This document shows positions 1-64,000 of a DNA stretch of 64,000 nucleotides, piece by piece. The stretch spans positions 201,005 to 265,004 of the forward strand of contig NZ_JACHHI010000002.1 of assembly GCF_014207605.1 (NCBI RefSeq), given 5' to 3'. The notes under the pieces were generated by a model. The model made no database searches, was not told where the DNA came from, and worked only from the letters and a program-made list of their open reading frames with translations. The position numbers and the translations under genes are program-made. The first letter of the stretch is position 1. Each line of letters opens with the position of its first letter. This DNA is from Negativicoccus succinicivorans. GTDB taxonomy: Bacteria > Bacillota > Negativicutes > Veillonellales > Negativicoccaceae.

Positions 1-627
1 CCGGAAAATCCGCAACGATTCAAAAAAATTATTCAAAATTATAATTACTTTTTCCAAACGGCGGCGCGGATGCCGACGTACGATTGGGCGGAGCGGGCAG
101 AGCTGACCGTGCCGGCGGAAGCGCTGGAACGCGCGCGCCGTTGGCGTGAGGAGCGAGGCATCGCGGAAACGGCGCCGCTTTACTTTATTAACCCGTTCGC
201 GAAAAATAAAAAACGCACGTGGCCTTTGCCGAAAGTGGCGGCGCTGATCCGTGCGCTCAGCGAGCGAACGGAATTTCAACAGGCGGTCTTTCTGATCAAC
301 GGTTTGCCGAGCGATCAGGACGCGATTGCGGCGCTGATTCGCGACGAGCAGTTACCGCGCACCTACGGCTTCACGGCGGCCCAAGGTTTTTGGGATTTGC
401 CGGCGATGCTTGCGCACAGTCGTCTGATCATTTCCGTAGAAACGGCGATCATGCATATCGCGTCACTCTTGCACCGTCCGCAAATTATTCTGATGCGCTT
501 GAAAAATCCCGAATGGGTACCGGTCAATGAAAAGGAACTCCGCATTATTTGGAACAGCAAACGGCGTCACCATATCGAAGATATCGAGGTCGCGGAAGTA
601 GTCGATGAAATTATAAATGAGCAATAA
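1..627 (+). CDS. Glycosyltransferase family 9 (heptosyltransferase-like), 5' end outside window
   Basis: The frame is open from base 1, so this is the C-terminal 208 residues of a longer protein. The segment FINPFAKNKKRTWP and the later SVETAIMHIASLLHRP match the nucleotide-sugar-binding half of GT9 enzymes (ADP-heptose:LPS heptosyltransferases), which add sugars to the lipopolysaccharide core at the inner face of the cytoplasmic membrane. The acceptor cannot be told from the sequence. A strong terminator follows the stop codon, and a second, different GT9 gene lies 1 kb downstream on the other strand. A fragment of a second copy of this gene survives at 1655-1706. Confidence 0.8.
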   Translation, partial: PENPQRFKKIIQNYNYFFQTAARMPTYDWAERAELTVPAEALERARRWREERGIAETAPLYFINPFAKNKKRTWPLPKVAALIRALSERTEFQQAVFLINGLPSDQDAIAALIRDEQLPRTYGFTAAQGFWDLPAMLAHSRLIISVETAIMHIASLLHRPQIILMRLKNPEWVPVNEKELRIIWNSKRRHHIEDIEVAEVVDEIINEQ

Positions 628-653
628 AAAATCCCCCTAGGGGGATTTTTTTA
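626..653 (+). terminator. Rho-independent terminator after the first GT9 gene
   Basis: The stem AATCCCCC/GGGGGATT with a TA loop is followed by a T7 run directly after the GT9 stop codon. Confidence 0.85.
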
Positions 654-674
654 TCGGGTTTTGGTGACTTACGC
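651..674 (-). pseudogene. 3' tip remnant of a GT9 gene
   Basis: On the minus strand these bases read VTKTR-stop and match 22 of 24 bases of the 3' end of the intact minus-strand GT9 gene at 1702-1725. No coding sequence continues upstream, because the GT25 gene occupies that place. I read it as the leftover 3' tip of a second copy of that gene. Confidence 0.6.
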
Positions 675-748
675 TTAATCATAGTAACGACTAATTCATT
701 CGCCGTAGCTAATGGTCTCTTTTGTTTTTACTGAGGATATCTTTTTAT

Positions 749-1537
749 TTATTTTATAAGTCGTAATGCCCTTAATACCGCATAATACCGTGGCGCAAGA
801 CGGGAATGCAAATAGTCTATGAAGGTATATCCGTGTTGGCGCAAAAACTGCGTTTTGCGGCGTTGGTGGTCTTGCGAATCATTCGCTCGCTTGCCTGCAC
901 CCTCAATAGTACTTGGCATTGAGCCGGGGGAAAACAACATTTCGCCGAGGAAATAGGCGTCGATTAATTTCGCGCGGTCAAATAATACCCACATATCCGC
1001 TTCAAAACGGACGGGGGTGTTAATTTTAATAAGCGTTTTTGCCGCCGCCAGATTAAGAATATAGGCGTAGGCTCCTGCACCGCGACACGCGTGATATACG
1101 GGTATGTCGGCACCTACCGTGCCGACGCGTTCCAACGGTGGCCCTTGGCGATGCAGGGTAATAACAGTAGGACGAGAGCGGGTAAGGATAAAATCACGGC
1201 AGCTTGCTAATGCCTCTTTAGTTGCCATTGCCTCCCTATCAATGTCATCCTCGAAAACAAAGGCGTACTCTTCATTGGCTTGTATCATTGCTTTGTATAC
1301 GCCTTGGTGACTTAATGCACAACCAAGCTCCGTGTCTGACAGATCCATATCGACGCATGCGGCGGATTTTTCCGCGGGAGATAATTCCGCGCCCGCGACC
1401 GCGGTAAAAAATCGGATCGGGGGGGGGAACAGCGGCCCCAATACTTCGCGCATATGCTCCCGACGTTTAGCTGATTTAGGTAAGTTGATAACGTAGTAAT
1501 GTAACGATTTCTCAGTCGTTTCTACTGGTGATCTCAT
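749..1537 (-). CDS. Glycosyltransferase family 25 (LPS biosynthesis)
   Basis: This 262-residue protein has the GT25 hallmarks: VINLPKSAKRREHM near the N-terminus, LGCALSHQGVYKAMI, then FVFEDDI, the metal/nucleotide-sugar-binding acidic motif. GT25 members such as LgtB/LgtE and Lex1 transfer galactose or related sugars onto lipooligosaccharide. I start at the ATG at 1537 because AAAGGAG lies 7 bases upstream; an ATG 21 bases further up lacks a good site. Codons near residues 40-43 contain nine consecutive C (1419-1427), a possible slippage tract. The gene sits behind a copy of the leader of the neighbouring GT9 gene, suggesting cassette exchange. Confidence 0.85.
   Translation of the reverse strand: MRSPVETTEKSLHYYVINLPKSAKRREHMREVLGPLFPPPIRFFTAVAGAELSPAEKSAACVDMDLSDTELGCALSHQGVYKAMIQANEEYAFVFEDDIDREAMATKEALASCRDFILTRSRPTVITLHRQGPPLERVGTVGADIPVYHACRGAGAYAYILNLAAAKTLIKINTPVRFEADMWVLFDRAKLIDAYFLGEMLFSPGSMPSTIEGAGKRANDSQDHQRRKTQFLRQHGYTFIDYLHSRLAPRYYAVLRALRLIK
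1419..1427 (-). repeat. Homopolymeric C9 tract in the GT25 coding region
   Basis: Nine G on the plus strand are nine C in the coding strand, covering the end of a Phe codon and three Pro codons. Loss or gain of one base would shift the frame early in the protein. Tracts of this type drive phase variation of LPS glycosyltransferases in other bacteria; here that is inference. Confidence 0.7.
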
Positions 1538-1597
1538 GTTATTACTCCTTTTACGCATGCCGCATGCGATACGTGCTCCTTACGATAGAAAAAAATT

Positions 1598-1656
1598 ATA
1601 TTTATAGTATTATACCACGCAAAAAAGACCGTCAAGAGACGGCCTTTTCGTTATCG
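1598..1656. repeat. Terminator/promoter repeat, copy 1
   Basis: This 59-bp segment matches 2903-2961 with three mismatches. It holds a hairpin with a T run (minus-strand terminator) and, overlapping it, a minus-strand promoter that would drive the GT25 gene. Confidence 0.85.
1609..1635 (-). promoter_or_regulatory. Promoter of the GT25 gene
   Basis: On the minus strand TTGACG (1635-1630) is followed after 15 bases by TATAAT (1614-1609). The -35 box lies in the loop and stem of the upstream terminator hairpin (1621-1648). The spacer is shorter than the usual 17 bases. Confidence 0.6.
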
Positions 1657-1706
1657 CGATGAGCAGTTGCCGCGCGCTTACGGCTTCACGGCGGACCATG
1701 GTTATC
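1655..1706 (+). pseudogene. Internal fragment of a GT9 gene (second copy of the first gene)
   Basis: Bases 1655-1706 match 340-391 of the first GT9 gene at roughly 85 percent and still read RDEQLPRAYGFTA in frame. The fragment has no start and runs straight into the 3' end of the convergent GT9 gene. I interpret it as the remains of a duplicated GT9 gene. Confidence 0.65.
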
Positions 1707-2874
1707 GGGTCTTGGTGACTTCCGCCGCGGCTTGATTCAGCAGGGCGGCGAGTTCTTTGCGTTTGGTCGCGTTGAATGTTGTATACAGCATTTTGGGCGT
1801 AAACTTGCCGTGCTTTCTGCGTTCCTGTCGCTTGTAGAGACTGTAACGCCAGCGCCGTAAGGCGCGGATGGCGAAATTTCCGGAACGATCATATTCTTTC
1901 GTTTCATTCATGACAAAATGGTAATGCGGCTGTTTGAGCGATCCCCAACGCTGCCAGCAGTGGTTGGGTTCACGGCCGAAGACGCCGACGACGGGCGTGC
2001 CTTGCGTCCACGCCAAATGGTAAGTGCCGGTGGACGGTCCGAGAAAAAGGTCGCAACGCTGAATGACGGCGGCCGCATGGAAAATCGAGCGATGGTTGGC
2101 GAAAATCATCGCCGGTTTTTGCAGACGGTCATTGATCGCTTGGCAAAAAGCGTATTCATCAAAGGGCAAATGCATATCTATTGAAATGTCATGTGGCGCC
2201 TGCTTCGGGCGATAGCAGCCGAGTAAAATCGTCCAGTCGGGGTGGGCGTCCTGAAAGTCTTGCAATACCGCCGCCCATGCTTCAATCGGTAAGGTCAGAC
2301 CGGAACCGCCCATGGCGGGACTGACGAAAAGCGCGGGCGAGGTAAGGGCTTCACGCGCCCAAAACTCCGCCGCCGTTTCTTTTTCCTCCGCCGTCAACGG
2401 AAGAATAAAGTCGTCCGTGTGTGCGTTATGGTAACGCTCCGCATCGACATGTTCCAAGATCTCCAGCGTGTATTGCGCTTCCTGTTGTATTTTATCCAAA
2501 TGATTGTAGTGCATGCGATTTTGGACAAAGCCTTGCGGATATACATCTTGGTTGTGCTGCGAGTTGCGTTGAGTCCCCATTTTGTACGGTATATCGAGTT
2601 CCAGAATAATATCGGACGCCGGCTGAAAATCGTGGAACGAAATCAACATGTCGTAATGGCGTTCATTTAATAATTTTACAAGCTCGTCATGCGAATACTC
2701 ATCGGCGCAAAGAATTTTATCGGCCGAGTGAATGCGTTCGATAGTCGGGCGATTATACGTGTTGGTAAGCGCCGTGATTTCCGCGTCGGGATACATGCGT
2801 CGGAGGGTGCGAAACGACGGCACGGTCAACAATGCATCGCCGATTTTATCCATGCGGATGGCAAGAATTTTCAT
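1702..2874 (-). CDS. Glycosyltransferase family 9 (heptosyltransferase-like)
   Basis: This complete 390-residue GT9 protein begins MKILAIRMDKIGDALLTVP, the typical N-terminal acceptor-domain motif of ADP-heptose:LPS heptosyltransferases. The C-terminal domain carries SPAMGGSGLTLP, then FLGPSTGTYHLAWTQGTPVVGVFG, which binds the sugar nucleotide. A 60-residue basic tail (RRWRYSLYKRQERRK) could hold it at the membrane. GTAAGGAGCAC stands just before the ATG. It has its own promoter inside the terminator of the helicase gene upstream. The exact donor and acceptor are unknown. Confidence 0.85.
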   Translation of the reverse strand: MKILAIRMDKIGDALLTVPSFRTLRRMYPDAEITALTNTYNRPTIERIHSADKILCADEYSHDELVKLLNERHYDMLISFHDFQPASDIILELDIPYKMGTQRNSQHNQDVYPQGFVQNRMHYNHLDKIQQEAQYTLEILEHVDAERYHNAHTDDFILPLTAEEKETAAEFWAREALTSPALFVSPAMGGSGLTLPIEAWAAVLQDFQDAHPDWTILLGCYRPKQAPHDISIDMHLPFDEYAFCQAINDRLQKPAMIFANHRSIFHAAAVIQRCDLFLGPSTGTYHLAWTQGTPVVGVFGREPNHCWQRWGSLKQPHYHFVMNETKEYDRSGNFAIRALRRWRYSLYKRQERRKHGKFTPKMLYTTFNATKRKELAALLNQAAAEVTKTR

Positions 2875-2902
2875 ATGTGCTCCTTACGGTGATAAATAAC
2901 AG

Positions 2903-2961
2903 ATATTTATAGTATTATACCACGCAAAAAAGACCGTCAAGTGACGGTCTTTGCGTTATCG
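2903..2961. repeat. Terminator/promoter repeat, copy 2
   Basis: Copy 2 of the 59-bp element at 1598-1656. The hairpin at 2926-2952 (AAAGACCGTCA/TGACGGTCTTT) ends the helicase transcript on the minus strand. The overlapping promoter has TTGACG at 2940-2935 and TATAAT at 2919-2914 with a 15-base spacer and serves the GT9 gene. This is probably the parental copy, because both halves have an obvious gene to serve. Confidence 0.8.
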
Positions 2962-4251
2962 GGAGGATCGTTTGCCGCGAGACGCGCCGCGTTTGCGTTC
3001 GTTCTTCGGCGCGGCTTTACGACGTTGGCGAAGGTTGCCGCCGGCATGCTGCTGCTTGTGCTCTTTGTCCTTGGTCGGTTTGTATTGACCGGGCAGGACT
3101 ACTTTGCGTCGAGCGGCGCGCGGTTTCTTGATTTTCACATTGCCGTCGCGGTCGTATTTGACCAGCGGCTGCTCGATGCGCGCTTCAATGCGACGCAGTT
3201 TGCCGATGTCGCGCGAGGTGACATAGCTGATGGCCATGCCGGTGGCGCCGGCGCGACCGGTGCGGCCGATGCGATGAATGTAGTAGTCGGTATCGCCGGG
3301 GACATCGTAGTTGAATACATGGGTGACGCCTTCCACGTCAATGCCGCGCGCGGCGATATCAGACGCGACGAGGTAGGCGATGCGGCCTTTGGCGAATTCG
3401 CGCAGAATGCGGTTGCGCGCGCTTTGGGGCAGGTTGCCGTGCAATTCTTCGACGGATAAATGCGCCGCCAAAAGTTCGCGCGTCAGTTCCGCGGCGCGAT
3501 CTTTCGTGTTGCAAAAGATGACGGCTAAAAACGGATTCATTTCACGCAAATGACGGATCAGAAGATCCGTTTTTTCTTCTTCTTTTACCATGTAGACGCG
3601 TTGTTCAATCGTGTCCAAGACGAGGCGTCCCGCGCCGGCGGCGAGTTGCGCCGGTTTTTGCATGGCGGTTTTGGCGAGGTTGCGAATTTCTTTCGGCAAG
3701 GTGGCGGAAAAGAGCAGCAGTTGCCGCGAGCGCGCCACGGCGTTTAAGATGGTGCGAACGTCTTGCAGAAAGCCCATGGCGAGCATCTGATCGGCTTCGT
3801 CCAAAACGATTTGCCGAACCGAAATCAAGGTCAGGGCGTCACGGCGGTAATGGTCGAGAATACGCCCGGGCGTGCCGATGACGAGTTGCGGACGGCGTTT
3901 GAGTTTGGCGAGTTGGTTTTCAAGCGTTTGCCCGCCGGTGATGGAGACCATGTCGACGCCGACGGCGTCAGCGAGCGGCCGCGCGACGGCGGCGATTTGC
4001 CGCGCGAGTTCGCGCGTCGGGGTGATGATCAGCGCCTGTTCCTTGGCTTCGTCCGGTCGAATGCGTTGCAAAATGGGCAACAAAAAGGCGAGCGTTTTTC
4101 CCGTGCCGGTACGGCTTTGGGCGAGTATGTCGCGACCTTTGAATACGGTCGGGATCGCTTGCACTTGAATTTCCGTCGGGGTCGTGATGCCGCGCTTGGT
4201 CAATACGTCGGCGAGTTCGGGTGTCACTCCCAAACCGGTAAATGTGGGCAT
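2956..4251 (-). CDS. DEAD-box ATP-dependent RNA helicase
   Basis: This 431-residue protein unwinds RNA duplexes using ATP and would act in ribosome assembly or mRNA turnover. Motifs appear in the usual order: Q-motif region near residue 5-30, AQSRTGTGKT (Walker A, about 45), LDEADQM (about 150), SAT (about 180), ARGIDVEGVTHVFNYD (about 300) and HRIGRTGRAG (about 328). A lysine/arginine-rich C-terminal tail of roughly 60 residues follows, as in CshA/RhlE-type helicases. The start ATG has AAGGAG 6 bases upstream. It is a single-gene transcript ended by the hairpin at 2926-2952. Confidence 0.95.
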   Translation of the reverse strand: MPTFTGLGVTPELADVLTKRGITTPTEIQVQAIPTVFKGRDILAQSRTGTGKTLAFLLPILQRIRPDEAKEQALIITPTRELARQIAAVARPLADAVGVDMVSITGGQTLENQLAKLKRRPQLVIGTPGRILDHYRRDALTLISVRQIVLDEADQMLAMGFLQDVRTILNAVARSRQLLLFSATLPKEIRNLAKTAMQKPAQLAAGAGRLVLDTIEQRVYMVKEEEKTDLLIRHLREMNPFLAVIFCNTKDRAAELTRELLAAHLSVEELHGNLPQSARNRILREFAKGRIAYLVASDIAARGIDVEGVTHVFNYDVPGDTDYYIHRIGRTGRAGATGMAISYVTSRDIGKLRRIEARIEQPLVKYDRDGNVKIKKPRAARRKVVLPGQYKPTKDKEHKQQHAGGNLRQRRKAAPKNERKRGASRGKRSSR

Positions 4252-4474
4252 AATTTTCTCCTTCTAAGTCGTCGGGGACGACAATACAATTTTATAACAA
4301 TGAATTTACTTTTATTATAGCATGCGGCGCCGCCGTTTCGCCCGCGCGTTCGCGGTCGTTCGGCGAAAACGCGAGCGCTTGACAGCGTACGGGAGAAACG
4401 TTCTCAGAGAGGTATCATTTTCTTGTCATCGTTTATTAGAAACAAGATAGTATAATGCACGCAAAGGAGTTATG

Positions 4475-5332
4475 ATGAAACGCAACTGGCTGATCCGCAC
4501 AACTTGGTTTTGGCTGCTGGCGAGTGTTCCCTCGCTGGCGGTATATCTTTGGGATCCCCAAGCGACGGGGTACTTCTTTTTGGTGTTCGCGTTTTGCGGC
4601 TGGTTCGGCCCGCTTGCTATCGATCTGCTCGGACGACCGGCGGAGCGTTTGCGGCACGCGGTAGTGTACACGCTGTGGTGGATTTGCCAAATGGCTTTTG
4701 TGGCGGGCGCGATGATGGCGGCGGAGGAAAGCATCATTCATGTCGCAAGCGGCGCGGAAATGCTCGGCAAAGCGGGGCTTCTCGCGCTGCTGCAGTTCGC
4801 ATTGGTGCTGGTGGCGGAAGTGCTGACGCAGCTGGTGTTGGCGGGCTATCAAAAGTTGCGCGGTTTCGCGCGTGATTACGCCGCCTGCGCCTTTTTCCTC
4901 GCTTGGATTCCGAATCTGTTGCCGCCGGCGTATTTCGGCGGGTTTGAAATGTTCCATTACTACCGCGCGGCGGAGCCGTACGCGATGACCGTGCTGCTCG
5001 GCTTTTTGGCGCTTATCGCCTGGATGCGCATGGGCGAGATTCTGCTGGCGGCGTTCGTTTTTCCGGCGGTCTTTTTCGTCGGTCAAGCGGGGGAACGGAC
5101 CCGGCGCGCGTTGCTGGCGATGGTCGGCACGGTCGTCTACCTGGGGTTGCGTTGGCTGGCCGATTACTGGCTGCTGGTGCAGTCACCGGAAATGATTCCG
5201 TGGCATACCGTTTTCTACGGGTATGCGGCGACCGCGGTTGTCGATTTTATCATCGTCGCCATTGCTGTCGCGGTCGTGCATTGCGTGCTTTATTACCAAA
5301 CCAAAGAGGCGGGGGATTATCGCTCCGCGTAA
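4475..5332 (+). CDS. Polytopic membrane protein of unknown function
   Basis: I do not recognise this 285-residue protein. About eight hydrophobic stretches span it from residue 10 to the C-terminus, so it is an inner-membrane protein, with short charged loops and no visible catalytic motif. Two adjacent ATG codons (4472 and 4475) follow AAGGAG; the second has the better spacing. A TATAAT box is seen at 4451-4456, and a GC-rich terminator follows. It is monocistronic, lying between the divergent helicase gene and glmS. Confidence 0.7.
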   Translation: MKRNWLIRTTWFWLLASVPSLAVYLWDPQATGYFFLVFAFCGWFGPLAIDLLGRPAERLRHAVVYTLWWICQMAFVAGAMMAAEESIIHVASGAEMLGKAGLLALLQFALVLVAEVLTQLVLAGYQKLRGFARDYAACAFFLAWIPNLLPPAYFGGFEMFHYYRAAEPYAMTVLLGFLALIAWMRMGEILLAAFVFPAVFFVGQAGERTRRALLAMVGTVVYLGLRWLADYWLLVQSPEMIPWHTVFYGYAATAVVDFIIVAIAVAVVHCVLYYQTKEAGDYRSA

Positions 5333-5348
5333 AATATCTCACCGACTC

Positions 5349-5375
5349 GGCTTCGCGCGCGCGAAGCCCTTTTTA
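5349..5375 (+). terminator. Terminator after the membrane protein gene
   Basis: The 20-base palindrome GGCTTCGCGCGCGCGAAGCC is followed by CTTTTT. Confidence 0.8.
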
Positions 5376-5376
5376 T

Positions 5377-5405
5377 TTGCCCTTGTAAGGTTTTTAGTAT
5401 ACAAT
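5377..5405 (+). promoter_or_regulatory. Promoter of glmS
   Basis: TTGCCC and TACAAT are separated by exactly 17 bases. About 70 bases of leader follow; they contain a small hairpin CCCCG/CGGGG near 5424-5436. I could not find the conserved core of the glmS ribozyme. Confidence 0.55.
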
Positions 5406-5475
5406 ACATAGATGAATATTTGTCCCCCGCGGCGGGGCTTACATAATAGATTAGGATAAAGAAGGAGGCACATTT

Positions 5476-7305
5476 ATGTGCGGTATTGTCGGCTATGTGG
5501 GATTTCAGGATGCGGCGTCGTTTTTAATTGACGGTTTGCGTAAATTGGAATACCGCGGCTATGATTCGGCGGGGATCGCCTGCTATGAAAACGGGAAGAT
5601 TGAGATTCGTAAAAAAGTAGGCGGCATCGCCAATTTGGAGTCCTACCTCGAATCGCACCCGATTCACGGGCAGATCGGCATCGGCCATACGCGTTGGGCG
5701 ACGCACGGACGCCCGTCGGATGTCAACGCGCATCCGCACGGCGACGCGGAAAACCGTTTTGTCGTCGTACACAACGGCATTATTGAAAACTTCATGGAAC
5801 TGAAACGCGACCTCATCGCCAAAGGGCATGTCTTTGTTTCCGAGACGGATACGGAAGTCATCGCGCATTTGCTGGCGGATTTGCATGACGGCGATTTTTT
5901 GTCGACGGTGCAAAAAATGTTGGACGTGGTGGACGGTTCCTATTCGCTGGCGGTGATGGACCGCGACGAACCGGACAAGCTGATCTGCACCAAGAAAGAT
6001 AATCCGCTGATCGTCGGACTCGGCGACGGTGAAAATTTCATCGCGTCGGATATTCCCGCGATCATCAATGAAACGCGCGATATTTACATCTTAAATGACG
6101 GCGAAATCGCTACCGTGACGGCGGACAGCGTGCGCGTGATCGATCGGGAAGGCCGTCCGATTGATAAAAAAGTGCACCATGTGGACTGGTCGGCGGAAGC
6201 GGCGGAAAAAGGCGGCTACGAACACTTCATGTTGAAAGAAATCAACGAGCAGCCCAAAGCGATCCGCGACACGATGTCGATGCACGTTCATAAAGAGGAT
6301 CAGTCGGTATATTTTGATGAACTCGGTTGGACGAAAGACGACCTGCAACAGGTCAATAAGATTTTAATTACGGCCTGCGGTACGGCGTACCACGCGGGAC
6401 TCGTAGCGAAATATTACATCGAGCAGATCGCGCGCATTCCGGTCGAAGTGGATATCGCGTCGGAATACCGGTACCGCGATCCGTTGACGGACGAAAACAC
6501 GTTCTGCATCGTAATCAGCCAATCGGGCGAAACGAGCGACACGCTGGCGGCGCTGAAAGAAGCGAAACGCCGCGGCGCGAAGAGCCTCGCCGTGACCAAT
6601 ACGGTGGGTTCGTCGATCGCGCGCGAAGCGGACGCGGTGGTGTATACGGTCGCCGGTCCGGAAATTTCGGTCGCGTCCACCAAAGCGTACACGACGCAGC
6701 TGGTGGCGTTGCTGTTGCTCGCGGTGTACTTCGGTCGCATCAACGAAAATCTGTCCCGCGAGGAAGAAAAAGCGATTGTTTCCGCGCTCATCGAGGCACC
6801 GGAAAAATGCCACGAAATTTTTGAAAATACGGAAATGATCAAGACGTTCGCCAAACATTACGGTTTCGCGGAAGATGTGTTCTTCATCGGCCGTTCGATC
6901 GACTACGCGGTCGCCATGGAAGGCGCGCTCAAGCTCAAAGAGATCTCCTACATTCACGCGGAGGCCTATGCCGGCGGCGAACTCAAGCACGGCACGTTAG
7001 CGCTGGTCGTGCAGGGCACGCCGATCATCGCGATCGTGACGCAGGATCACGTACGGGAAAAAATGTTCAGCAATATCCAGGAGGTCAGCGCGCGCGAAGC
7101 TATCGTGATCGGTATCGGTTATGACGACGACGCCGAACTCGATCATTTCGTGAAACACGCGATTCGCATTCCGCGCACGCATCGTTTCGTCGCGCCGATT
7201 TTATCCGTGATACCGTTGCAGTTGTTGGCGTACTACGCGGCCATTACGCGCGGCACGAATGTCGATAAACCGCGCAACCTCGCGAAATCCGTTACCGTCG
7301 AATAA
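5476..7305 (+). CDS. glmS: Glutamine-fructose-6-phosphate aminotransferase (isomerizing)
   Basis: GlmS converts fructose-6-phosphate and glutamine to glucosamine-6-phosphate, the first step to UDP-GlcNAc. The 609-residue length is standard. The N-terminus MCGIVGYVG supplies the catalytic Cys2 of the class II glutamine amidotransferase domain (about 1-240). Two SIS domains follow; CIVISQSGETSDTLAALKEA near residue 350 binds the sugar phosphate, and the protein ends in KSVTVE as the family does. GAAGGAGG precedes the ATG. glmM and glmU lie further along the window, so all three glm steps are present. It is followed after 23 bases by trpS, probably in one transcript. Confidence 0.98.
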   Translation: MCGIVGYVGFQDAASFLIDGLRKLEYRGYDSAGIACYENGKIEIRKKVGGIANLESYLESHPIHGQIGIGHTRWATHGRPSDVNAHPHGDAENRFVVVHNGIIENFMELKRDLIAKGHVFVSETDTEVIAHLLADLHDGDFLSTVQKMLDVVDGSYSLAVMDRDEPDKLICTKKDNPLIVGLGDGENFIASDIPAIINETRDIYILNDGEIATVTADSVRVIDREGRPIDKKVHHVDWSAEAAEKGGYEHFMLKEINEQPKAIRDTMSMHVHKEDQSVYFDELGWTKDDLQQVNKILITACGTAYHAGLVAKYYIEQIARIPVEVDIASEYRYRDPLTDENTFCIVISQSGETSDTLAALKEAKRRGAKSLAVTNTVGSSIAREADAVVYTVAGPEISVASTKAYTTQLVALLLLAVYFGRINENLSREEEKAIVSALIEAPEKCHEIFENTEMIKTFAKHYGFAEDVFFIGRSIDYAVAMEGALKLKEISYIHAEAYAGGELKHGTLALVVQGTPIIAIVTQDHVREKMFSNIQEVSAREAIVIGIGYDDDAELDHFVKHAIRIPRTHRFVAPILSVIPLQLLAYYAAITRGTNVDKPRNLAKSVTVE

Positions 7306-7328
7306 GGCAAGCGACAGAAAGGAACGTT

Positions 7329-8312
7329 ATGGATACTATTTTTTCGGGCATTCAGCCCAGCGGTAATCTCACGCTCGGGAACTATCTCGGCGCGTTGAAA
7401 AATTTTATTCCGTTTCAGGACACGCATGAATGCTACTATTGCGTTGTCAATCAGCACGCGATCACAGCGCCGCAGGATCCCCAGCTGCTGCACGAGCGCA
7501 CCAACCAGTTGGCGGCCTTGTACCTGGCGGCGGGGATTGATCCTCATAAAGCGACGCTATTCGTTCAGTCGGAAGTGCCGGAACACGCGCTTTTGGGCTG
7601 GATGATGATTACCTTGGCCTATGTCGGCGAGATGGAACGCATGACGCAGTATAAAGACAAGGCGAAAAAACAGGGCGAATCCATTCCGTTCGGTTTGATG
7701 GCGTATCCCGCGCTCATGGTGGCGGATATTTTGCTGTACCAGGCGAAACTAGTGCCGGTCGGCGAAGATCAGCGCCAGCACATGGAACTCACGCGCACGA
7801 TGGCGGAACGCTTCAACCAACGTTACGGCGAAGTGTTCACCATACCGGAAATGTTTACGCCGAAAGGCGGCGCGCGCGTCATGAGCCTGCAGGAACCGAC
7901 GTCGAAAATGAGCAAATCGGACGACAACCAGACGGCGACGATCTATCTTTTGGACGATGACGACGCGATCGCGCGCAAAATCAAACGGGCGCAGACGGAC
8001 AGTGAAAACTCGATCCGTTACGATCGGGAAAACAAGCCGGGCGTGTCCAATTTGCTTTCCATTCACGCGGCGATTTCGGGCAAAACCTTTGACGAACTCG
8101 AAACCGATTACGCGGGGCAAGGCTACGGCACATTGAAAAAAGATGTGGCGGACCTCGTCGTCGGCGAGTTGCGGCCGTTGCGCGAACGCTATGAAGAGCT
8201 TTCGGGCAGCCCCGAACTCGACGCGATTTTGACGGCGGGCGCGGAAAAAGCGCATGCCAAAGCGCATGAAACCTACGAAAAAGCCATTCGGGCGATGGGA
8301 CTCTATCGCTGA
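7329..8312 (+). CDS. trpS: Tryptophan-tRNA ligase
   Basis: TrpRS charges tRNA-Trp in the cytosol. This 327-residue class I synthetase begins MDTIFSGIQPSGNLTLGNYL, where TLGNYLG is the HIGH-equivalent motif, and carries SKMSKS at about residue 193. AGAAAGGAACGTT precedes the start. A terminator follows 6 bases after the stop. Confidence 0.97.
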   Translation: MDTIFSGIQPSGNLTLGNYLGALKNFIPFQDTHECYYCVVNQHAITAPQDPQLLHERTNQLAALYLAAGIDPHKATLFVQSEVPEHALLGWMMITLAYVGEMERMTQYKDKAKKQGESIPFGLMAYPALMVADILLYQAKLVPVGEDQRQHMELTRTMAERFNQRYGEVFTIPEMFTPKGGARVMSLQEPTSKMSKSDDNQTATIYLLDDDDAIARKIKRAQTDSENSIRYDRENKPGVSNLLSIHAAISGKTFDELETDYAGQGYGTLKKDVADLVVGELRPLRERYEELSGSPELDAILTAGAEKAHAKAHETYEKAIRAMGLYR

Positions 8313-8317
8313 TTATC

Positions 8318-8347
8318 AAAAAAGACGCTGCGGCGTCTTTTTTTGTG
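8318..8347 (+). terminator. Terminator after trpS
   Basis: GACGC-TGCG-GCGTC stem-loop flanked by A and T runs. Confidence 0.85.
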
Positions 8348-8425
8348 CGAAAAAATTTCACATCGGACGTTGCGTTTTCACGTTTACCGCAATGTAGTAG
8401 GTGAGCGCGGGAGAAAGGAGGTCCG

Positions 8426-8521
8426 ATGACAAGACAGGAATGGTATCGCTGGTTGATCTGGTTGTTGAGTGAAATTTTACGTCGTTTGTATGCCGAAGCG
8501 CATACGGAAAGTGAGTCATGA
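8426..8521 (+). CDS. 31-residue peptide upstream of the amidase gene
   Basis: A perfect AAAGGAGG lies 5 bases before an ATG that opens a 31-codon frame. The product begins MTRQEWYRWLIWLLSEILRR, a Trp/Leu-rich amphipathic stretch, and ends in an acidic tail. Its TGA overlaps the ATG of the amidase gene in an ATGA arrangement, which implies translational coupling. It could be a real membrane-associated peptide or a coupling leader for the amidase. I see no family match; it does not resemble the YvrJ peptides that accompany DUF1659/DUF2922 genes in other Firmicutes. Confidence 0.6.
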   Translation: MTRQEWYRWLIWLLSEILRRLYAEAHTESES

Positions 8522-9042
8522 GTTTTTGGTGGTTGAACCCGGGGCATGCCTTACACGGCGTGCCCGATCCGGGCGCCGTCGCCGCTGACGGTACGCGGGA
8601 AGCCGATGTCGTAGCGGTAATCGCGGCGGCGATCGCGGCGGGTTTACGCGCGCGGGGAGAACAAGTCACCGTGCGGCAGGATGACGATCTTGCCGCGGTA
8701 GTTGCGGCCGCCAACGCGGCGGGGGCGAATCGTTTTCTCTCCATTCACGCCAATGCCGCCGCGACGCCTGAGGCGCACGGCGCGGAAGTTTTTATCCACC
8801 CGCAGGCCGCCGCGCCGACGCGACTTTGGGCGGAACGCATAGTTCGTTGCGGCAGTGAGCGCGGTCGTTATTTTCGCCATGACGACACGTTGTACCGCAC
8901 CGCCGATTTCGCGGTGTTGCGCGAAACGGTCATGCCCGCGGTGTTGGTGGAAACCGGTTTTCTGACGAACGACGTCGAACGCGCCTGGTTAAAAACCGAC
9001 GCGGCCGCCTGGTGGACGGACGTTATTTTGGCAAGTTATTGA
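8518..9042 (+). CDS. N-acetylmuramoyl-L-alanine amidase (Amidase_3 type)
   Basis: This compact 174-residue enzyme is predicted to cleave the amide bond between MurNAc and the stem peptide of peptidoglycan. It shows the zinc-hydrolase pattern of the Amidase_3 family: an N-terminal NPGHALHGVPDPGA (first zinc His), RFLSIHANAA (another zinc His, about residue 78) and PAVLVETGFLTN (catalytic Glu, about 142). No signal peptide is visible, which is odd for a cell-wall enzyme and suggests action after lysis, export by another route, or a phage-derived endolysin role. It is coupled to the 31-residue peptide upstream and followed by DUF1659 and DUF2922 genes. Confidence 0.85.
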   Translation: MSFWWLNPGHALHGVPDPGAVAADGTREADVVAVIAAAIAAGLRARGEQVTVRQDDDLAAVVAAANAAGANRFLSIHANAAATPEAHGAEVFIHPQAAAPTRLWAERIVRCGSERGRYFRHDDTLYRTADFAVLRETVMPAVLVETGFLTNDVERAWLKTDAAAWWTDVILASY

Positions 9043-9092
9043 GCAATCCTCCCGCGCATTATTTCTTATTTTTTCAAAACGAGGTGAAACGA

Positions 9093-9317
9093 ATGGCATT
9101 ACAGAAAGAAACGGTAGCACGGCGCCTGGCCCTGCGCGTGCAGTACACGGATGATAAGGGCGCGGAAAAATTTCGCAATTTGTCCTTCGCGCATGTCGCG
9201 CAGGACGCTACTGACGAACACATTTACGCCGCCGGCAAAGCGCTGGCGGGATTGCAATCCAAGCCGCTCGATCGTGTCGCTAAAATCGAAACGATCGTTT
9301 ACACGGACGGCGAATAA
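9093..9317 (+). CDS. DUF1659-like protein
   Basis: This 74-residue soluble protein has the pattern of DUF1659, a small family found next to DUF2922 in Firmicutes. The ATG at 9093 is chosen because GAGGTGAA lies 6 bases upstream; the longer frame upstream overlaps the amidase and has no site. The function of the family is unknown. The gene is 20 bases from the DUF2922 gene, so both are likely co-translated. Confidence 0.7.
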   Translation: MALQKETVARRLALRVQYTDDKGAEKFRNLSFAHVAQDATDEHIYAAGKALAGLQSKPLDRVAKIETIVYTDGE

Positions 9318-9337
9318 GGTAACGAAGGAGGATATTC

Positions 9338-9544
9338 ATGAAGACATTGCAAATGATTTTCACGGCGGGAAGTACGACCGGAACGCTCAGTCTGCGTGAG
9401 CCGAAAGACGGCTTGACGCTGGCTGCGGTACAGGCGGTCGCGCAAAAAATTGCGACCGACGGCGTATTCGCCGACGTGAACGGAAAGTATTCGGAATTTG
9501 TGAAAGCGCAAATGATCGAACGCACGGTGACCGAACTGGCGTAA
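9338..9544 (+). CDS. DUF2922-like protein
   Basis: This 68-residue protein starts MKTLQMIFTAGSTTGTLSL, with the alternating beta-strand pattern and central PKDGLTLAAVQAV typical of DUF2922. The role is unknown. AAGGAGG precedes the ATG. It closes the peptide-amidase-DUF1659-DUF2922 operon and is followed by a terminator. Confidence 0.7.
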   Translation: MKTLQMIFTAGSTTGTLSLREPKDGLTLAAVQAVAQKIATDGVFADVNGKYSEFVKAQMIERTVTELA

Positions 9545-9551
9545 CGGCCAC

Positions 9552-9586
9552 GCAAAAGGACATGCTTACGGGCATGTCCTTTTTTC
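9552..9586 (+). terminator. Terminator of the amidase operon
   Basis: AAAGGACATGC-TTACG-GGCATGTCCTTTTTT stem-loop. Confidence 0.85.
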
Positions 9587-9638
9587 TATACATTTAAATA
9601 GGCATTTGATATGATACAGTACGAAAAGGAGTGACAAC

Positions 9639-9932
9639 GTGACGGAATATCAGACCTACATCGTTCGCTGCGCCGACGGCACATTGTATACGGGCATCGC
9701 GCGCGACGTCACCAAGCGTCTTGCCGTGCATAACGCGGGCGACGGCGCGAAGTATACCCGCGCCCGCCGACCGGTCGTTTTGGTGTGGCAAAGCGATGTG
9801 ACGGACGAACGCACCGCGCGGCGCACGGAATGGTACATTAAGCGATTATCCCGTCGCGAAAAAGACGCGTTGATCGACGGGGATGCGCGCGTGCGGGCGA
9901 AAATTGACGCGTGGTTGGCGGCGCGTCCGTAA
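9639..9932 (+). CDS. GIY-YIG domain protein (UPF0213/YhbQ type)
   Basis: This 97-residue protein consists of one GIY-YIG nuclease-like domain. The signature is seen as TYIVRCADGTLYTGIARDV, followed by the conserved HN and KYTRARRPV segments and the EWYIKRLSR helix. UPF0213 proteins are widespread single-domain GIY-YIG proteins with a poorly defined role in nucleic-acid processing. The start is a GTG 8 bases after AAAGGAG. A TATGAT box at 9610-9615 may be its promoter. Confidence 0.88.
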   Translation: MTEYQTYIVRCADGTLYTGIARDVTKRLAVHNAGDGAKYTRARRPVVLVWQSDVTDERTARRTEWYIKRLSRREKDALIDGDARVRAKIDAWLAARP

Positions 9933-9955
9933 GCGGAACCGGACCGGTCGCGTGG

Positions 9956-9961
9956 TATAAT
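9956..9961 (+). promoter_or_regulatory. -10 box upstream of cdaA
   Basis: TATAAT 30 bases upstream of the cdaA start; no convincing -35 box. Confidence 0.4.
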
Positions 9962-9990
9962 AGAGAGAAAGTATAAGAACGGAGTGAACC

Positions 9991-10815
9991 ATGTTACTAC
10001 AGTTACAAGCGCTGCTTTCCACGATGCGGATTCTCGATATCGTCGATATCCTCGTGGTAGCGGTGATCCTATACCAGTTGTATTATTTGATCCGCGATAC
10101 CCGCGCCGTCTCCCTCTTAAAAGGGTTGGTGGTGCTCGGCGCGTTTACGATCGTCAGCAACTGGATGGATCTGCACGTCGTGAATTGGTTGTTGGAAAAG
10201 TCGATGACGGTATTAATCGTCGCGTTGCCGATCGTGTTCCAGCCGGAATTGCGCAAAGCGCTCGAACGGCTCGGCCGCGGTCGCTTCATCAGCCGCTCGT
10301 CCATCGTCGATGATGAAGAACGGATGCGCGTGATCGATGAAGTGGTGCTCGCCTGCGAACGAATGAGTGAACAGAAGATCGGCGCGCTGATCGCTTTTGA
10401 ACGGGCGGTACGTCTGGCGGAATACGGCGACACGGGCATTTATCTGGACGCGGTCGTGAGCGAGGAGTTGTTGGGCAATATTTTTATTCCCAATACGCCT
10501 TTGCATGACGGCGCCGTTTTAATTCGTGAAAATCGCGTGGTCGCGGCGGGTTGCCTGCTGCCGCTGACGCAGGATCAGAATTTATCGAGCGCGCTCGGGA
10601 CGCGGCACCGCGCCGGCATCGGCCTGACGGAGCAGGGCGACGCGCTGGTCGTGATCGTCAGTGAAGAAACGGGAGCGATTTCCTACGCGTACGGCGGTCA
10701 TATTTACCGCCATTTGGACGGCGACAATCTGCGCCATATGTTGCGCAATTACCTCCTCAAAGGAAACGACAGCCGCTTGCGTTTCGGCGAATTCTTTAAC
10801 TGGAGGAAATCATGA
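9991..10815 (+). CDS. cdaA: Membrane diadenylate cyclase
   Basis: CdaA joins two ATP molecules into cyclic di-AMP, the messenger that controls potassium and osmolyte balance and cell-wall state. The 274-residue protein has about three N-terminal membrane helices (to residue 80) and a DAC domain with PLHDGAV (about 170-176) and GTRHRAG (about 202-208), the two catalytic motifs. GGAGTG precedes the ATG. It overlaps cdaR by 4 bases, and glmM follows, the gene order conserved in Firmicutes, where CdaR and GlmM modulate CdaA. Confidence 0.97.
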   Translation: MLLQLQALLSTMRILDIVDILVVAVILYQLYYLIRDTRAVSLLKGLVVLGAFTIVSNWMDLHVVNWLLEKSMTVLIVALPIVFQPELRKALERLGRGRFISRSSIVDDEERMRVIDEVVLACERMSEQKIGALIAFERAVRLAEYGDTGIYLDAVVSEELLGNIFIPNTPLHDGAVLIRENRVVAAGCLLPLTQDQNLSSALGTRHRAGIGLTEQGDALVVIVSEETGAISYAYGGHIYRHLDGDNLRHMLRNYLLKGNDSRLRFGEFFNWRKS

Positions 10816-11732
10816 GAAAATGGCTGGGCGGTAACTGGACGGCGAAACTCATCTGCTTTTTCGTGGCGGTGTTTCTCTGGGTGTTTATCATGAACGAGCA
10901 AAACCCGCTGGTGGAAAGCAGTTACGAACTGCCGGTCGAAGTGACGCATTTGAATACTTCATTGGTGGCGTTGGATGCGCCGCAGAGCGTACATGTCAAA
11001 TTGCGCATGCAAAGAAACACGATGTTGCAGTTGCGTGAATCCGATATGAAGGCCGTGCTCGATATGACCGATGCGAATATCGGCAAAAATGAAAATATGA
11101 TGTTACAATTGATACTGCCTCCGGGCGCGGAAGTCATGGAGCAAAAGCCGTTGAATTTCACGGTTAATGTGGATGAAATGGCCTCGAAGACCATCCAGGT
11201 GACGGCCAAAGTAACCGGCGATCCGACCGATGATCATGGCGGCGCGGTGACGGCGATCACCCCGAACGTGGTGACGATTACCGGTCCGTCGAGTCTTGTG
11301 TCCCAAGTGAAAACCGCGCAGACGGTGATCCATACCACGGGACGCAAAGCCGATTTTGATATCGTGGCGGCGGTCGCCTTATATGACGCGCAGGGCAATA
11401 AAGTGGACGGAGTCACTTTGGCGCCGGAAAATGTGCTCGTCAAAATGAAACTTACCCCGTTACGGGTCGAAAAAACATTACCTTTGGCGGTGCAGACCAG
11501 CGGCGCGCCGGCGAGCGGCTGGCGGGTAGACGCGATTGAAATCAAGCCGCGGGAAGTGACTCTCGCGGGGGAAAAATCGCAGTTGGACGCTCTTTCCGCC
11601 TGGCAGTTGCCGGCGATTTCGGTGAGCGGCGAGGCCGGCGAGGTTATCCGGCAGGTGGAAATTCCCGTGCCGAGCAACGGTACGGCGACACCGGAAACGG
11701 CCATGGTACGAGTGATTTTAAAAGAAGAATAA
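10812..11732 (+). CDS. cdaR: CdaA regulator, YbbR-domain protein
   Basis: The 306-residue protein has one N-terminal membrane helix (LICFFVAVFLWVFIM, about residue 13-27) and a long extracytoplasmic part with about three YbbR repeats. In other Firmicutes CdaR binds CdaA and adjusts c-di-AMP production. The start overlaps the cdaA stop (ATGA) and TGGAGG stands just upstream inside cdaA. In a diderm the YbbR domains would lie in the periplasm. Confidence 0.93.
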   Translation: MRKWLGGNWTAKLICFFVAVFLWVFIMNEQNPLVESSYELPVEVTHLNTSLVALDAPQSVHVKLRMQRNTMLQLRESDMKAVLDMTDANIGKNENMMLQLILPPGAEVMEQKPLNFTVNVDEMASKTIQVTAKVTGDPTDDHGGAVTAITPNVVTITGPSSLVSQVKTAQTVIHTTGRKADFDIVAAVALYDAQGNKVDGVTLAPENVLVKMKLTPLRVEKTLPLAVQTSGAPASGWRVDAIEIKPREVTLAGEKSQLDALSAWQLPAISVSGEAGEVIRQVEIPVPSNGTATPETAMVRVILKEE

Positions 11733-11756
11733 ATGGGGAAACAGTAGGAGGAATTT

Positions 11757-13118
11757 ATGGCAAGATTATTTGGTACGGACGGTGTGCGCGGCGTCGTCAA
11801 TGAGACATTGACACCGGAACTCGCGTTTCATTTGGGACGCGCGGCGGCCGTGTTTTTTGTCCGGGGAGATGACGCTTGCGCGCGCCCGCGTTTTCTGATC
11901 GGTTTCGACACCCGCATCTCGGGTACGATGCTTGCCGCGGCATTGGCGGCGGGCGTTTGCTCGGCGGGCGGCGATGTCGATATCGTCGGCGTCATTCCGA
12001 CGCCGGGGGTCGCGTACCTGACGCGCACCGGCGATTACAAGGCGGGCGTTGTGATTTCCGCCTCGCACAATCCGTATCCCGATAACGGCATCAAATTTTT
12101 TGACTGTGACGGATTTAAATTGACGGACGCGGCGGAAGACGAAATTGAAGCTATGCTGCGCGGCGACGCGCTTGATAACAACGCGCGACCGACGGCGGAT
12201 GCGGTCGGTCGTATTCAACTGATTCCGGAGGCGGCGCAACGCTATGCGGATTACATCGCGGCCTCGGCGCCTTGCCGTTTGGACGGTTTGAAAATCATTG
12301 TGGACGCGGCGCATGGCGCGGCCTCCGCGGTGACGCCAGCCGTCTTGCGTAAACTCGGCGCGGAAGTCATCGCGATCGCGTCCGAACCGAACGGCGTCAA
12401 TATCAACTCGGGCGTCGGCTCGACGCATCCGGAACTTTTGCGCGAACGGGTGCTCGCCGAAGGAGCGGACGCGGGAGTCGCCAATGACGGCGATTCGGAT
12501 CGTTGCCTTTTGATCGATGAAACCGGCGCGGTGTTGGACGGCGACCATATTTTGCTTTTGGCGGCGCAGCAGTTGAAATCGCAAAATAAGCTGAAAAATG
12601 ACACGGTCGTCGCGACGGTCATGAGCAATATCGGTTTTAAAAAAGCGCTCGAAAAAATGGGTTTAAAGGCCGTTTTCACATCGGTCGGAGACCGGTACGT
12701 GCTGGAAGAAATGCGCGCCCATGATTATGTGCTCGGCGGCGAACAGTCGGGCCATGTCATTTTCCTCGACTACAATACGACCGGTGACGGCGTACTGACG
12801 GCGGTGCAGACGTTGGCGATCATGAAGCAGAGCGGCCGCAAACTTTCGGAATTGGCGCAACTGATGACCACGTATCCGCAGATTTTGCGCAATGTGCGCG
12901 TGTATGATAAAGAATCGTGGCAAGATAATCCGTTCATCATGGCGGCGATCGGCGAGGCGGAAGACGAACTCGGCGAAAACGGCCGCGTTTTGGTCCGCGC
13001 GTCCGGCACCGAACCGTTGTTGCGCGTGATGGCGGAAGGACCGGATCACGACCAACTCGAACGTATCGTGACGGATATCTGCACGATCATTCAACGCGAA
13101 ATCGGCAGCGAAGAATAA
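11757..13118 (+). CDS. glmM: Phosphoglucosamine mutase
   Basis: GlmM interconverts glucosamine-6-phosphate and glucosamine-1-phosphate, between GlmS and GlmU. The 453-residue protein starts MARLFGTDGVRGVVNETLTP and carries VISASHNPYPDNG with the phosphorylated serine near residue 102, the metal-binding NDGDSDRC near 243 and the phosphate-binding RASGTEPLLRVM near 417. AGGAGG precedes the ATG. It is the last gene of the cdaA operon. Confidence 0.98.
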   Translation: MARLFGTDGVRGVVNETLTPELAFHLGRAAAVFFVRGDDACARPRFLIGFDTRISGTMLAAALAAGVCSAGGDVDIVGVIPTPGVAYLTRTGDYKAGVVISASHNPYPDNGIKFFDCDGFKLTDAAEDEIEAMLRGDALDNNARPTADAVGRIQLIPEAAQRYADYIAASAPCRLDGLKIIVDAAHGAASAVTPAVLRKLGAEVIAIASEPNGVNINSGVGSTHPELLRERVLAEGADAGVANDGDSDRCLLIDETGAVLDGDHILLLAAQQLKSQNKLKNDTVVATVMSNIGFKKALEKMGLKAVFTSVGDRYVLEEMRAHDYVLGGEQSGHVIFLDYNTTGDGVLTAVQTLAIMKQSGRKLSELAQLMTTYPQILRNVRVYDKESWQDNPFIMAAIGEAEDELGENGRVLVRASGTEPLLRVMAEGPDHDQLERIVTDICTIIQREIGSEE

Positions 13119-13127
13119 TTTTCATAA

Positions 13128-13157
13128 TAAAAAAGAAGCCCGCGGGCTTCTTTTTTT
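13128..13157. terminator. Bidirectional terminator between glmM and the UPF0210 gene
   Basis: The perfect palindrome AAGAAGCCCGCGGGCTTCTT with A and T runs lies between two convergent genes. Confidence 0.85.
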
Positions 13158-13168
13158 GTTGCGTTGAT

Positions 13169-14527
13169 TTAATTCGTGAGACTGCGCACCGGCGCGGGAA
13201 TACGACCGCCGCGGGCGATGAATTCCGACGCGTCGAAACGATTCACCGCTATGACGGGCGCGTATCCCAACAGACCGCCGAATTCGACCAGGTCGCCGAC
13301 TTTTTTACCGGGCACCGGGATCAAACGAGTCGCGGTCGTTTTGTTATTGATCATGCCGATCGCCGCTTCATCCGCCAAAATCGCGGAAAGCGTCGCGGCC
13401 GATGTATCGCCGGGGACGGCGATCATATCGAGACCGACCGAGCAGACGCAGGTCATCGCTTCCAATTTTTCCAGCGTCAATGAGCCGCGTTCAACCGCTT
13501 CGATCATGCCGAGGTCTTCGCTGACGGGAATGAATGCGCCGGAGAGGCCGCCGACACGACTGGCGGCCATCATGCCGCCTTTTTTCACGGCGTCATTTAA
13601 GAGCGCGAGCGCGGCCGTCGTGCCCGGCGCGCCGCAGCTTTCGAGGCCCATTTCTTCCAAGATTTTGGCGACGCTGTCACCGATTTCACTCGTCGGCGCG
13701 AGCGACAGGTCGATGATGCCGAACGGCGCGTGCAGACGCTCCGCCGCCACCTGCGCGACGAGTTGACCAACGCGCGTGACCATGAACGCCGTCTCTTTGA
13801 TCGTTTCCGCAACGACATCAAACGATTCGCCGCGCACTTCTTCGAGCGCCCGTTTGACAACGCCCGGACCGGAGACGCCGACGTGAACGGCGAGATCGCC
13901 TTGCGTTACGCCGTGGAACGCGCCCGCCATGAACGGATTATCTTCAACCGGGTTGCAGAACGCCACGAGCTTGGCGCAACCCAAAGCGTCGTTGTCGGCG
14001 GTTAAAGCGGCCGTTTTTTTGATGATTTCGCCGATTTGTCGAACGGCATCCATATTAATGCCCGATTTAGTGGAGCCGATGCCGATGGAGGAGCAGACGC
14101 GATCGGTGGTCGCCAGCGCTTCCGGAATGGAATCGAGTAAAATTTGATCGCCGCGCGTGATGCCGTTTTGCACCAGCGCGGAAAACCCGCCGAGAAAATC
14201 AATGCCGCACGTTTTCGCGGCGCGGTCCAAGGCCTGCGCGACCGGCGCATAGTCGGTCAGGTCGCTGGCTTCCGCGATGAGTGAAATCGGTGTGACGGCG
14301 ACGCGCTTGTTAATGATCGGCACGCCGTATTCACGGGAAATGGCCTCCGCGGTCGGCACGAGATTTTCCGCGACGCGACAAATGTGATCGTAGATTTTTT
14401 GACACATTGTTTCGCCGTTACGGTCGATGCAGCCGAGCAGGGAAACGCCGAGCGTAACGGTGCGCACGTCCAGACGATTTTCCTCAAACATGCGGTGAGT
14501 GGCTAAAATATCTTCAATATCCAGCAT
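13169..14527 (-). CDS. PFL-family protein, UPF0210 (DUF711)
   Basis: The 452-residue length and the segments [35 protein letters not shown] and [14 protein letters not shown] are typical of UPF0210, a glycyl-radical-fold-like family with no proven reaction. It lies 8 bases downstream of an ACT-domain gene on the same strand; this pair is conserved in Firmicutes and some other bacteria, so the ACT protein may sense an amino acid for it. AGGAGG lies close before the ATG. Confidence 0.88.
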
Positions 14528-14535
14528 AGAACCTC

Positions 14536-14808
14536 CTACACGCGGTGCATTTTATAAAACACATCGGCGAGTTGCGCGCGAATATCCAGCCCCATGCTTT
14601 CACCGAGCTCCGCGAACTGTTTTTGCAAGGTTTGCATATCCAATTCCGCATCCGTCATGTCGCCCATCAGTACCATGTTAAAGAAACCGTCCAAAATGGT
14701 CTGATTGATCGACAACACATTGATCTTTTGTTCGGCGAGCACTTTGGTGACCGCCGCGATGATGCCGACACGATCCGCGCCGAGCACCGTTATCACTACC
14801 CGTTTCAT
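14536..14808 (-). CDS. ACT-domain protein, UPF0237
   Basis: This 90-residue protein is a single ACT domain: [19 protein letters not shown] at the N-terminus, then [10 protein letters not shown] and [10 protein letters not shown]. Such domains bind amino acids. The start ATG at 14808 follows GAGGAGG by 6 bases; the longer frame adds five residues without a site. It is the first gene of the pair with UPF0210. Confidence 0.88.
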
Positions 14809-14894
14809 CGCAATCCTCCTCATAAATTTTTGTTTATTATAGCACAGCGCGAGCGCTTTCCGTGGATCGGTTATGTAAAATAAAGGCGCTTATT

Positions 14895-14924
14895 TTGACA
14901 AACGAGCGGCGAGTTTCATACAAT
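14895..14924 (+). promoter_or_regulatory. Promoter of the exonuclease III gene
   Basis: TTGACA, 18-base spacer, TACAAT. Confidence 0.6.
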
Positions 14925-14949
14925 AGAACGGACAGTAAAGGAGGATTTC

Positions 14950-15711
14950 ATGCATTACGTATCTTGGAATGTCAACGGTTTACGCGCGGCTATGCGTAAA
15001 GGTTTTATGGAACGATTCGATGAATTCGCCGCGGACGCGATTTGTCTGCAGGAAACGAAAATGCAGCCGCACCAATTGGAATTGGATTTGCCGGGCTACT
15101 ATCAGTTTTGGAACAGCGCCGTCAAAAAAGGTTACAGCGGCACCGCTATTTTCACGAAACATGAACCGCTACATGTAACGTACGGGATCGCGATCGAAGA
15201 GCATGATCAGGAGGGGCGTGTGATTACGCTCGAATACCCGGATCATTACCTCGTCACCTGCTATACGCCGAACAGTCAGCGGGAGCTCGCGCGGCTCGAC
15301 TACCGCATGACGTGGGAAGACGCGTTTCGCGCGTATTTGTTGGCGCTGAATGAGGAAAAGCCGGTCGTGTTATGCGGCGATTTAAATGTGGCGCATAAGG
15401 AAATCGATTTGAAAAATCCGAAGACGAATCGTCGCAACGCGGGTTTCACCGATGAAGAACGCGATATGATGACGAAGTTGCTGGATGCCGGCTTTACCGA
15501 TTCGTTCCGTTACCTGTATCCGGACGCGGTGGACGCGTACACGTGGTGGAGTTATTTTGCGAAATCGCGCGAACGCAATGTCGGGTGGAGAATTGATTAT
15601 TTCCTGGTGTCGGATCGTCTGGCGCCGAAGATTCAGGAAGCGCGGATTTATCCCGAAGTCATGGGAAGCGACCATTGCCCGGTGGATATCGTGTTGGATT
15701 TGGGTCGTTGA
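14950..15711 (+). CDS. xth: Exodeoxyribonuclease III / AP endonuclease
   Basis: This 253-residue enzyme cuts DNA at abasic sites and removes 3' blocking groups in base-excision repair. It shows SWNVNGLRAAM at the N-terminus, ICLQETKMQ with the metal-binding Glu, VVLCGDLNVAH (about residue 140) and MGSDHCPV at the C-terminus with the catalytic Asp-His. AAAGGAGG precedes the ATG. It starts an apparent operon with a GT39 transferase and a uracil-DNA-glycosylase-like gene. Confidence 0.96.
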   Translation: MHYVSWNVNGLRAAMRKGFMERFDEFAADAICLQETKMQPHQLELDLPGYYQFWNSAVKKGYSGTAIFTKHEPLHVTYGIAIEEHDQEGRVITLEYPDHYLVTCYTPNSQRELARLDYRMTWEDAFRAYLLALNEEKPVVLCGDLNVAHKEIDLKNPKTNRRNAGFTDEERDMMTKLLDAGFTDSFRYLYPDAVDAYTWWSYFAKSRERNVGWRIDYFLVSDRLAPKIQEARIYPEVMGSDHCPVDIVLDLGR

Positions 15712-15728
15712 GCGGAGCGCTGACTTTG

Positions 15729-17342
15729 ATGAATGGATCATTATGGCGCAAATACGGCGGCCTGTTTCTGCTGGCGCTGATCACGTTGTGCGCGTTTAAT
15801 TGGAATTTACCGGTGACGGATCCGGTGGAGTCCAACTACGCTCTGACGGCGAAAGAAATGGTGTTGGCGGGAAATTGGATATCGCCGCAGATTTACGGTC
15901 ATTACTGGTTTGATAAACCGATTTTCGCGTATTGGCTGCTGGAAATTTCCTACGCGCTGTTCGGGTTCGGCGATTTCGCGTCGCGTTTGCCCGGCGCGGT
16001 CATGGGGGCGGCGACGGTCGTGATGACGGGCGTTTTGGGTGAATGTTTTTGGCGACGCAAAGACGCGTACTGGTACAGCGGTTTATTTTTGCTGACGACA
16101 TTTGCGTTTTGGGTGCTCAGTCGCGGCGTGGTCACGGATCCGGCGCTGCTTTTGTGGACGACGGTGACGATGTACGGCGCGTATCGCGGTTTGACGGAAA
16201 ATTCGTGTCGCTGCATGATGCTCGCGTACGCGGCCGCGGGGTTGGCCGTGCTCACCAAAGGGCCGGTGGGACTCGTGCTGCCGGGTTTGATTTTATTGGT
16301 TTGGCTCGCCGTGACGCCCGACGTGCGCCGCTGGAAACGCCTGTTTGATCCGGCGGGCATCGCCGCGTTTTTTCTCGTGGCGGCGCCTTGGTACGTCACG
16401 ATGTACATGGCGCACGGCGCGGATTTTATTCAGGGCTTCCTGGGGCTGCACAATATTACACGGGCCACGGTTTCCGAACATCCCGAGGATAATCACTGGT
16501 ATTATTACTTGCTGATTTTGCCGCTTTCAACGCTGCCGTGGACGCCGTTGGCGTTGCGGGAGATCGTTCGCGCGCGTTGGGAAACGTCGGCGGCGTATCG
16601 TTTCTGCGTGGTTTGGACTGTGGTCACATTGCTCTTTTACACGGCGATGGCGACCAAGTACATCACGTATACGTACATCGCGATTTTGCCGCTGGTGTTG
16701 CTCGCCGTCCGCGCCTGGCTGTACGCGATCGACAGCGGCCGCAACAAATATGACGCGTGGCTCACGGTGCCCGCCTTTTTCATGACGGCCTTGTATCTCG
16801 GCGGGATGGCCTATCTTAATCGCATGTTGATCGGCTTGGCCGCCGTGCTTTTGATTTTCTTCGCGTACACGTTGTGGCGCAGTCGTCGCAACGTAACCCG
16901 CGCAGGTCTTTTCGCGCGGGTTACGTGGATGCTGGTGATCGCTTCTCTTTTATTGACGGCGGAAGGCTTGCCGTCGGTGTTGCGTGATCGGAGCACGGAA
17001 GAACTCGCGTCGGCGTGGGCCGCGGAGCCGGGCGTTCATTACTGCTATCGGGCGTACACGACCTCGTTCCCGTTTTATTCTGGGATCGTGCCGACTTTTG
17101 CCGATCGCAACGAAGAAAAAAACCCGGTTTGGGCGGGTAAGTACACGATGCCGCAGATGACGGAGGAAGAGCTCATGGCGGCGCTGGAGCGTCATGAGGA
17201 AGTGACGCTGTTGGTGCCGCGTTCGCAGCGCAAACACTTTGTCAATGAACCGTACGCGCCTCTTTTGCAGTTGAAAGAACGTTTTCACTCCGGTGATATT
17301 TACGTGAATACGGCTTCGTTACGAAGCCCGACGGAGGGGTAA
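15729..17342 (+). CDS. ArnT/PMT-like glycosyltransferase family 39 membrane protein
   Basis: This roughly 537-residue protein has about eleven membrane helices and an N-terminal loop DPVESNYALTAKEMVLAG followed by HYWFDKPIFAYWL, the acidic catalytic loop and KP motif of GT39/ArnT enzymes. Those enzymes transfer a sugar such as 4-amino-arabinose from undecaprenyl phosphate to lipid A, or mannose to proteins, on the periplasmic side. The substrate is not visible. I choose the ATG at 15729 because the frame upstream overlaps xth. Its TAA overlaps the next ATG (TAATG), so the two are coupled. Confidence 0.85.
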   Translation: MNGSLWRKYGGLFLLALITLCAFNWNLPVTDPVESNYALTAKEMVLAGNWISPQIYGHYWFDKPIFAYWLLEISYALFGFGDFASRLPGAVMGAATVVMTGVLGECFWRRKDAYWYSGLFLLTTFAFWVLSRGVVTDPALLLWTTVTMYGAYRGLTENSCRCMMLAYAAAGLAVLTKGPVGLVLPGLILLVWLAVTPDVRRWKRLFDPAGIAAFFLVAAPWYVTMYMAHGADFIQGFLGLHNITRATVSEHPEDNHWYYYLLILPLSTLPWTPLALREIVRARWETSAAYRFCVVWTVVTLLFYTAMATKYITYTYIAILPLVLLAVRAWLYAIDSGRNKYDAWLTVPAFFMTALYLGGMAYLNRMLIGLAAVLLIFFAYTLWRSRRNVTRAGLFARVTWMLVIASLLLTAEGLPSVLRDRSTEELASAWAAEPGVHYCYRAYTTSFPFYSGIVPTFADRNEEKNPVWAGKYTMPQMTEEELMAALERHEEVTLLVPRSQRKHFVNEPYAPLLQLKERFHSGDIYVNTASLRSPTEG

Positions 17343-18031
17343 TGGAGACAGATATCGACGCGCTGCTTGAAGATTTGCGCGCGTATACGAGCCAAAATGT
17401 CGCGAATCCCTGGCGCGAGCAGAACGAGACAGAACTCGATTTGCCGGGCGCGGCGGCGCGGCGGCGCGACTACCTGCGCCGTTACCTGGCGGTGCGGACC
17501 GCGCCGCGCGTGTTGCTGCTGGCGGAGGCGGCGGGCTATCAGGGTTGTCGCTTTTCCGGCATCGCGCTGACCTGTGAACGCATGCTTTTGGGACACCACA
17601 AACGCGTCGGTCCGCAGGATATTTTTCTGACGTCGGAGACGGTTGAACGCACGTCGCGCGTGACGGACGAAATGCCGAACACGCGTGCCCAACTCGGTTA
17701 TAACGAACCGACGGATACCATGGTGTGGCAGGCGGCATTGGACGCGGGATTGCGACCGGAATCATTCTTACTTTGGAATATTTTTCCGTTTCATCCGCAT
17801 CCGGCGACGAATCCGCTCGCCAATCGCACGCCGCAGGAGGCGGAACTCGACGCGGGACTGATATTCGCGCGACGGATCATCGACATGTATCGGCCGCCGC
17901 TGATTTTCGCGATCGGGCGCAAAGCGCAACAGATGCTCGCGCAGGGCGGGATTCCAAGCGTCGCGTTACGCCATCCGGCGAATGGCGGTGCGACTGAATT
18001 TCGGCGCGGCTTTCAGCAAGCCATCCAATAA
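17342..18031 (+). CDS. Uracil-DNA glycosylase superfamily protein
   Basis: The 229-residue protein has VLLLAEAAGYQGCRFSGIAL, which corresponds to the water-activating motif A of the uracil-DNA-glycosylase fold, and ALRHPANGG at the C-terminus, the HPxxxG motif B. LWNIFPFHPH fits the middle beta strand. Motif A lacks the usual acidic residue of family 4 or 5 enzymes, so substrate and activity are open. No Fe-S cysteine set is visible. It is coupled to the GT39 gene and shares an operon with xth, consistent with base-excision repair. Confidence 0.75.
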   Translation: METDIDALLEDLRAYTSQNVANPWREQNETELDLPGAAARRRDYLRRYLAVRTAPRVLLLAEAAGYQGCRFSGIALTCERMLLGHHKRVGPQDIFLTSETVERTSRVTDEMPNTRAQLGYNEPTDTMVWQAALDAGLRPESFLLWNIFPFHPHPATNPLANRTPQEAELDAGLIFARRIIDMYRPPLIFAIGRKAQQMLAQGGIPSVALRHPANGGATEFRRGFQQAIQ

Positions 18032-18060
18032 AAAAACACCTCAGCGAGGTGTTTTTTTAT
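18029..18060. terminator. Bidirectional terminator between the UDG and larE-like genes
   Basis: AAACACCTC-AGC-GAGGTGTTT with A and T runs, between convergent genes. Confidence 0.85.
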
Positions 18061-18868
18061 TATCTTCATGATCATAGCGGCCGCTTCGGTAACCGTCGGG
18101 CGCGAATTGCACAGCCGCGATACCGCATTGACGCACGCATTGCAATAATTTTTGTTTGCGTTTCGCGGAGATGCGCGCCAGTCGCTTCGCATCCGCTTCA
18201 ATCGTCGCGGCGCGACCGTCATAGCGCAACCGCAGCGGTTCGCCCAACACGGTGCGCAAAAGAGTTTCCATTACCGCGACTTTAGTCAATGTCGGCGCGT
18301 CGAGTTCGGTTCCGTACGGAAAGCGGGTGGCGAGACAGGGCACGGCCGGTTTATCCCAAATGGACAGACCGAGATGACGGGCGACATCGCGAATGTCCGC
18401 TTTCGTAAAGTTCGCGCCGAGGTAAGGCGAAGTCACGGGCAGTTCCCGCAGCGCCCGCAAGCCCGGCCGGTATTGACCGAGATCGTCGATATTGCTGCCT
18501 TCCCAGACCGCCCGGTAACCGTGCGTGCGCGCGTATTCCAGCAAAGCGGCGAAGCGGCGATACTTGCAATGATAGCAGCGATCGGGCGCGTTGTGCGCGA
18601 CGGCCTCACAGTCGAGATCCGGCGTCGGCCATTCCATGTGACGAATGCCGTGGCTGGCGGCAAAGCGGCGGGCCGCGATGCGTTCCACAGGCGGGAGCAG
18701 CGGACTCACGCAGGTGACGGCGAGCAAATGGTCGCCGAGCATTTGGTGACCGAGGTACGCGAGTAGCGAAGAATCGATGCCGCCCGAATAGGCGAGCACG
18801 ACGCGTTCGTCGGCTTTTAACAGTCGGCGCAGACGCGTCAGTTTAGCGAGCGTTTCCGGCGTGAGCAT
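18041..18868 (-). CDS. larE: LarE-type ATP-dependent sacrificial sulfur transferase
   Basis: This 275-residue PP-loop enzyme resembles LarE, which adenylates a pyridinium carboxylate and inserts sulfur when the nickel-pincer cofactor is made. Visible motifs are the ATP-binding YSGGIDSS (27-34), NAPDRCYHCK (93-102), EGSNIDDLGQYRPG (123-136) and KPAVPCLATRFPYGT (173-187). Cys98, Cys101 and Cys178 form the three-cysteine set described for [4Fe-4S]-dependent LarE homologues; that assignment is inference. The start ATG lies inside the last codons of the RuBisCO-like gene (26-base overlap), so the pair is translationally coupled. No larA, larB or larC is in the window. Its partner here suggests a different sulfur-transfer task. 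Confidence 0.85.
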   Translation of the reverse strand: MLTPETLAKLTRLRRLLKADERVVLAYSGGIDSSLLAYLGHQMLGDHLLAVTCVSPLLPPVERIAARRFAASHGIRHMEWPTPDLDCEAVAHNAPDRCYHCKYRRFAALLEYARTHGYRAVWEGSNIDDLGQYRPGLRALRELPVTSPYLGANFTKADIRDVARHLGLSIWDKPAVPCLATRFPYGTELDAPTLTKVAVMETLLRTVLGEPLRLRYDGRAATIEADAKRLARISAKRKQKLLQCVRQCGIAAVQFAPDGYRSGRYDHEDNKKTPR

Positions 18869-19997
18869 AGATCGTTTCGACGCCTGCCAAAAAGCGGCGC
18901 GTGTTCTGTTTGATATCGGGACTTTCGCGGAACAGCGCTCCGCCGACGAGGTACATAATATCGTCACCGTAGAGTTCCGACAATTCAGCGATCGCGTCGA
19001 GCGTCATGCCGCCGCCGATGGCGGGCAACAGCGGTTGGCAATTTCCCCACGCGCAGAGCGCGCCGTCACGGCTCGCCAGACAGGCGTCATTGCGCACGCC
19101 GAAACGGCCGCCGCCTCCCACGACGATGACGCTGTCGGCGCCGGCCAAGCGCGGAAACAAACCGTTATAGACGAAGGGGGAAATCACCGGTCGCGGACCG
19201 CGCACCATCGGGCCGCTCCATGACGGGTGGCAGACAATGGGCAAGGTGAAGTCGGGATGCTTCGCGAGTTCATGCACGCTGCCCCAACCGGTCAAGGCGG
19301 GCGCTACCATGATTCCGTTCGCGCCGAGCTCTTGCGCGCACAGAGCGCGTTCGACTAATTCCGCGCCGGCGCTTGTGATGTTCGGCAAATACGCTGTATG
19401 GTGACCGGCTTGCGCGTTGGCGTTCGCGACCGCGTCGACGCAAACCGTCACGCGTTCCCGAAAGGGAGAAAATTTTTGATTATGTAAGCTGTGGTCGTCT
19501 TTAATCACGGCCACGCCCGCGCGGGCGAAGGCGCTCGCCATGGCGGCGAATTCGCGGCTGCTGTGACCGATGGGTTTGAGCACCGCCATCACCAACGGTC
19601 CGGCGGGTACCTGCCAATAGTCGCGCAAACCGGTAAGACCGTACCGCGGACCGGGGTATTCGGCGGCGAGTTCCGGACTCAATGTGAAATCCAGCAAGCG
19701 CGTTTTCATTTGCAACGAAGAATTTCCGTATACCATATTCAAAAGCTGTAAAATTTCACCCTGTACCGCTTCGGCGGGGTAACTGATGGTGACTTTCCAT
19801 TCCGTTTCATTAAACGGTTCGAGGGCTTCGATACGGCCGGTCATTTCGTCGGCGTACCAGGTGCCTTCCACCAATTCGTAGGGATATTCAATCGTCTGTT
19901 CGACGGCGAGATTCTGAGCGAGCTGCTCCGCGGCGGCGCGATCGTTCGCGGTGACGGCGTACGCGGCCTGCCAGCGGGGAAGAGATAAATGCGTCAT
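18843..19997 (-). CDS. RuBisCO-like protein (form IV)
   Basis: This 384-residue protein has the N-terminal ferredoxin-like domain and the barrel of the RuBisCO superfamily. MAVLKPIGHS (137-146) keeps the catalytic Lys (K141) but has Ile where RuBisCO has its second Lys. VIKDDHSLHNQ (164-174) keeps the carbamylated Lys (K166) and one Asp, but the metal-binding Glu is His169. The loop-6 Lys is absent: VVGGGGRFG (292-300) keeps only the phosphate-binding glycines. It therefore should not fix CO2 and is more likely an enolase, isomerase or decarboxylase on a phosphorylated sugar-like compound. I start at the ATG 7 bases after AGGAGG, not 21 bases further up. It is the first gene of an operon with a LarE homologue; no methionine-salvage genes are near. 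Confidence 0.9.
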   Translation of the reverse strand: MTHLSLPRWQAAYAVTANDRAAAEQLAQNLAVEQTIEYPYELVEGTWYADEMTGRIEALEPFNETEWKVTISYPAEAVQGEILQLLNMVYGNSSLQMKTRLLDFTLSPELAAEYPGPRYGLTGLRDYWQVPAGPLVMAVLKPIGHSSREFAAMASAFARAGVAVIKDDHSLHNQKFSPFRERVTVCVDAVANANAQAGHHTAYLPNITSAGAELVERALCAQELGANGIMVAPALTGWGSVHELAKHPDFTLPIVCHPSWSGPMVRGPRPVISPFVYNGLFPRLAGADSVIVVGGGGRFGVRNDACLASRDGALCAWGNCQPLLPAIGGGMTLDAIAELSELYGDDIMYLVGGALFRESPDIKQNTRRFLAGVETIYAHAGNAR

Positions 19998-20049
19998 AAA
20001 GACCTCCTTTATTGCCACTATCTTATCACGGATAAAGGGGCACGCGTGA

Positions 20050-20055
20050 TATAAT
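20050..20055 (+). promoter_or_regulatory. -10 box of tpx
   Basis: TATAAT 47 bases upstream of the tpx start; no clear -35 box. Confidence 0.45.
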
Positions 20056-20101
20056 ATAAGTGTACCGATTCATTTACATGTTATCTGAGGAGGAAAATAT
20101 T

Positions 20102-20608
20102 ATGGAAAAACGCACTACCAAATGGGATGGCCAGGTATTGGCTCTCGCCGGTAAGGAAATTAAAGTCGGCGATACCGCGCCGGACGCGACACTGGTCGCA
20201 CGGGATTTAACGGCCAAGAAATTGTCGGACTGGGACGGCCAAATTAAAGTTCTCTTGCCGGTGCCGTCGATGGATACGCCGGTTTGCCAGAGCCAGGTTC
20301 GCCAATTCAACAAAGACGCGGTTGATTTCGCCGATGACGTCGTTGTCATCGCGTTGAGCATGGACTTGCCGTTTGCGCAGGAACGTTTTTGCGCGGCGGA
20401 AGGATTGGATCGCGTCGTCACGCTTTCCGACCACAAAACGGCGGAATTCGGTGAAAAATACGGTTACCTCGTTCCGGATCTGCGGCTGCTCTCGCGCGGC
20501 GTGGTAGTCGTCGATCGCGACAATGTCGTACGCTACATCGAATACGTGCCGGAAGCCAGCGATCAGGTTGACTTCGCGAGCGCGCTGGAAGCATTGAAAA
20601 AACTGTAA
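20102..20608 (+). CDS. tpx: Thiol peroxidase, atypical 2-Cys peroxiredoxin
   Basis: Tpx reduces hydrogen peroxide and alkyl hydroperoxides with thioredoxin as reductant. The 168-residue protein shows PSMDTPVCQSQ with the peroxidatic Cys near residue 60 and QERFCAAEGL with the resolving Cys near 94. GAGGAGGAAAATATT precedes the chosen ATG; the in-frame upstream extension overlaps the promoter region and is unlikely. It is a single-gene transcript and fits an anaerobe that needs oxygen defence. Confidence 0.96.
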   Translation: MEKRTTKWDGQVLALAGKEIKVGDTAPDATLVARDLTAKKLSDWDGQIKVLLPVPSMDTPVCQSQVRQFNKDAVDFADDVVVIALSMDLPFAQERFCAAEGLDRVVTLSDHKTAEFGEKYGYLVPDLRLLSRGVVVVDRDNVVRYIEYVPEASDQVDFASALEALKKL

Positions 20609-20627
20609 TAAGAGGACCACGAAAAAT

Positions 20628-20660
20628 AAAAAGTCGCGCCCTGCGGTGCGGCTTTTTATT
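20628..20660 (+). terminator. Terminator after tpx
   Basis: Nine-pair stem with two G-U pairs (AGTCGCGCC/GGTGCGGCT), CTGC loop and T5. Confidence 0.75.
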
Positions 20661-20724
20661 ACATTGAAACATGTGCGCGTCTTTGCTATGATGAAGTGAG
20701 ATTATATATTTGAAGGAGGACCGC

Positions 20725-21891
20725 ATGGACTGGAAAACAAGAATGGTGCCGCGGGTCGTTTCGATACCGCCGTCGGGCATTCGCAAATTTTTTGATTTGG
20801 CGAGCGCCATGGATAATGTGATTTCACTCGGCGTGGGAGAACCTGATTTCAACGCGCCGGATAAAGTCATTAAAGCCTGCATAGCAAGTCTGGAAAAAGG
20901 GGAAACGTCTTACACGGGCAATGCCGGTATTTTGCCTTTGCGTGAAGAAATCGCCAAACTGTTCGCCGAACACTACGGCGTCGAATACGACCCCAAAACG
21001 GAGATCACGGTGACGATCGGCGTTTCGGAAGCGATCGACATGACTTTGCGCGCGCTGTTGAATCCGGGAGATGAAGTGCTGATCCCCGATCCGGCCTATG
21101 TGGCGTATCCGGCTTGCGTGACGTTGGCGGGTGGTACGCCGGTACTCGTGCCGACGCGGCAGGAAGATGGTTTCCGTCTGACGGCGCAAGCATTGGAAAA
21201 ATATATTACCCCGAAAACAAAAGTATTGCTGATCGGTTTCCCGAACAACCCGACGGGCACGATTATGGATCGCGAATCGCTTATGGAGATCGCCGAAGTG
21301 GCGAAACGGCATGACCTCGTCGTCATTTCCGATGAAATCTACGCGGAATTGACGTATGAAGGCACGCACACCTGCATCGCGTCGTTACCGGGCATGCGGG
21401 AACGCACCGTCGTTTTCAATGGCTTTTCGAAAGCCTACGCGATGACCGGCATGCGTATCGGTTACGCCTGCGCGCCGCGCGAACTTACGGAAACGATGTT
21501 CAAGATCCACCAGTACGCGATTATGTGCGCGCCGACGACCAGTCAAAAAGGAGCGCTCGCCGCTCTGCGCGAATGTGACGCGGACGTTGCCGCGATGAAA
21601 GCGGAATACGACCGTCGTCGTCTGTTCGTATACGACGAACTGACGAAAATGGGCTTGCCCTGTGTGAAGCCGCAAGGCGCCTTCTACATCTTCCCGGATA
21701 TTCGCAGCACGGGACTTACGGATAATGAATTCGCCGAAGGTTTACTCGCCGCCGAACGTATCGCCGTCGTGCCGGGCTCGGCATTCGGCGAACAAGGGAA
21801 AGGCCACGTGCGCATTTCCTACGCGTCGAGCATGGAAAATCTCGCCGAAGCCATGAAACGCATCGCGCGTTTTATCGCCTCGAAAAAATAA
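20725..21891 (+). CDS. Class I/II PLP-dependent aminotransferase
   Basis: This 388-residue fold-type I enzyme has the PLP-binding lysine in FNGFSKAYAMTGMRIGYA (about residue 230-247), the substrate-binding FPNNPTG (about 172) and the C-terminal HVRISYASS with the carboxylate-binding Arg. It most resembles the aspartate/aromatic aminotransferase and PatA group. The amino-acid substrate cannot be read from the sequence. The ATG at 20725 has AAGGAGG 7 bases upstream; a TTG 15 bases earlier overlaps that site. Confidence 0.92.
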   Translation: MDWKTRMVPRVVSIPPSGIRKFFDLASAMDNVISLGVGEPDFNAPDKVIKACIASLEKGETSYTGNAGILPLREEIAKLFAEHYGVEYDPKTEITVTIGVSEAIDMTLRALLNPGDEVLIPDPAYVAYPACVTLAGGTPVLVPTRQEDGFRLTAQALEKYITPKTKVLLIGFPNNPTGTIMDRESLMEIAEVAKRHDLVVISDEIYAELTYEGTHTCIASLPGMRERTVVFNGFSKAYAMTGMRIGYACAPRELTETMFKIHQYAIMCAPTTSQKGALAALRECDADVAAMKAEYDRRRLFVYDELTKMGLPCVKPQGAFYIFPDIRSTGLTDNEFAEGLLAAERIAVVPGSAFGEQGKGHVRISYASSMENLAEAMKRIARFIASKK

Positions 21892-21905
21892 GGCAATGAC
21901 CCTCA

Positions 21906-21932
21906 GACAGCGGACATATGTCCGCTGTTTTT
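21906..21932 (+). terminator. Terminator after the aminotransferase gene
   Basis: ACAGCGGACATATGTCCGCTGT palindrome followed by T5. Confidence 0.85.
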
Positions 21933-21966
21933 GGTTGGCGAAAGGTTCGCGCCGCCGCGCATATGC

Positions 21967-21972
21967 TATAAT
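21967..21972 (+). promoter_or_regulatory. Extended -10 box of the walJ-htrA-rlmH operon
   Basis: TGCTATAAT, an extended -10 element, lies 30 bases upstream of the TTG start. Confidence 0.45.
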
Positions 21973-22001
21973 AAAAATTAATGTAAGAACGGGGGAAAAC
22001 A

Positions 22002-23006
22002 TTGCCGAAAACGCAGTTCAACACACTGGAAGATTTAGCGCGCGAGATTGCGAACGGGCGCGGTCAATATACTGAACAGAATACGATCAAGAGCGCTGCG
22101 CAGGACACGCCGAGCATCGCGCCGAGCGAAACCATGGCGGCGATGGAACGGCCGGAACTCGAAATGGTCACGCTGGCCTCTTCGAGCAAGGGCAATGCCA
22201 CGTTAGTGCGCACGCCGCGGACGCAGGTGCTGGTCGATTGCGGGATCAGCGCGCGCCGCATCACGCAGGCGCTGGCGGAGCTGCATGTCGATCCGGCGCA
22301 ACTGGCCGGCGTTTTGCTGACGCATGAGCACAGCGATCATGTCAAGGGTCTGGCTTCTTTTTTGAAACGTTATTCGTTGCCGGTGTATACGACACGCGCG
22401 ACGTTTCAGGCGCTCGGCGAGACCGCGGTGACGCACGCGCGCCGCTTTGTGGAAGTAACGCGGCCGTTTACTCTCGGCGATTTGGATGTGGAACGGTTCG
22501 CGATCAGTCATGACGCGGCGGATCCGGGCGGATTCACCTTCGCCGCGACGCGCATGAAAGCCGCGGTATGTACCGACTTGGGCTTTGTGTCATCCGATGT
22601 GGAAGCGGCATTGCGGGAAGCCACGCTGCTGGTGCTCGAAGCCAACCACGATCCCGTCATGTTGCGCGAAGGACCGTACAGCGCGTTTTTGAAAGCGCGC
22701 ATTTTGGGCGCGCGCGGGCACTTGGCGAACGGCGAAGCCGGCCGGTTGCTGGCGCGGCTGTACCGGGGGCGTCGGCTGGATGTCATTTTAGCGCACCGAA
22801 GTGAAACGAATAATACTTGCGCGGCGGTTGCCGCGGCCATGGAAACGATGCTCGACGCCACCGGCATTAAAGAGGAGAAGGCGGGCATTCACTGGCAGCA
22901 CGGCGCCGTTTTGGGAAATGTGCGCTGCGAGTCGAAAACTGTTACGAACGAGGAGAAAGCATGCGAAACAATCGTAAATACATCATTATTATCGCGGTTC
23001 TGCTGA
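22002..23006 (+). CDS. walJ: MBL-fold metallohydrolase, WalJ/YycJ type
   Basis: The metallo-beta-lactamase core has SSSKGNATLV near its start, LLTHEHSDHVKG with the zinc ligands (about residue 107), and ISHDAADPGGFTF and LEANHD further on. WalJ proteins are thought to be 5'-exonuclease-like and link cell-wall control to DNA processing. The assigned TTG start follows GGGGGAAAACA and gives 334 residues with a 55-residue polar N-terminal extension beyond the usual 265; internal ATGs at 22131 or 22143 would restore the normal length. The 3' end overlaps htrA by 46 bases. The order walJ-htrA-rlmH is conserved in Firmicutes, but walR/walK are not here. Confidence 0.88.
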   Translation: MPKTQFNTLEDLAREIANGRGQYTEQNTIKSAAQDTPSIAPSETMAAMERPELEMVTLASSSKGNATLVRTPRTQVLVDCGISARRITQALAELHVDPAQLAGVLLTHEHSDHVKGLASFLKRYSLPVYTTRATFQALGETAVTHARRFVEVTRPFTLGDLDVERFAISHDAADPGGFTFAATRMKAAVCTDLGFVSSDVEAALREATLLVLEANHDPVMLREGPYSAFLKARILGARGHLANGEAGRLLARLYRGRRLDVILAHRSETNNTCAAVAAAMETMLDATGIKEEKAGIHWQHGAVLGNVRCESKTVTNEEKACETIVNTSLLSRFC

Positions 23007-24058
23007 TCATTATCGGCGTGCTGCTGGGCGTCTTTTTGGGGCGCCACTGGTGGGCGCCGCAAGGCGGTGGCAACGACTTGGAAGCATTGAATACGCCGAA
23101 AGAAGAGCGGATTTTATCCAATGTTCGCAATACCGCGATCGTCCAGGCGGTCAAACAGGTAGGACCTGCGGTAGTAGGGGTCAGCACGAAAGTGTATGAC
23201 CGCGATATGTTTAATCGGCGCGTGCTGGTCGGGGAAAGCGTCGGCAGCGGCGTCATTTTCGATAAAAAAGGTTACATCGTCACCAACTACCACGTGGTCG
23301 GCACAAGTGATGATGTCAATGTCATGTTGGCGACGAATGAAACAATCGCCGGCAAAGTGATCGGCCGCGATGAAGCCACCGACCTCGCCGTCATTAAAGT
23401 GGAACGGGAAGGTCTGCCGACGGCGGAATTCGGCGACTCGAGTTCGCTTGTCGTCGGCGAACCGGCGATCGCGATCGGTAATCCGTTGGGCTTGGAATTG
23501 CGCGGCACGGTGACAGTCGGCGTTATTTCCGCATTAAATCGTACGATCAATCCGCTGGAACAGCATTATTCGTTGATCCAGACCGACGCGGCGATCAACC
23601 AGGGCAACAGCGGCGGGGCGCTGGTCAATGCCGAGGGCAAGGTAGTCGGCATTAATAGCGCCAAAATTGCGAGCAACGGCGTGGAAGGCTTGGGATTTGC
23701 CATTCCGATCAACGCGGCGCGACCGATTTTAAAAGAGCTGATTGCGCATGGTGAAATCCGCCGCGCGTACTTAGGCGTATGGGCGGTCGATCAAGCCATT
23801 GCGGCTCGTTACGGGTACGAGTGGCCGACGGGAGAAACCGGTATTCTCGTTGTGAAAAAAGATCCGCGCGGACCGCTCGGCGCGACCGATATAGCGTCCG
23901 GCGATTTTCTGACGGCGGTGAACGGAAACGCGATCACGAGTCTCCAAGAGTTGCGACAGCAGATTGACGCGCAGGCGCCGGGGCAGAAAATTACGCTCGG
24001 GTATCGGCATGAAGGCGCGGATCGAACGACCGAAGTGACGTTGTTGGAGGCGCGCTGA
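22961..24058 (+). CDS. htrA: HtrA/DegP-type S1C serine protease
   Basis: This 365-residue envelope protease has one N-terminal anchor helix (about residue 7-27), a trypsin-like domain and one PDZ domain. The catalytic triad is seen in VTNYHVVG (His), DEATDLAVIKV (Asp) and NQGNSGGALVN (Ser). It degrades or refolds damaged exported proteins. GAGGAG lies before the ATG, inside the walJ frame. Its TGA overlaps the rlmH ATG. Confidence 0.95.
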   Translation: MRNNRKYIIIIAVLLIIIGVLLGVFLGRHWWAPQGGGNDLEALNTPKEERILSNVRNTAIVQAVKQVGPAVVGVSTKVYDRDMFNRRVLVGESVGSGVIFDKKGYIVTNYHVVGTSDDVNVMLATNETIAGKVIGRDEATDLAVIKVEREGLPTAEFGDSSSLVVGEPAIAIGNPLGLELRGTVTVGVISALNRTINPLEQHYSLIQTDAAINQGNSGGALVNAEGKVVGINSAKIASNGVEGLGFAIPINAARPILKELIAHGEIRRAYLGVWAVDQAIAARYGYEWPTGETGILVVKKDPRGPLGATDIASGDFLTAVNGNAITSLQELRQQIDAQAPGQKITLGYRHEGADRTTEVTLLEAR

Positions 24059-24537
24059 TGCGTTACCGTCTGCTTTGTGTCGGTAAGTTAAAACAAAATT
24101 TTCTCAAAGAGGCTTGCGCGGAATACGCCAAACGGCTGCGTCCGTACGGCGAACTGACGCAGATTGAAGTACCGGAAGCCAAGACGACGACGCGACCGAG
24201 CGAAAAAGAACGCGAAGCGCAGTTGGAAGAGGAAGGAAATGCGCTGCTGCAGCAGATTCGTCCGCAGGATTATTTGATCGTGCTTGATTTGCACGGTAAG
24301 GAACTGTCGTCGACGGATTTCGCGGCGAAGCTCGCGGATCTCGCGGTCGACGGCATCGGTGAGATTACGCTGGCGATCGGCGGCGCGTACGGGCTCGGCG
24401 CGAACTTGCGCAAGCGGGCGCAGTTCCGTTGGGCGCTTTCGCCTTTAACATTTACGCATCAGATGACGCGGTACCTGGTATTGGAACAACTCTACCGCGC
24501 CGCTAAAATTAATCATCGGGAACCCTATCATTGGTAA
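24058..24537 (+). CDS. rlmH: 23S rRNA pseudouridine-1915 N3-methyltransferase
   Basis: RlmH is a small SPOUT methyltransferase acting on helix 69 of 23S rRNA. The 159-residue length is standard. LDLHGKELSS and LAIGGAYGLG form the SAM-binding knot, and the protein ends in the invariant KINHREPYHW. It starts at the overlapping ATG of the htrA stop. Confidence 0.97.
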   Translation: MRYRLLCVGKLKQNFLKEACAEYAKRLRPYGELTQIEVPEAKTTTRPSEKEREAQLEEEGNALLQQIRPQDYLIVLDLHGKELSSTDFAAKLADLAVDGIGEITLAIGGAYGLGANLRKRAQFRWALSPLTFTHQMTRYLVLEQLYRAAKINHREPYHW

Positions 24538-24548
24538 GAGGTGACGGT

Positions 24549-25802
24549 ATGGCAAACGAGCAGGATCAAAACAAGCAGGAAAAAGATTGGGCGCAAATCA
24601 TCGACAAAAGTCGCAAGGACAACGCCAACATTATGTCGCTGTTCCCCACCGCGCCTCATCAGCAGGCGACATTTACGGAGCGATTTCGCGTACAGACGGC
24701 GGCCAGCGGTGAAGAACTGCTGACAATGCAAAATCAGTTGCAAGAGGTGTGCGATGAATGGCTCGCCGCGCGCGCGCAGGCGCTGGCGGCGCAACCGGTT
24801 GTGGCAACGCCGGTGATCATTCGCGCGGCGCAAACACGAACGCATCGTCACGGTCATCTCACGCGGCGCACGTTTGCGGTGACGCCTCACTACTATGCGA
24901 AAGCGGCGGACGGGGTGCGCGAAGTTAATTTGGCGTACCACTATATGACGGCGCGGCGCGCGCATACGCAGACGGCGCTCAGCGATTTTCGCGAACTGCT
25001 GACCAATACGCATCAGCTTTTGGGCGGCATCGACGGTTTGACGGAAGTCATTGACGGCCTCGCGGCGGGCGGACTTACCCAAAATCAGCGCCTTTTATAT
25101 GAAGAAGAATTGAAAAGTCTCGCGCATCGGGTGAACGACCTGTACCAGCATATCAACAGCGCGGCGTTTCATCTGAACGGCATGTTTAACAAAGAAAAAG
25201 AGGTCGCGGTCAATCTGCACACACATTCCGAAGCGCCGGCGGATGTTTTGCGGCATCATCAGGCGGTGCTCTGGGCGTATCGCAAGTATCTCGAATACCG
25301 GGCGAGCGGTAACCATACATTGCAGGTGGCGATGGAATCGTTGCAAATTTTCCTGCAGGCGATCCGCAAAGAAGTCATGCGCCGCAAGGTGGAAAGTTTA
25401 CACCGCAATATGCAGGATATTACCGCGCAACGGCGTGAAATGATGGAGCGTCAGGCGGAGGAGGCGGCCGCGAAAGCGGAACTCGGAGAAGAATACGTAC
25501 CGGAAGAATTGCCGGAATTACCGCCGGTGCAAGCGCTGGCAGCGGCCGATCAGGCCGCGTCGGCGGAGGAAATGGCGCGGCGGGCGGAACAAATTCGCGC
25601 CGATCGTGAAGCAGCTCGCGTCGCCCAAGAGGAAGCGGAGCTGCGTGCTGAAGAGGAAGCCAAAGCGGCCGCTGCCAAAGCGCGGGAAGAGTCTGAATTC
25701 GGCGATGACGAAGAAGGCTCGCGCTCGATTGTGCCGTTGATTATTTTAGTTCTTATTTTGGTCGGCGTCGGCGTCTACTACTTTTTAGAAATCAGAGGGT
25801 GA
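24549..25802 (+). CDS. Tail-anchored coiled-coil protein of unknown function
   Basis: I do not recognise this 417-residue protein. Most of it is predicted helical and polar, with a long Ala/Glu/Arg-rich coiled coil (about 285-385, for example EEMARRAEQIRADREAARVA) and a single hydrophobic segment at the very C-terminus (IVPLIILVLILVGVGVYYFL), followed by four residues. It is therefore anchored by its tail with the bulk in the cytoplasm. GTAAGAGGTGACGGT precedes the ATG. It begins 11 bases after rlmH and ends 10 bases before an M50 protease gene, which makes it a possible substrate or partner. Confidence 0.75.
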   Translation: MANEQDQNKQEKDWAQIIDKSRKDNANIMSLFPTAPHQQATFTERFRVQTAASGEELLTMQNQLQEVCDEWLAARAQALAAQPVVATPVIIRAAQTRTHRHGHLTRRTFAVTPHYYAKAADGVREVNLAYHYMTARRAHTQTALSDFRELLTNTHQLLGGIDGLTEVIDGLAAGGLTQNQRLLYEEELKSLAHRVNDLYQHINSAAFHLNGMFNKEKEVAVNLHTHSEAPADVLRHHQAVLWAYRKYLEYRASGNHTLQVAMESLQIFLQAIRKEVMRRKVESLHRNMQDITAQRREMMERQAEEAAAKAELGEEYVPEELPELPPVQALAAADQAASAEEMARRAEQIRADREAARVAQEEAELRAEEEAKAAAAKAREESEFGDDEEGSRSIVPLIILVLILVGVGVYYFLEIRG

Positions 25803-25812
25803 TTTCCCGTTT

Positions 25813-26694
25813 ATGGCAGGTTATAACGAACCGCGCCGTGATCGTGACGAAGGTCCGGTGACGGACGGTGAATATCGAGTGATCGAAGATCGCGAATGGT
25901 CCTCGGAGCGGCCGGCGCAGGAGCCGCCGCGCCAACATTCCGGCAAGGGGTTTCAGAAATCGGCCGGTCTGGGCTTAGGGGCGATGCTGCTGTTCTTATT
26001 GAGCAAAGGCAAGAGCCTCCTATTCGCGCTTAAATATACGAAATTTTTAGGCACGGCCGTATCCATGTTCGTGATGATCTGGTCGTACGCGATGTTGTAC
26101 GGTTGGCGATACGCGGCGGGCATCGTGCTGATGATCGCGATTCATGAGTTCGGTCATTACATCACGGCGAAAGCGGTCGGCATGCCGGTCTCGGCGCCGG
26201 TTTTTATTCCGTTCGTGGGCGCGTTGATTACCATGAAAGTGCCGCCGAAAGACGCGTGGCAGGAAGCGATTGTCGCGTTGGGCGGTCCGTTCTTCGGACT
26301 TGTGGCGGGACTGTGCGCGCTGTATTGGGGCATCGTCAATCATTCCGGCCTGGTGCAGGCCATCGCCTACTTCAGCTTTTTCATTACGCTCTTTAATATG
26401 ATTCCGGTGTCGCCGCTTGACGGTGGTCGCATCGTCACAGCCCTTTCGCCGTGGGTGTGGGCGGTCGGCCTGATTGTGATGGCCGTCGCCGCTTGGTATA
26501 CGTTCAGTCCGCTGATGATCCTGATTTTATTTTTCGGTATCTATCGGGCGCGGCAGACCTGGTCACGGCGTAACGACCTGCGTCAGCAGCAATACTTCAC
26601 CGTCAGCGCGCCGAAACGCTGGCTGATCGGTATCTCGTACGGTCTGATCACGGCGTTATCCGGCGTGGGCGTGTATCTTTTCACCGGCGCATAA
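25813..26694 (+). CDS. M50-family intramembrane metalloprotease
   Basis: Site-2-type proteases cut transmembrane segments of regulators. The 293-residue protein has a charged cytoplasmic N-terminus of about 45 residues, then about six helices. IAIHEFGHYITA (about residue 103) is the zinc-binding HExxH, and MIPVSPLDGGRI (about 196) supplies the third ligand. No PDZ domain is present. Upstream is a tail-anchored protein; downstream lies a CBS protein. The target is unknown. Confidence 0.88.
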   Translation: MAGYNEPRRDRDEGPVTDGEYRVIEDREWSSERPAQEPPRQHSGKGFQKSAGLGLGAMLLFLLSKGKSLLFALKYTKFLGTAVSMFVMIWSYAMLYGWRYAAGIVLMIAIHEFGHYITAKAVGMPVSAPVFIPFVGALITMKVPPKDAWQEAIVALGGPFFGLVAGLCALYWGIVNHSGLVQAIAYFSFFITLFNMIPVSPLDGGRIVTALSPWVWAVGLIVMAVAAWYTFSPLMILILFFGIYRARQTWSRRNDLRQQQYFTVSAPKRWLIGISYGLITALSGVGVYLFTGA

Positions 26695-26745
26695 AAGGAA
26701 ATCGGCGAATGAAAGAGAATATATACGTAAGAGGAGGTAACGACT

Positions 26746-27213
26746 ATGCAAGCAGCTGAAATTATGAGTAAATATGTCTTGACCTGCAGCAAAGACACGA
26801 CGATTCACGAGTTGATCCGGCTATTTGTCCGCAATAAGGTAACGGCGATTCCCGTTGTCGGCGATGATAACGAATTGCTCGGGATTATTTCCGAAGGGGA
26901 TCTCCTGTACAAAAAAGTGCGCCCGCACGTACCGCAATACGTCAATGTTCTGGGAGCCAGCCTTTACTACAGCGGCTACGGACAATATGAAGAAACATTT
27001 CAAAAATTGTTGGCGACGCGCGCCGAAGAAATCATGACGAAAGAAGTCGAGTACGTCGAGCCGGATGCCGATTCCAATACCGTTACGGACATGATGGTCG
27101 AGGACCATTTGAAAAATGTGCCGGTCGTGAAAGATAAACGTCTGGTCGGCATGATTTCACGCGCGGATATTTTAGAGTTAATCGCGCGCGAGAGTGATTT
27201 ACCGATCGTTTAG
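26746..27213 (+). CDS. Two-CBS-domain protein
   Basis: This 155-residue protein is a tandem pair of CBS domains: AAEIMSKYVLTCSKDTTIHE and GIISEGDLLYK in the first, AEEIMTKEVEYVEPDADS and VGMISRADILELIA in the second. A 30-residue insert separates them. CBS pairs bind adenine nucleotides, possibly including c-di-AMP in this lineage, but no effector domain is attached. AGGAGG precedes the ATG. Confidence 0.92.
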   Translation: MQAAEIMSKYVLTCSKDTTIHELIRLFVRNKVTAIPVVGDDNELLGIISEGDLLYKKVRPHVPQYVNVLGASLYYSGYGQYEETFQKLLATRAEEIMTKEVEYVEPDADSNTVTDMMVEDHLKNVPVVKDKRLVGMISRADILELIARESDLPIV

Positions 27214-27220
27214 AGACAGT

Positions 27221-27252
27221 AAAAAAGCAGCTCAGCTGAGCTGCTTTTTTTA
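27221..27252. terminator. Terminator after the CBS gene
   Basis: AAAAAAGCAGCTCAGCTGAGCTGCTTTTTTT, a perfect palindrome that can serve both converging genes. Confidence 0.85.
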
Positions 27253-27287
27253 TTGTTTTTATGACATTGTGAGCGGGCGCGCGCAGA

Positions 27288-27998
27288 TCAATGATGATGA
27301 TGACCGCAGCCGCCGCCTTCTGCATGTTTGTGATGACCGCAACAGCCGCCTTCTGCGTGTTCATGATGACCGCAGCAGCAGCTTTCGCCGCCTTCCGTCG
27401 TACCGCACGCGCATTTGCCTTGCGCCATGCCGACGAGGGCTTCTTGGACGCGCGGCAACAAAATCTGTCCCGCGACATCATTTCGCGCGTCTTCGCCTTT
27501 GATGATTTCAATCAATTTCAACGCGAAGAAGGGCGCCGTCAAAGGCCCGCGGCTCGTCAGCACGTTTTGATCGAAGAAGACGATTTCTTCATGCGCTTTT
27601 TTGAAACCGACAGCTTCTTCCATGCCCGGGTAGCACACGCCTTCGATGTCTTTGGCAATGCCTGCGGCGTGTAACACGATGGGGCTGGCGCAAATGCTCG
27701 CGACCAGTTTGCCCGCGTCATGAAAATCTTTGATCGCCTTAGTGACGCGCGAATCGGCGGCCAGCGTTTCCGAACCGATCATGCCGCCCGGCGTAATGAT
27801 GCCGGCGTAATCGTCGAGATGGATTTCATCCCATTTTTTATCCGCCTTGATCATGATATCGTGATCGCCGAGGGTTTCCAACGTGTCCATTGTCGAAATC
27901 GTATCGACCTCGATGCCGGCGCGGCGCAAATACGTTACCACCAGTAACGCTTCCGTTTCTTCATAACCTTTGCTCAATAAAACCATGTATTTGTTCAT
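27288..27998 (-). CDS. DJ-1/PfpI family protein with a Cys/His-rich metal-binding tail
   Basis: Residues 1-190 form a DJ-1/ThiJ domain: GYEETEALLV near the N-terminus gives the conserved Glu, ITPGGMIGS the oxyanion region and LVASICASP the nucleophilic Cys103. Residues 196-236 are an appended tail with 8 Cys and 10 His, built of 11-residue repeats (CCGHHEHAEGG, CCGHHKHAEGG) ending in GCGHHHH. DJ-1 proteins act as chaperones or glyoxalase/deglycase-like enzymes under stress; the tail should bind Zn, Ni or Cu. I start at the ATG after GGAAAGGAGCGACACA; the long frame upstream crosses the promoter region. It lies divergent to the cyclodeaminase gene. Confidence 0.88.
   Translation of the reverse strand: MNKYMVLLSKGYEETEALLVVTYLRRAGIEVDTISTMDTLETLGDHDIMIKADKKWDEIHLDDYAGIITPGGMIGSETLAADSRVTKAIKDFHDAGKLVASICASPIVLHAAGIAKDIEGVCYPGMEEAVGFKKAHEEIVFFDQNVLTSRGPLTAPFFALKLIEIIKGEDARNDVAGQILLPRVQEALVGMAQGKCACGTTEGGESCCCGHHEHAEGGCCGHHKHAEGGGCGHHHH
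27291..27377 (-). repeat. 33-bp tandem repeat encoding the Cys/His tail
   Basis: Two full 33-bp units (27345-27377 and 27312-27344) and a partial third encode the CCGHHxHAEGG repeats at the C-terminus of the DJ-1 protein. Copy number could change by slippage. Confidence 0.75.
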
Positions 27999-28118
27999 TG
28001 TGTCGCTCCTTTCCGAATCTATCGTAACATCTATACAATAATTATAGCAGACGCGCGCGCGTGCTTGCCAAGGGACAGAGGGCATGGCATACTGAAAAGA
28101 AAACGTAAAGGAGTCGTT

Positions 28119-28724
28119 ATGAATCAACCCACGCAAATGACACTGGCGGAATTCACCGCCGCTTTGGCAAGCGCCGCGCCGACACCGGGCGGCGGCGGCG
28201 CCAGCGCGCTCGTAGGGGTGCAGGCCGTCGCGTTGGCGCAAATGGTCGCGGAACTGACGCTGAAAAATGAACGTTATGCCGACGCGCATGAGGCGATGCA
28301 AGCGGTGCGGGAAGAGGCGGAAGGTTTACGCGCCGAGATTTTGAGTTATATTCAAAAAGACGCCGACGCGTTCGGAGCGCTTGTGGCCGCCTGGCGTTTG
28401 CCCAAAGACGATCCTTCCCGCGCGGAGCGAAATGCGGCGGCGACGCGCGCGGCGGCGGAAGTACCGTTGGCCTTGGCCGAGGCGTGCGCGCGGATTTTTC
28501 CGCTGGCGGCGCAAGTTTTGGAAAAGGGCGTGGCGAGCGCGCGCTCGGACGGAAAGCTGGCCGTCTTGTTTGCCGCCGCCGCGATACGCGGAGCGCTCTA
28601 CAATGTGCGCATCAACATTAAAAACATGCCCGAAAATGAGTATACAAAACTTCTAATAACGCGCCAAAAAAAGCTGGAAACGCAAGCGGAGCAGGCAGAG
28701 CGGGAGTTACTCGGACGCATGTAG
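28119..28724 (+). CDS. Cyclodeaminase/cyclohydrolase family protein (FchA/FTCD-C like)
   Basis: This 201-residue all-helical protein matches the formimidoyl-tetrahydrofolate cyclodeaminase domain: TLAEFTAALASAAPTPGGGG with the glycine-rich folate loop near residue 25, then KNERYADAHEAM and the C-terminal AAIRGALYNVRINIKN. It could make methenyl-THF from formimino- or 10-formyl-THF. No histidine-degradation genes are adjacent. AAAGGAG precedes the ATG at 28119. Confidence 0.85.
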   Translation: MNQPTQMTLAEFTAALASAAPTPGGGGASALVGVQAVALAQMVAELTLKNERYADAHEAMQAVREEAEGLRAEILSYIQKDADAFGALVAAWRLPKDDPSRAERNAAATRAAAEVPLALAEACARIFPLAAQVLEKGVASARSDGKLAVLFAAAAIRGALYNVRINIKNMPENEYTKLLITRQKKLETQAEQAERELLGRM

Positions 28725-28737
28725 CCGCGCGGCCGAC

Positions 28738-28766
28738 TTGGCAAGCGGTAGCAATTCATGTAAAAT
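28738..28766 (+). promoter_or_regulatory. Promoter of the ompH/skp-like gene
   Basis: TTGGCA, 17-base spacer, TAAAAT. Downstream, the leader has a tandem 11-base repeat (GTAGTAACTAT/A at about 28781-28802) and a small inverted repeat ATAGTT/AACTAT (28769-28790). Confidence 0.55.
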
Positions 28767-28815
28767 ATACATAGTTTCTAGGTAGTAACTATGTAGTAAC
28801 TAAGGAGGAAACACT

Positions 28816-29262
28816 ATGTTTAAAACAAGTATGATGACGGCTGTATTGGCGGCCGGTACGGTATTGAGTGCGTGCGCTGCGGGCACCGGCGTGTTGAATG
28901 TTGACATGGCGTTGCAGGCCAGCCCGAAATATCAGCCGATGGTGCAACAGATGCAGAAAGTGGAACAGCAGTATGCGCCGCAGCTGAAAGCTATGGAAGC
29001 GGACCTCAACCAAATGAAAACGCAGCAGGAACAGCAGCAGGCGATGCAAGGCAAATACAAAGCCTTGATTCAGTCCTACATGCAGGATCGTGAAAAAGCG
29101 ACCGCCGCGTTGCAAAAAGATTTGAACAAAGCGACGCAGGAAGTATTGCGCGATCAGAAACTCGATATCATCCTCGCGCAACCGGTTCAGATTGCCGCTA
29201 AAGCGAAAGACGAAAAAGTCGTTGACGTAACTCCGGAAGTGGCAGCGAAATTAAAAAAATAA
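28816..29262 (+). CDS. OmpH/Skp-like periplasmic chaperone
   Basis: The 148-residue precursor has a signal sequence with LSACAAG near residue 20, compatible with cleavage by signal peptidase I or with lipidation at the Cys. The mature part is a long amphipathic coiled coil (QPMVQQMQKVEQQYAPQLKA onward), as in Skp, which holds unfolded outer-membrane proteins. Presence of this protein supports a diderm envelope. It is monocistronic with a strong AAGGAGG site. A short QP-rich region and an acidic/basic tail follow the coil. Confidence 0.85.
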   Translation: MFKTSMMTAVLAAGTVLSACAAGTGVLNVDMALQASPKYQPMVQQMQKVEQQYAPQLKAMEADLNQMKTQQEQQQAMQGKYKALIQSYMQDREKATAALQKDLNKATQEVLRDQKLDIILAQPVQIAAKAKDEKVVDVTPEVAAKLKK

Positions 29263-29272
29263 GCAGACTCAT

Positions 29273-29299
29273 TAAACCGGCCTTCGGGCCGGTTTTTTG
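29273..29299 (+). terminator. Terminator after the ompH gene
   Basis: AACCGGCC-TTCG-GGCCGGTT followed by T4; the loop is a UUCG tetraloop. Confidence 0.9.
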
Positions 29300-29393
29300 C
29301 GTTTGCAGATACGATTTTTTACGGTTCGGCGAGAACACATAAAAATAAAATTATCGCCGGATATGACACTTATTTTTACCGTACTATTCTCCG

Positions 29394-29466
29394 CGAACCG
29401 GAACGTTCGCCATTCTTTGGGCGCAAAATTATACGAACGTTCGTAATTGTACGAATACTCCGCGAA
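29394..29466 (+). promoter_or_regulatory. Cluster of CGAA boxes upstream of purR
   Basis: In this 285-base gene-free stretch the motif CGAA or its complement recurs: 29394-29397, the palindrome GAACGTTC at 29401-29408, the palindrome ACGAACGTTCGT at 29433-29444, then 29452 and 29463. Bacillus PurR binds paired PurBoxes with a central CGAA. Autoregulation by PurR is therefore plausible; a match to the full PurBox was not tested. Confidence 0.5.
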
Positions 29467-29547
29467 AAAAATATAAATTCATTCTACTTTTTGATGAAAA
29501 TTAGTGATGAGTATGCTATTCTATACTTACAGAAGAGAGGTGATCTC

Positions 29548-30381
29548 ATGCCAAAACTTCGACGTGTCGAACGTATGGCGGCGCTGACCAAAATGTTGGC
29601 GGACCGTCCGCATGAGCTGATCCCTTTGTCTTTTTTTTGCGATTATTTCGGTATTGCCAAATCGACATTGAGCGACGATCTGTTGTCCGTACGCCGCGCC
29701 TTTGACGCGTATCGACTGGGGTCGCTCGAGACCGTTTTCGGCGCGGCCGGCGGGGTGCGTTATATTCCGTATCGGGCAGGTCACGCCGCCAATCAGGTAC
29801 TACAAACCATGGCGGCGAAACTCGAAAGCGGCGATCGGATTATCGCGGGCGGATTTTTGTACATGTCGGATATTTTATACGACTGGCAGTGGATGTCGGC
29901 AGTGGGAGAAATCTTCATGACTCGCTTTGCCGCCGTTCATCCGGACTGTATCATGACAGTGGAGACAAAAGGGATTCTGCCGGCCATGATGGTGGCGCGG
30001 GCGTTTAACAAACCGCTGGTGATCGCGCGGCGCGGCAGCCGTGTGACGGAAGGATCAGCGACCAGTATTAACTATGTTTCGGGTTCCACCAAGCGCATTC
30101 AGACGATGTCGCTTACCAAGCGGGCGCTCGCGCCGAATCAGCGGGTGTTGATCATCGATGATTTCATGAAGGCCGGCGGCACCGCGAAAGGTATGAAAGA
30201 GCTTGTCTACGAATCGGGTTCACAGACCGTCGGTGTCGGCGTATTGGTCGCCACCGCCGAACCGCTGGAAAAAATGACCGGCGACTATATGCCGTTACTG
30301 GTGCTGGAAGGCGTCGATGAAGTGAAACGGCATGTCAGGATTCGCCCCCAGTTGGAACCGGAGGAGGAAATAAATGAGTAA
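29548..30381 (+). CDS. purR: Purine operon repressor
   Basis: Bacillus-type PurR represses purine genes and is released by PRPP. The 277-residue protein has an N-terminal winged helix (residues 5-75, with IPLSFFCDYFGIAKSTLSDD) and a phosphoribosyltransferase-like domain with the PRPP loop VLIIDDFMKAGGTAKGM (about 206-222). The ATG at 29548 follows GAGGTGATCTC; an upstream in-frame ATG lacks a site. It overlaps glmU by 8 bases and heads purR-glmU-prs-pth, an order close to that of Bacillus. Confidence 0.95.
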   Translation: MPKLRRVERMAALTKMLADRPHELIPLSFFCDYFGIAKSTLSDDLLSVRRAFDAYRLGSLETVFGAAGGVRYIPYRAGHAANQVLQTMAAKLESGDRIIAGGFLYMSDILYDWQWMSAVGEIFMTRFAAVHPDCIMTVETKGILPAMMVARAFNKPLVIARRGSRVTEGSATSINYVSGSTKRIQTMSLTKRALAPNQRVLIIDDFMKAGGTAKGMKELVYESGSQTVGVGVLVATAEPLEKMTGDYMPLLVLEGVDEVKRHVRIRPQLEPEEEINE

Positions 30382-31744
30382 ACTTGTGGCAACGGTTTTA
30401 GCCGCAGGCAAAGGTACGCGCATGAAATCGCGGCAACCGAAAGTGTTGCACGAAGTCGGCGGCGTACCGATGGTATCCCATGTATTGCAGACCGCGAAGG
30501 CGGCGGGCGCAGACGACGCGGTCGTGATTGTCGGCTTTGGCGGCGATAAAGTTGCCGAGCGTCTCGGTTCGGCGTATCATTACGTTGAGCAAGCCGAACA
30601 GTTGGGAACGGGTCACGCTCTCATGCTCGCGCAAGCGGCGCTACAAGACGCGGACACGGTGCTCGTGATCTGCGGCGATACACCGCTTTTGCGCGCCGAG
30701 ACCCTGCGAGAACTGATCGCGACGCATACCCGACAGCAGGCGGCGGCGACGATTTTAACAACGACGTTCGCCGATCCGACGGGGTACGGCCGGATTATTC
30801 GCGATGCGGCGCAAAACGTGCGTAAAATTGTCGAAGAAAAAGACGCGTCGCCGGCAGAGAAAAAAGTCACGGAAGTCAATACCGGCACGTACTGCTTTGA
30901 CGCCCGTAAACTGTGGCCGCAGTTACAACGGATTACCAATGACAACGCGCAAGGTGAATACTATTTGACCGATGTCATTGATTTGCTGGTCAGCGCCGGC
31001 GAAACGGTGACGACGGCGACCTGCGCGGACAGCGATGAAACGCTCGGCGTGAATTCGCGCGCGCAATTGGCGCAGGCGGAAGCGATTTTGCGGCAGCGTA
31101 AAAACGAAGAACTGATGGCGCAGGGCGTGACACTGATCGATCCGGCGCGCACCTATGTGGATGCGGACGTTCGTGTCGGCCAAGACACGATTCTCGAGCC
31201 GGGGACGATTTTGCGCCGCGGCACGGTTGTCGGCAGCGGTTGCCATATCGGTCCGGATACGGAACTCGATCGCACGACGGTCGGCGACGACTCGCACTTG
31301 CATCGCACGTACGCGCACGAAGCGAGCGTCGGCAGCGGTTGCGAGATCGGCCCGTATGTTCATTTGCGGCCGCATACGCAGATTGCGGATCACGTCAAAG
31401 TCGGCAATTTCGTCGAAGTGAAAAACAGCACTGTCGGCGAAGGCACCAAATTGCCGCATTTGAGTTATCTCGGCGACAGCGACATCGGCGGCGGGGTCAA
31501 CATCGGCTGCGGTACCATTACCGTGAATTACGACGGCCACAAGAAGTATCGCACGACGATTGAAGACGGAGCGTTTGTCGGCTGTAACAGCAACCTCGTG
31601 GCGCCGGTCGTCATCGGCCGCAATGCTTATATCGGCGCGGGTTCGACGATTACCAAAGACGTTCCGGCAAAGGCGCTCGCCGTAGCGCGCGCTCGGCAAT
31701 TTGTCAAAGAAGATTGGGTAAAGCAAGCAAAAGAGACAAAATAA
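30374..31744 (+). CDS. glmU: Bifunctional UDP-GlcNAc pyrophosphorylase / GlcN-1-P acetyltransferase
   Basis: GlmU acetylates glucosamine-1-phosphate and joins it to UTP, giving UDP-GlcNAc for peptidoglycan and LPS. The 456-residue protein has VLAAGKGTRMKSRQPKVLHE at the N-terminus (uridyltransferase) and a left-handed beta helix from about residue 250 with GNFVEVKNSTVGEGTKLPHL and the acetyl-CoA-binding region. GGAGGAAATAA before the ATG lies inside purR. Confidence 0.98.
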   Translation: MSKLVATVLAAGKGTRMKSRQPKVLHEVGGVPMVSHVLQTAKAAGADDAVVIVGFGGDKVAERLGSAYHYVEQAEQLGTGHALMLAQAALQDADTVLVICGDTPLLRAETLRELIATHTRQQAAATILTTTFADPTGYGRIIRDAAQNVRKIVEEKDASPAEKKVTEVNTGTYCFDARKLWPQLQRITNDNAQGEYYLTDVIDLLVSAGETVTTATCADSDETLGVNSRAQLAQAEAILRQRKNEELMAQGVTLIDPARTYVDADVRVGQDTILEPGTILRRGTVVGSGCHIGPDTELDRTTVGDDSHLHRTYAHEASVGSGCEIGPYVHLRPHTQIADHVKVGNFVEVKNSTVGEGTKLPHLSYLGDSDIGGGVNIGCGTITVNYDGHKKYRTTIEDGAFVGCNSNLVAPVVIGRNAYIGAGSTITKDVPAKALAVARARQFVKEDWVKQAKETK

Positions 31745-31757
31745 AGGAGATCACACC

Positions 31758-32711
31758 ATGTCAGTCGAAACAGGAAAACAACTGAAGTTATTCACCGGAA
31801 CGGCACATCCGGAATTGGCCCAGGAGGTTGCAGACTATATCGGCATTCCTGTCGGCAAAGCATTCTGCGGTCGGTTCAATAACGGTGAAATCCAGGTCAT
31901 GATTGATGAAAGCGTGCGGGGGACGGATGTCTTCCTGATTCAACCGACGGGCACGCCCGCCAATGACAATCTGATGGAACTGTTCATCATGGCGGACGCG
32001 TTACGGCGCGCCTCGGCTCGTCACATCACCGCGGTCGTTCCGTACTACGGCTACGCGCGCCAGGATCGCAAAACGCGCGGTCGTGAACCGATCACCGCGA
32101 AGCTCGTGGCGGATCTCATGCAGCGTTCCGGCATCACCCGTCTTGTCACGATTGATCTGCACGCGGGTCAAATCCAGGGCTTCTTCGATATCCCCGTGGA
32201 CCATTTGAAAGCGGCTTCGATTTTAGCGAAGCACATCCGCAAACAGGACATTCCGGATTTGATGATCGTTTCACCCGACTTGGGTGGCGTCACTCGCGCC
32301 CGCGATTTGGCGGACCGCGTCGGCGCGCCGATCGCGATCATTGAAAAACGGCGTCCGCGTCCGGGCGTGGCCGAAGTAATGAACCTGATCGGCTCCGTCG
32401 AAGGCAAAAACTGTATTATCGTCGATGACATCGTCGATACCGCGGGATCTTTGGTCGAAGGCGCAAAAGCATTGCAGCGTTTCGGCGCGAAATCCGTACG
32501 CGCGGCCTGCACGCATCCGGTACTGACCGATCCGGCGACAGAACGTCTGGCGGCATCGAATATTAAAGAACTGATTATTACGAATACGATTCCGATTGCG
32601 ACGGAAAAACAGCTGCCGAATATTACGCAACTTTCGGTCGCGCCGCTCTTGGGCGAAGCGATCATGCGGATTTTCCACAACGTTTCCGTCAGCAAACTGT
32701 TTGATAAATAG
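31758..32711 (+). CDS. prs: Ribose-phosphate pyrophosphokinase
   Basis: Prs makes PRPP, the ligand of PurR and precursor of purines, pyrimidines, His and Trp. The 317-residue protein has FNNGEIQVMIDESVRG, PYYGYARQDRK, IDLHAGQIQGFFDIP and the PRPP-binding IIVDDIVDTAGSL. AAAGGAG precedes the ATG, 13 bases after glmU. Confidence 0.98.
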   Translation: MSVETGKQLKLFTGTAHPELAQEVADYIGIPVGKAFCGRFNNGEIQVMIDESVRGTDVFLIQPTGTPANDNLMELFIMADALRRASARHITAVVPYYGYARQDRKTRGREPITAKLVADLMQRSGITRLVTIDLHAGQIQGFFDIPVDHLKAASILAKHIRKQDIPDLMIVSPDLGGVTRARDLADRVGAPIAIIEKRRPRPGVAEVMNLIGSVEGKNCIIVDDIVDTAGSLVEGAKALQRFGAKSVRAACTHPVLTDPATERLAASNIKELIITNTIPIATEKQLPNITQLSVAPLLGEAIMRIFHNVSVSKLFDK

Positions 32712-32720
32712 GGGTTTGTT

Positions 32721-33296
32721 TTGCAGCTGATTGTAGGCTTGGGAAATCCCGGCACCAAGTACGCCGGTACGCGTCATAACGCCGGTTTCATGGCGGTCAC
32801 GGCGATCGCTGAAAAATACGGCGTGACGCGTTGGAAAGAGGAGCATCAGGCGCATACCGCGACGATTAACGTCGACGGTGAAAAGGTGATGCTGGTCATG
32901 CCGCAAACGTTCATGAATTTGAGCGGTGACGCGGTCGGTCCGCTCATGCGCTATTACAAGCTTTCACCGGCGGATGTAATTGTGATTTATGATGATATGG
33001 ATTTGCCCGTCGGCCAGTTGCGCCTGCGGGTCAAAGGTTCCGCCGGCGGACACAACGGGATGAAATCGGTGATCGCGCATTTGGGCACCGATCAATTTCC
33101 GCATGTTCGCATCGGCATCGGTCGGCCGCAACCCGGCTGGACCGTCATTGATCATGTGCTGGCGCGTCCGCAGGAAGATGACGCGGCAGCGATGGCGGAA
33201 GGGGTTCAACAGGCAGCCGAGGCGGCAGTCGGCATCTGCACGCTCGGCATGGATCTGGCGATGAATCGTTTCAATCCGCTCAAACGCGCGCGCTGA
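32721..33296 (+). CDS. pth: Peptidyl-tRNA hydrolase
   Basis: Pth recycles tRNA from peptidyl-tRNA that drops off ribosomes. The 191-residue protein begins with LIVGLGNPGTKYAGTRHNAG (catalytic His) and carries MPQTFMNLSG and DDMDLPVGQLRLR, GSAGGHNGMKS. The start is a TTG 9 bases after prs, with a GGGG stretch upstream. Confidence 0.97.
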   Translation: MQLIVGLGNPGTKYAGTRHNAGFMAVTAIAEKYGVTRWKEEHQAHTATINVDGEKVMLVMPQTFMNLSGDAVGPLMRYYKLSPADVIVIYDDMDLPVGQLRLRVKGSAGGHNGMKSVIAHLGTDQFPHVRIGIGRPQPGWTVIDHVLARPQEDDAAAMAEGVQQAAEAAVGICTLGMDLAMNRFNPLKRAR

Positions 33297-33297
33297 A

Positions 33298-33326
33298 TTG
33301 ACAATTATTCTTGTTTAGGTTATACT
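33298..33326 (+). promoter_or_regulatory. Near-consensus promoter of the 65-residue protein gene
   Basis: TTGACA, exact 17-base spacer, TATACT. This is the strongest sigma-70/A promoter I see in the window. Confidence 0.75.
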
Positions 33327-33379
33327 ATCTCTACTACATAAAGGAACATATGTAGCGAAAGCATGAAGGAGGTAGGAAC

Positions 33380-33577
33380 ATGAGCAAGATTACTACACTG
33401 ACAAATCAGTTAGCGGTACTTGGCTACACCGGTTTTGAAATCAGCGAGCTCATTCGGTCCGTCACTCATGGTCGAACGTTACATCAACTGAATCACGCAG
33501 CTTTGCGTCGCGTTACGAATGTACTCGGACAATATGTGCGACTGGGAACCGATTATGTCGCTAATTATAGCAAGTAG
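33380..33577 (+). CDS. Small protein of unknown function, 65 residues
   Basis: A strong GAAGGAGGTAGGAAC site, its own consensus promoter and a terminator support this short gene. The product (starting MSKITTLTNQLAVLGYTGFE) is predicted helical, with the pattern of a small compact soluble domain; no Cys, no membrane segment. I know no family. It could be a small DNA- or ribosome-associated protein; the strong expression signals suggest abundance. Confidence 0.7.
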   Translation: MSKITTLTNQLAVLGYTGFEISELIRSVTHGRTLHQLNHAALRRVTNVLGQYVRLGTDYVANYSK

Positions 33578-33588
33578 CAGGTAACCTG

Positions 33589-33622
33589 AAACGTCTATGC
33601 CGAATGGCATAGACGTTTTTTT
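33589..33622 (+). terminator. Terminator after the 65-residue protein gene
   Basis: ACGTCTATGCC-GAAT-GGCATAGACGT followed by T7. Confidence 0.9.
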
Positions 33623-33634
33623 ACAAGGAGAATC

Positions 33635-34099
33635 ATGCAGCGAAAACAGCCTCGCCAACGGACGATGGGCATGTCCGTCAAGGCGATCATTTGGCACCGC
33701 GGACGAATTTTAATCTTACAAAAAAATGACCGTCCCGGCCGTCATCCGTGGGAATTTCCCGGCGGCGGTTTGGAATTCGGCGAAGATTTCGCGGCAGCGT
33801 TACGGCGGGAAGTCCGAGAGGAAACCGGTCTTGCCGTGGAAATTTTAGGGCCGGTCGGACTGTGGAATTTTCGTCGTCACCTGGGGCGGCCGTTGACCGG
33901 CGTCATGTTTATTTGCCGTGCCGATACGGAGGAAGTAACCCTTTCCTTTGAACATTTGGCGTATCGCTGGGTGCGCCCGGAAGAACTCGCCGAGTATCCG
34001 TTGCACGCGTCATTGCGCAAAGCGCTCGCGCAAATTCGACCGGCGCAGTTGGCGCAGGCGGCGAAACTCGCGCAGCAACTGGTGGGGGAAAACAAATGA
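33635..34099 (+). CDS. Nudix hydrolase
   Basis: The 154-residue protein carries a full Nudix box GGGLEFGEDFAAALRREVRE plus ETGL (about residues 46-69), so it hydrolyses a nucleoside diphosphate linked to another group. The substrate is unknown. ACAAGGAGAATC precedes the ATG. It overlaps the next gene by 4 bases and may be part of a run ending in the thymidylate kinase. Confidence 0.9.
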   Translation: MQRKQPRQRTMGMSVKAIIWHRGRILILQKNDRPGRHPWEFPGGGLEFGEDFAAALRREVREETGLAVEILGPVGLWNFRRHLGRPLTGVMFICRADTEEVTLSFEHLAYRWVRPEELAEYPLHASLRKALAQIRPAQLAQAAKLAQQLVGENK

Positions 34100-34437
34100 T
34101 TCAAATTATCGGTACGAAAAAAAATCGCGCCACGCAGCACGCGTTACGCTTTTTTAAAGAACGGCGCATCACATTTCAATGGCGGGACCTGACGGAAAAA
34201 GGACTCAGCCGCGGCGAACTGGAAAATATTCGCAGTCGCCTGAAAACGTTGCCGCTGGATCGGGAAAGCAAAGCTTTTCGCGCCGCGGTGCGCCCGGGCG
34301 AAAGTTTTGATCCGCTGACTTTGGCGTTGCAAGAACCGCTGGTCTTGGAACTTCCCATTGTGCGCACGAAAACGCAGGTCGCGAGCGGCATGGCTCCCGA
34401 ACGTTGGCAGGAAATGGCGCGGGAGGAAGCGAAATGA
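34096..34437 (+). CDS. Spx/ArsC-family protein lacking the usual cysteine
   Basis: This 113-residue thioredoxin-fold protein matches the ArsC/Spx/YffB family: IQIIGTKKNRATQHALRFFK at the N-terminus, then FQWRDLTEKGLSRGELE and the C-terminal LPIVRTKTQVASGMAPERW. The position of the redox or catalytic Cys (CxxC or CxxS near residue 10) reads KNRATQ, with no Cys, and the whole protein has none. It cannot be an ArsC-type reductase by the known mechanism; an RNA-polymerase-binding or binding-only role is possible. It overlaps both neighbours by 4 bases. Confidence 0.8.
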   Translation: MIQIIGTKKNRATQHALRFFKERRITFQWRDLTEKGLSRGELENIRSRLKTLPLDRESKAFRAAVRPGESFDPLTLALQEPLVLELPIVRTKTQVASGMAPERWQEMAREEAK

Positions 34438-35111
34438 AAGGACGTTTGATTGTTTTCGAAGGTGCTGACGGCAGCGGGAAAGCCACGCAGGCGGCGCTGT
34501 TAAAAGAAGCGCTTACGGCGCGCGGCGAGCAGGTCAAAAGCGTCACTTTTCCGAACTATGAAAGTCCGGCGGCGGGTCCGGTGCGCATGTACCTGGCCGG
34601 TGCATTCGGCGCGCATCCGGACGATGTGAGCCCGTACGCGGCGTCCACCTTGTACGCGGTCGACCGTTACGCGTCGTATAAAAGCGATTGGGGCGCGTTT
34701 TATGAAGCGGGCGGCACGGTAGTCGCCGATCGCTACGTGACGTCCAACATGGTGCACCAGATGACCAAGTTGCGCAGCGCGAAAGAAAAACGTGAATTTT
34801 TACAGTGGCTGGACGCGTTTGAATACGGCACGCTCGAATTGCCGCGTCCCGATCTCGTCATTTTGCTCGATATTCCGCGTGACGTTTCCGAGAAGTTGTT
34901 GGCGGCGCGCACGCAAAATAAAGATCAGGCCGCGCAAGCGACCGATATCCATGAAGCGGATCGTGAATATTTGGCGCGCTGCTATGCCGCCTACGATCTT
35001 TTGGCGCCGCACTACGGCTGGGTCCGGATCCGCTGCACGGACGGTGACCGTTTGTTGACGGTGGAAGAAATACACGCCAAGGTACTGGCGTGTGTGACGG
35101 GCAATCGTTAA
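34434..35111 (+). CDS. tmk: Thymidylate kinase
   Basis: The 225-residue P-loop kinase phosphorylates dTMP to dTDP. It has IVFEGADGSGKATQAALL at the N-terminus, VTFPNYESP, VVADRYVTSNMVHQ (DRY/H motif, about residue 97) and a LID region near 155. The P-loop ends in Lys-Ala instead of Lys-Ser/Thr, a variant I recall from a Firmicute subgroup of these kinases. The ATG overlaps the stop of the Spx-like gene, after GGAGG. Confidence 0.88.
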   Translation: MKGRLIVFEGADGSGKATQAALLKEALTARGEQVKSVTFPNYESPAAGPVRMYLAGAFGAHPDDVSPYAASTLYAVDRYASYKSDWGAFYEAGGTVVADRYVTSNMVHQMTKLRSAKEKREFLQWLDAFEYGTLELPRPDLVILLDIPRDVSEKLLAARTQNKDQAAQATDIHEADREYLARCYAAYDLLAPHYGWVRIRCTDGDRLLTVEEIHAKVLACVTGNR

Positions 35112-35118
35112 ATAAGCA

Positions 35119-35152
35119 CAAAAAAAGAATCCCGAGCGGGATTCTTTTTTAT
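35119..35152. terminator. Bidirectional terminator between tmk and the YitT gene
   Basis: AAAAAAGAATCCCGAGCGGGATTCTTTTTT between convergent genes. Confidence 0.9.
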
Positions 35153-35154
35153 TT

Positions 35155-36159
35155 TTATTTTTCCGGCGGTTCTTTCGGCACCATGCGGCTCGCTTCCTGG
35201 ACGTTGGCCGCTTGCGGTGAGATTTGCACCGGATGTTTTTCGGCGGGGAACAGCGTTTTCTTGCGAATCAGTCGACCGAACTCATCATGGTAATACTGCG
35301 CTTCCTGCGGAATGGTAGGCGTTTTCGGCGAGGTAAAGCCACGCCCCATGACATCCGCCGTCGGCGTAATGAACATAAACGCGTGCGGATCGATCTCGTC
35401 AAGCAGCTTTTTGATTTTCGCGATCTGCGTCAGGTTGATGACGACAAAGATGACTTTGCGCATTCCTTTGGTAAACGCGCCTTCGCCGTAGAGAATTGTC
35501 ACGCCGCGGCCGACTTCGCGAATGATCGCGTCGGCGATTTCATCGGCGTGCTCGGAAACAATATAGGCGGTTTTGCGTTGGTTCAAACCGATGACCACTT
35601 TATTGGTGACGAGCGATTGCGTGTACATGCCCGCCAGCGTCAGCACCGCGAGCTCCAGGTTGAAGATGATCGCGCTCGCCGCCATAATGCAGGCGTTAAG
35701 GGCGAAGATAACGCTGCCCATTTCCAGGGAATATTTTTTCTTCACAATGGCCGCGACGACATCCAGTCCGCCGGAGTTGCCGTCGTAGCGATACATCAGA
35801 CCCGAGCCGACGCCGAGCAGGATGCCGCCGAAGACCGCGGACAACACGGATTCATGAATGTACATCGTTTGCGAGAGCGGCGCGAGCAGATCGACAGCGA
35901 CCGACATCATGACCGTACCGAAGATCGTAATGCCGGTAAAGCGTTTGCCGAGATACAAAATCGACAGAATAATCATCGGGATATTGATGACCAGGTTGAC
36001 GATACCGAAGGAAATGCCGGTCAGGTAGTAAATGGTGACCGCCACACCGTTAATCCCGCCCGAAAGTAAATTATGTGGAATATAAAACATATTCAAACCG
36101 ACTGCGTAAATAAAGCAGCCGATTGTGACCATCAAAAGCGTGTGTAGAAATGAACGCAT
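35155..36159 (-). CDS. YitT-family membrane protein (DUF2179)
   Basis: The 334-residue protein has about five to six N-terminal helices (to about residue 190) including NLLSGGINGVAVTIYYLTG and YRYDGNSGGLDVVA, and a cytoplasmic C-terminal DUF2179 domain (KGMRKVIFVVINLTQIAKIK, about 225-285). YitT proteins are common in Firmicutes, often in several copies, with no settled function. A 45-residue polar tail extends beyond the DUF2179 domain. AAAGGGGC precedes the start. Confidence 0.9.
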   Translation of the reverse strand: MRSFLHTLLMVTIGCFIYAVGLNMFYIPHNLLSGGINGVAVTIYYLTGISFGIVNLVINIPMIILSILYLGKRFTGITIFGTVMMSVAVDLLAPLSQTMYIHESVLSAVFGGILLGVGSGLMYRYDGNSGGLDVVAAIVKKKYSLEMGSVIFALNACIMAASAIIFNLELAVLTLAGMYTQSLVTNKVVIGLNQRKTAYIVSEHADEIADAIIREVGRGVTILYGEGAFTKGMRKVIFVVINLTQIAKIKKLLDEIDPHAFMFITPTADVMGRGFTSPKTPTIPQEAQYYHDEFGRLIRKKTLFPAEKHPVQISPQAANVQEASRMVPKEPPEK

Positions 36160-36245
36160 AAAGCCCCTTTCAGCGCGTTCTCATTGTAAGCGCCGCTAAA
36201 TTCGAGTATACTGAATAGGAAACGGATTTATCAAAATACTATTCA

Positions 36246-36272
36246 CTTACGGACGATGCCATCTTCCGTAAG
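36246..36272. promoter_or_regulatory. Inverted repeat between YitT and ispE
   Basis: CTTACGGA and TCCGTAAG form an 8-bp perfect inverted repeat with an 11-base centre, in the divergent intergenic region. It could be an operator or an RNA hairpin; there is no T run. Confidence 0.4.
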
Positions 36273-36323
36273 CACCTATATCTTATCTGATTCGCTTGAT
36301 TTTTGCTAGAGGCAGGTGACTGT

Positions 36324-37178
36324 ATGCAAGAAGAATTGGCACCCGCGAAAATTAATTTGGCACTTGCCATTACCGGCCGACGCGTGGACGGCTACCACAA
36401 TATCGATACCGTGATGCATTCCATCACGTTGAGCGATTCCGTTTTTTTCAGTCCGGCCGATGAACTGATTTTTCGTTGCAATGATTTAGCGTTACCCTTG
36501 GGCGCCGGCAATTTGGCATGGGAAGCGGCGCAGTTGGTGCGTCGCTATGTCGGCCAACGTCGAGGCGTGGCGATTCAACTCAATAAACGTATTCCGGCGG
36601 GCAGCGGTCTCGGTGGCGGTTCCAGTGACGCGGCCGCCGTGTTGCGCGGTCTGAACCGATTTTGGCAACTCGGTTTGACGGATGCGGAACTGTTATGGTT
36701 GGCGGGCCGACTCGGGAGTGACGTGCCGTTTTGCGTTTTCGGCGGTTGCGCCCGCGGGAGAGAAAAGGGCGATGTGCTGACGCCGTTGCCGGAGTTGCCC
36801 GAAACGAATTTGGTCATTGTCATGCCGCCGCTCAGCGTGGCGAGCGCGCAGGCGTACGCGCAGTACGATACGACATCCTTCGCGGGGACGGTCGATGTGA
36901 CCGGCGTGGTTGCGGCGTTGGGACAACGGCCCGAGATGGTATGGCGACGCTTGGGTAATGATTTTTTGGCGTTGCTCGCGCCGCTGGAACCGAAGTTACA
37001 GGAACTTTCCAAGTTTTTGCGCGATCTGCGCTACCCGTATTCACTGACGGGCTCCGGCGCGGCCTTTTTCGTGGCGGTGCCGACGGCTCGCGAAGCGCAT
37101 TTCGTGATGCGGCAAATCGAACGGGAACAGCGCGGTTGGCGCAGTTATCAAGTTAAAACAAGGGGCGGTTATCAATGA
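36324..37178 (+). CDS. ispE: 4-diphosphocytidyl-2-C-methyl-D-erythritol kinase
   Basis: IspE is the ATP-dependent kinase of the MEP isoprenoid pathway. The 284-residue GHMP kinase has APAKINLALAITGRRVDGYH at the N-terminus, the ATP loop PAGSGLGGGSSDAAAVL (about residues 92-108) and SLTGSGAAFF near the C-terminus. I take the ATG at 36324 after AGGCAGGTGACTGT; a TTG 21 bases earlier is possible. It overlaps the GntR gene by 4 bases. Confidence 0.95.
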   Translation: MQEELAPAKINLALAITGRRVDGYHNIDTVMHSITLSDSVFFSPADELIFRCNDLALPLGAGNLAWEAAQLVRRYVGQRRGVAIQLNKRIPAGSGLGGGSSDAAAVLRGLNRFWQLGLTDAELLWLAGRLGSDVPFCVFGGCARGREKGDVLTPLPELPETNLVIVMPPLSVASAQAYAQYDTTSFAGTVDVTGVVAALGQRPEMVWRRLGNDFLALLAPLEPKLQELSKFLRDLRYPYSLTGSGAAFFVAVPTAREAHFVMRQIEREQRGWRSYQVKTRGGYQ

Positions 37179-37909
37179 AAAAACGAACGCATGAACGGTT
37201 GGCGCCGATCCACTTGGACGCGTATCGCCCGTTGCGTGAACTCGTCGCGGAAACATTGCGCACAGCCATTCAAAACGGCACCTTACAGCCCGGCGAGCGC
37301 TTAATGGAACTGCAGTTGGCGGATGAACTCGGCGTTTCGCGCACGCCGATTCGAGAAGCGGTGCGCGAACTGGAAGCGGAAGGTTTTGTGGTGATGATTC
37401 CGCGGCGCGGCACCTATGTCGCGGACATCTCGCTGAAAGATATTTCCCAAGTATTTGAAATCCGCACGGCGCTCGAAGAACTCGCGGCCGGTTTGGCGGC
37501 GGAACGCATCACGGAGGAAGAACTCGAAGAACTCGAACGCCTGCTCGTGGAAATCGGCGATTACATCGAAAACGGGGAAATTGACCGCATTATCGAGACG
37601 GATATTAAATTTCATCAAATTCTGTATACGGCCAGCCGCAATAATCGCCTGAGCGAGATTATCAACAACTTGCGGGAAATGTTGACGCGTTTCCGTTCCG
37701 TATCGCTGCATTATCCGGGGCGGCTGCAGGATACCTGGCAGGAGCATCGCGATTTGGTCGAAGCCATTGCCGAACACAACGCGACGCGCGCTCGCAAAAT
37801 CGCGGTACGACATATGGAAAATTCGGAGCGAACATTATTAAAAGGCATCGCGGAAGATAAATCGGTGGCCGCGTTTCTTACGCAGCAGGCTGGGAGCCGT
37901 AAGCGATGA
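37175..37909 (+). CDS. GntR-family regulator, FadR/FCD type
   Basis: The 244-residue protein has an N-terminal winged helix (GTLQPGERLMELQLADELGV, then SRTPIREAVRELEAEGFV) and an all-helical FCD ligand domain whose metal-binding residues fit EIRTALEELAAGL, DIKFHQIL and EHRDLVEAI plus RHMENSE. Such regulators sense small carboxylic acids. The gene sits directly after ispE in many Clostridia and Negativicutes; the ligand is unknown. Confidence 0.92.
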   Translation: MKKRTHERLAPIHLDAYRPLRELVAETLRTAIQNGTLQPGERLMELQLADELGVSRTPIREAVRELEAEGFVVMIPRRGTYVADISLKDISQVFEIRTALEELAAGLAAERITEEELEELERLLVEIGDYIENGEIDRIIETDIKFHQILYTASRNNRLSEIINNLREMLTRFRSVSLHYPGRLQDTWQEHRDLVEAIAEHNATRARKIAVRHMENSERTLLKGIAEDKSVAAFLTQQAGSRKR

Positions 37910-38403
37910 AACCGACAACGCTGGTCTTTGTACGGCGCGATGACGGGGCGGTTCTTTTGGGAAAGAAACGTCGCGGTTTCGGCGTCGACAAATGGAACGG
38001 TTTCGGCGGTAAAGTGCGCTCGGGAGAAAGTCTGCGCCAAGCGGCGGTGCGTGAACTGCAGGAAGAAGCGGGGCTCATTGCCCAACCGGAACATCTCGTA
38101 TTGACGGGGCATTTGCAATTTCGTTTTGAAGACCATCCGGAACTCAATCATCCGGCGACGATTTATATCGCGGATCTTTACGAAGGGCTGCCGAAGCCGA
38201 CGGAAGAAATGGAGCCGAAGTGGTTTTATCCGAACGCCGTACCTTACGAAGAGATGTGGTCGGGTGATCATCTTTGGCTGCCGCAGCTTTTAGCGGGGCA
38301 TGCGATTAAAGGCATGATTTTATTTGCCGAGGATCAGGAAGAAATCATCGCGTTTGAATTGCGCGAAGTCGAACGGGAGAGTTTACGTGACGACATGGGT
38401 TGA
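37906..38403 (+). CDS. MTH1-like Nudix hydrolase (8-oxo-dGTP diphosphatase type)
   Basis: The 165-residue protein has LLGKKRRGFGVDKWNGFGGK, the purine-binding segment of MTH1, followed by the Nudix box GGKVRSGESLRQAAVRELQE and EAGL. MTH1 removes oxidised purine nucleotides from the pool. Its end overlaps mutY by 17 bases, so both arms of the 8-oxoguanine defence are made from one transcript. It overlaps the GntR gene by 4 bases. Confidence 0.9.
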   Translation: MKPTTLVFVRRDDGAVLLGKKRRGFGVDKWNGFGGKVRSGESLRQAAVRELQEEAGLIAQPEHLVLTGHLQFRFEDHPELNHPATIYIADLYEGLPKPTEEMEPKWFYPNAVPYEEMWSGDHLWLPQLLAGHAIKGMILFAEDQEEIIAFELREVERESLRDDMG

Positions 38404-39418
38404 AAAACTGCTGGCTTGGTTTAAGGTCAACGGTCGGGAGCTTCCCTGGCGAGAAGAGCGCACGCCATACCGCACCTGGGTATCGGAAATTATGTTGCAG
38501 CAGACGCGCGTGGAGGCGGTACGCGCCTACTACACGAACTGGCTGGAGAAATTTCCGACGCCGGAGACGGTGGCGCAGGCTTCTACGGAAGAAGTTTTGC
38601 ACGCTTGGCAAGGGCTTGGCTATTATCGGCGCGCTCGCCTTTTGCAGCAGGCGATGCAAGAAGTTCAAGCGCAATACGACGGTGAAATTCCGTCAGGGCG
38701 TGACGAACTGCTGGCGTTGCCCGGCATCGGTCCGTACGTAATGGGAGCGATCCGATCGCTCGCCTTCAACGAACCGGAACCGGCGGTTGACGGCAATGTC
38801 CTGCGAGTATTCGCCCGACTGTACGGCATCGCGGATAACATTTTGGACGCGTCCGCGCATCGCGAAGTGACGAAACTCGTGGCGGAAGTGTTGCCCGCGG
38901 ATCGGCCGCAGGAATTTAATGAAGCGCTGATGGATTTCGGCGCGTTGATTTGTATTCCGCGCGCGCCGCGATGCAGCCTGTGTCCTTTGCGCGAGGAGTG
39001 CGTGGCCTACCGGACCGGGCAAACGGACACCTTGCCCGTACGTCGGAAAAAAACGCAGCAACAAAAATGGTATGCCGCCGTCGCCGTGGTTGCCCGCGAC
39101 GGGGCGTTTTTATTGGAACGGCGACCGGAAGAAGGCATGCTCGCCGGCATGTGGCAGTTTCCGCAACAGTTGGCGCGGACGTTGACAGCCGCGAAAGAGG
39201 AACTGTTCGCGCAGTATCCGCCGCAGGCCAAGCAATGGTTTTGGCGGCATAAGCATGTGTTTTCGCATCGTATTTGGGAATTGCGGGCGTATCGAGCGGC
39301 GCCGCCGTCAACATTAGCGGGCGACTTTCGCTGGGTGCGGCCGAACGAATTTGTAACGCTGCCGATGGCAGGTCCGCATGCCAAACTGGCGGCTTATATT
39401 TTAGATCAGGATCGGTAA
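38387..39418 (+). CDS. mutY: Adenine DNA glycosylase
   Basis: MutY removes adenine paired with 8-oxoguanine. The 343-residue protein has WVSEIMLQQTRVEAVRAYY, the helix-hairpin-helix LPGIGPYVMGAI with catalytic Asp in PAVDGNVLRV (about residue 128), a Fe-S loop CIPRAPRCSLCPLREEC (spacing 6, 2, 5) and a C-terminal MutT-like domain that reads 8-oxoG. I choose the GTG at 38387, which follows CGGGAGAGTTTAC; an ATG upstream would give 21 unrelated residues. Confidence 0.95.
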   Translation: MTTWVEKLLAWFKVNGRELPWREERTPYRTWVSEIMLQQTRVEAVRAYYTNWLEKFPTPETVAQASTEEVLHAWQGLGYYRRARLLQQAMQEVQAQYDGEIPSGRDELLALPGIGPYVMGAIRSLAFNEPEPAVDGNVLRVFARLYGIADNILDASAHREVTKLVAEVLPADRPQEFNEALMDFGALICIPRAPRCSLCPLREECVAYRTGQTDTLPVRRKKTQQQKWYAAVAVVARDGAFLLERRPEEGMLAGMWQFPQQLARTLTAAKEELFAQYPPQAKQWFWRHKHVFSHRIWELRAYRAAPPSTLAGDFRWVRPNEFVTLPMAGPHAKLAAYILDQDR

Positions 39419-39425
39419 TCAAAAA

Positions 39426-40559
39426 ATGGCTCGAGTGAACTTTATTTTACTTGTTTTATTGACAGTTTCCTTTGTGACGGCTTTTGTAAACTCCGCGTGT
39501 CTTACGGGCCTGTGGGGGCTGAACTGGTACAGCCTTTTCGGCGGCTTTTTAAGTGTTTCGTGGCTCGCCGCCGTCTACTACTTTTTTTACGCGGATTTGT
39601 ATTTGACGACTTTCGCCGGCGCGTTCGGTCGCTTTTTGGCATTGCTCAGTGTTTCCTGGCTGATGTGGCAGCTTGCCGTGGCAGTGCCGCTGGTCATCGT
39701 GCGCGTGCTTTCTTTGTTCGGCGGCAAAACGGGGCTTTGGTCGACGCTTACCGCGTGCATTTTGGTCGGCGCTGTCGTCATGATCGGCGCGGGTCTCTAC
39801 GGTAGCGAACATTTGGACTATGAAACGAAAGAATTACGCTACACGAGTTTACCGTATCAATTTGACGGTACCAAAATCGCGCTCATTACCGATTTGCATA
39901 TCGGACCGTACTACCACGTCAGTGATCTGGCGGAGATTTTGGAACAGGCGGAACGCGATGAGGTGGATTACATCGTTTTAGGCGGCGACTTGATTGATGA
40001 CGTGCGGGAACTTCCGGCGTTGCAGAAACTGTTGAAAGAAAAAGCGCCGAACTTCCGACTCGGTATCGATTATGTGTGGGGCAATCACGAATATTTCCGC
40101 AACCAGCCGCTGATCGCGGACTATCTTGCGCAATCGGATATTCGCGTTTTGAAAAATGAGCACGCCACGCTTTCACGCGATGGCGCTACTATCTATGTGG
40201 CCGGTGTGGATTATCCGTTTGAACGCGGCGAGAACTTGAAAGCGCAAGCCAAAGAGTATACGGATCAAGCCATGGCGGGCATTCCGGAACGTGCGTTCGT
40301 GATGTTGCTGGCGCACCACCCGCAATTTTTGGAAGAAGGTTTCACGCGTCACGTTGAGCTGACGTTGGCCGGACATACGCACGGCATGCAGTTCGGTCCC
40401 GCCGGACAGACCTTTCCGCTGATGTATCCGTACAATCGCGGCCTGTTTACGCGCGGCGCAAGCGTCGGTTATGTCAGTCGCGGCGCGGGCGGCTGGATGC
40501 CGCTGCGCGTATTTTGCGATCGCGAAGTGACCTATTTCACATTGAAACGCGGACGTTAA
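39426..40559 (+). CDS. Membrane-anchored metallophosphoesterase (YkuE/LpxG-like)
   Basis: The 377-residue protein has four N-terminal membrane helices (to about residue 125) and a calcineurin-like domain: ALITDLHIGPYYH, YIVLGGDLIDD, VWGNHEYF, MLLAHHPQF and LAGHTHGMQ. This layout is shared by YkuE-type proteins and by the chlamydial UDP-diacylglucosamine hydrolase LpxG, so a lipid A or lipid-phosphate substrate is possible but not shown. It begins 7 bases after mutY and shares its transcript. Confidence 0.88.
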   Translation: MARVNFILLVLLTVSFVTAFVNSACLTGLWGLNWYSLFGGFLSVSWLAAVYYFFYADLYLTTFAGAFGRFLALLSVSWLMWQLAVAVPLVIVRVLSLFGGKTGLWSTLTACILVGAVVMIGAGLYGSEHLDYETKELRYTSLPYQFDGTKIALITDLHIGPYYHVSDLAEILEQAERDEVDYIVLGGDLIDDVRELPALQKLLKEKAPNFRLGIDYVWGNHEYFRNQPLIADYLAQSDIRVLKNEHATLSRDGATIYVAGVDYPFERGENLKAQAKEYTDQAMAGIPERAFVMLLAHHPQFLEEGFTRHVELTLAGHTHGMQFGPAGQTFPLMYPYNRGLFTRGASVGYVSRGAGGWMPLRVFCDREVTYFTLKRGR

Positions 40560-40590
40560 AAAAGATCCTCTACGGAGGATCTTTTTTTAT
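40556..40590. terminator. Bidirectional terminator after the phosphoesterase gene
   Basis: AAAGATCCTC-TAC-GGAGGATCTTT with A and T runs, between convergent genes. Confidence 0.9.
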
Positions 40591-40593
40591 TGC

Positions 40594-40983
40594 TTACTTG
40601 CGTGCTCGGGTCGCGGCGTTCGTTAAAAAACGCGACGTATTCACCAGGACGCGCGTATGTGTGCCTTCGGCGACCACGCCGATCTCATCACGCACCGTCA
40701 CGGTAAATTCGTATTGTCGTCCGGTGTGCGCCGTTACCTCGGCGCAGGCGGTCAGCGTCATCCCGACCAAGCTGGGAGCGGTGTGCGTGAGAGAAATGCG
40801 CGTGCCGACCGTAGTTTCGTCATCGTTCAGGTGCGGCGCGAGCGCGGCGACGGCGGCCGCCTCCATCGCGGCGGCGATGACGGGCGTCGCGCACACGTCG
40901 ACGGTGCCGCTGCCGACGGCCGCGGCCGTATCGGTGGCGGCAATAACGCGGGTAAAGCTTCCTTTGCTACCGATCATGGACAT
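40594..40983 (-). CDS. FlK-like hotdog thioesterase
   Basis: The 129-residue single hotdog domain has CATPVIAAAMEAAAV with the central helix, VGTRISLTHTAPSLVGM with the conserved Thr-His, and FTVTVRDEIGVVAEGTHTR. FlK hydrolyses fluoroacetyl-CoA in Streptomyces; relatives in anaerobes act on unknown acyl-CoAs. AGGAGGTATACC precedes the ATG. It is transcribed away from thrC. Confidence 0.85.
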   Translation of the reverse strand: MSMIGSKGSFTRVIAATDTAAAVGSGTVDVCATPVIAAAMEAAAVAALAPHLNDDETTVGTRISLTHTAPSLVGMTLTACAEVTAHTGRQYEFTVTVRDEIGVVAEGTHTRVLVNTSRFLTNAATRARK

Positions 40984-41046
40984 GGTATACCTCCTCCGTT
41001 TTTTATATTGTACCGAAACGCGGTTTTTTTGTCAGGTGCGCCGCGC

Positions 41047-41073
41047 TTGACGCATCTTCTCGTATGGTATAAT
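41047..41073 (+). promoter_or_regulatory. Promoter of thrC
   Basis: TTGACG, 15-base spacer, TATAAT; the same -35 box and short spacer as the two glycosyltransferase promoters near 1.6 and 2.9 kb. Confidence 0.55.
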
Positions 41074-41099
41074 AGGTACTAAATTATGCACACAAATCG

Positions 41100-41152
41100 C
41101 GGCTGTGAAGCCGGTTTATGCCGTTGGGGCATGTTAGGATCAGGCGCAAGCC
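41100..41152 (+). promoter_or_regulatory. Structured 5' leader of thrC, three hairpins
   Basis: Between the promoter and the Shine-Dalgarno sequence three hairpins follow each other: CGGCT-GTGA-AGCCG (41100-41113), ATGCC-GTTGG-GGCAT (41118-41132) and GGC-GCAA-GCC (41143-41152). The first and third have GNRA tetraloops, typical of folded RNAs. The third ends two bases before AAGGAG, so it could control translation. I do not match it to a known riboswitch class. Confidence 0.5.
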
Positions 41153-41168
41153 AAAGGAGATGAACACC

Positions 41169-42674
41169 ATGAATTTTGTCAGTACGCGCGGGCGCGCTCC
41201 GTCCGTTACCGCCGCGGAAGCTCTTGTTTCAGGTCTGGCACCGGATGGGGGACTGTACGTTCCGGAATATTTACCGGCGCCGCGTGAGGACTGGGAAACA
41301 ACGGCGGGTCTGACATACGCGGAACTCGCCGCCGAAGTATTGGCGCTGTTTTTTACCGACTGGGAAAAAGAAGAACTGTTGACTTTATGCCGCAAGGCAT
41401 ACAACGGGACATTCAATATGCCGGGGATTATTCGCGTGCGCAAAGTCGGTGAAAAACGCTACTTCACGGAACTGTTCCATGGCCGGACGCTGGCGTTCAA
41501 AGACATGGCGTTATCCTTATTTCCTCATTTACTGCAAGCCGCCAAGAAAAAACTCGGGCGCACGGAAACGACGTTGATCCTGACCGCGACCAGCGGCGAC
41601 ACGGGCAAAGCCGCGTTGGCAGGATTCCAAGACGTGCCGGGGACGGAAATCATCGTATTTTATCCGGAACACGGCGTCAGCCCCGTGCAAAAATGGCAGA
41701 TGCAGACCCAAGCGGGCGAAAACGTGCATGTGTACGGCGTCGAAGGTAACTTTGACGACGCGCAGACATTTGTCAAAGCGGCGTTTGAAGATCCGGACCT
41801 GCGCGCTTATGCCAAGGATCACGGCGTGGCGTTTTCCAGCGCCAATTCGATCAATATCGGCCGCTTATTGCCGCAGATCGTGTACTATATTCGCACCTAC
41901 GCGGAACTCGTCAAAGCGGGCGAGATCAAAAAAGGCGAAGCGTTTGATGTCTGCGTGCCGACCGGTAACTTCGGCAATATTTTGGCGGGTTACCTCGCCA
42001 AGCAACTGGGCGTGCCGATCGCGAAACTGATTTGCGCCTCGAATGAAAATCACGTCTTGACGGACTTTTTCCGTACGGGCACTTACGATCGCCGCCGCGA
42101 ATTTCACGCGACGCATTCGCCCTCCATGGACATTTTGATTTCGTCCAACTTGGAACGCTTTATTTACTACTTGCTGGACGGTGATGCGCAGGCGACCGCG
42201 AACTACCTCGAAGAACTTCGCGTAAACGGCCGCTTTACCTTGCCGGAATCCGCTATGGCGCGGGCCGATGATTTCCTGTGCGGTTGGGTGGATGACGAAG
42301 AAACGGTTCGCCTCATGGGCCGCATGCACAAAGAGCACGGCTATGTAATGGACCCGCATACGGCGGTGGCGGTCGGCGTGAGCGATCAGTTGCAAGAGGA
42401 ACGGGACGGACGCCTGTTGGTCATTATTTCCACGGCGAATCCGTATAAATTCCCGGACACCGTCGCGCAGGCGTTGAAACTCGACACGCAAGACGCGACC
42501 GATGACTTTGATCGCATGTGGCAAATTGCCAATATTTCCAGCTTGCCGCTGCCGATTCAGTTTTTCCATTTGCGCGAAAAACAACCGCGCTTTCATGAGA
42601 GCGTCGAGAAAGAAGACTTGCAGGACGTTGTGCGCAAGACTATTGCCGCAATGACGGAGCATAATGAAAATTGA
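41169..42674 (+). CDS. thrC: Threonine synthase
   Basis: ThrC makes threonine from O-phosphohomoserine with PLP. The 501-residue length and the start MNFVSTRGRAPSVTAAEALV mark the longer fungal/proteobacterial type. The PLP lysine lies in GRTLAFKDMALSLF (about residue 112), and TATSGDTGKAALAGF follows. The ATG at 41169 is 10 bases from AAAGGAG; another ATG 9 bases earlier is too close to the site. It overlaps the VTT gene by 11 bases. Confidence 0.95.
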   Translation: MNFVSTRGRAPSVTAAEALVSGLAPDGGLYVPEYLPAPREDWETTAGLTYAELAAEVLALFFTDWEKEELLTLCRKAYNGTFNMPGIIRVRKVGEKRYFTELFHGRTLAFKDMALSLFPHLLQAAKKKLGRTETTLILTATSGDTGKAALAGFQDVPGTEIIVFYPEHGVSPVQKWQMQTQAGENVHVYGVEGNFDDAQTFVKAAFEDPDLRAYAKDHGVAFSSANSINIGRLLPQIVYYIRTYAELVKAGEIKKGEAFDVCVPTGNFGNILAGYLAKQLGVPIAKLICASNENHVLTDFFRTGTYDRRREFHATHSPSMDILISSNLERFIYYLLDGDAQATANYLEELRVNGRFTLPESAMARADDFLCGWVDDEETVRLMGRMHKEHGYVMDPHTAVAVGVSDQLQEERDGRLLVIISTANPYKFPDTVAQALKLDTQDATDDFDRMWQIANISSLPLPIQFFHLREKQPRFHESVEKEDLQDVVRKTIAAMTEHNEN

Positions 42675-43422
42675 CATGCAACATACGCAGTGGAGCGAAG
42701 CGGAAGAGCGTCGTCTCAAATGGGGACTGGTCGTATTTCTGCTCGCGATCCTGGGTGGGATCCATCTTCTGGATCCGACATTTTACGGTACGATCTGGCA
42801 CCTTTCCATGGTCGGCGACTTTCACGGCACGGTCGAATACTTGCGCGGCTTTGGCGTATGGGCGATGGCCGTCAGCTTCTTTATCGACGTCATCATCAAT
42901 ATCGTCGGCTTTTTGCCTTCCATTTTCCTGTCGGCCGCCAACGGACTCGTGTTCGGCATTTGGCTCGGTATTCTGATTTCCTGGGCCGGTGAAACGGTGG
43001 GCGTGCTGATTTCGTTTTGGCTGATGCGCACGATCTTCCGCGACATGGCGAAACGCGTCATCGAGCATAATAAAATGCTCACCAAGCTGGACTCGTACTC
43101 GACCATGTGGGCGATGTTGATCGCTCGCGCCGTGCCGTACTCACCGAACGGACTGGTGACGGCGCTCGGCGCGCTTTCCCGCATCAGCTATCGCGATTAC
43201 CTGATCGGCACGGCTTTGGGCAAATTGCCATCTGTGGCGATTGAAGTCGTCGTCGGACACGACGTCGTTCTCGCCTCGGAAAATCAGACGCGCCTCATGG
43301 TGATGATCGCCGGCATCACGATTGTCTACGGCGGTCTGTGGTGGTGGAAACGCAAAAAAGATCAGCGCGACGCCGCGCGCCAAGCGCAAGACAAAAGCGC
43401 GCAAGACGAAGCGGAAAAATAA
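42664..43422 (+). CDS. VTT-domain (TVP38/TMEM64, DedA-like) membrane protein
   Basis: The 252-residue protein has about six hydrophobic segments and the family motif FLPSIFLSAANGLVFGIWLG, then ARAVPYSPNGLVTALGALS and IGTALGKLPSVAIEVVVG. VTT proteins are lipid scramblases or undecaprenyl-phosphate carriers. The charged C-terminus (KRKKDQRDAARQAQ to the end) has a divergent second copy at 48543-48602, beyond the inserted restriction module. The start overlaps thrC. Confidence 0.88.
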   Translation: MKIDMQHTQWSEAEERRLKWGLVVFLLAILGGIHLLDPTFYGTIWHLSMVGDFHGTVEYLRGFGVWAMAVSFFIDVIINIVGFLPSIFLSAANGLVFGIWLGILISWAGETVGVLISFWLMRTIFRDMAKRVIEHNKMLTKLDSYSTMWAMLIARAVPYSPNGLVTALGALSRISYRDYLIGTALGKLPSVAIEVVVGHDVVLASENQTRLMVMIAGITIVYGGLWWWKRKKDQRDAARQAQDKSAQDEAEK

Positions 43423-43476
43423 ACGCAACAAAAAAGAGAACCGAGCGGTTCTCTTTTTTTATTTACGTATTACAGC
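43411..43476. repeat. Left 66-bp direct repeat flanking the mod/res module
   Basis: This segment equals 48591-48656 at 65 of 66 positions. It covers the last codons of the VTT gene, a bidirectional terminator (43430-43459) and the last Leu codon plus stop of the convergent gene. Confidence 0.95.
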
Positions 43477-46220
43477 TTACTAAACTCGCCGTCTGTATCA
43501 AAAAGACGAGCGAGCTCTTCATCCGTCATGATTTTTAAAACTTTTTCACGAACGGCGCCCTTGGACATATCCAGCCTTTTAAATCTCACATTTCCTACAG
43601 CATCTTTGCTTTGACGAATAAGCTCAATCCTTCCTACGCCTGTGTTTTGTTTTGCGTATTCCGCGAAGCCTTTTGCTTTCCCGAGATTGTCAGTAAAAGC
43701 AGGATTATGAGGTTCCAATATATCAATAATATAGTCATCAGGATCAATAGGATCTTTGCGAACGACAATGAAGTCGGGATAAGTAGCCTTCGTCTCTCCA
43801 TTCATTTCATACGGAATGCATAAAGACCAAGAGGCTCTTGAAGGATTTCTTAACCAGCAGATAAAGTCCGGTCGCTTTGATTCTTCTTCCAAGACACCCT
43901 TTTCCCAGTCATTAAGCCTAATTTTCGCATAGCCGTCATCATTAACAAACAGATGATTATAGTATATTGTACCGTTTGTATCATGAGCGACGGTTATGGT
44001 TTCAGGTAAACGGAAGTTATGCTTACTGATGAAATCTCCATCGGAGACAATACGGTCGTATTGCTTGCGATAGCTTTCCGACAGTTTTGTCATATGTCTG
44101 CGATACTTATCATTGATTTCATAATAGGTATCTTCGACATATTTATTTAATTTTTTCATGCATTCATCATCTAAGGAAAAAAGAATCACATCGATTTTCA
44201 AATCGGCCAATTTATTCGGGTCATAATGCTTCTTGAGATAAGCCTTGCCAATTCCCTCTGAACCGAGACGCGTTTCAGCCATTTCGAATTGACGATCAAT
44301 ATCCGCATCCGTTGAGAAAAATGAATCTTCTTCATATCCGGAGTGAATGCTTTCTCCAAAGACGTCGAAGACTTGTGTAGAAAGTTTGAATTTTTTTGCC
44401 TTCTCTACAAGTTCGTCATAGCTTCCTTGTTTTTTTAACTCGCGCACGTAATTAGAAATCAAATCCACAATCTTTTCACGAGCAGTCGAGAGGACGGATC
44501 GGTCTGTATTTGTCTGATTTAATAAATGAGCAAGGGCAAACATGGACTTCATGTAGTCGTTTATGCGCACTTTTCTGACATGGTATGTCAGAAGGCCGGA
44601 ATCATTGATTGCCTTGACGATTTTTTCGCGGTCAATCTCAGGAATAACAGCGCCGGAAGAAGGGGCATTGACGGAGTCGGCACTTTCCTTGGTTGCATTT
44701 TCTGCGGCATCATCCGGCTTGCCACTCGAGGTCGTATCAGACTCATTTTTACTAAAAGAAGATGGTGTGATGGATTCTAAATTAAGTTCCTGTTGCCCGG
44801 GTATTGGCTTAGAAACAGGGACGTTTCTTCTTGGACGGACGGTCAAGGTTTCCAGCTTTTTATTTTCAATGGATTCTCCAAAGATATCCGTAGGAATAGA
44901 GCCGCCTTCTTCCGATTGCAGAGCCTTAATAACATCTTCCACCGTCTCTTTTTCAAAGAAAGGAAGATACAGATGAACATCGTTTAAGGTGTCATCCACT
45001 TGAATGCGCATTTGCATAGGCGTTCTTACCATACGACCTAAAAGTTGAGCGATATAGGTCGCATCCTTTGCCCGCCGAAAACTCATCATCGTTTCCGCTC
45101 TTGGACAATCCCACCCCGTAGACAGACTTTCTTTAAAGAAGACCACCTTAATATTTTTATTGTCTTGAATACGTGACGGTTCTTCATAAGGAACTTCAAG
45201 TCCGGCGATGGTAATAGAAGAATCTGTGTCACCGAAAGTATGAATAACTTCTCCTTTAGAAAACTTGCATCCTGTACGTTCTTCTATTTTTCTGAGGACA
45301 TCATCAAGGTCTGTTGCCGAGATATCGGACGCTGTTCCATTTTCTACCTGAACGACAAAGATGGGATTTACATAGGCGTAATGTTGCTCATAGCAGTATT
45401 GCGTCCAGTGATCCCATTTATTTTTCCAGTCATCCGCAGCGGCTTGTAAAACAGCCATGGCCTTATTGACAGAAGATTCCTCCGAATAGGAAATGACAAT
45501 GCGGTCTTTTAAGAGTCCGGACGAACGAACTTCTTCCGGTGTTACAACGACTTTGTGAATGGTAGAGGAAGTGCCTTCAACCAGGGTATTAAAACGTTCT
45601 GATGTTGCCGACATGCCAATTACGACAGGCATTGGCGGCAGCTTGTCTTCTTCGCTTCCTTTCAGAAACTTTTGCATGATGGTCGTTGCCCGTCCCGCTT
45701 CACGCCCCTGCATGCCGCGGTGGGCTTCGTCAATGATGAAATACAGACGGTCCGATTTTTCAAAAGCTGTATTTCGTAGTGTCTCCCAAATGGTGTAGGT
45801 ACGATTGTCACCCGTTTTGGTGAGATTTTTGTCTCTTCCGATTTTTTGCGTATTCAAAAAATAGATATGACCGTCTTCTAAAAATTCCATATCAAAATTT
45901 TCGTCGGCAATAGTAACGCATTGACCAAGTCGGATTTTATCCGCTGTAATGTCGATTTTCAGCTTTGACTGCTCGTTCAGTTCGGGAGAATCGGAAAGCC
46001 ATACAAAAATGGCGTCCGTTTGCTCCGGATAGTTTTCATCTCCGAAAAGCACGCTTTCAATAAAAGCCGTCATGATAATGGTTTTGCCTGCGCCTGTCGG
46101 AGCAGTAAAAGAGATTACCTGCGGAGTATGTGTTCTTTGATAGCTGCCCAAAGCTTCCGCCGTATTCATACGAAGATTTTTTAATGCCATTTCTTGAAAT
46201 GGAAATAATGATGCTTTCAT
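43470..46220 (-). CDS. res: Type III-like restriction subunit Res (helicase-nuclease)
   Basis: The 916-residue protein is a superfamily 2 translocase: APTGAGKTIIM (Walker A, about residue 40), FIIDEAHRGMQG (DEAH box, about 166), GMSATSERF (motif III), STGWDCPRAE (about 383) and QLLGRMVRTP (motif VI). The C-terminal nuclease region has YPDFIVV followed by IIDILEPHNP, a PD-(D/E)xK-like pair in which the Lys is replaced by His. With Mod it should cut unmodified foreign DNA. GGGGAGG just before the ATG lies in the end of mod. Its last codon and stop are shared with the repeat, so the gene end may have been reset at the insertion point. Confidence 0.88.
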   Translation of the reverse strand: MKASLFPFQEMALKNLRMNTAEALGSYQRTHTPQVISFTAPTGAGKTIIMTAFIESVLFGDENYPEQTDAIFVWLSDSPELNEQSKLKIDITADKIRLGQCVTIADENFDMEFLEDGHIYFLNTQKIGRDKNLTKTGDNRTYTIWETLRNTAFEKSDRLYFIIDEAHRGMQGREAGRATTIMQKFLKGSEEDKLPPMPVVIGMSATSERFNTLVEGTSSTIHKVVVTPEEVRSSGLLKDRIVISYSEESSVNKAMAVLQAAADDWKNKWDHWTQYCYEQHYAYVNPIFVVQVENGTASDISATDLDDVLRKIEERTGCKFSKGEVIHTFGDTDSSITIAGLEVPYEEPSRIQDNKNIKVVFFKESLSTGWDCPRAETMMSFRRAKDATYIAQLLGRMVRTPMQMRIQVDDTLNDVHLYLPFFEKETVEDVIKALQSEEGGSIPTDIFGESIENKKLETLTVRPRRNVPVSKPIPGQQELNLESITPSSFSKNESDTTSSGKPDDAAENATKESADSVNAPSSGAVIPEIDREKIVKAINDSGLLTYHVRKVRINDYMKSMFALAHLLNQTNTDRSVLSTAREKIVDLISNYVRELKKQGSYDELVEKAKKFKLSTQVFDVFGESIHSGYEEDSFFSTDADIDRQFEMAETRLGSEGIGKAYLKKHYDPNKLADLKIDVILFSLDDECMKKLNKYVEDTYYEINDKYRRHMTKLSESYRKQYDRIVSDGDFISKHNFRLPETITVAHDTNGTIYYNHLFVNDDGYAKIRLNDWEKGVLEEESKRPDFICWLRNPSRASWSLCIPYEMNGETKATYPDFIVVRKDPIDPDDYIIDILEPHNPAFTDNLGKAKGFAEYAKQNTGVGRIELIRQSKDAVGNVRFKRLDMSKGAVREKVLKIMTDEELARLFDTDGEFSKL

Positions 46221-46222
46221 TT

Positions 46223-48319
46223 TTACCTCCCCGTATTGATACGGAAGTTATCCAAATAATCACGATAGAGTTGATACGAGGTCTCTGCCTTTAAGTGGGA
46301 GGCCATATCTCTATATCCGCTTACGGAATCGGTTACAATGAAAACTTTTTTGATGTTTTCATCGGCATTTGCTTTGTCTTTGAAATCCGAAAAAGCATAC
46401 TCATCGACAAGCACGGCAAAGCCATTCTCGGGGAAGAGGAGCATGGCCGGGATTTCTTCCGACTGAAGCATGGGGCAAGGGCCAATGCATTCTGTTTTCA
46501 TCCATAAAATCGGCACGAGTTCTTTCAGCTGTTTTCCTAAAGCCACGGCATTTTTGTCTAAAAATCCAAGCTTGAAAAAAGCGGCGTTGCTTTTAAAACC
46601 ATCCGACATCGGGAGATCACTGTCGAGATAGTTGCCCTTAAGAGCGTTGCCATTCACGTCGGTTCCTCTGGTGGAGCATACGGTGCGTGGCCAAGTGACG
46701 TGGTGGGCAATTCCCAATTCTTCCCACTGCGGATCGCCCGGTTTAAAACCGGCTTTTTTTAGTTTCTTTGATTCTTCATTAGACACTTCATTATTGGTCA
46801 CCATAATGCAGCGACGATGGCCGCCGTCCTCGGCATTGAGGAGATTGACAGCATGTAAAGTTGTGCCGGATCCTGCGAAAAAATCAAGGATAAGGGCATC
46901 AGGTTTGTGAGCTACAAAAAAGCGAATGGCATCGTGGACTGCATAGAGCGATTTTGGAAAATCAAAGCGTTTATCAGGGAAAATTTTATTTAATAAAGAC
47001 GCACCTTGCTCTCGTGCACTGTGACTTGAAATACGCCATTGTGTCCCTGGAACGAATGGAGCCCCGCTTTCTGATGCATCTCCTAACAATATTGTTCCAT
47101 ATTCATCTTTACCAAGTATAGGGAATAATCCTTTTTTTACTTTTTCTCGCTCACCCTTTGCTAAATATTGTGGGACGTAACCCCATTTTTTGCTATATGT
47201 TACACGGATGAAGCCTTGATTTAATAGTTCACGCAAACTATCTTGACTGATTTGCCAGCACCCCTCTGTTCCATCTGTTTTCATTGGCCAAACGGCGATA
47301 CAATTTGGAGGGATACAAGCAGCTCTAATGTTTTGTGTAAAATCAAGTGTTTCTCCAGCCCCTATAATATGTGTTCCATCAGCACTAATAAAGATAGGAT
47401 AAAATTGGTTTTTGGCCTCGGCTCTCGTATCATGAGATCCTTGTCGTCTTATTGGTCGCCAACGAACAGAATCTTTGCCTGTTGTTTTTGCTGTAAGCCA
47501 CTCCTCATTAAGTGGTAATTTTGCAGGAATACATCTACCAAAACGAAGAATATAAATATATTCATCCGTTCGATAAAAATCTCCAGAGCGAGCAACTCCA
47601 GTAGGATTAATCACACTGCTCACCATCTGCATTCTTGCTTCCGGAAATAGTTCCTCCAACAAGCACCCCAAATGCAAGTACTCTTTTTCATCAATGGTGC
47701 AAATAAGTACGGAGTCTTGTGGATTGAGCAGCTTTTTTGCAAGCTTCAATCTTTTTTCCATCATGGATAGCCACTTGCTGTGGCGATAGGCATCGGAGGA
47801 GTCCACGTAGTCATTGTTGTATTTCCAGTCTTTCGCACCGGTATTATAAGGCGGATCAATGTAAATACAATCCACCTGGCCGGCATAAAGATACTCTAAA
47901 AGCTGGAGCGCGTGATAGTTATCCGCTTCAATTATCGTATGCCAAAGGTCACTATCCGGCGCGTTTTGAATATGATCGATAGGTTTTAAATAAGGATAAA
48001 TGGCTTCCCCAAACTCAGCAATCGATACAAGCTCGTCCACTGGGAGCTTAATCATTGCCTGCGTTTTTGTATCAAGGCAATTTGCTTTTTCGGCAGCGAT
48101 GGATTTCACGATGTAGGTGGTGTTAATTTGTTTATCCTTAATAGCGACCCTGCTTCCGACATGAATCGGCACATCATAAAGCGCCGTGCATTCAGGAACA
48201 TGGTCTTCAAATACCAGACCGAATTTTTTCTGTTTGGACAGTTTTTCCACTTCAGTTTTGATACGATCTCTTAACTCGGGATCTTCTATTTGGTTGATTA
48301 AATCGTTAATGGCCGCCAT
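46223..48319 (-). CDS. mod: Type III-like DNA methyltransferase Mod
   Basis: The roughly 698-residue beta-class adenine methyltransferase has CIYIDPPYNTGAKDWKYNND (catalytic DPPY, about residue 155) before LDFFAGSGTTLHAVNLLN (SAM motif, about 480), with the target-recognition region in between. An N-terminal region of 150 residues has no catalytic motif. I prefer the ATG at 48319; a GTG 18 bases upstream is possible. It would methylate the site protected from Res. No simple-sequence tract for phase variation is visible. Confidence 0.9.
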   Translation of the reverse strand: MAAINDLINQIEDPELRDRIKTEVEKLSKQKKFGLVFEDHVPECTALYDVPIHVGSRVAIKDKQINTTYIVKSIAAEKANCLDTKTQAMIKLPVDELVSIAEFGEAIYPYLKPIDHIQNAPDSDLWHTIIEADNYHALQLLEYLYAGQVDCIYIDPPYNTGAKDWKYNNDYVDSSDAYRHSKWLSMMEKRLKLAKKLLNPQDSVLICTIDEKEYLHLGCLLEELFPEARMQMVSSVINPTGVARSGDFYRTDEYIYILRFGRCIPAKLPLNEEWLTAKTTGKDSVRWRPIRRQGSHDTRAEAKNQFYPIFISADGTHIIGAGETLDFTQNIRAACIPPNCIAVWPMKTDGTEGCWQISQDSLRELLNQGFIRVTYSKKWGYVPQYLAKGEREKVKKGLFPILGKDEYGTILLGDASESGAPFVPGTQWRISSHSAREQGASLLNKIFPDKRFDFPKSLYAVHDAIRFFVAHKPDALILDFFAGSGTTLHAVNLLNAEDGGHRRCIMVTNNEVSNEESKKLKKAGFKPGDPQWEELGIAHHVTWPRTVCSTRGTDVNGNALKGNYLDSDLPMSDGFKSNAAFFKLGFLDKNAVALGKQLKELVPILWMKTECIGPCPMLQSEEIPAMLLFPENGFAVLVDEYAFSDFKDKANADENIKKVFIVTDSVSGYRDMASHLKAETSYQLYRDYLDNFRINTGR

Positions 48320-48542
48320 GTTATCTTTATCCCTCACTTTTTACCGTTATCACAATATGAAAGTGATTCACTTATCTTTCATCTTCATCGTACTACAAGG
48401 TTCATTGCATTAGGGTGATTTTATATACATAGGTAGCATAAATAGAGAATAAGTAGATTTTGTATTATTATGTACTAAAATTCAACTCTTATCAATATAC
48501 ATCCGTGTAAACAGTCAATAAGCCGTAGGAAAACAGCATTGA

Positions 48543-48602
48543 TTGAAGCGGGAAGCCGCGCGCCAAACGCAAGAAAGCGAACGGAAGGACGCGGAAAAAT
48601 AA
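48543..48602 (+). pseudogene. 3' end of a divergent VTT gene allele
   Basis: After an in-frame stop the bases read LKREAARQTQESERKDAEK-stop, which parallels the end of the intact VTT protein (KDQRDAARQAQDKSAQ, then DEAEK-stop). The gene body is missing. The stretch 48338-48542 before it holds only AT-rich sequence with possible promoter elements for mod, such as TATAAAAT on the minus strand near 48421-48428. Confidence 0.75.
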
Positions 48603-48656
48603 ACGCAATAAAAAAGAGAACCGAGCGGTTCTCTTTTTTTATTTACGTATTACAGC
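48591..48656. repeat. Right 66-bp direct repeat flanking the mod/res module
   Basis: Matches 43411-43476 with one mismatch (T for C). It carries the terminator hairpin GAGAACCGAGCGGTTCTC that ends the ddh gene. Confidence 0.95.
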
Positions 48657-49627
48657 AGGTGGCGAATTTCTTCCGGACTTTTCGCGAGCAGGTAGGCCGG
48701 CGGCACATCGAAGATGGTGATGCAACCGTTTTTGCCTTCCGCGGCCATACGCATCAGCGCGCGCGTGTACGCGACGATGACGCTGGAGGTGAAGTTCGGA
48801 TTGCTCGCCAGGCGCAGGTTGTATTCTATGACTTGCGCTTCCTGCGGCTGTGTTTCGCCGACGCGCAGAACAAAGCCGCCGTGCGGCATCGCGGCGTGGT
48901 CGCGGTCGAGTTCTTCCTGCGAGATGAAATGGATTTCCGTTTCATAGCCTTCAAAATAATTTTTGAGGTGGCGGATTTCGTTTTCGACCCGCGCTTGGTC
49001 CGCGCCGTCTTCCAAAACGACGTAGCATTCGCGCAAATGCGATTCTTGCGCCGTGAAGTCGCTCATTTCACCGTTGCGCGCGCGTTCGAGGTATTCTTCC
49101 TTGGGAACGGTGTATTGTTTGGCATCGGCGACGCCCGCAATGCGGCGGATCGCGTTGGAGTGACCCTGGCTGATGCCGCGACCCCAGAAGGTATAATTTT
49201 TACCATGCGGTAAAGCGGCTTCGCCCAAAAGACGCATCAGCGAGAAGAGACCCGGATCCCAGCCCATGGAGATGAGCGCGACTTTGCCCGCCGCTTTGGC
49301 GACACGATCCATGCCGGTGAAATGTTCTTCAATTTTGGCGTGCGTGTCGAAGCTGTCGATGACGTGGAAGTAGCGGCCGATTTCCAACCCCTGTTCCATG
49401 AGATCGTTGGCGGAGCCGCCGCAGAGGATCATCACATCGATTTTGTCTTGAAACGAGGGGATCTGATCCATGGTGAAGACCGGTGTGCCGCTTGCCGAAG
49501 TGATGCCCGAACGGCGGGAAAAAATGGCGACGAGTTCCATGTCGTCGGCCGCCTGCAACGCGATTTCCGCGCCGCGAGCGATGTTGCCGTAGCCGACGAT
49601 GCCGACGCGAGTAGTGGTTGTTGTCAT
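48650..49627 (-). CDS. ddh: meso-Diaminopimelate D-dehydrogenase
   Basis: Ddh makes meso-diaminopimelate from tetrahydrodipicolinate in one NADPH-dependent step. The 325-residue protein has RVGIVGYGNIARGAEIAL (Rossmann motif), CGGSANDL, DSFDTHAKI and SMGWDPGLFSLMR, GRGISQGHSNAIR, all typical of the family. AAAGGATTG lies upstream of the ATG. It was probably adjacent to the VTT gene before the mod/res insertion. Confidence 0.96.
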   Translation of the reverse strand: MTTTTTRVGIVGYGNIARGAEIALQAADDMELVAIFSRRSGITSASGTPVFTMDQIPSFQDKIDVMILCGGSANDLMEQGLEIGRYFHVIDSFDTHAKIEEHFTGMDRVAKAAGKVALISMGWDPGLFSLMRLLGEAALPHGKNYTFWGRGISQGHSNAIRRIAGVADAKQYTVPKEEYLERARNGEMSDFTAQESHLRECYVVLEDGADQARVENEIRHLKNYFEGYETEIHFISQEELDRDHAAMPHGGFVLRVGETQPQEAQVIEYNLRLASNPNFTSSVIVAYTRALMRMAAEGKNGCITIFDVPPAYLLAKSPEEIRHLL

Positions 49628-49753
49628 AATGATTCAATCCTTTCCTATGAAAAGCATGATGTAAATGTAAATTTGTAGTTTTAATTATAACAAATTTTCA
49701 AAATAGAAGTCGTGTTTCTTTTCGTCATTTATGCATGCGGATGGAGAATACGC

Positions 49754-49759
49754 TATAAT
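49754..49759 (+). promoter_or_regulatory. -10 box of the OLD-family gene
   Basis: TATAAT 29 bases upstream of the TTG start; it excludes the longer upstream ATG at 49731 as the start. Confidence 0.5.
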
Positions 49760-49787
49760 ACAATTGATAGTTGGGGAGGTGACGGGC

Positions 49788-51449
49788 TTGCATATTGTCA
49801 GCATGGAAATTGAAAATTACCGTACTTTTCGCCACGTGCGGATGGTTTTTGACAGCACGCAAAATTATTTGGTGGGCTCGCATAATATCGGCAAAACCAA
49901 TTTTCTGAAAATACTTGAAACTTTACACGAGAAAACAGGCTTTGACGCGGATGATTTTCGCGATAAAGATAAACCGATTCGCGTGTTTATCGCTTTGCAG
50001 ATGGAGCATCGTCGCCAGCTGGTGATCAACGGGAAACCGCTTGACGACGCGGACGGACTGTTGCGGCTGGAGGTGTCGCAGGAACCCGGGGCGGAAACGT
50101 TCACCATGCGCAATCTCGAACATCATGAGGTGCTTCCCGAAGACTGGAAGCAATCCGTGCGCTATCTGACGCACTTGCCGACGGGCATGCAGCGCAACGA
50201 ACTCAGTGACGCGGCGCGCGCCGATTTGCGTGATATTTTAGGCCAATTCATCGCCGAAGAGGGCGAGCGTCTGCGTTCGATTCTGCACGATATGGCAAAA
50301 CATTCCGGCGCGGATGTCGCGGCGGTGGATCGCCTGTCCGATTCGCTGGATACCTGGGTGGATTATCTGACGGAGTCCGACGGTTCGGAACGCGACGCGG
50401 ACGATACGTTCCGCATGCTGATGCTGACGGGCTTTCAGATGTTGCGCGAATTGATGATGCTCAATGATGACCCGCGGGAACCGTTTCGGGATTATTTGAT
50501 TGTCGATGACAAAGGCCGCAAGTATCTGCCGCTCATTATCGGCATCGACGAGCCGGAAATTCACCAGCATCCGTATCGCCAGCGCACGTTGATTGAGTTT
50601 TACCGCGGCATTTTGGCGAATGAAAGTCCGCTGATGTGTGAACTCTTTCAGCGTTTTCTCGGCATTGACGGTTTGGAAGGACAGCTGTTCATCGTCACCA
50701 ACTCGACGGATTGCCTGATTGACGATTACCGCTATATTTTACGTCTGTACCGTGATGAGACGGGGGAAGTCCGCGCGGCCAACGGCGCGGAATTCAGCTT
50801 CGAGCCGGGGGTGGAAAAACACCTGATCATGCATTTTCCCGAAGTGAAAGAAGCGTTATTCGCCCGCTCGGTGCTGATTGTGGAAGGCGAGACGGAGTAC
50901 GGCGCGTTCGCCGGTTTCGCCAAAACGTTTGGTTACCATTTTGATTTTCTCGGTGTTTGTCTGGTTAACGCGCGCGGCGAGAGTTCGATTGTCAAGATCG
51001 CGCAGCTTTTTGAACGCTTTCATCTCGGCACGGTGTCGCTCTATGACAGAGACGTCAGGATGAAGACGCCGCGCGGTGAAAATATTTTCTTTACGGATGA
51101 AATTTGTCTGGAGTTGGATATCGTCGAGCATATCTCGCGGAAAAACAAATGGGAAGTATTGTACCAGGTCGTGCACGAATTAGCGGAAGGCGACGATTTC
51201 GTGTACAAGGACATGGTCAAGCGCGCCGTGAGCAAATGGAAACCGGATCCGAAACGCATGTTCCAGTCGCGCAAACTGAAAAGCATCGGAGGACGCGATG
51301 AAGAGGGTCGACGGTTTTACTATTTCGCGTGGTTTTACAGCAATAAAGGGGTGTTGGTCGGTCGCTTGCTGGCGCAATACCTGGATGAAGATTTGATCCC
51401 GCCCGCGTTTCGATATCCGATCGAACGAGCGGCGGAGTTGGCCAAATAA
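49788..51449 (+). CDS. OLD-family ATP-dependent endonuclease
   Basis: The 553-residue protein joins an ABC-type ATPase and a TOPRIM nuclease domain. GSHNIGKT (30-37) is Walker A, IGIDEPEIHQHPYRQ (about 262) is Walker B with the D-loop, VLIVEGETEYGAF (about 365) and SLYDRD give the TOPRIM Glu and Asp pair. OLD nucleases act against phage or in DNA repair. I choose the TTG at 49788 after GGGGAGGTGACGGGC. No UvrD-like helicase gene (GajB) is adjacent, so it is a stand-alone type. Base composition resembles the host. Confidence 0.85.
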   Translation: MHIVSMEIENYRTFRHVRMVFDSTQNYLVGSHNIGKTNFLKILETLHEKTGFDADDFRDKDKPIRVFIALQMEHRRQLVINGKPLDDADGLLRLEVSQEPGAETFTMRNLEHHEVLPEDWKQSVRYLTHLPTGMQRNELSDAARADLRDILGQFIAEEGERLRSILHDMAKHSGADVAAVDRLSDSLDTWVDYLTESDGSERDADDTFRMLMLTGFQMLRELMMLNDDPREPFRDYLIVDDKGRKYLPLIIGIDEPEIHQHPYRQRTLIEFYRGILANESPLMCELFQRFLGIDGLEGQLFIVTNSTDCLIDDYRYILRLYRDETGEVRAANGAEFSFEPGVEKHLIMHFPEVKEALFARSVLIVEGETEYGAFAGFAKTFGYHFDFLGVCLVNARGESSIVKIAQLFERFHLGTVSLYDRDVRMKTPRGENIFFTDEICLELDIVEHISRKNKWEVLYQVVHELAEGDDFVYKDMVKRAVSKWKPDPKRMFQSRKLKSIGGRDEEGRRFYYFAWFYSNKGVLVGRLLAQYLDEDLIPPAFRYPIERAAELAK

Positions 51450-51455
51450 ATGCAA

Positions 51456-51484
51456 TAAAAAAAGCGGCGCGAGCCGCTTTTTTC
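51456..51484. terminator. Bidirectional terminator after the OLD gene
   Basis: AAAGCGGC-GCGA-GCCGCTTT with A and T runs, between convergent genes. Confidence 0.9.
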
Positions 51485-51492
51485 GTGGGAAA

Positions 51493-52386
51493 TTATTGTA
51501 CCGTATTTTTCAGCGTGCCGATCCCGTCAATGGTGACTTCGACGGTGTCGCCCGCTTGCAAATAGCGCGGCGGCGTAAAGCCTTTGCCGACGCCGGCGGG
51601 CGTGCCCGTTAAAATGATATCGCCCGGGAGCAGGGTGACGCCTTGCGAAAGATCGGCAATCAGCTGCGCGACGGAAAAGAGCATTTCATCGGTTGTCGCC
51701 GCCTGACGCAATTCCCCATTGACTTTCGTGGTCAGATGGAACGGCTCGTCCGGCGTGCCAACCAAAATCGCGGGGCCGAGCGGACAACTGCCGTCAAGAC
51801 TTTTACCCAAGAACCATTGGCCGCGTTCGCTTTGCAGATCGCGCGCGGTAATATCGCAGGCGATCGTGTAACCGAACACGTGATCCAACGCCTGCGCGCT
51901 GTCGACCTGTTGCGTCGTCTGACCGATGATGACGGCCAGTTCGCCCTCGTAATCCAGCGCCTTTGTTACGTCGGCATGGCGCGGCAGAGGCGCTAAATGC
52001 GGCAACACGGTCGTTGTCGCTTTCGTGAAATACACGGGCGCCGACGGAAGCGGCGAGTCTTGTCCGGAAAATTCGCTGACATGCGCCGCGTAATTTTGGC
52101 TGACGCAAAACAGATTGCGGATCGGCAGAAGCGGCACGTCCCAAGTCACCTCGTCAAGGGCGAGCGGCGTCAGCGCGAGCGCTTCATTTTCTTCCTTTTG
52201 CGTGAGCGCGCTTTGTAAAATCACGAGACCTTCGGGACCGTTCGCCACCAATTCGGCGACGGTCGCGGGCAAGGGTATGAATAATGCTTCTTCCAATTCG
52301 GCGGCGCGCAAGATGTGGGCGCCGTCAGCGGTTATGATGCCCCATTCGGGCAAACCGAGGTAGGAAAAGCTGACAATTCGTAACAT
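51493..52386 (-). CDS. Fumarylacetoacetate hydrolase-family protein
   Basis: The 297-residue protein has the FAH core: LFCVSQNYAAHV, KALDYEGELAVIIGQ with metal-binding Glu residues (about 140), GYTIACDITARDLQ, GKSLDGSCPLGPAIL and ILTGTPAGVGKG. Members are acylpyruvate hydrolases, oxaloacetate decarboxylases or hydratases of ring-fission products. The substrate is open. AAAGGATGATACT precedes the start. Confidence 0.9.
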   Translation of the reverse strand: MLRIVSFSYLGLPEWGIITADGAHILRAAELEEALFIPLPATVAELVANGPEGLVILQSALTQKEENEALALTPLALDEVTWDVPLLPIRNLFCVSQNYAAHVSEFSGQDSPLPSAPVYFTKATTTVLPHLAPLPRHADVTKALDYEGELAVIIGQTTQQVDSAQALDHVFGYTIACDITARDLQSERGQWFLGKSLDGSCPLGPAILVGTPDEPFHLTTKVNGELRQAATTDEMLFSVAQLIADLSQGVTLLPGDIILTGTPAGVGKGFTPPRYLQAGDTVEVTIDGIGTLKNTVQ

Positions 52387-52509
52387 AGTATCATCCTTTC
52401 TGTACGCTGATTATACCACGGCGCAGATCGGCAAAGAGTGTGGTAAAATAAAAGATACATATAAGAACGTAACAACGGCAAACGGAGCGTTTGTCGGCAG
52501 GAGGAGATT

Positions 52510-54216
52510 ATGACGGAGACGAAGACGCCGGAAGTGGCCAGCAGCAATTTTATCGAAACGGAAATCAATGCGGATATCGCGAAAAATGTGTATACCGATA
52601 ATCGGGTGCATACGCGGTTTCCGCCGGAACCGAACGGATATTTGCATATCGGTCACGCGAAAAGCATTTGCTTGAATTTCGGCTTGGGAGAAAAATATCA
52701 GGGTAAAACCAACTTGCGTTTTGACGATACGAATCCGACCAAAGAAGATGTGGAGTACGTCGAATCGATCGAAGAAGACGTGCATTGGCTCGGTTTCCAT
52801 TGGGACGGTGAAGTGCGTTTCGCCTCGGATTATTTTCCGCAAATGTACGAATACGCCGTGCAGCTGATCCGCGAAGGCAAAGCGTACGTGGACGATCTTT
52901 CGGGCGATGAAATCCGCGAGTACCGCGGCGATTTCAATACGCCGGGCAAGGAAAGTCCGTATCGTAACCGCCCGATCGAAGAAAACCTGCGTTTATTTGA
53001 GGAAATGAAAGAGGGGCGCTACGCCGACGGCGAAAAAGTATTGCGCGCCAAAATCGACATGGCGTCGCCGAATCTCGTGATGCGGGATCCCGTGCTGTAT
53101 CGGATTTTGCACGTGCCGCATCATCGCACCGGCGATACCTGGTGCATCTATCCGATGTACGATTTCGCGCATCCGGTATCGGACGCGATTGAACGGATCA
53201 CGCATTCGGTCTGCACGCTGGAATTTGAAGCGCATCGTCCGCTCTATAACTGGGTCTTGGAAAGCTGGTCGGATCCGGAGCATCCGCGGCAGATTGAATT
53301 CGCCCGCCTGAATGTCACCACGATGATTACCAGCAAACGCAAATTGCGTCGGCTGGTGGAAGAACACATCGTCAGCGGCTGGGACGATCCGCGCATGCCG
53401 ACGATTTCGGGAATTCGCCGCCGCGGTTACACGCCGGAAGCGCTGCGGGATTTCTGCGATCGCATCGGGGTCGCGAAAAACGACAGCTTGGTGGATATCA
53501 GTCTGCTTGAATTTTGCATTCGCGAAGATTTGAAAAATAAAGCGCCGCGCCTGATGACGGTGCTCGATCCGTTGAAAATTACGCTCGTCAATTATCCGGA
53601 AGGGCAAACAGAAGAACTGCCGATCGCCAATAACCAGGACGCGCCGGACATGGGCGAACGCATGGTTCCGTTTTCACGAGAATTGTATATCGAACGGGCC
53701 GATTTTATGGAAGAACCGGTGAAAAAATTCTTCCGTCTGGCGCCGGGCCGCGAAGTGCGTTTGCGCAACGCTTACATTATTCGCTGTGAAGAAGTCGTCA
53801 AAGATGAAAACGGCGAAATCATTGAATTGAAATGTACTTATGATCCGGACTCCAAGAGCGGCTCGCCCGGCAGCAACCGCAAGGTGAAAGGCGTCGTGCA
53901 TTGGGTAGAAAGGCATACGGCGGTACCTGTCGAAGCCCGTTTGTATGATTATCTCTTCCCGGAAGATGATACCGATGACGGACGCGATTTCGTCGAGAAA
54001 GCCAATCCGGATTCGTTGGTCGTCAAACAAGCGGTCGCGGAGCCCGCGATTTTGGATTATCCCGTGGGAACGCGTTTCCAATTCATTCGCCAGGGGTACT
54101 TTGTCATTGATCCGGATACGACCGAAGAGCATCTCGTCGTGAATCGCATTGTCGGTTTGCGCGATACTTGGGCGAAATTGCAAAAACAAAAAGAAAAAGA
54201 AAAGCAGGCCAAGTAA
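52510..54216 (+). CDS. glnS: Glutamine-tRNA ligase
   Basis: GlnRS charges tRNA-Gln directly. The 568-residue class I enzyme has RFPPEPNGYLHIGHAKSI (HIGH) and TTMITSKRKL (MSK-type motif, about residue 273), with DPRMPTISGIRRRGYTPEAL in between the catalytic and anticodon domains. GGAGGAG precedes the ATG. Direct GlnRS is of limited distribution among Firmicutes. Confidence 0.97.
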   Translation: MTETKTPEVASSNFIETEINADIAKNVYTDNRVHTRFPPEPNGYLHIGHAKSICLNFGLGEKYQGKTNLRFDDTNPTKEDVEYVESIEEDVHWLGFHWDGEVRFASDYFPQMYEYAVQLIREGKAYVDDLSGDEIREYRGDFNTPGKESPYRNRPIEENLRLFEEMKEGRYADGEKVLRAKIDMASPNLVMRDPVLYRILHVPHHRTGDTWCIYPMYDFAHPVSDAIERITHSVCTLEFEAHRPLYNWVLESWSDPEHPRQIEFARLNVTTMITSKRKLRRLVEEHIVSGWDDPRMPTISGIRRRGYTPEALRDFCDRIGVAKNDSLVDISLLEFCIREDLKNKAPRLMTVLDPLKITLVNYPEGQTEELPIANNQDAPDMGERMVPFSRELYIERADFMEEPVKKFFRLAPGREVRLRNAYIIRCEEVVKDENGEIIELKCTYDPDSKSGSPGSNRKVKGVVHWVERHTAVPVEARLYDYLFPEDDTDDGRDFVEKANPDSLVVKQAVAEPAILDYPVGTRFQFIRQGYFVIDPDTTEEHLVVNRIVGLRDTWAKLQKQKEKEKQAK

Positions 54217-54229
54217 GAAGGGAGACGTC

Positions 54230-54964
54230 ATGAAACAATTATGGATCGCCGCCGCGCTTGCCGTGCTCGTTTCGGGATATACGGCTCTGGCCGCGGACGC
54301 GGTTGTGCCGTCGCTGGGGAAATGGACCCTTCCCGCAGACACGACGCAGGTGGCGGGAGAAGTATCGGTGCGCGGGACAAATGGCGCGCCGAAAATCTCC
54401 GCTTTTTACCAAGACCAAGGATTTAAAAACGGCCATTACTACCTGCTGGTACGACAGAATCAGGCCGCTTTCGCATATGCGGCGCTCGCGGTGATTCCGC
54501 AGGAACGAGCGGTGACGCCGCGGTATGATCGGACGCGTTCGGTGTATCGCCCCGTACAGAAGGAGCGTGGTGCATATTACCAAGTTCCGGAGCAAAAGGA
54601 TCTGTTGGCGGAGGCGCGCAACCGTGGCGTGTATCATCGCGACGCGAAAAATGATCGCTTGCAACGGCACGCCATGACGTCAAAAATGACGCTCGATGAA
54701 GCGGCAGCGTACTGGAACCGCGAAGTCATTCCCGCGATTCCGAACCGCGCTGAAACCGTCGAATTCATGCCGACCAAAGGCAATCGAATCTACACGGCGA
54801 CATGGACGACCAGTCAAATGGAAAAGGGCATTCTTTACCGCGAGATCACCCATGCCGAACTTTTGAAGAAAAACGGCCAAGTATACGCGGTGTTAGTCAG
54901 CGCCGATGATCGTCAAAGAGAATGGCTCACCCGGCTGACGCAGGCGCTTGGCGCGTGGCATTGA
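54230..54964 (+). CDS. Exported protein of unknown function
   Basis: The 244-residue protein has a signal peptide (KQLWIAAALAVLVSGYTALA, cleavage likely after ALA-A near residue 22) and then a soluble region with no family that I recognise. The C-terminal half (MPTKGNRIYTATWTTSQMEK onward) has a mixed alpha/beta pattern and may bind a ligand. GAAGGGAGACGTC precedes the ATG. It lies 13 bases after glnS and is probably co-transcribed. Confidence 0.75.
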   Translation: MKQLWIAAALAVLVSGYTALAADAVVPSLGKWTLPADTTQVAGEVSVRGTNGAPKISAFYQDQGFKNGHYYLLVRQNQAAFAYAALAVIPQERAVTPRYDRTRSVYRPVQKERGAYYQVPEQKDLLAEARNRGVYHRDAKNDRLQRHAMTSKMTLDEAAAYWNREVIPAIPNRAETVEFMPTKGNRIYTATWTTSQMEKGILYREITHAELLKKNGQVYAVLVSADDRQREWLTRLTQALGAWH

Positions 54965-54970
54965 TTCGGA

Positions 54971-54999
54971 TTGACAAGGGCATGTACTATCGTTATGAT
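54971..54999 (+). promoter_or_regulatory. Promoter of the flavodoxin genes
   Basis: TTGACA, exact 17-base spacer, TATGAT. Confidence 0.7.
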
Positions 55000-55046
55000 A
55001 GGCGTAGTAAAGAAACATATATCTGGCATCTTAGAGGAGGCATATT

Positions 55047-55475
55047 ATGGCTAATATAGCAATTGTGTATTGGACAGGATCCGGCAACACCGAAGCGATG
55101 GCGAATGCGATCGACGAAGGCGCCAAAGCGGCGGGCGCGGAAACGCAACTTTCTTTCGTGACCGACGTTACCGCGGACGATATTGCCGCATTTGATTATA
55201 TTGCGCTCGGCTGCCCGGCCATGGGTTCGGAACAGCTCGAAGAATACGATTTTGAACCGTTTTATGAAGAACTTGCCGGACATCTCGCCGGCAAAAAAGT
55301 AGCGCTTTTCGGTTCGTATGCATGGAACGACGGCCAGTGGATGGACGACTGGGCCGGTCGTGTTGCCGAAACCGGCGCGGACATTGTCGCGGATCCGGTC
55401 AAAGCGTACGCGTACCCCGATGATGACGCGCTTGAAGCTTGCCGCCAACTCGGCGCAGCGTTAGCGAACGCCTAA
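55047..55475 (+). CDS. Flavodoxin (short chain)
   Basis: The 142-residue FMN electron carrier has IVYWTGSGNTEAMANAI, the phosphate-binding loop, and LGCPAMGSEQLEE, VALFGSYAWNDGQWMDDW, the flavin-stacking loops. It can replace ferredoxin under iron shortage. AGAGGAGG precedes the ATG. A paralogue follows after a hairpin. Confidence 0.95.
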   Translation: MANIAIVYWTGSGNTEAMANAIDEGAKAAGAETQLSFVTDVTADDIAAFDYIALGCPAMGSEQLEEYDFEPFYEELAGHLAGKKVALFGSYAWNDGQWMDDWAGRVAETGADIVADPVKAYAYPDDDALEACRQLGAALANA

Positions 55476-55479
55476 ACCG

Positions 55480-55506
55480 AACGCCACGTTTACGTGGCGT
55501 TTTTCT
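55480..55506 (+). terminator. Terminator or attenuator between the two flavodoxin genes
   Basis: AACGCCACG-TTTA-CGTGGCGTT followed by T4-C. Read-through would express the second flavodoxin; no separate promoter is seen for it. Confidence 0.75.
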
Positions 55507-55523
55507 ATCTGAGGAGGGAACGT

Positions 55524-55949
55524 ATGAAAGTCGCTGTCATTTATTGGACGAACACCGGTAATACGGAACAGATGGCGGAAGAGATCGCACTCGGCGCACG
55601 GGATGCCAGCGCCGACATTACCCTGACCGCATATGCGGACACCACGCCCGCCGAAGCATTGCAAGCGGATCAGCTGATTTTGGGTTGCCCCGCCATGGGT
55701 ATCGAGGAATTGGAGGACGGGGAAGTCGTACCGTTCATGCAGGAACTCTATCCGCAACTCGCCGGTAAACGGGTCGCTGTTTTCGGTTCGTGCGGCTGGT
55801 CGCACGGGGAATGGTTGACCAAGTGGGTGCAGGAACTCAGCGATGCCGGCGCAGAGGTTGTCGCTCCGCCATTGTCCTGCCAAGGTACGCCGGATGATGA
55901 GGCACTGGCCTCTTGTCGCAAGTTGGGACAAGAGCTCGCTCAAAAATAA
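55524..55949 (+). CDS. Flavodoxin (short chain), second copy
   Basis: The 141-residue paralogue has VIYWTNTGNTEQMAEEIALG and LGCPAMGIEELEDGE, VAVFGSCGWSHGEWLTKW. It differs from the first copy in the FMN loop residues (Ser-Gly to Asn-Thr), which may change its redox potential. The ATG at 55524 follows GAGGAGGGAACGT. Confidence 0.95.
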   Translation: MKVAVIYWTNTGNTEQMAEEIALGARDASADITLTAYADTTPAEALQADQLILGCPAMGIEELEDGEVVPFMQELYPQLAGKRVAVFGSCGWSHGEWLTKWVQELSDAGAEVVAPPLSCQGTPDDEALASCRKLGQELAQK

Positions 55950-55952
55950 AAC

Positions 55953-55981
55953 TGAAAAAGTCGCCAACGGCGACTTTTTTA
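55953..55981 (+). terminator. Terminator after the flavodoxin genes
   Basis: AAAGTCGCC-AAC-GGCGACTTT followed by a T run. Confidence 0.85.
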
Positions 55982-56065
55982 GATAGCCGATATCGCCAAC
56001 GGATAAATATCGTAAAATTTGTCCGCGCGGCACGGGCAGAAAATGTGAGTAAAGTGCTCTCGGTA

Positions 56066-56074
56066 TGCTATAAT
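56066..56074 (+). promoter_or_regulatory. Extended -10 promoter of the tautomerase-guaB operon
   Basis: TGCTATAAT (TGn extension of a consensus -10 box), 46 bases upstream of the first start. Confidence 0.5.
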
Positions 56075-56119
56075 AGATAAAATATAGAAGAAAACAAATT
56101 AACGATACGGAGGAATCTT

Positions 56120-57783
<1,664 letters not shown>

Positions 57784-57793
57784 GGTGCCTTCC

Positions 57794-58534
57794 ATGCAGT
57801 GGGAACGGCATTCGATTCTGGGCGTTGCCATTGACGCCCTCACACTCGAAACCGCTGTCGCGCAGGTGGACACTTGGCTCGCGCAAAAGGAAACGAAATT
57901 TATCGCCACCGCGAATGCGGAAATGGTCATGCGCGCGTATAAAGATCCCGCGTTCGGTCAGGTATTGGCCGCGGCGGATATGGTGCTCGCGGACGGGGCG
58001 GGAATTGTTTGGGCCGGTGAACAGCTTCATAAGCATTTTCCGGCACGCGTAGCGGGTATTGATTTTATGACCGCGCTCGTGGAACGTGCGGCGCAAACGG
58101 GAACCAAGATGTATTTCTTCGGCGGTGCGCCCGACGTCGCCGCCGAAGCGGCGCAGCGGCTGGAAAGCCGTTTCGGCACGCTGCCGATTGTCGGCGTGCG
58201 GGACGGCTATTTTTCCGCGTCGGAAAATGACGCGATTGCCGCCGACATTCGGGAAAGCGGCGCGCAGCTTTTATTTGCGGGCCTCGGCGTTCCGAAGCAG
58301 GAGTATTGGCTGACGCGGATGCGGCCGCAATTGCCGGGCATTGTATCGCTCGGTGTGGGCGGTTCTTTTGACGTGCTTTCCGGTCGATTAAAACGGGCGC
58401 CGCTTTTCTGGCAAAAAAATCGCTTGGAATGGTTGTATCGTTTGGCTCTTCAACCGTCCCGGTTACGGCGGATGGGAGCGTTGCCGCAATTTATGTGGCA
58501 GGTGAAACGTTCCGCCAACCGAAGGAGGAAATAA
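57794..58534 (+). CDS. WecG/TagA/CpsF glycosyltransferase (GT26)
   Basis: The 246-residue enzyme has IATANAEMVMRAYKDPAFG, VLADGAGIVWAG and YFFGGAPDVA, AGLGVPKQEYWL, all characteristic of GT26, which adds N-acetylmannosamine or a similar sugar to a polyprenyl-linked acceptor. The ATG at 57794 has TAAGGTG 7 bases before; a GTG at 57785 overlaps that site. It starts a run of envelope genes ending in surE. Confidence 0.92.
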   Translation: MQWERHSILGVAIDALTLETAVAQVDTWLAQKETKFIATANAEMVMRAYKDPAFGQVLAAADMVLADGAGIVWAGEQLHKHFPARVAGIDFMTALVERAAQTGTKMYFFGGAPDVAAEAAQRLESRFGTLPIVGVRDGYFSASENDAIAADIRESGAQLLFAGLGVPKQEYWLTRMRPQLPGIVSLGVGGSFDVLSGRLKRAPLFWQKNRLEWLYRLALQPSRLRRMGALPQFMWQVKRSANRRRK

Positions 58535-58536
58535 TA

Positions 58537-59178
58537 TTGTCACAGATCACGATCGTGAAAGAAGGCTATCCCTTTATAGGGGGAGCTCTTTTCGTCGCGC
58601 TCCTGACAGGGTTGCTGATATCATGGCACTGGGCCTTGTTGCCTTTTCTATTTGCGCTTTTTTTCACCTTCTTCTTTCGTTCGCCCCGGCGGAATGTGCC
58701 GCGTGACCCCGACGTGCTTGTGTCACCGGCCGACGGCACCGTGATGCGGGTCGAAGAAGTAGAGGAAGAGTTGTTTTTGGGTGCGCCCTGTTATAAAGTT
58801 ACGATTTTTTTATCCGTATTTGATGTGCATGTCAATCGCAGTCCGATGGCGGGTGATATTACGTTTCGTCAATACACCTGCGGCGGTTTTCGCCCCGCGT
58901 TTCAAAAAAGTGTAGGTTATGAAAACGAACGCCACACGATCGGTCTTGAAAACGAACGAATTTCGATTGTCGTTACGCAGATTGCGGGCCTTTTGGCGCG
59001 CCGCATCGTGTCCTGGAAAAAACTGGGCGATCGGTTGGGTAAAGGCGAGTTATACGGAATGATCAAGTTCGGTTCGTGCACGGAAGTGTTTATGCCGAAA
59101 AATGTGGCTGTTTGCGTAAAAAAAGGGGATCGTGTGCGCGGCGGCGAAACTGTTATCGGGAGAATAGTAGATGCGTAA
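58537..59178 (+). CDS. psd: Phosphatidylserine decarboxylase proenzyme
   Basis: Psd forms phosphatidylethanolamine from phosphatidylserine. The 213-residue short form has two N-terminal helices, VSPADGTVM, FDVHVNRSP, and the self-cleavage site near the C-terminus in MIKFGSCTEVF (Gly-Ser gives the pyruvoyl group). I use the TTG at 58537, after GAAGGAGGAAATAATA; the upstream ATG is inside the glycosyltransferase gene. It overlaps pssA by 8 bases. Confidence 0.92.
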   Translation: MSQITIVKEGYPFIGGALFVALLTGLLISWHWALLPFLFALFFTFFFRSPRRNVPRDPDVLVSPADGTVMRVEEVEEELFLGAPCYKVTIFLSVFDVHVNRSPMAGDITFRQYTCGGFRPAFQKSVGYENERHTIGLENERISIVVTQIAGLLARRIVSWKKLGDRLGKGELYGMIKFGSCTEVFMPKNVAVCVKKGDRVRGGETVIGRIVDA

Positions 59179-59863
59179 AGAATGGATACCGAATCTTTTT
59201 ACGGCTTTAAATATTGCCATGGGAACACTGTCCTTGATGTTTACCGTGCAGGGAAATTTCGACGCGGCCGCCTGGGCGATTTTGCTCGCGGCGGTGGCGG
59301 ACGGTTTGGACGGACGGGTGGCTCGCGCGTTTGGCGTGGCCGGAGATTTCGGTAAAGAGTTGGACTCATTATGCGATGTGGTATCGTTCGGTGTAGCGCC
59401 GGCGGTTTTGCTCTATACTTGGCAAATGGCGCTCATGCCGCTCGGTTTGGGCGCGATGGCCGCTATGCTTTTAGCGGTCTGCGGCGCGATGCGCTTAGCT
59501 CGCTTCAATATTAATACGGATGTGGTGCACGGCTTTTTCATGGGGATGCCGATCCCGACGACGGGATGTTTGGCGGCGACCTATGTGTTGTCGGATGCGC
59601 CGTTACCGGTGTATCTTACCTGGGTGCTGACATTGGTATTGGCATGGGTGATGGTCAGCGAAATGCATTACCCGGATTTTAAAGGTAAAGCCGCCGATCC
59701 GGTGCAGAAAAAAGCGCTGGCGGCCGTGGTCGTCATCGGCTTGCTCTTGCTGTTCGACGAACCGTCACGCTGGGCGTTTGTATTCTTTTTTATGTACTTC
59801 TTATTCGGCATTTTAAATACAATTTGGAATCGATTGGATCGATCCGGCGGAAGGAGAGCGTAG
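59171..59863 (+). CDS. pssA: CDP-diacylglycerol-serine O-phosphatidyltransferase
   Basis: PssA supplies the substrate of Psd. The 230-residue membrane enzyme has NLFTALNIAMGTLSL and the CDP-alcohol phosphotransferase motif starting at DGLDGRVARAFG and ending with ELDSLCDVVSFG, with the required Asp and Arg residues. About six further helices follow. Confidence 0.95.
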   Translation: MRKEWIPNLFTALNIAMGTLSLMFTVQGNFDAAAWAILLAAVADGLDGRVARAFGVAGDFGKELDSLCDVVSFGVAPAVLLYTWQMALMPLGLGAMAAMLLAVCGAMRLARFNINTDVVHGFFMGMPIPTTGCLAATYVLSDAPLPVYLTWVLTLVLAWVMVSEMHYPDFKGKAADPVQKKALAAVVVIGLLLLFDEPSRWAFVFFFMYFLFGILNTIWNRLDRSGGRRA

Positions 59864-59864
59864 T

Positions 59865-61127
59865 ATGACCTATTACATGGATATCATCATGGTACCCATC
59901 CAGATCATCGTGGCGCTGTTCACGGTGTACTACACGGTCTTGGCTATTTCTGGCATGTTCCGCAAAAAAGAGGTCAAGATCCTGACGCCGAAAAATCGTT
60001 TCGCCATTATCGTCGCGGCGCATAATGAAGAGCAGGTTTTGGGCGCGCTGATTGATAATCTTTTCATGCTGAGATATCCGCGTGAACTTTACGATGTCTA
60101 TGTCGTCGCCGACAACTGCACCGACGGTACCGCGCAACTCGCTCGAGATCACGGCGCCATCGTCTATGAACGATTTAATAAGGAAGAGGTCGGCAAAGGC
60201 TATGCGATGGACTGGCTGTTTCATAAGGTTTATGAAACAGGTATTGAATACGACGCCTTTTGCGTATTCGACGCGGATAACCTCGTCCATCTGGATTTTC
60301 TGACGGAAATGAACAGCCGTTTGGAAAAAGGCGAACAGGTTATTCAAGGTTACCTGAGCGCGAAAAACCCGTCGGATACATGGGTATCCGCGACGTTCGC
60401 GATGGCGTTTTGGATCATCAATCATCTGTGGCATCTGGGCAAGTATAATATCGGTCTTTCCACCGCGCTCGGCGGCACGGGCATGTGCATTTCGAGTCGG
60501 GTTCTGCGAACCTACGGTTGGGGCTGCAACTGTTTGACGGAAGATATGGAGTTTTCCATGAAAATTCTGTACGAGGGCAATATTCGTACGACATGGGCCG
60601 ACGACGCTATTGTTTACGATGAAAAACCGCTCCGCTTCATGCAGTCATGGAACCAACGTAAACGCTGGGCGCAGGGACACTTTGACTGTGCCGGACGGTA
60701 CATTCCCAAATTATTCAAACGCGGTTTTTCGACCGGTAATATTCGCATGCTTGACGGTATTTTACAATTGTCGCAGCCGCATTTTATGCTGCTTTCGACC
60801 TTTTATTTATTGATGACTTATGTAAACGCTTCTGTCCCGTTCTTTACAAATGTGTTGTATAATGACCGCGTTATGCCGGTGGAATTTTGGACGACCATCG
60901 GTACCTTGCAATTTATTTTGCCGATTATCGTATTGTGGCGGATCAACGTTCCCAAAAAAGTTTGGCTGTACATTCCCATGTATCCGATCTTCATTTATTC
61001 TTGGGTGCCGATTACCTTCCTGGGATTCCTGAACCGACATAAAAAAGAGTGGAGCCATACCCAACATACGCGGCAAATTTCGTTTGATGAAGTGCCGTTA
61101 CATTTGGACAGTAAAGGACCGAATTAA
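59865..61127 (+). CDS. Processive-type glycosyltransferase family 2 membrane protein
   Basis: The 420-residue protein has one N-terminal helix, a GT-A domain with IVAAHNEEQVLGALI, VADNCTDGTA, CVFDADNLVH, CLTEDMEFSM and QRKRWAQGH, and three C-terminal helices. The TED and QxxRW motifs mark cellulose-synthase/hyaluronan-synthase-like enzymes. The polymer or glycolipid made is unknown. GGAGAGCG precedes the ATG. Confidence 0.92.
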   Translation: MTYYMDIIMVPIQIIVALFTVYYTVLAISGMFRKKEVKILTPKNRFAIIVAAHNEEQVLGALIDNLFMLRYPRELYDVYVVADNCTDGTAQLARDHGAIVYERFNKEEVGKGYAMDWLFHKVYETGIEYDAFCVFDADNLVHLDFLTEMNSRLEKGEQVIQGYLSAKNPSDTWVSATFAMAFWIINHLWHLGKYNIGLSTALGGTGMCISSRVLRTYGWGCNCLTEDMEFSMKILYEGNIRTTWADDAIVYDEKPLRFMQSWNQRKRWAQGHFDCAGRYIPKLFKRGFSTGNIRMLDGILQLSQPHFMLLSTFYLLMTYVNASVPFFTNVLYNDRVMPVEFWTTIGTLQFILPIIVLWRINVPKKVWLYIPMYPIFIYSWVPITFLGFLNRHKKEWSHTQHTRQISFDEVPLHLDSKGPN

Positions 61128-61906
61128 TGCATATTTTCATGTCAAATGACGATGGGATTGAAGCGCGTGGCTTGCGCATGCTGGCGCGCGGCTTAGTGGA
61201 TCTCGGTGAAATTACGCTGATTGCGCCGCATCAGGAGTGCAGTTCGAGTTCGTCGGCGCTGACTTTGCGGGAGCGTTTGTATCTCAAGGAAGAGCATACG
61301 GGCGAACCGCGTTTCAAGGCGTTTTCTTTTACCGGGCGACCGGCCGATTGCGCGAAATTCGGCATCTCGTATTGGTTGCAGGACACGCCGCCGGATTTGG
61401 TGGTATCCGGGATCAATAACGGTTATAACGTCGGCAGCGACGTGACTTACTCCGGAACGGTGGCGGTCGCGCTGGAAGGGCATTACGAAAAAATTCCGTC
61501 GCTTGCGGTTTCGGGGCAGACATTTGATGAAGAATTTTTGGAACGGGCGGTGCCTTTTGTTCGTGACTTTATCCAAAAAGTTTTCGTGAAAGGGAAATAT
61601 CCGGGATTGCTGAATTTAAATATTCCCAATATTCCCGAAATCAACTGGCAGCATGTCAAAGTCTGTCGTCAGGGCCTGCAGATTTATGAAAACGCGATCA
61701 CGTCAGCGGTGGATGAAGACGGTCAGATTTACTACCGTGTCAAAGGACGCGCGTTGCCGGATTCGGATCATGAAGACGATGTCTACTTTTTGCATCGCGG
61801 CTGGATTACGGTGACGCCGCTGACCTGGTATCAGGGTGCGGATCAGGAGATCGGCGCGGTGGAGGATCTGTTGCATTCGATTGCGCAACGAGAAGTGAAG
61901 AAATAA
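61127..61906 (+). CDS. surE: 5'/3'-nucleotidase SurE
   Basis: SurE removes phosphate from nucleoside monophosphates. The 259-residue protein has MSNDDGIEARGLRML with the metal-binding DD, then SGINNGYNVGSDVTYSGTVA. Its ATG overlaps the stop of the GT2 gene (TAATG). Confidence 0.96.
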   Translation: MHIFMSNDDGIEARGLRMLARGLVDLGEITLIAPHQECSSSSSALTLRERLYLKEEHTGEPRFKAFSFTGRPADCAKFGISYWLQDTPPDLVVSGINNGYNVGSDVTYSGTVAVALEGHYEKIPSLAVSGQTFDEEFLERAVPFVRDFIQKVFVKGKYPGLLNLNIPNIPEINWQHVKVCRQGLQIYENAITSAVDEDGQIYYRVKGRALPDSDHEDDVYFLHRGWITVTPLTWYQGADQEIGAVEDLLHSIAQREVKK

Positions 61907-61936
61907 AAAAAGACGAGCTCAGCTCGTCTTTTTTGT
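61904..61936. terminator. Bidirectional terminator between surE and the M20 gene
   Basis: AAAAAAGACGAGCTCAGCTCGTCTTTTTT palindrome. Confidence 0.9.
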
Positions 61937-61943
61937 TGCGGTG

Positions 61944-63080
61944 TTAGCGGTTGTGTTCGCCGTTATATTTTGAATTTTCGCCGAGCACTTTGGATACGGC
62001 CGTTTTCAGAATTTTTTTGCCGTACGTAAGGGCCTCGGTGTTGAAATGCATATTCGGCTGATGTAACCCGGGCTTGAGGTCGGCGCCCAGACCGTAAAAG
62101 CCGACGTGCAGATTCGGTTTGGCGATGACGTAGTAGCAGAAATCTTCGCCGCCCGGTGTGGTCTGCGCCGGCAGCGTGTTTTCGCGGCCGAGCACTTCGG
62201 CAATGCTATCTTCCAACAGTTCGCACATGTCGTCGTTATACTCGGCGGCCGGTAAATCGATCAATGTTTTGCAGGTGCAGGTGCAGGAAAAAGCGGCGAC
62301 TGCGTTTTCCACGGCGATTTTGATTTTTTCATTGAGCTCTGCCATGGTATCGTTATCACCGGCGCGCATATCAAAAGCGAGCAATACTTTGTCAGGGATC
62401 GCGTTTGTCGCGCCGGAATCACAGAGGCAGCGGGTGGCTTTGACGCTGAACGAACGCTCCGGATTCGGTTGGATTCCCGTGGCGGCGAGTATCGCCAGTG
62501 CCGCCGCGTGCAGAGCGTTGTGACCCAAATGCGGGCGCGCGCCGTGCGCGCGTTGTCCTTTGATTTCGAACTCCACGGTGTGGCTTGCCGAGTAGTAGAG
62601 GGCGGCGATCGCCTGTCCCAATTTCGCTTCCTGGATCGGACGGACATGTTGCCCGATCAGATAATCGACATCATCCAACACGCCGCTGTCGACGATCGTG
62701 TACGCGCCCTGGCCGATTTCTTCCGCCGGCTGGAAAATCACTTTCAGCTTACCGCGTTTGACGATGCCTTCTTTAATAATTTCTTCTCCGGCCGCCAGAG
62801 CCATTGCCGTGTGGCCGTCATGACCGCAGCTGTGGATCGCGACATGCTTACCGTCGACGATATGTCCGAGCGCATCCATGTCGGCGCGTACGGCCATTGT
62901 CGGACCGGGTTTGCCGCTGTCGAAGATGCCGACGACACCGGTGTGCCCGCCCAGTCCTTCCGTGACGTCAAAGCCGGCTTCCCGCAGCGTTTTGGCCACG
63001 AATTCGGACGTTTTATGCTCCTCCAACCCAAACTCCGGGATGGTATGTAAATATTCTCTGAAATCCTGTTCTCTTGCCAT
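61944..63080 (-). CDS. M20-family amidohydrolase
   Basis: The 378-residue metallohydrolase has VRADMDAL, HSCGHDGHTAMAL with zinc ligands, VIFQPAEEIGQGA (catalytic Glu) and the lid domain AHGARPHLGHNAL; a C-terminal GGEDFCYYV gives another ligand. Relatives cleave N-acyl amino acids, indole-acetyl conjugates or N-acetyl-diaminopimelate. The ATG at 63080 follows AAAGGAGGGAATAGT; the longer frame lacks a site. It is divergent from a GATE-domain membrane protein. Confidence 0.9.
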   Translation of the reverse strand: MAREQDFREYLHTIPEFGLEEHKTSEFVAKTLREAGFDVTEGLGGHTGVVGIFDSGKPGPTMAVRADMDALGHIVDGKHVAIHSCGHDGHTAMALAAGEEIIKEGIVKRGKLKVIFQPAEEIGQGAYTIVDSGVLDDVDYLIGQHVRPIQEAKLGQAIAALYYSASHTVEFEIKGQRAHGARPHLGHNALHAAALAILAATGIQPNPERSFSVKATRCLCDSGATNAIPDKVLLAFDMRAGDNDTMAELNEKIKIAVENAVAAFSCTCTCKTLIDLPAAEYNDDMCELLEDSIAEVLGRENTLPAQTTPGGEDFCYYVIAKPNLHVGFYGLGADLKPGLHQPNMHFNTEALTYGKKILKTAVSKVLGENSKYNGEHNR

Positions 63081-63161
63081 ACTATTCCCTCCTTTAGTAC
63101 CAACAGTATAACACAGTCGCTTACGCCAAACGGACAAATTCTAATTTGTGACTAAAATATG

Positions 63162-63190
63162 TTGGTAAAGCAAATGATAAATGTTATAAT
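63162..63190 (+). promoter_or_regulatory. Promoter of the GATE-domain gene
   Basis: TTGGTA, exact 17-base spacer, TATAAT. Confidence 0.65.
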
Positions 63191-63209
63191 GGACGTAATA
63201 TTTTTTTTA

Positions 63210-63259
63210 GGAATACTGTATTCCGCCCGACGCGAGCCTTGGCATCGCGCGGTTTTTTT
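63210..63259 (+). promoter_or_regulatory. Leader with intrinsic-terminator-like hairpin
   Basis: Between the promoter and the Shine-Dalgarno sequence lie a hairpin GGAATA-CTG-TATTCC (63210-63224) and a second stem CGCGAGCC-TT-GGC-A-TCGCG (63231-63249) followed by CGG and T7 (63253-63259). The second has the form of a terminator inside the 5' leader, as in attenuation. Confidence 0.55.
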
Positions 63260-63275
63260 AACAGGAAGGAAGGGG

Positions 63276-64000
63276 ATGCAGATGGCAGAAGAAAAGCAGA
63301 AAACTGTTGCGCCGCAAGGCCAACCTGCCGAATCGACAACAAAGTCGGATCGACGGCAGGAAGCGGAGCGTCTGCTCGGCGGTAAAGTCGGCATCGGCGC
63401 TTACATCGCGTTGATTGCGGCCATTATTTTTTTCTCCGGCATTTTGATGAAAGTCGACGGTATGAAGTGGTTGAGCGCGTTTGACTATACGACCTTGATC
63501 GGTAAGTACGGTACGATGAAAGTACCGGAAAAAGCGACTTGGCTCGGTATGGGCGGGTTCTCCGCACGGCAAGGCTTTTTATTCGCGCTTTCGTTGGCAC
63601 CGTCCGTGATGCTTGCATTGGGCGTGATCGAAGTGCTTGCACAATACGGCGCGATTCGCGCGGCGCATAAGTTGATGACGCCGCTGTTGAAACCGATTTT
63701 AGGCTTACCGGGGCTGACGGGACTGGCGCTGATTACGGACTTGCAGAGTACGGATGCCGGTGCTGCGCAGACGAAAGAATTGTTTGATGAAGGTCTGATC
63801 AGTGACAAGGAACACACGGTTATGACCGCTTGGCAGTACAGCGGCGCGGGCATGATCAGCAATTACTTCGCCACCGGTTCGGCGGTATTTGCGGTATTGA
63901 CCGTACCGGTTATTTTGCCGTTGGGAATTATTTTTGTCATGAAATTTGTCGGCGGCGCCTTTGTCCGCTTTATGTTAAGTACGGTTTACGGAAAGGATTT
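63276..64000 (+). CDS. Nucleoside-recognition (GATE) domain membrane protein, 3' end outside window
   Basis: The open frame of 241 codons runs off the window. After a charged N-terminal stretch of about 48 residues it has hydrophobic helices from GAYIALIAAIIFFSGILMK on, then GLPGLTGLALITDLQSTDAG, typical of the GATE domain of YjiH/YjiG and SpmA/B-type proteins. In E. coli yjiH-yjiG lie with the dipeptidase iadA; here an M20 hydrolase is divergent, which suggests a linked transport and cleavage task. GGAAGGAAGGGG precedes two ATG codons (63276, 63282). Confidence 0.85.
   Translation, partial: MQMAEEKQKTVAPQGQPAESTTKSDRRQEAERLLGGKVGIGAYIALIAAIIFFSGILMKVDGMKWLSAFDYTTLIGKYGTMKVPEKATWLGMGGFSARQGFLFALSLAPSVMLALGVIEVLAQYGAIRAAHKLMTPLLKPILGLPGLTGLALITDLQSTDAGAAQTKELFDEGLISDKEHTVMTAWQYSGAGMISNYFATGSAVFAVLTVPVILPLGIIFVMKFVGGAFVRFMLSTVYGKD

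Follow-up and report, generated by a model that had tools for sequence, protein, structure and literature searches.

In R. rubrum and R. palustris, a RuBisCO-like protein (RLP) of the DeepYkr type isomerises 5-methylthioribulose-1-phosphate, and a cupin then frees methanethiol and deoxyxylulose-5-phosphate (PMC5893883, PMC4958253). Two RLPs occur in R. palustris, namely RLP1 (DeepYkr) and RLP2 (Photo), and Veillonella and Dialister were named in 2018 as having both the RLP and the cupin gene, so that the shunt gene set is already known for these two genera (PMC5893883). In addition, five species that lack Dxs were found to hold both shunt genes, and a substitution for Dxs was proposed there as untested (PMC10663253); the general idea that the shunt replaces Dxs is therefore not new, with the species not being named in the main text of that paper. 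With respect to LarE, the three cysteines of the Thermotoga maritima protein hold a [4Fe-4S] cluster (PMC9283937), whereas LarE of Lactiplantibacillus plantarum (5udq family) sacrifices a single cysteine. Here, we describe a gene pair of Negativicoccus which encodes an RLP together with LarE. We conclude, with a probability of roughly 80%, that each of the two proteins belongs to a different, already known pathway and that the two genes are probably located on one transcript.

Organisation of the gene pair

The window, i.e. the whole stretch of 64,000 nucleotides that was analysed, is part of the Negativicoccus genome (1.41 Mb, ten contigs). Both genes are located on its minus strand, the RLP gene at 18843-19997 (384 aa, ATG at 19997) and the LarE gene at 18041-18868 (275 aa, ATG at 18868), and they overlap by 26 bases (18843-18868, minus strand). 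A check on the sequence confirmed the open reading frames, the strand, the order with the RLP gene first and the overlap as they were given in a first-pass annotation of the locus. Translational coupling of the two genes via this overlap is likely. The RLP gene is preceded by a strong ribosome-binding site (AAAGGAGG, 20003-20010, minus strand), and a terminator-like inverted repeat with A/T tails (AAAAAAACACCTC-GCT-GAGGTGTTTTTTT, 18030-18058, minus strand, i.e. running from 18058 to 18030) closes the two-gene unit at the end of LarE, both according to a reading of the sequence. The repeat was not listed by the terminator scan, probably because the T run was counted as stem, and the scan for consensus promoters and terminators revealed nothing above shuffles. 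A riboswitch joining the RLP and LarE genes was sought across the whole window, without an Rfam match.

LarE and the other Lar genes

LarE matches TIGR00268 with 255.2 bits (cut-off 150). It contains a PP-loop (SGGIDS at 28), Cys98 and Cys101 in a C-x2-C arrangement, Cys178, and LRLR at 212; the PP-loop and the three cysteines had been read correctly before. The protein has the SGGxDS PP-loop and the CxxC...C ligands in common with T. maritima LarE (PMC9283937). With L. plantarum LarE it shares the fold family, the match (109 bits) extending over almost the entire protein, but it differs from this protein in being of the three-cysteine cluster type. Judged by these sequence features, it is predicted to act as the sulfur transferase, of the [4Fe-4S] type, in the synthesis of the nickel-pincer nucleotide (NPN).

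LarB and LarC had been noted as absent, which holds for the window, yet not for the genome, in which LarA (G000:C3:230969), LarB (G000:C1:219423), LarC1 (G000:C3:52775) and LarC2 (G000:C1:219019) are all encoded outside the window. LarE is thus not an orphan lacking LarB and LarC, since both are located elsewhere in the host genome. As with LarE of T. maritima, LarA, LarB and LarC are encoded in the same genome; in contrast to that system, the Negativicoccus LarE gene is not part of a lar operon, its partner genes are scattered, and two unlinked genes make up LarC. These two distant genes are found at L094:8701-9474 and L095:7975-8430, with LarC2 adjoining LarB, and the LarC parts are about 486 kb apart in the single-contig genome of Negativicoccus massiliensis. 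The models nearest to the host LarA are those of the malate racemase LarAH6 and of LarAH10, and its scores are below the cut-offs of both. In the cofactor route, LarB would make pyridinium dicarboxylate nucleotide, LarE would add sulfur to that nucleotide, LarC, encoded by two unlinked genes, would insert nickel, and the cofactor would serve a LarA-type hydroxyacid racemase. The presence of LarA, LarB and LarC in the host genome fits the previous suggestion that an enzyme encoded at another site receives its thio-cofactor from LarE.

Co-occurrence and genomic context of LarE

In each of 55 genomes, LarE and LarA were either both found (41 genomes) or both missing (14 genomes), and all of the 14 Lar-free genomes have kept the RLP gene. 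LarB and strong LarC matches split in the same way as LarE and LarA, except in the incomplete genome G314, which shows LarE and LarA only. The Lar losses concern at least three families and several genera and do not represent one event, with the counts referring to genomes and not to independent events. Since the occurrence of LarE follows that of LarA, and RLP is kept without the Lar genes, LarE belongs to nickel-pincer cofactor synthesis. A joint RLP-LarE pathway was rejected, because the Lar genes are gained or lost as a set, whereas RLP is retained. Such a shared pathway had been put forward in the first-pass annotation, which named LarA, LarB and LarC elsewhere in the genome as a result against it; these genes were indeed found there, and LarE tracks their presence and not that of RLP. 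What appeared to be a new two-enzyme sulfur pathway hence resolves into two known ones, and the neighbourhood alone was misleading. This account is based on the presence and co-occurrence of the genes, their assignment to families, conserved motifs and a predicted fold, from which we infer the reactions, the co-transcription and a neighbourhood that is not functional coupling.

The adjacency is not due to chance, nor is it restricted to this strain, a possibility that had been raised against a shared pathway; it occurs in 15 genomes of 6 genera and 3 Veillonellales families (3 genomes of the Negativicoccus family, 2 of family f3 and 10 of family f4). In one genus (g12), two genomes with dispersed Lar genes show the order RLP-LarE-hydrolase (L067, L072) and two Lar-free genomes show RLP-hydrolase (L069, L070), LarE being missing at the same place, which indicates that LarE was dropped with the rest of the Lar genes while the shunt gene RLP stayed. 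The RLP-LarE pair looks like a tolerated neighbourhood rather than a functional coupling.

In a tree of 49 LarE sequences, which is midpoint-rooted and has some long branches, the sequences from lar operons form a clade apart from a dispersed lineage, and the RLP-linked copies fall into the latter. Members of this dispersed lineage are found near RLP-cupin-MetY in L052, L056 and L064. The recurrence of LarE next to sulfur-salvage genes seems to exceed chance, hinting at a shared regulation or history, and beyond these two the assignment to two pathways does not explain it. LarE of the dispersed lineage could additionally function in the methylthioadenosine route, e.g. in the handling of sulfur released by the shunt, and be kept close to RLP, cupin or MetY for that reason, which would agree with its repeated closeness to these genes in differing arrangements and with genomes in which one LarE copy belongs to a lar operon and a further copy lies near sulfur genes. 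We consider this unlikely, since LarE without LarA occurs in 0 of 55 genomes, 14 genomes keep RLP without LarE, LarE without LarB and LarC is confined to the one incomplete genome (G314), and the Negativicoccus protein keeps the residues of NPN-type LarE. A literature search combining RuBisCO-like proteins and LarE returned no relevant paper.

Two further arrangements of this kind were observed. In three Negativicutes, LarE of the dispersed lineage immediately follows a gene for a MetY-like protein of the O-acetylhomoserine sulfhydrylase family (L160:4792-7077, L161:7064-9294, L178:4949-7371), and in three genomes of one genus a shunt-type cupin gene is located directly upstream of LarE-LarB-LarC (L168:6937-10652, L169:6137-9930, L170:6717-10493).

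Family and putative function of the RLP

The RLP matches PF00016 with 84 bits. Its closest solved relative by sequence is 3qfw (190.9 bits, 34% identity), followed by MtnW structures with 115.8 bits. The titles in the structure search give Rhodopseudomonas palustris as the source of the RuBisCO-like protein 3qfw and identify 2qyg as R. palustris rlp2. Because R. palustris has two RLPs and 2qyg is one of them, 3qfw should by elimination be the DeepYkr protein RLP1, with the R. palustris strain of 3qfw being assumed; a literature search on 3qfw gave no relevant paper. The structure search with the predicted model (pLDDT 91) resulted in fold scores that tie across the superfamily, MtnW proteins included, and it is therefore the sequence match that decides on the subgroup.

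Lys141 and the K166-D167-D168-H169 stretch are present as previously reported. However, His169, which had been regarded as odd, turned out not to be peculiar in an alignment check, since it is invariant in the RLP orthologues and 3qfw: KDDH occurs in 45 of 45 alignment rows, and Cys306 in the C-terminal part is equally invariant in these rows including 3qfw, whereas the row of the MtnW protein 2oek in the same alignment shows KDDE and Ala at those sites. KDDH plus Cys as a mark of the subgroup is derived from the present 45-row alignment and is not a published definition. By its sequence, the protein is assigned to the DeepYkr-type RLPs. The N. massiliensis contig encodes an RLP with 95% identity, which was the sole relative in the contig scan. 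Form III or bona fide RuBisCO was rejected based on 130.8 bits against a cut-off of 497.45 bits and on KDDH in place of the metal-binding KDDE.

Elsewhere in the host genome, MtnP and MtnA are encoded in one run (operon) with two further genes, and a gene for a cupin methylsulfurylase is located away from the RLP gene. Since these three are present, the RLP is most likely a putative 5-methylthioribulose-1-phosphate 1,3-isomerase. Taken together with the DeepYkr match, these genes make it very likely that the RLP acts on a sulfur-containing sugar phosphate, as had been anticipated from the locus itself. The host cupin is 52% identical to a Negativicutes cupin (L060), whose gene is found just downstream of an RLP gene with one open reading frame in between. 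Across 58 genomes, the cupin was detected in 47 of the 51 with RLP and in 0 of the 7 without it (Fisher p about 1e-6, uncorrected for the kinship of the genomes).

The Negativicoccus RLP thus shares its sequence subgroup with R. rubrum Rru_A1998 and R. palustris RLP1, KDDH and the invariant Cys306 with 3qfw, and the accompanying cupin, MtnA and MtnP with the shunt of both species. In contrast to these organisms, the Negativicoccus cupin gene is not located beside the RLP gene, MetY was not found, and LarE adjoins RLP. In the proposed shunt, MtnP and MtnA would turn methylthioadenosine, which arises as a by-product from S-adenosylmethionine, into 5-methylthioribulose-1-phosphate, which the RLP would convert to 1-methylthioxylulose-5-phosphate; the cupin would split the latter into methanethiol and 1-deoxyxylulose-5-phosphate, which would enter the MEP isoprenoid pathway. 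MetY, which would complete methionine salvage, had no match in the host genome at the threshold used, and therefore the methanethiol may be lost and not recycled, i.e. the route in Negativicoccus may end in methanethiol loss.

The RLP could instead act mainly on 5-deoxyribulose-1-phosphate, derived from the radical SAM by-product 5'-deoxyadenosine, and yield 1-deoxyxylulose-5-phosphate directly without a cupin; the isomerisation chemistry would be identical, and four genomes (G324, G305, G314, G316) have RLP and no clear cupin. The cupin in the host genome and in the large majority of RLP genomes (47/51) fits a methylthio substrate instead, and we give the deoxy substrate little credence. Even less probable is an MtnW-type enolase of oxygen-dependent methionine salvage, which belongs to the same superfamily and whose models do match the RLP (PRK09549 with 171 bits, the MtnW model with 119.7, i.e. 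about 120 bits), since these values are far under the curated cut-offs of 409 and 513.6, respectively, the RLP has His where MtnW keeps Glu, and Negativicoccus belongs to an anaerobic lineage.

Entry into isoprenoid synthesis

Dxr and IspG are encoded side by side in the host genome. The DXS model, on the other hand, matched only the second (C-terminal) subunit of a split transketolase in this genome (the genes concerned lie at L195:4839-6613 and L207:4866-8161), and the outcome was the same in the single-contig N. massiliensis genome, with only the split transketolase and with Dxr present. The search was able to detect DXS, as longer DXS-like proteins were found in G373 and others. With Dxr present and DXS undetected in the host genome, the shunt could be the source of 1-deoxyxylulose-5-phosphate (DXP). 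It is conceivable, if somewhat doubtful, that in Negativicoccus and several other Veillonellales the RLP-cupin shunt is the only DXP source, which would render a RuBisCO relative essential for all isoprenoids. If true, the RLP would represent the entry point to isoprenoids, and we regard this lead as more valuable than the gene pairing.

Two genomes of one genus (g8, family f3, probably Megasphaera; G333 and G345) have Dxr, and DXS, RLP and cupin are all absent, from which it follows that another DXP source must exist there. Close to LarE, both harbour an additional split transketolase pair (L199:4816-6572, L211:1409-3234), which is a candidate maker of deoxyxylulose phosphate.

In three of the genomes without a clear cupin (G305, G314, G316), the RLP gene is located behind a transketolase/DXS-like pair, and such a pair together with RLP may represent a version of the shunt that does without the cupin. 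A literature search on RuBisCO-like proteins, transketolase and methylthioribose found none. At five loci, a split transketolase/DXS-like pair is immediately followed by an RLP gene (L041:5095-8184, L049:4723-8110, L059:5053-8137, L068:7015-10087, L192:1694-7125), and a Pararhizobium plasmid carries the run mtnK-mtnA-transketolase/DXS-like pair-RLP.
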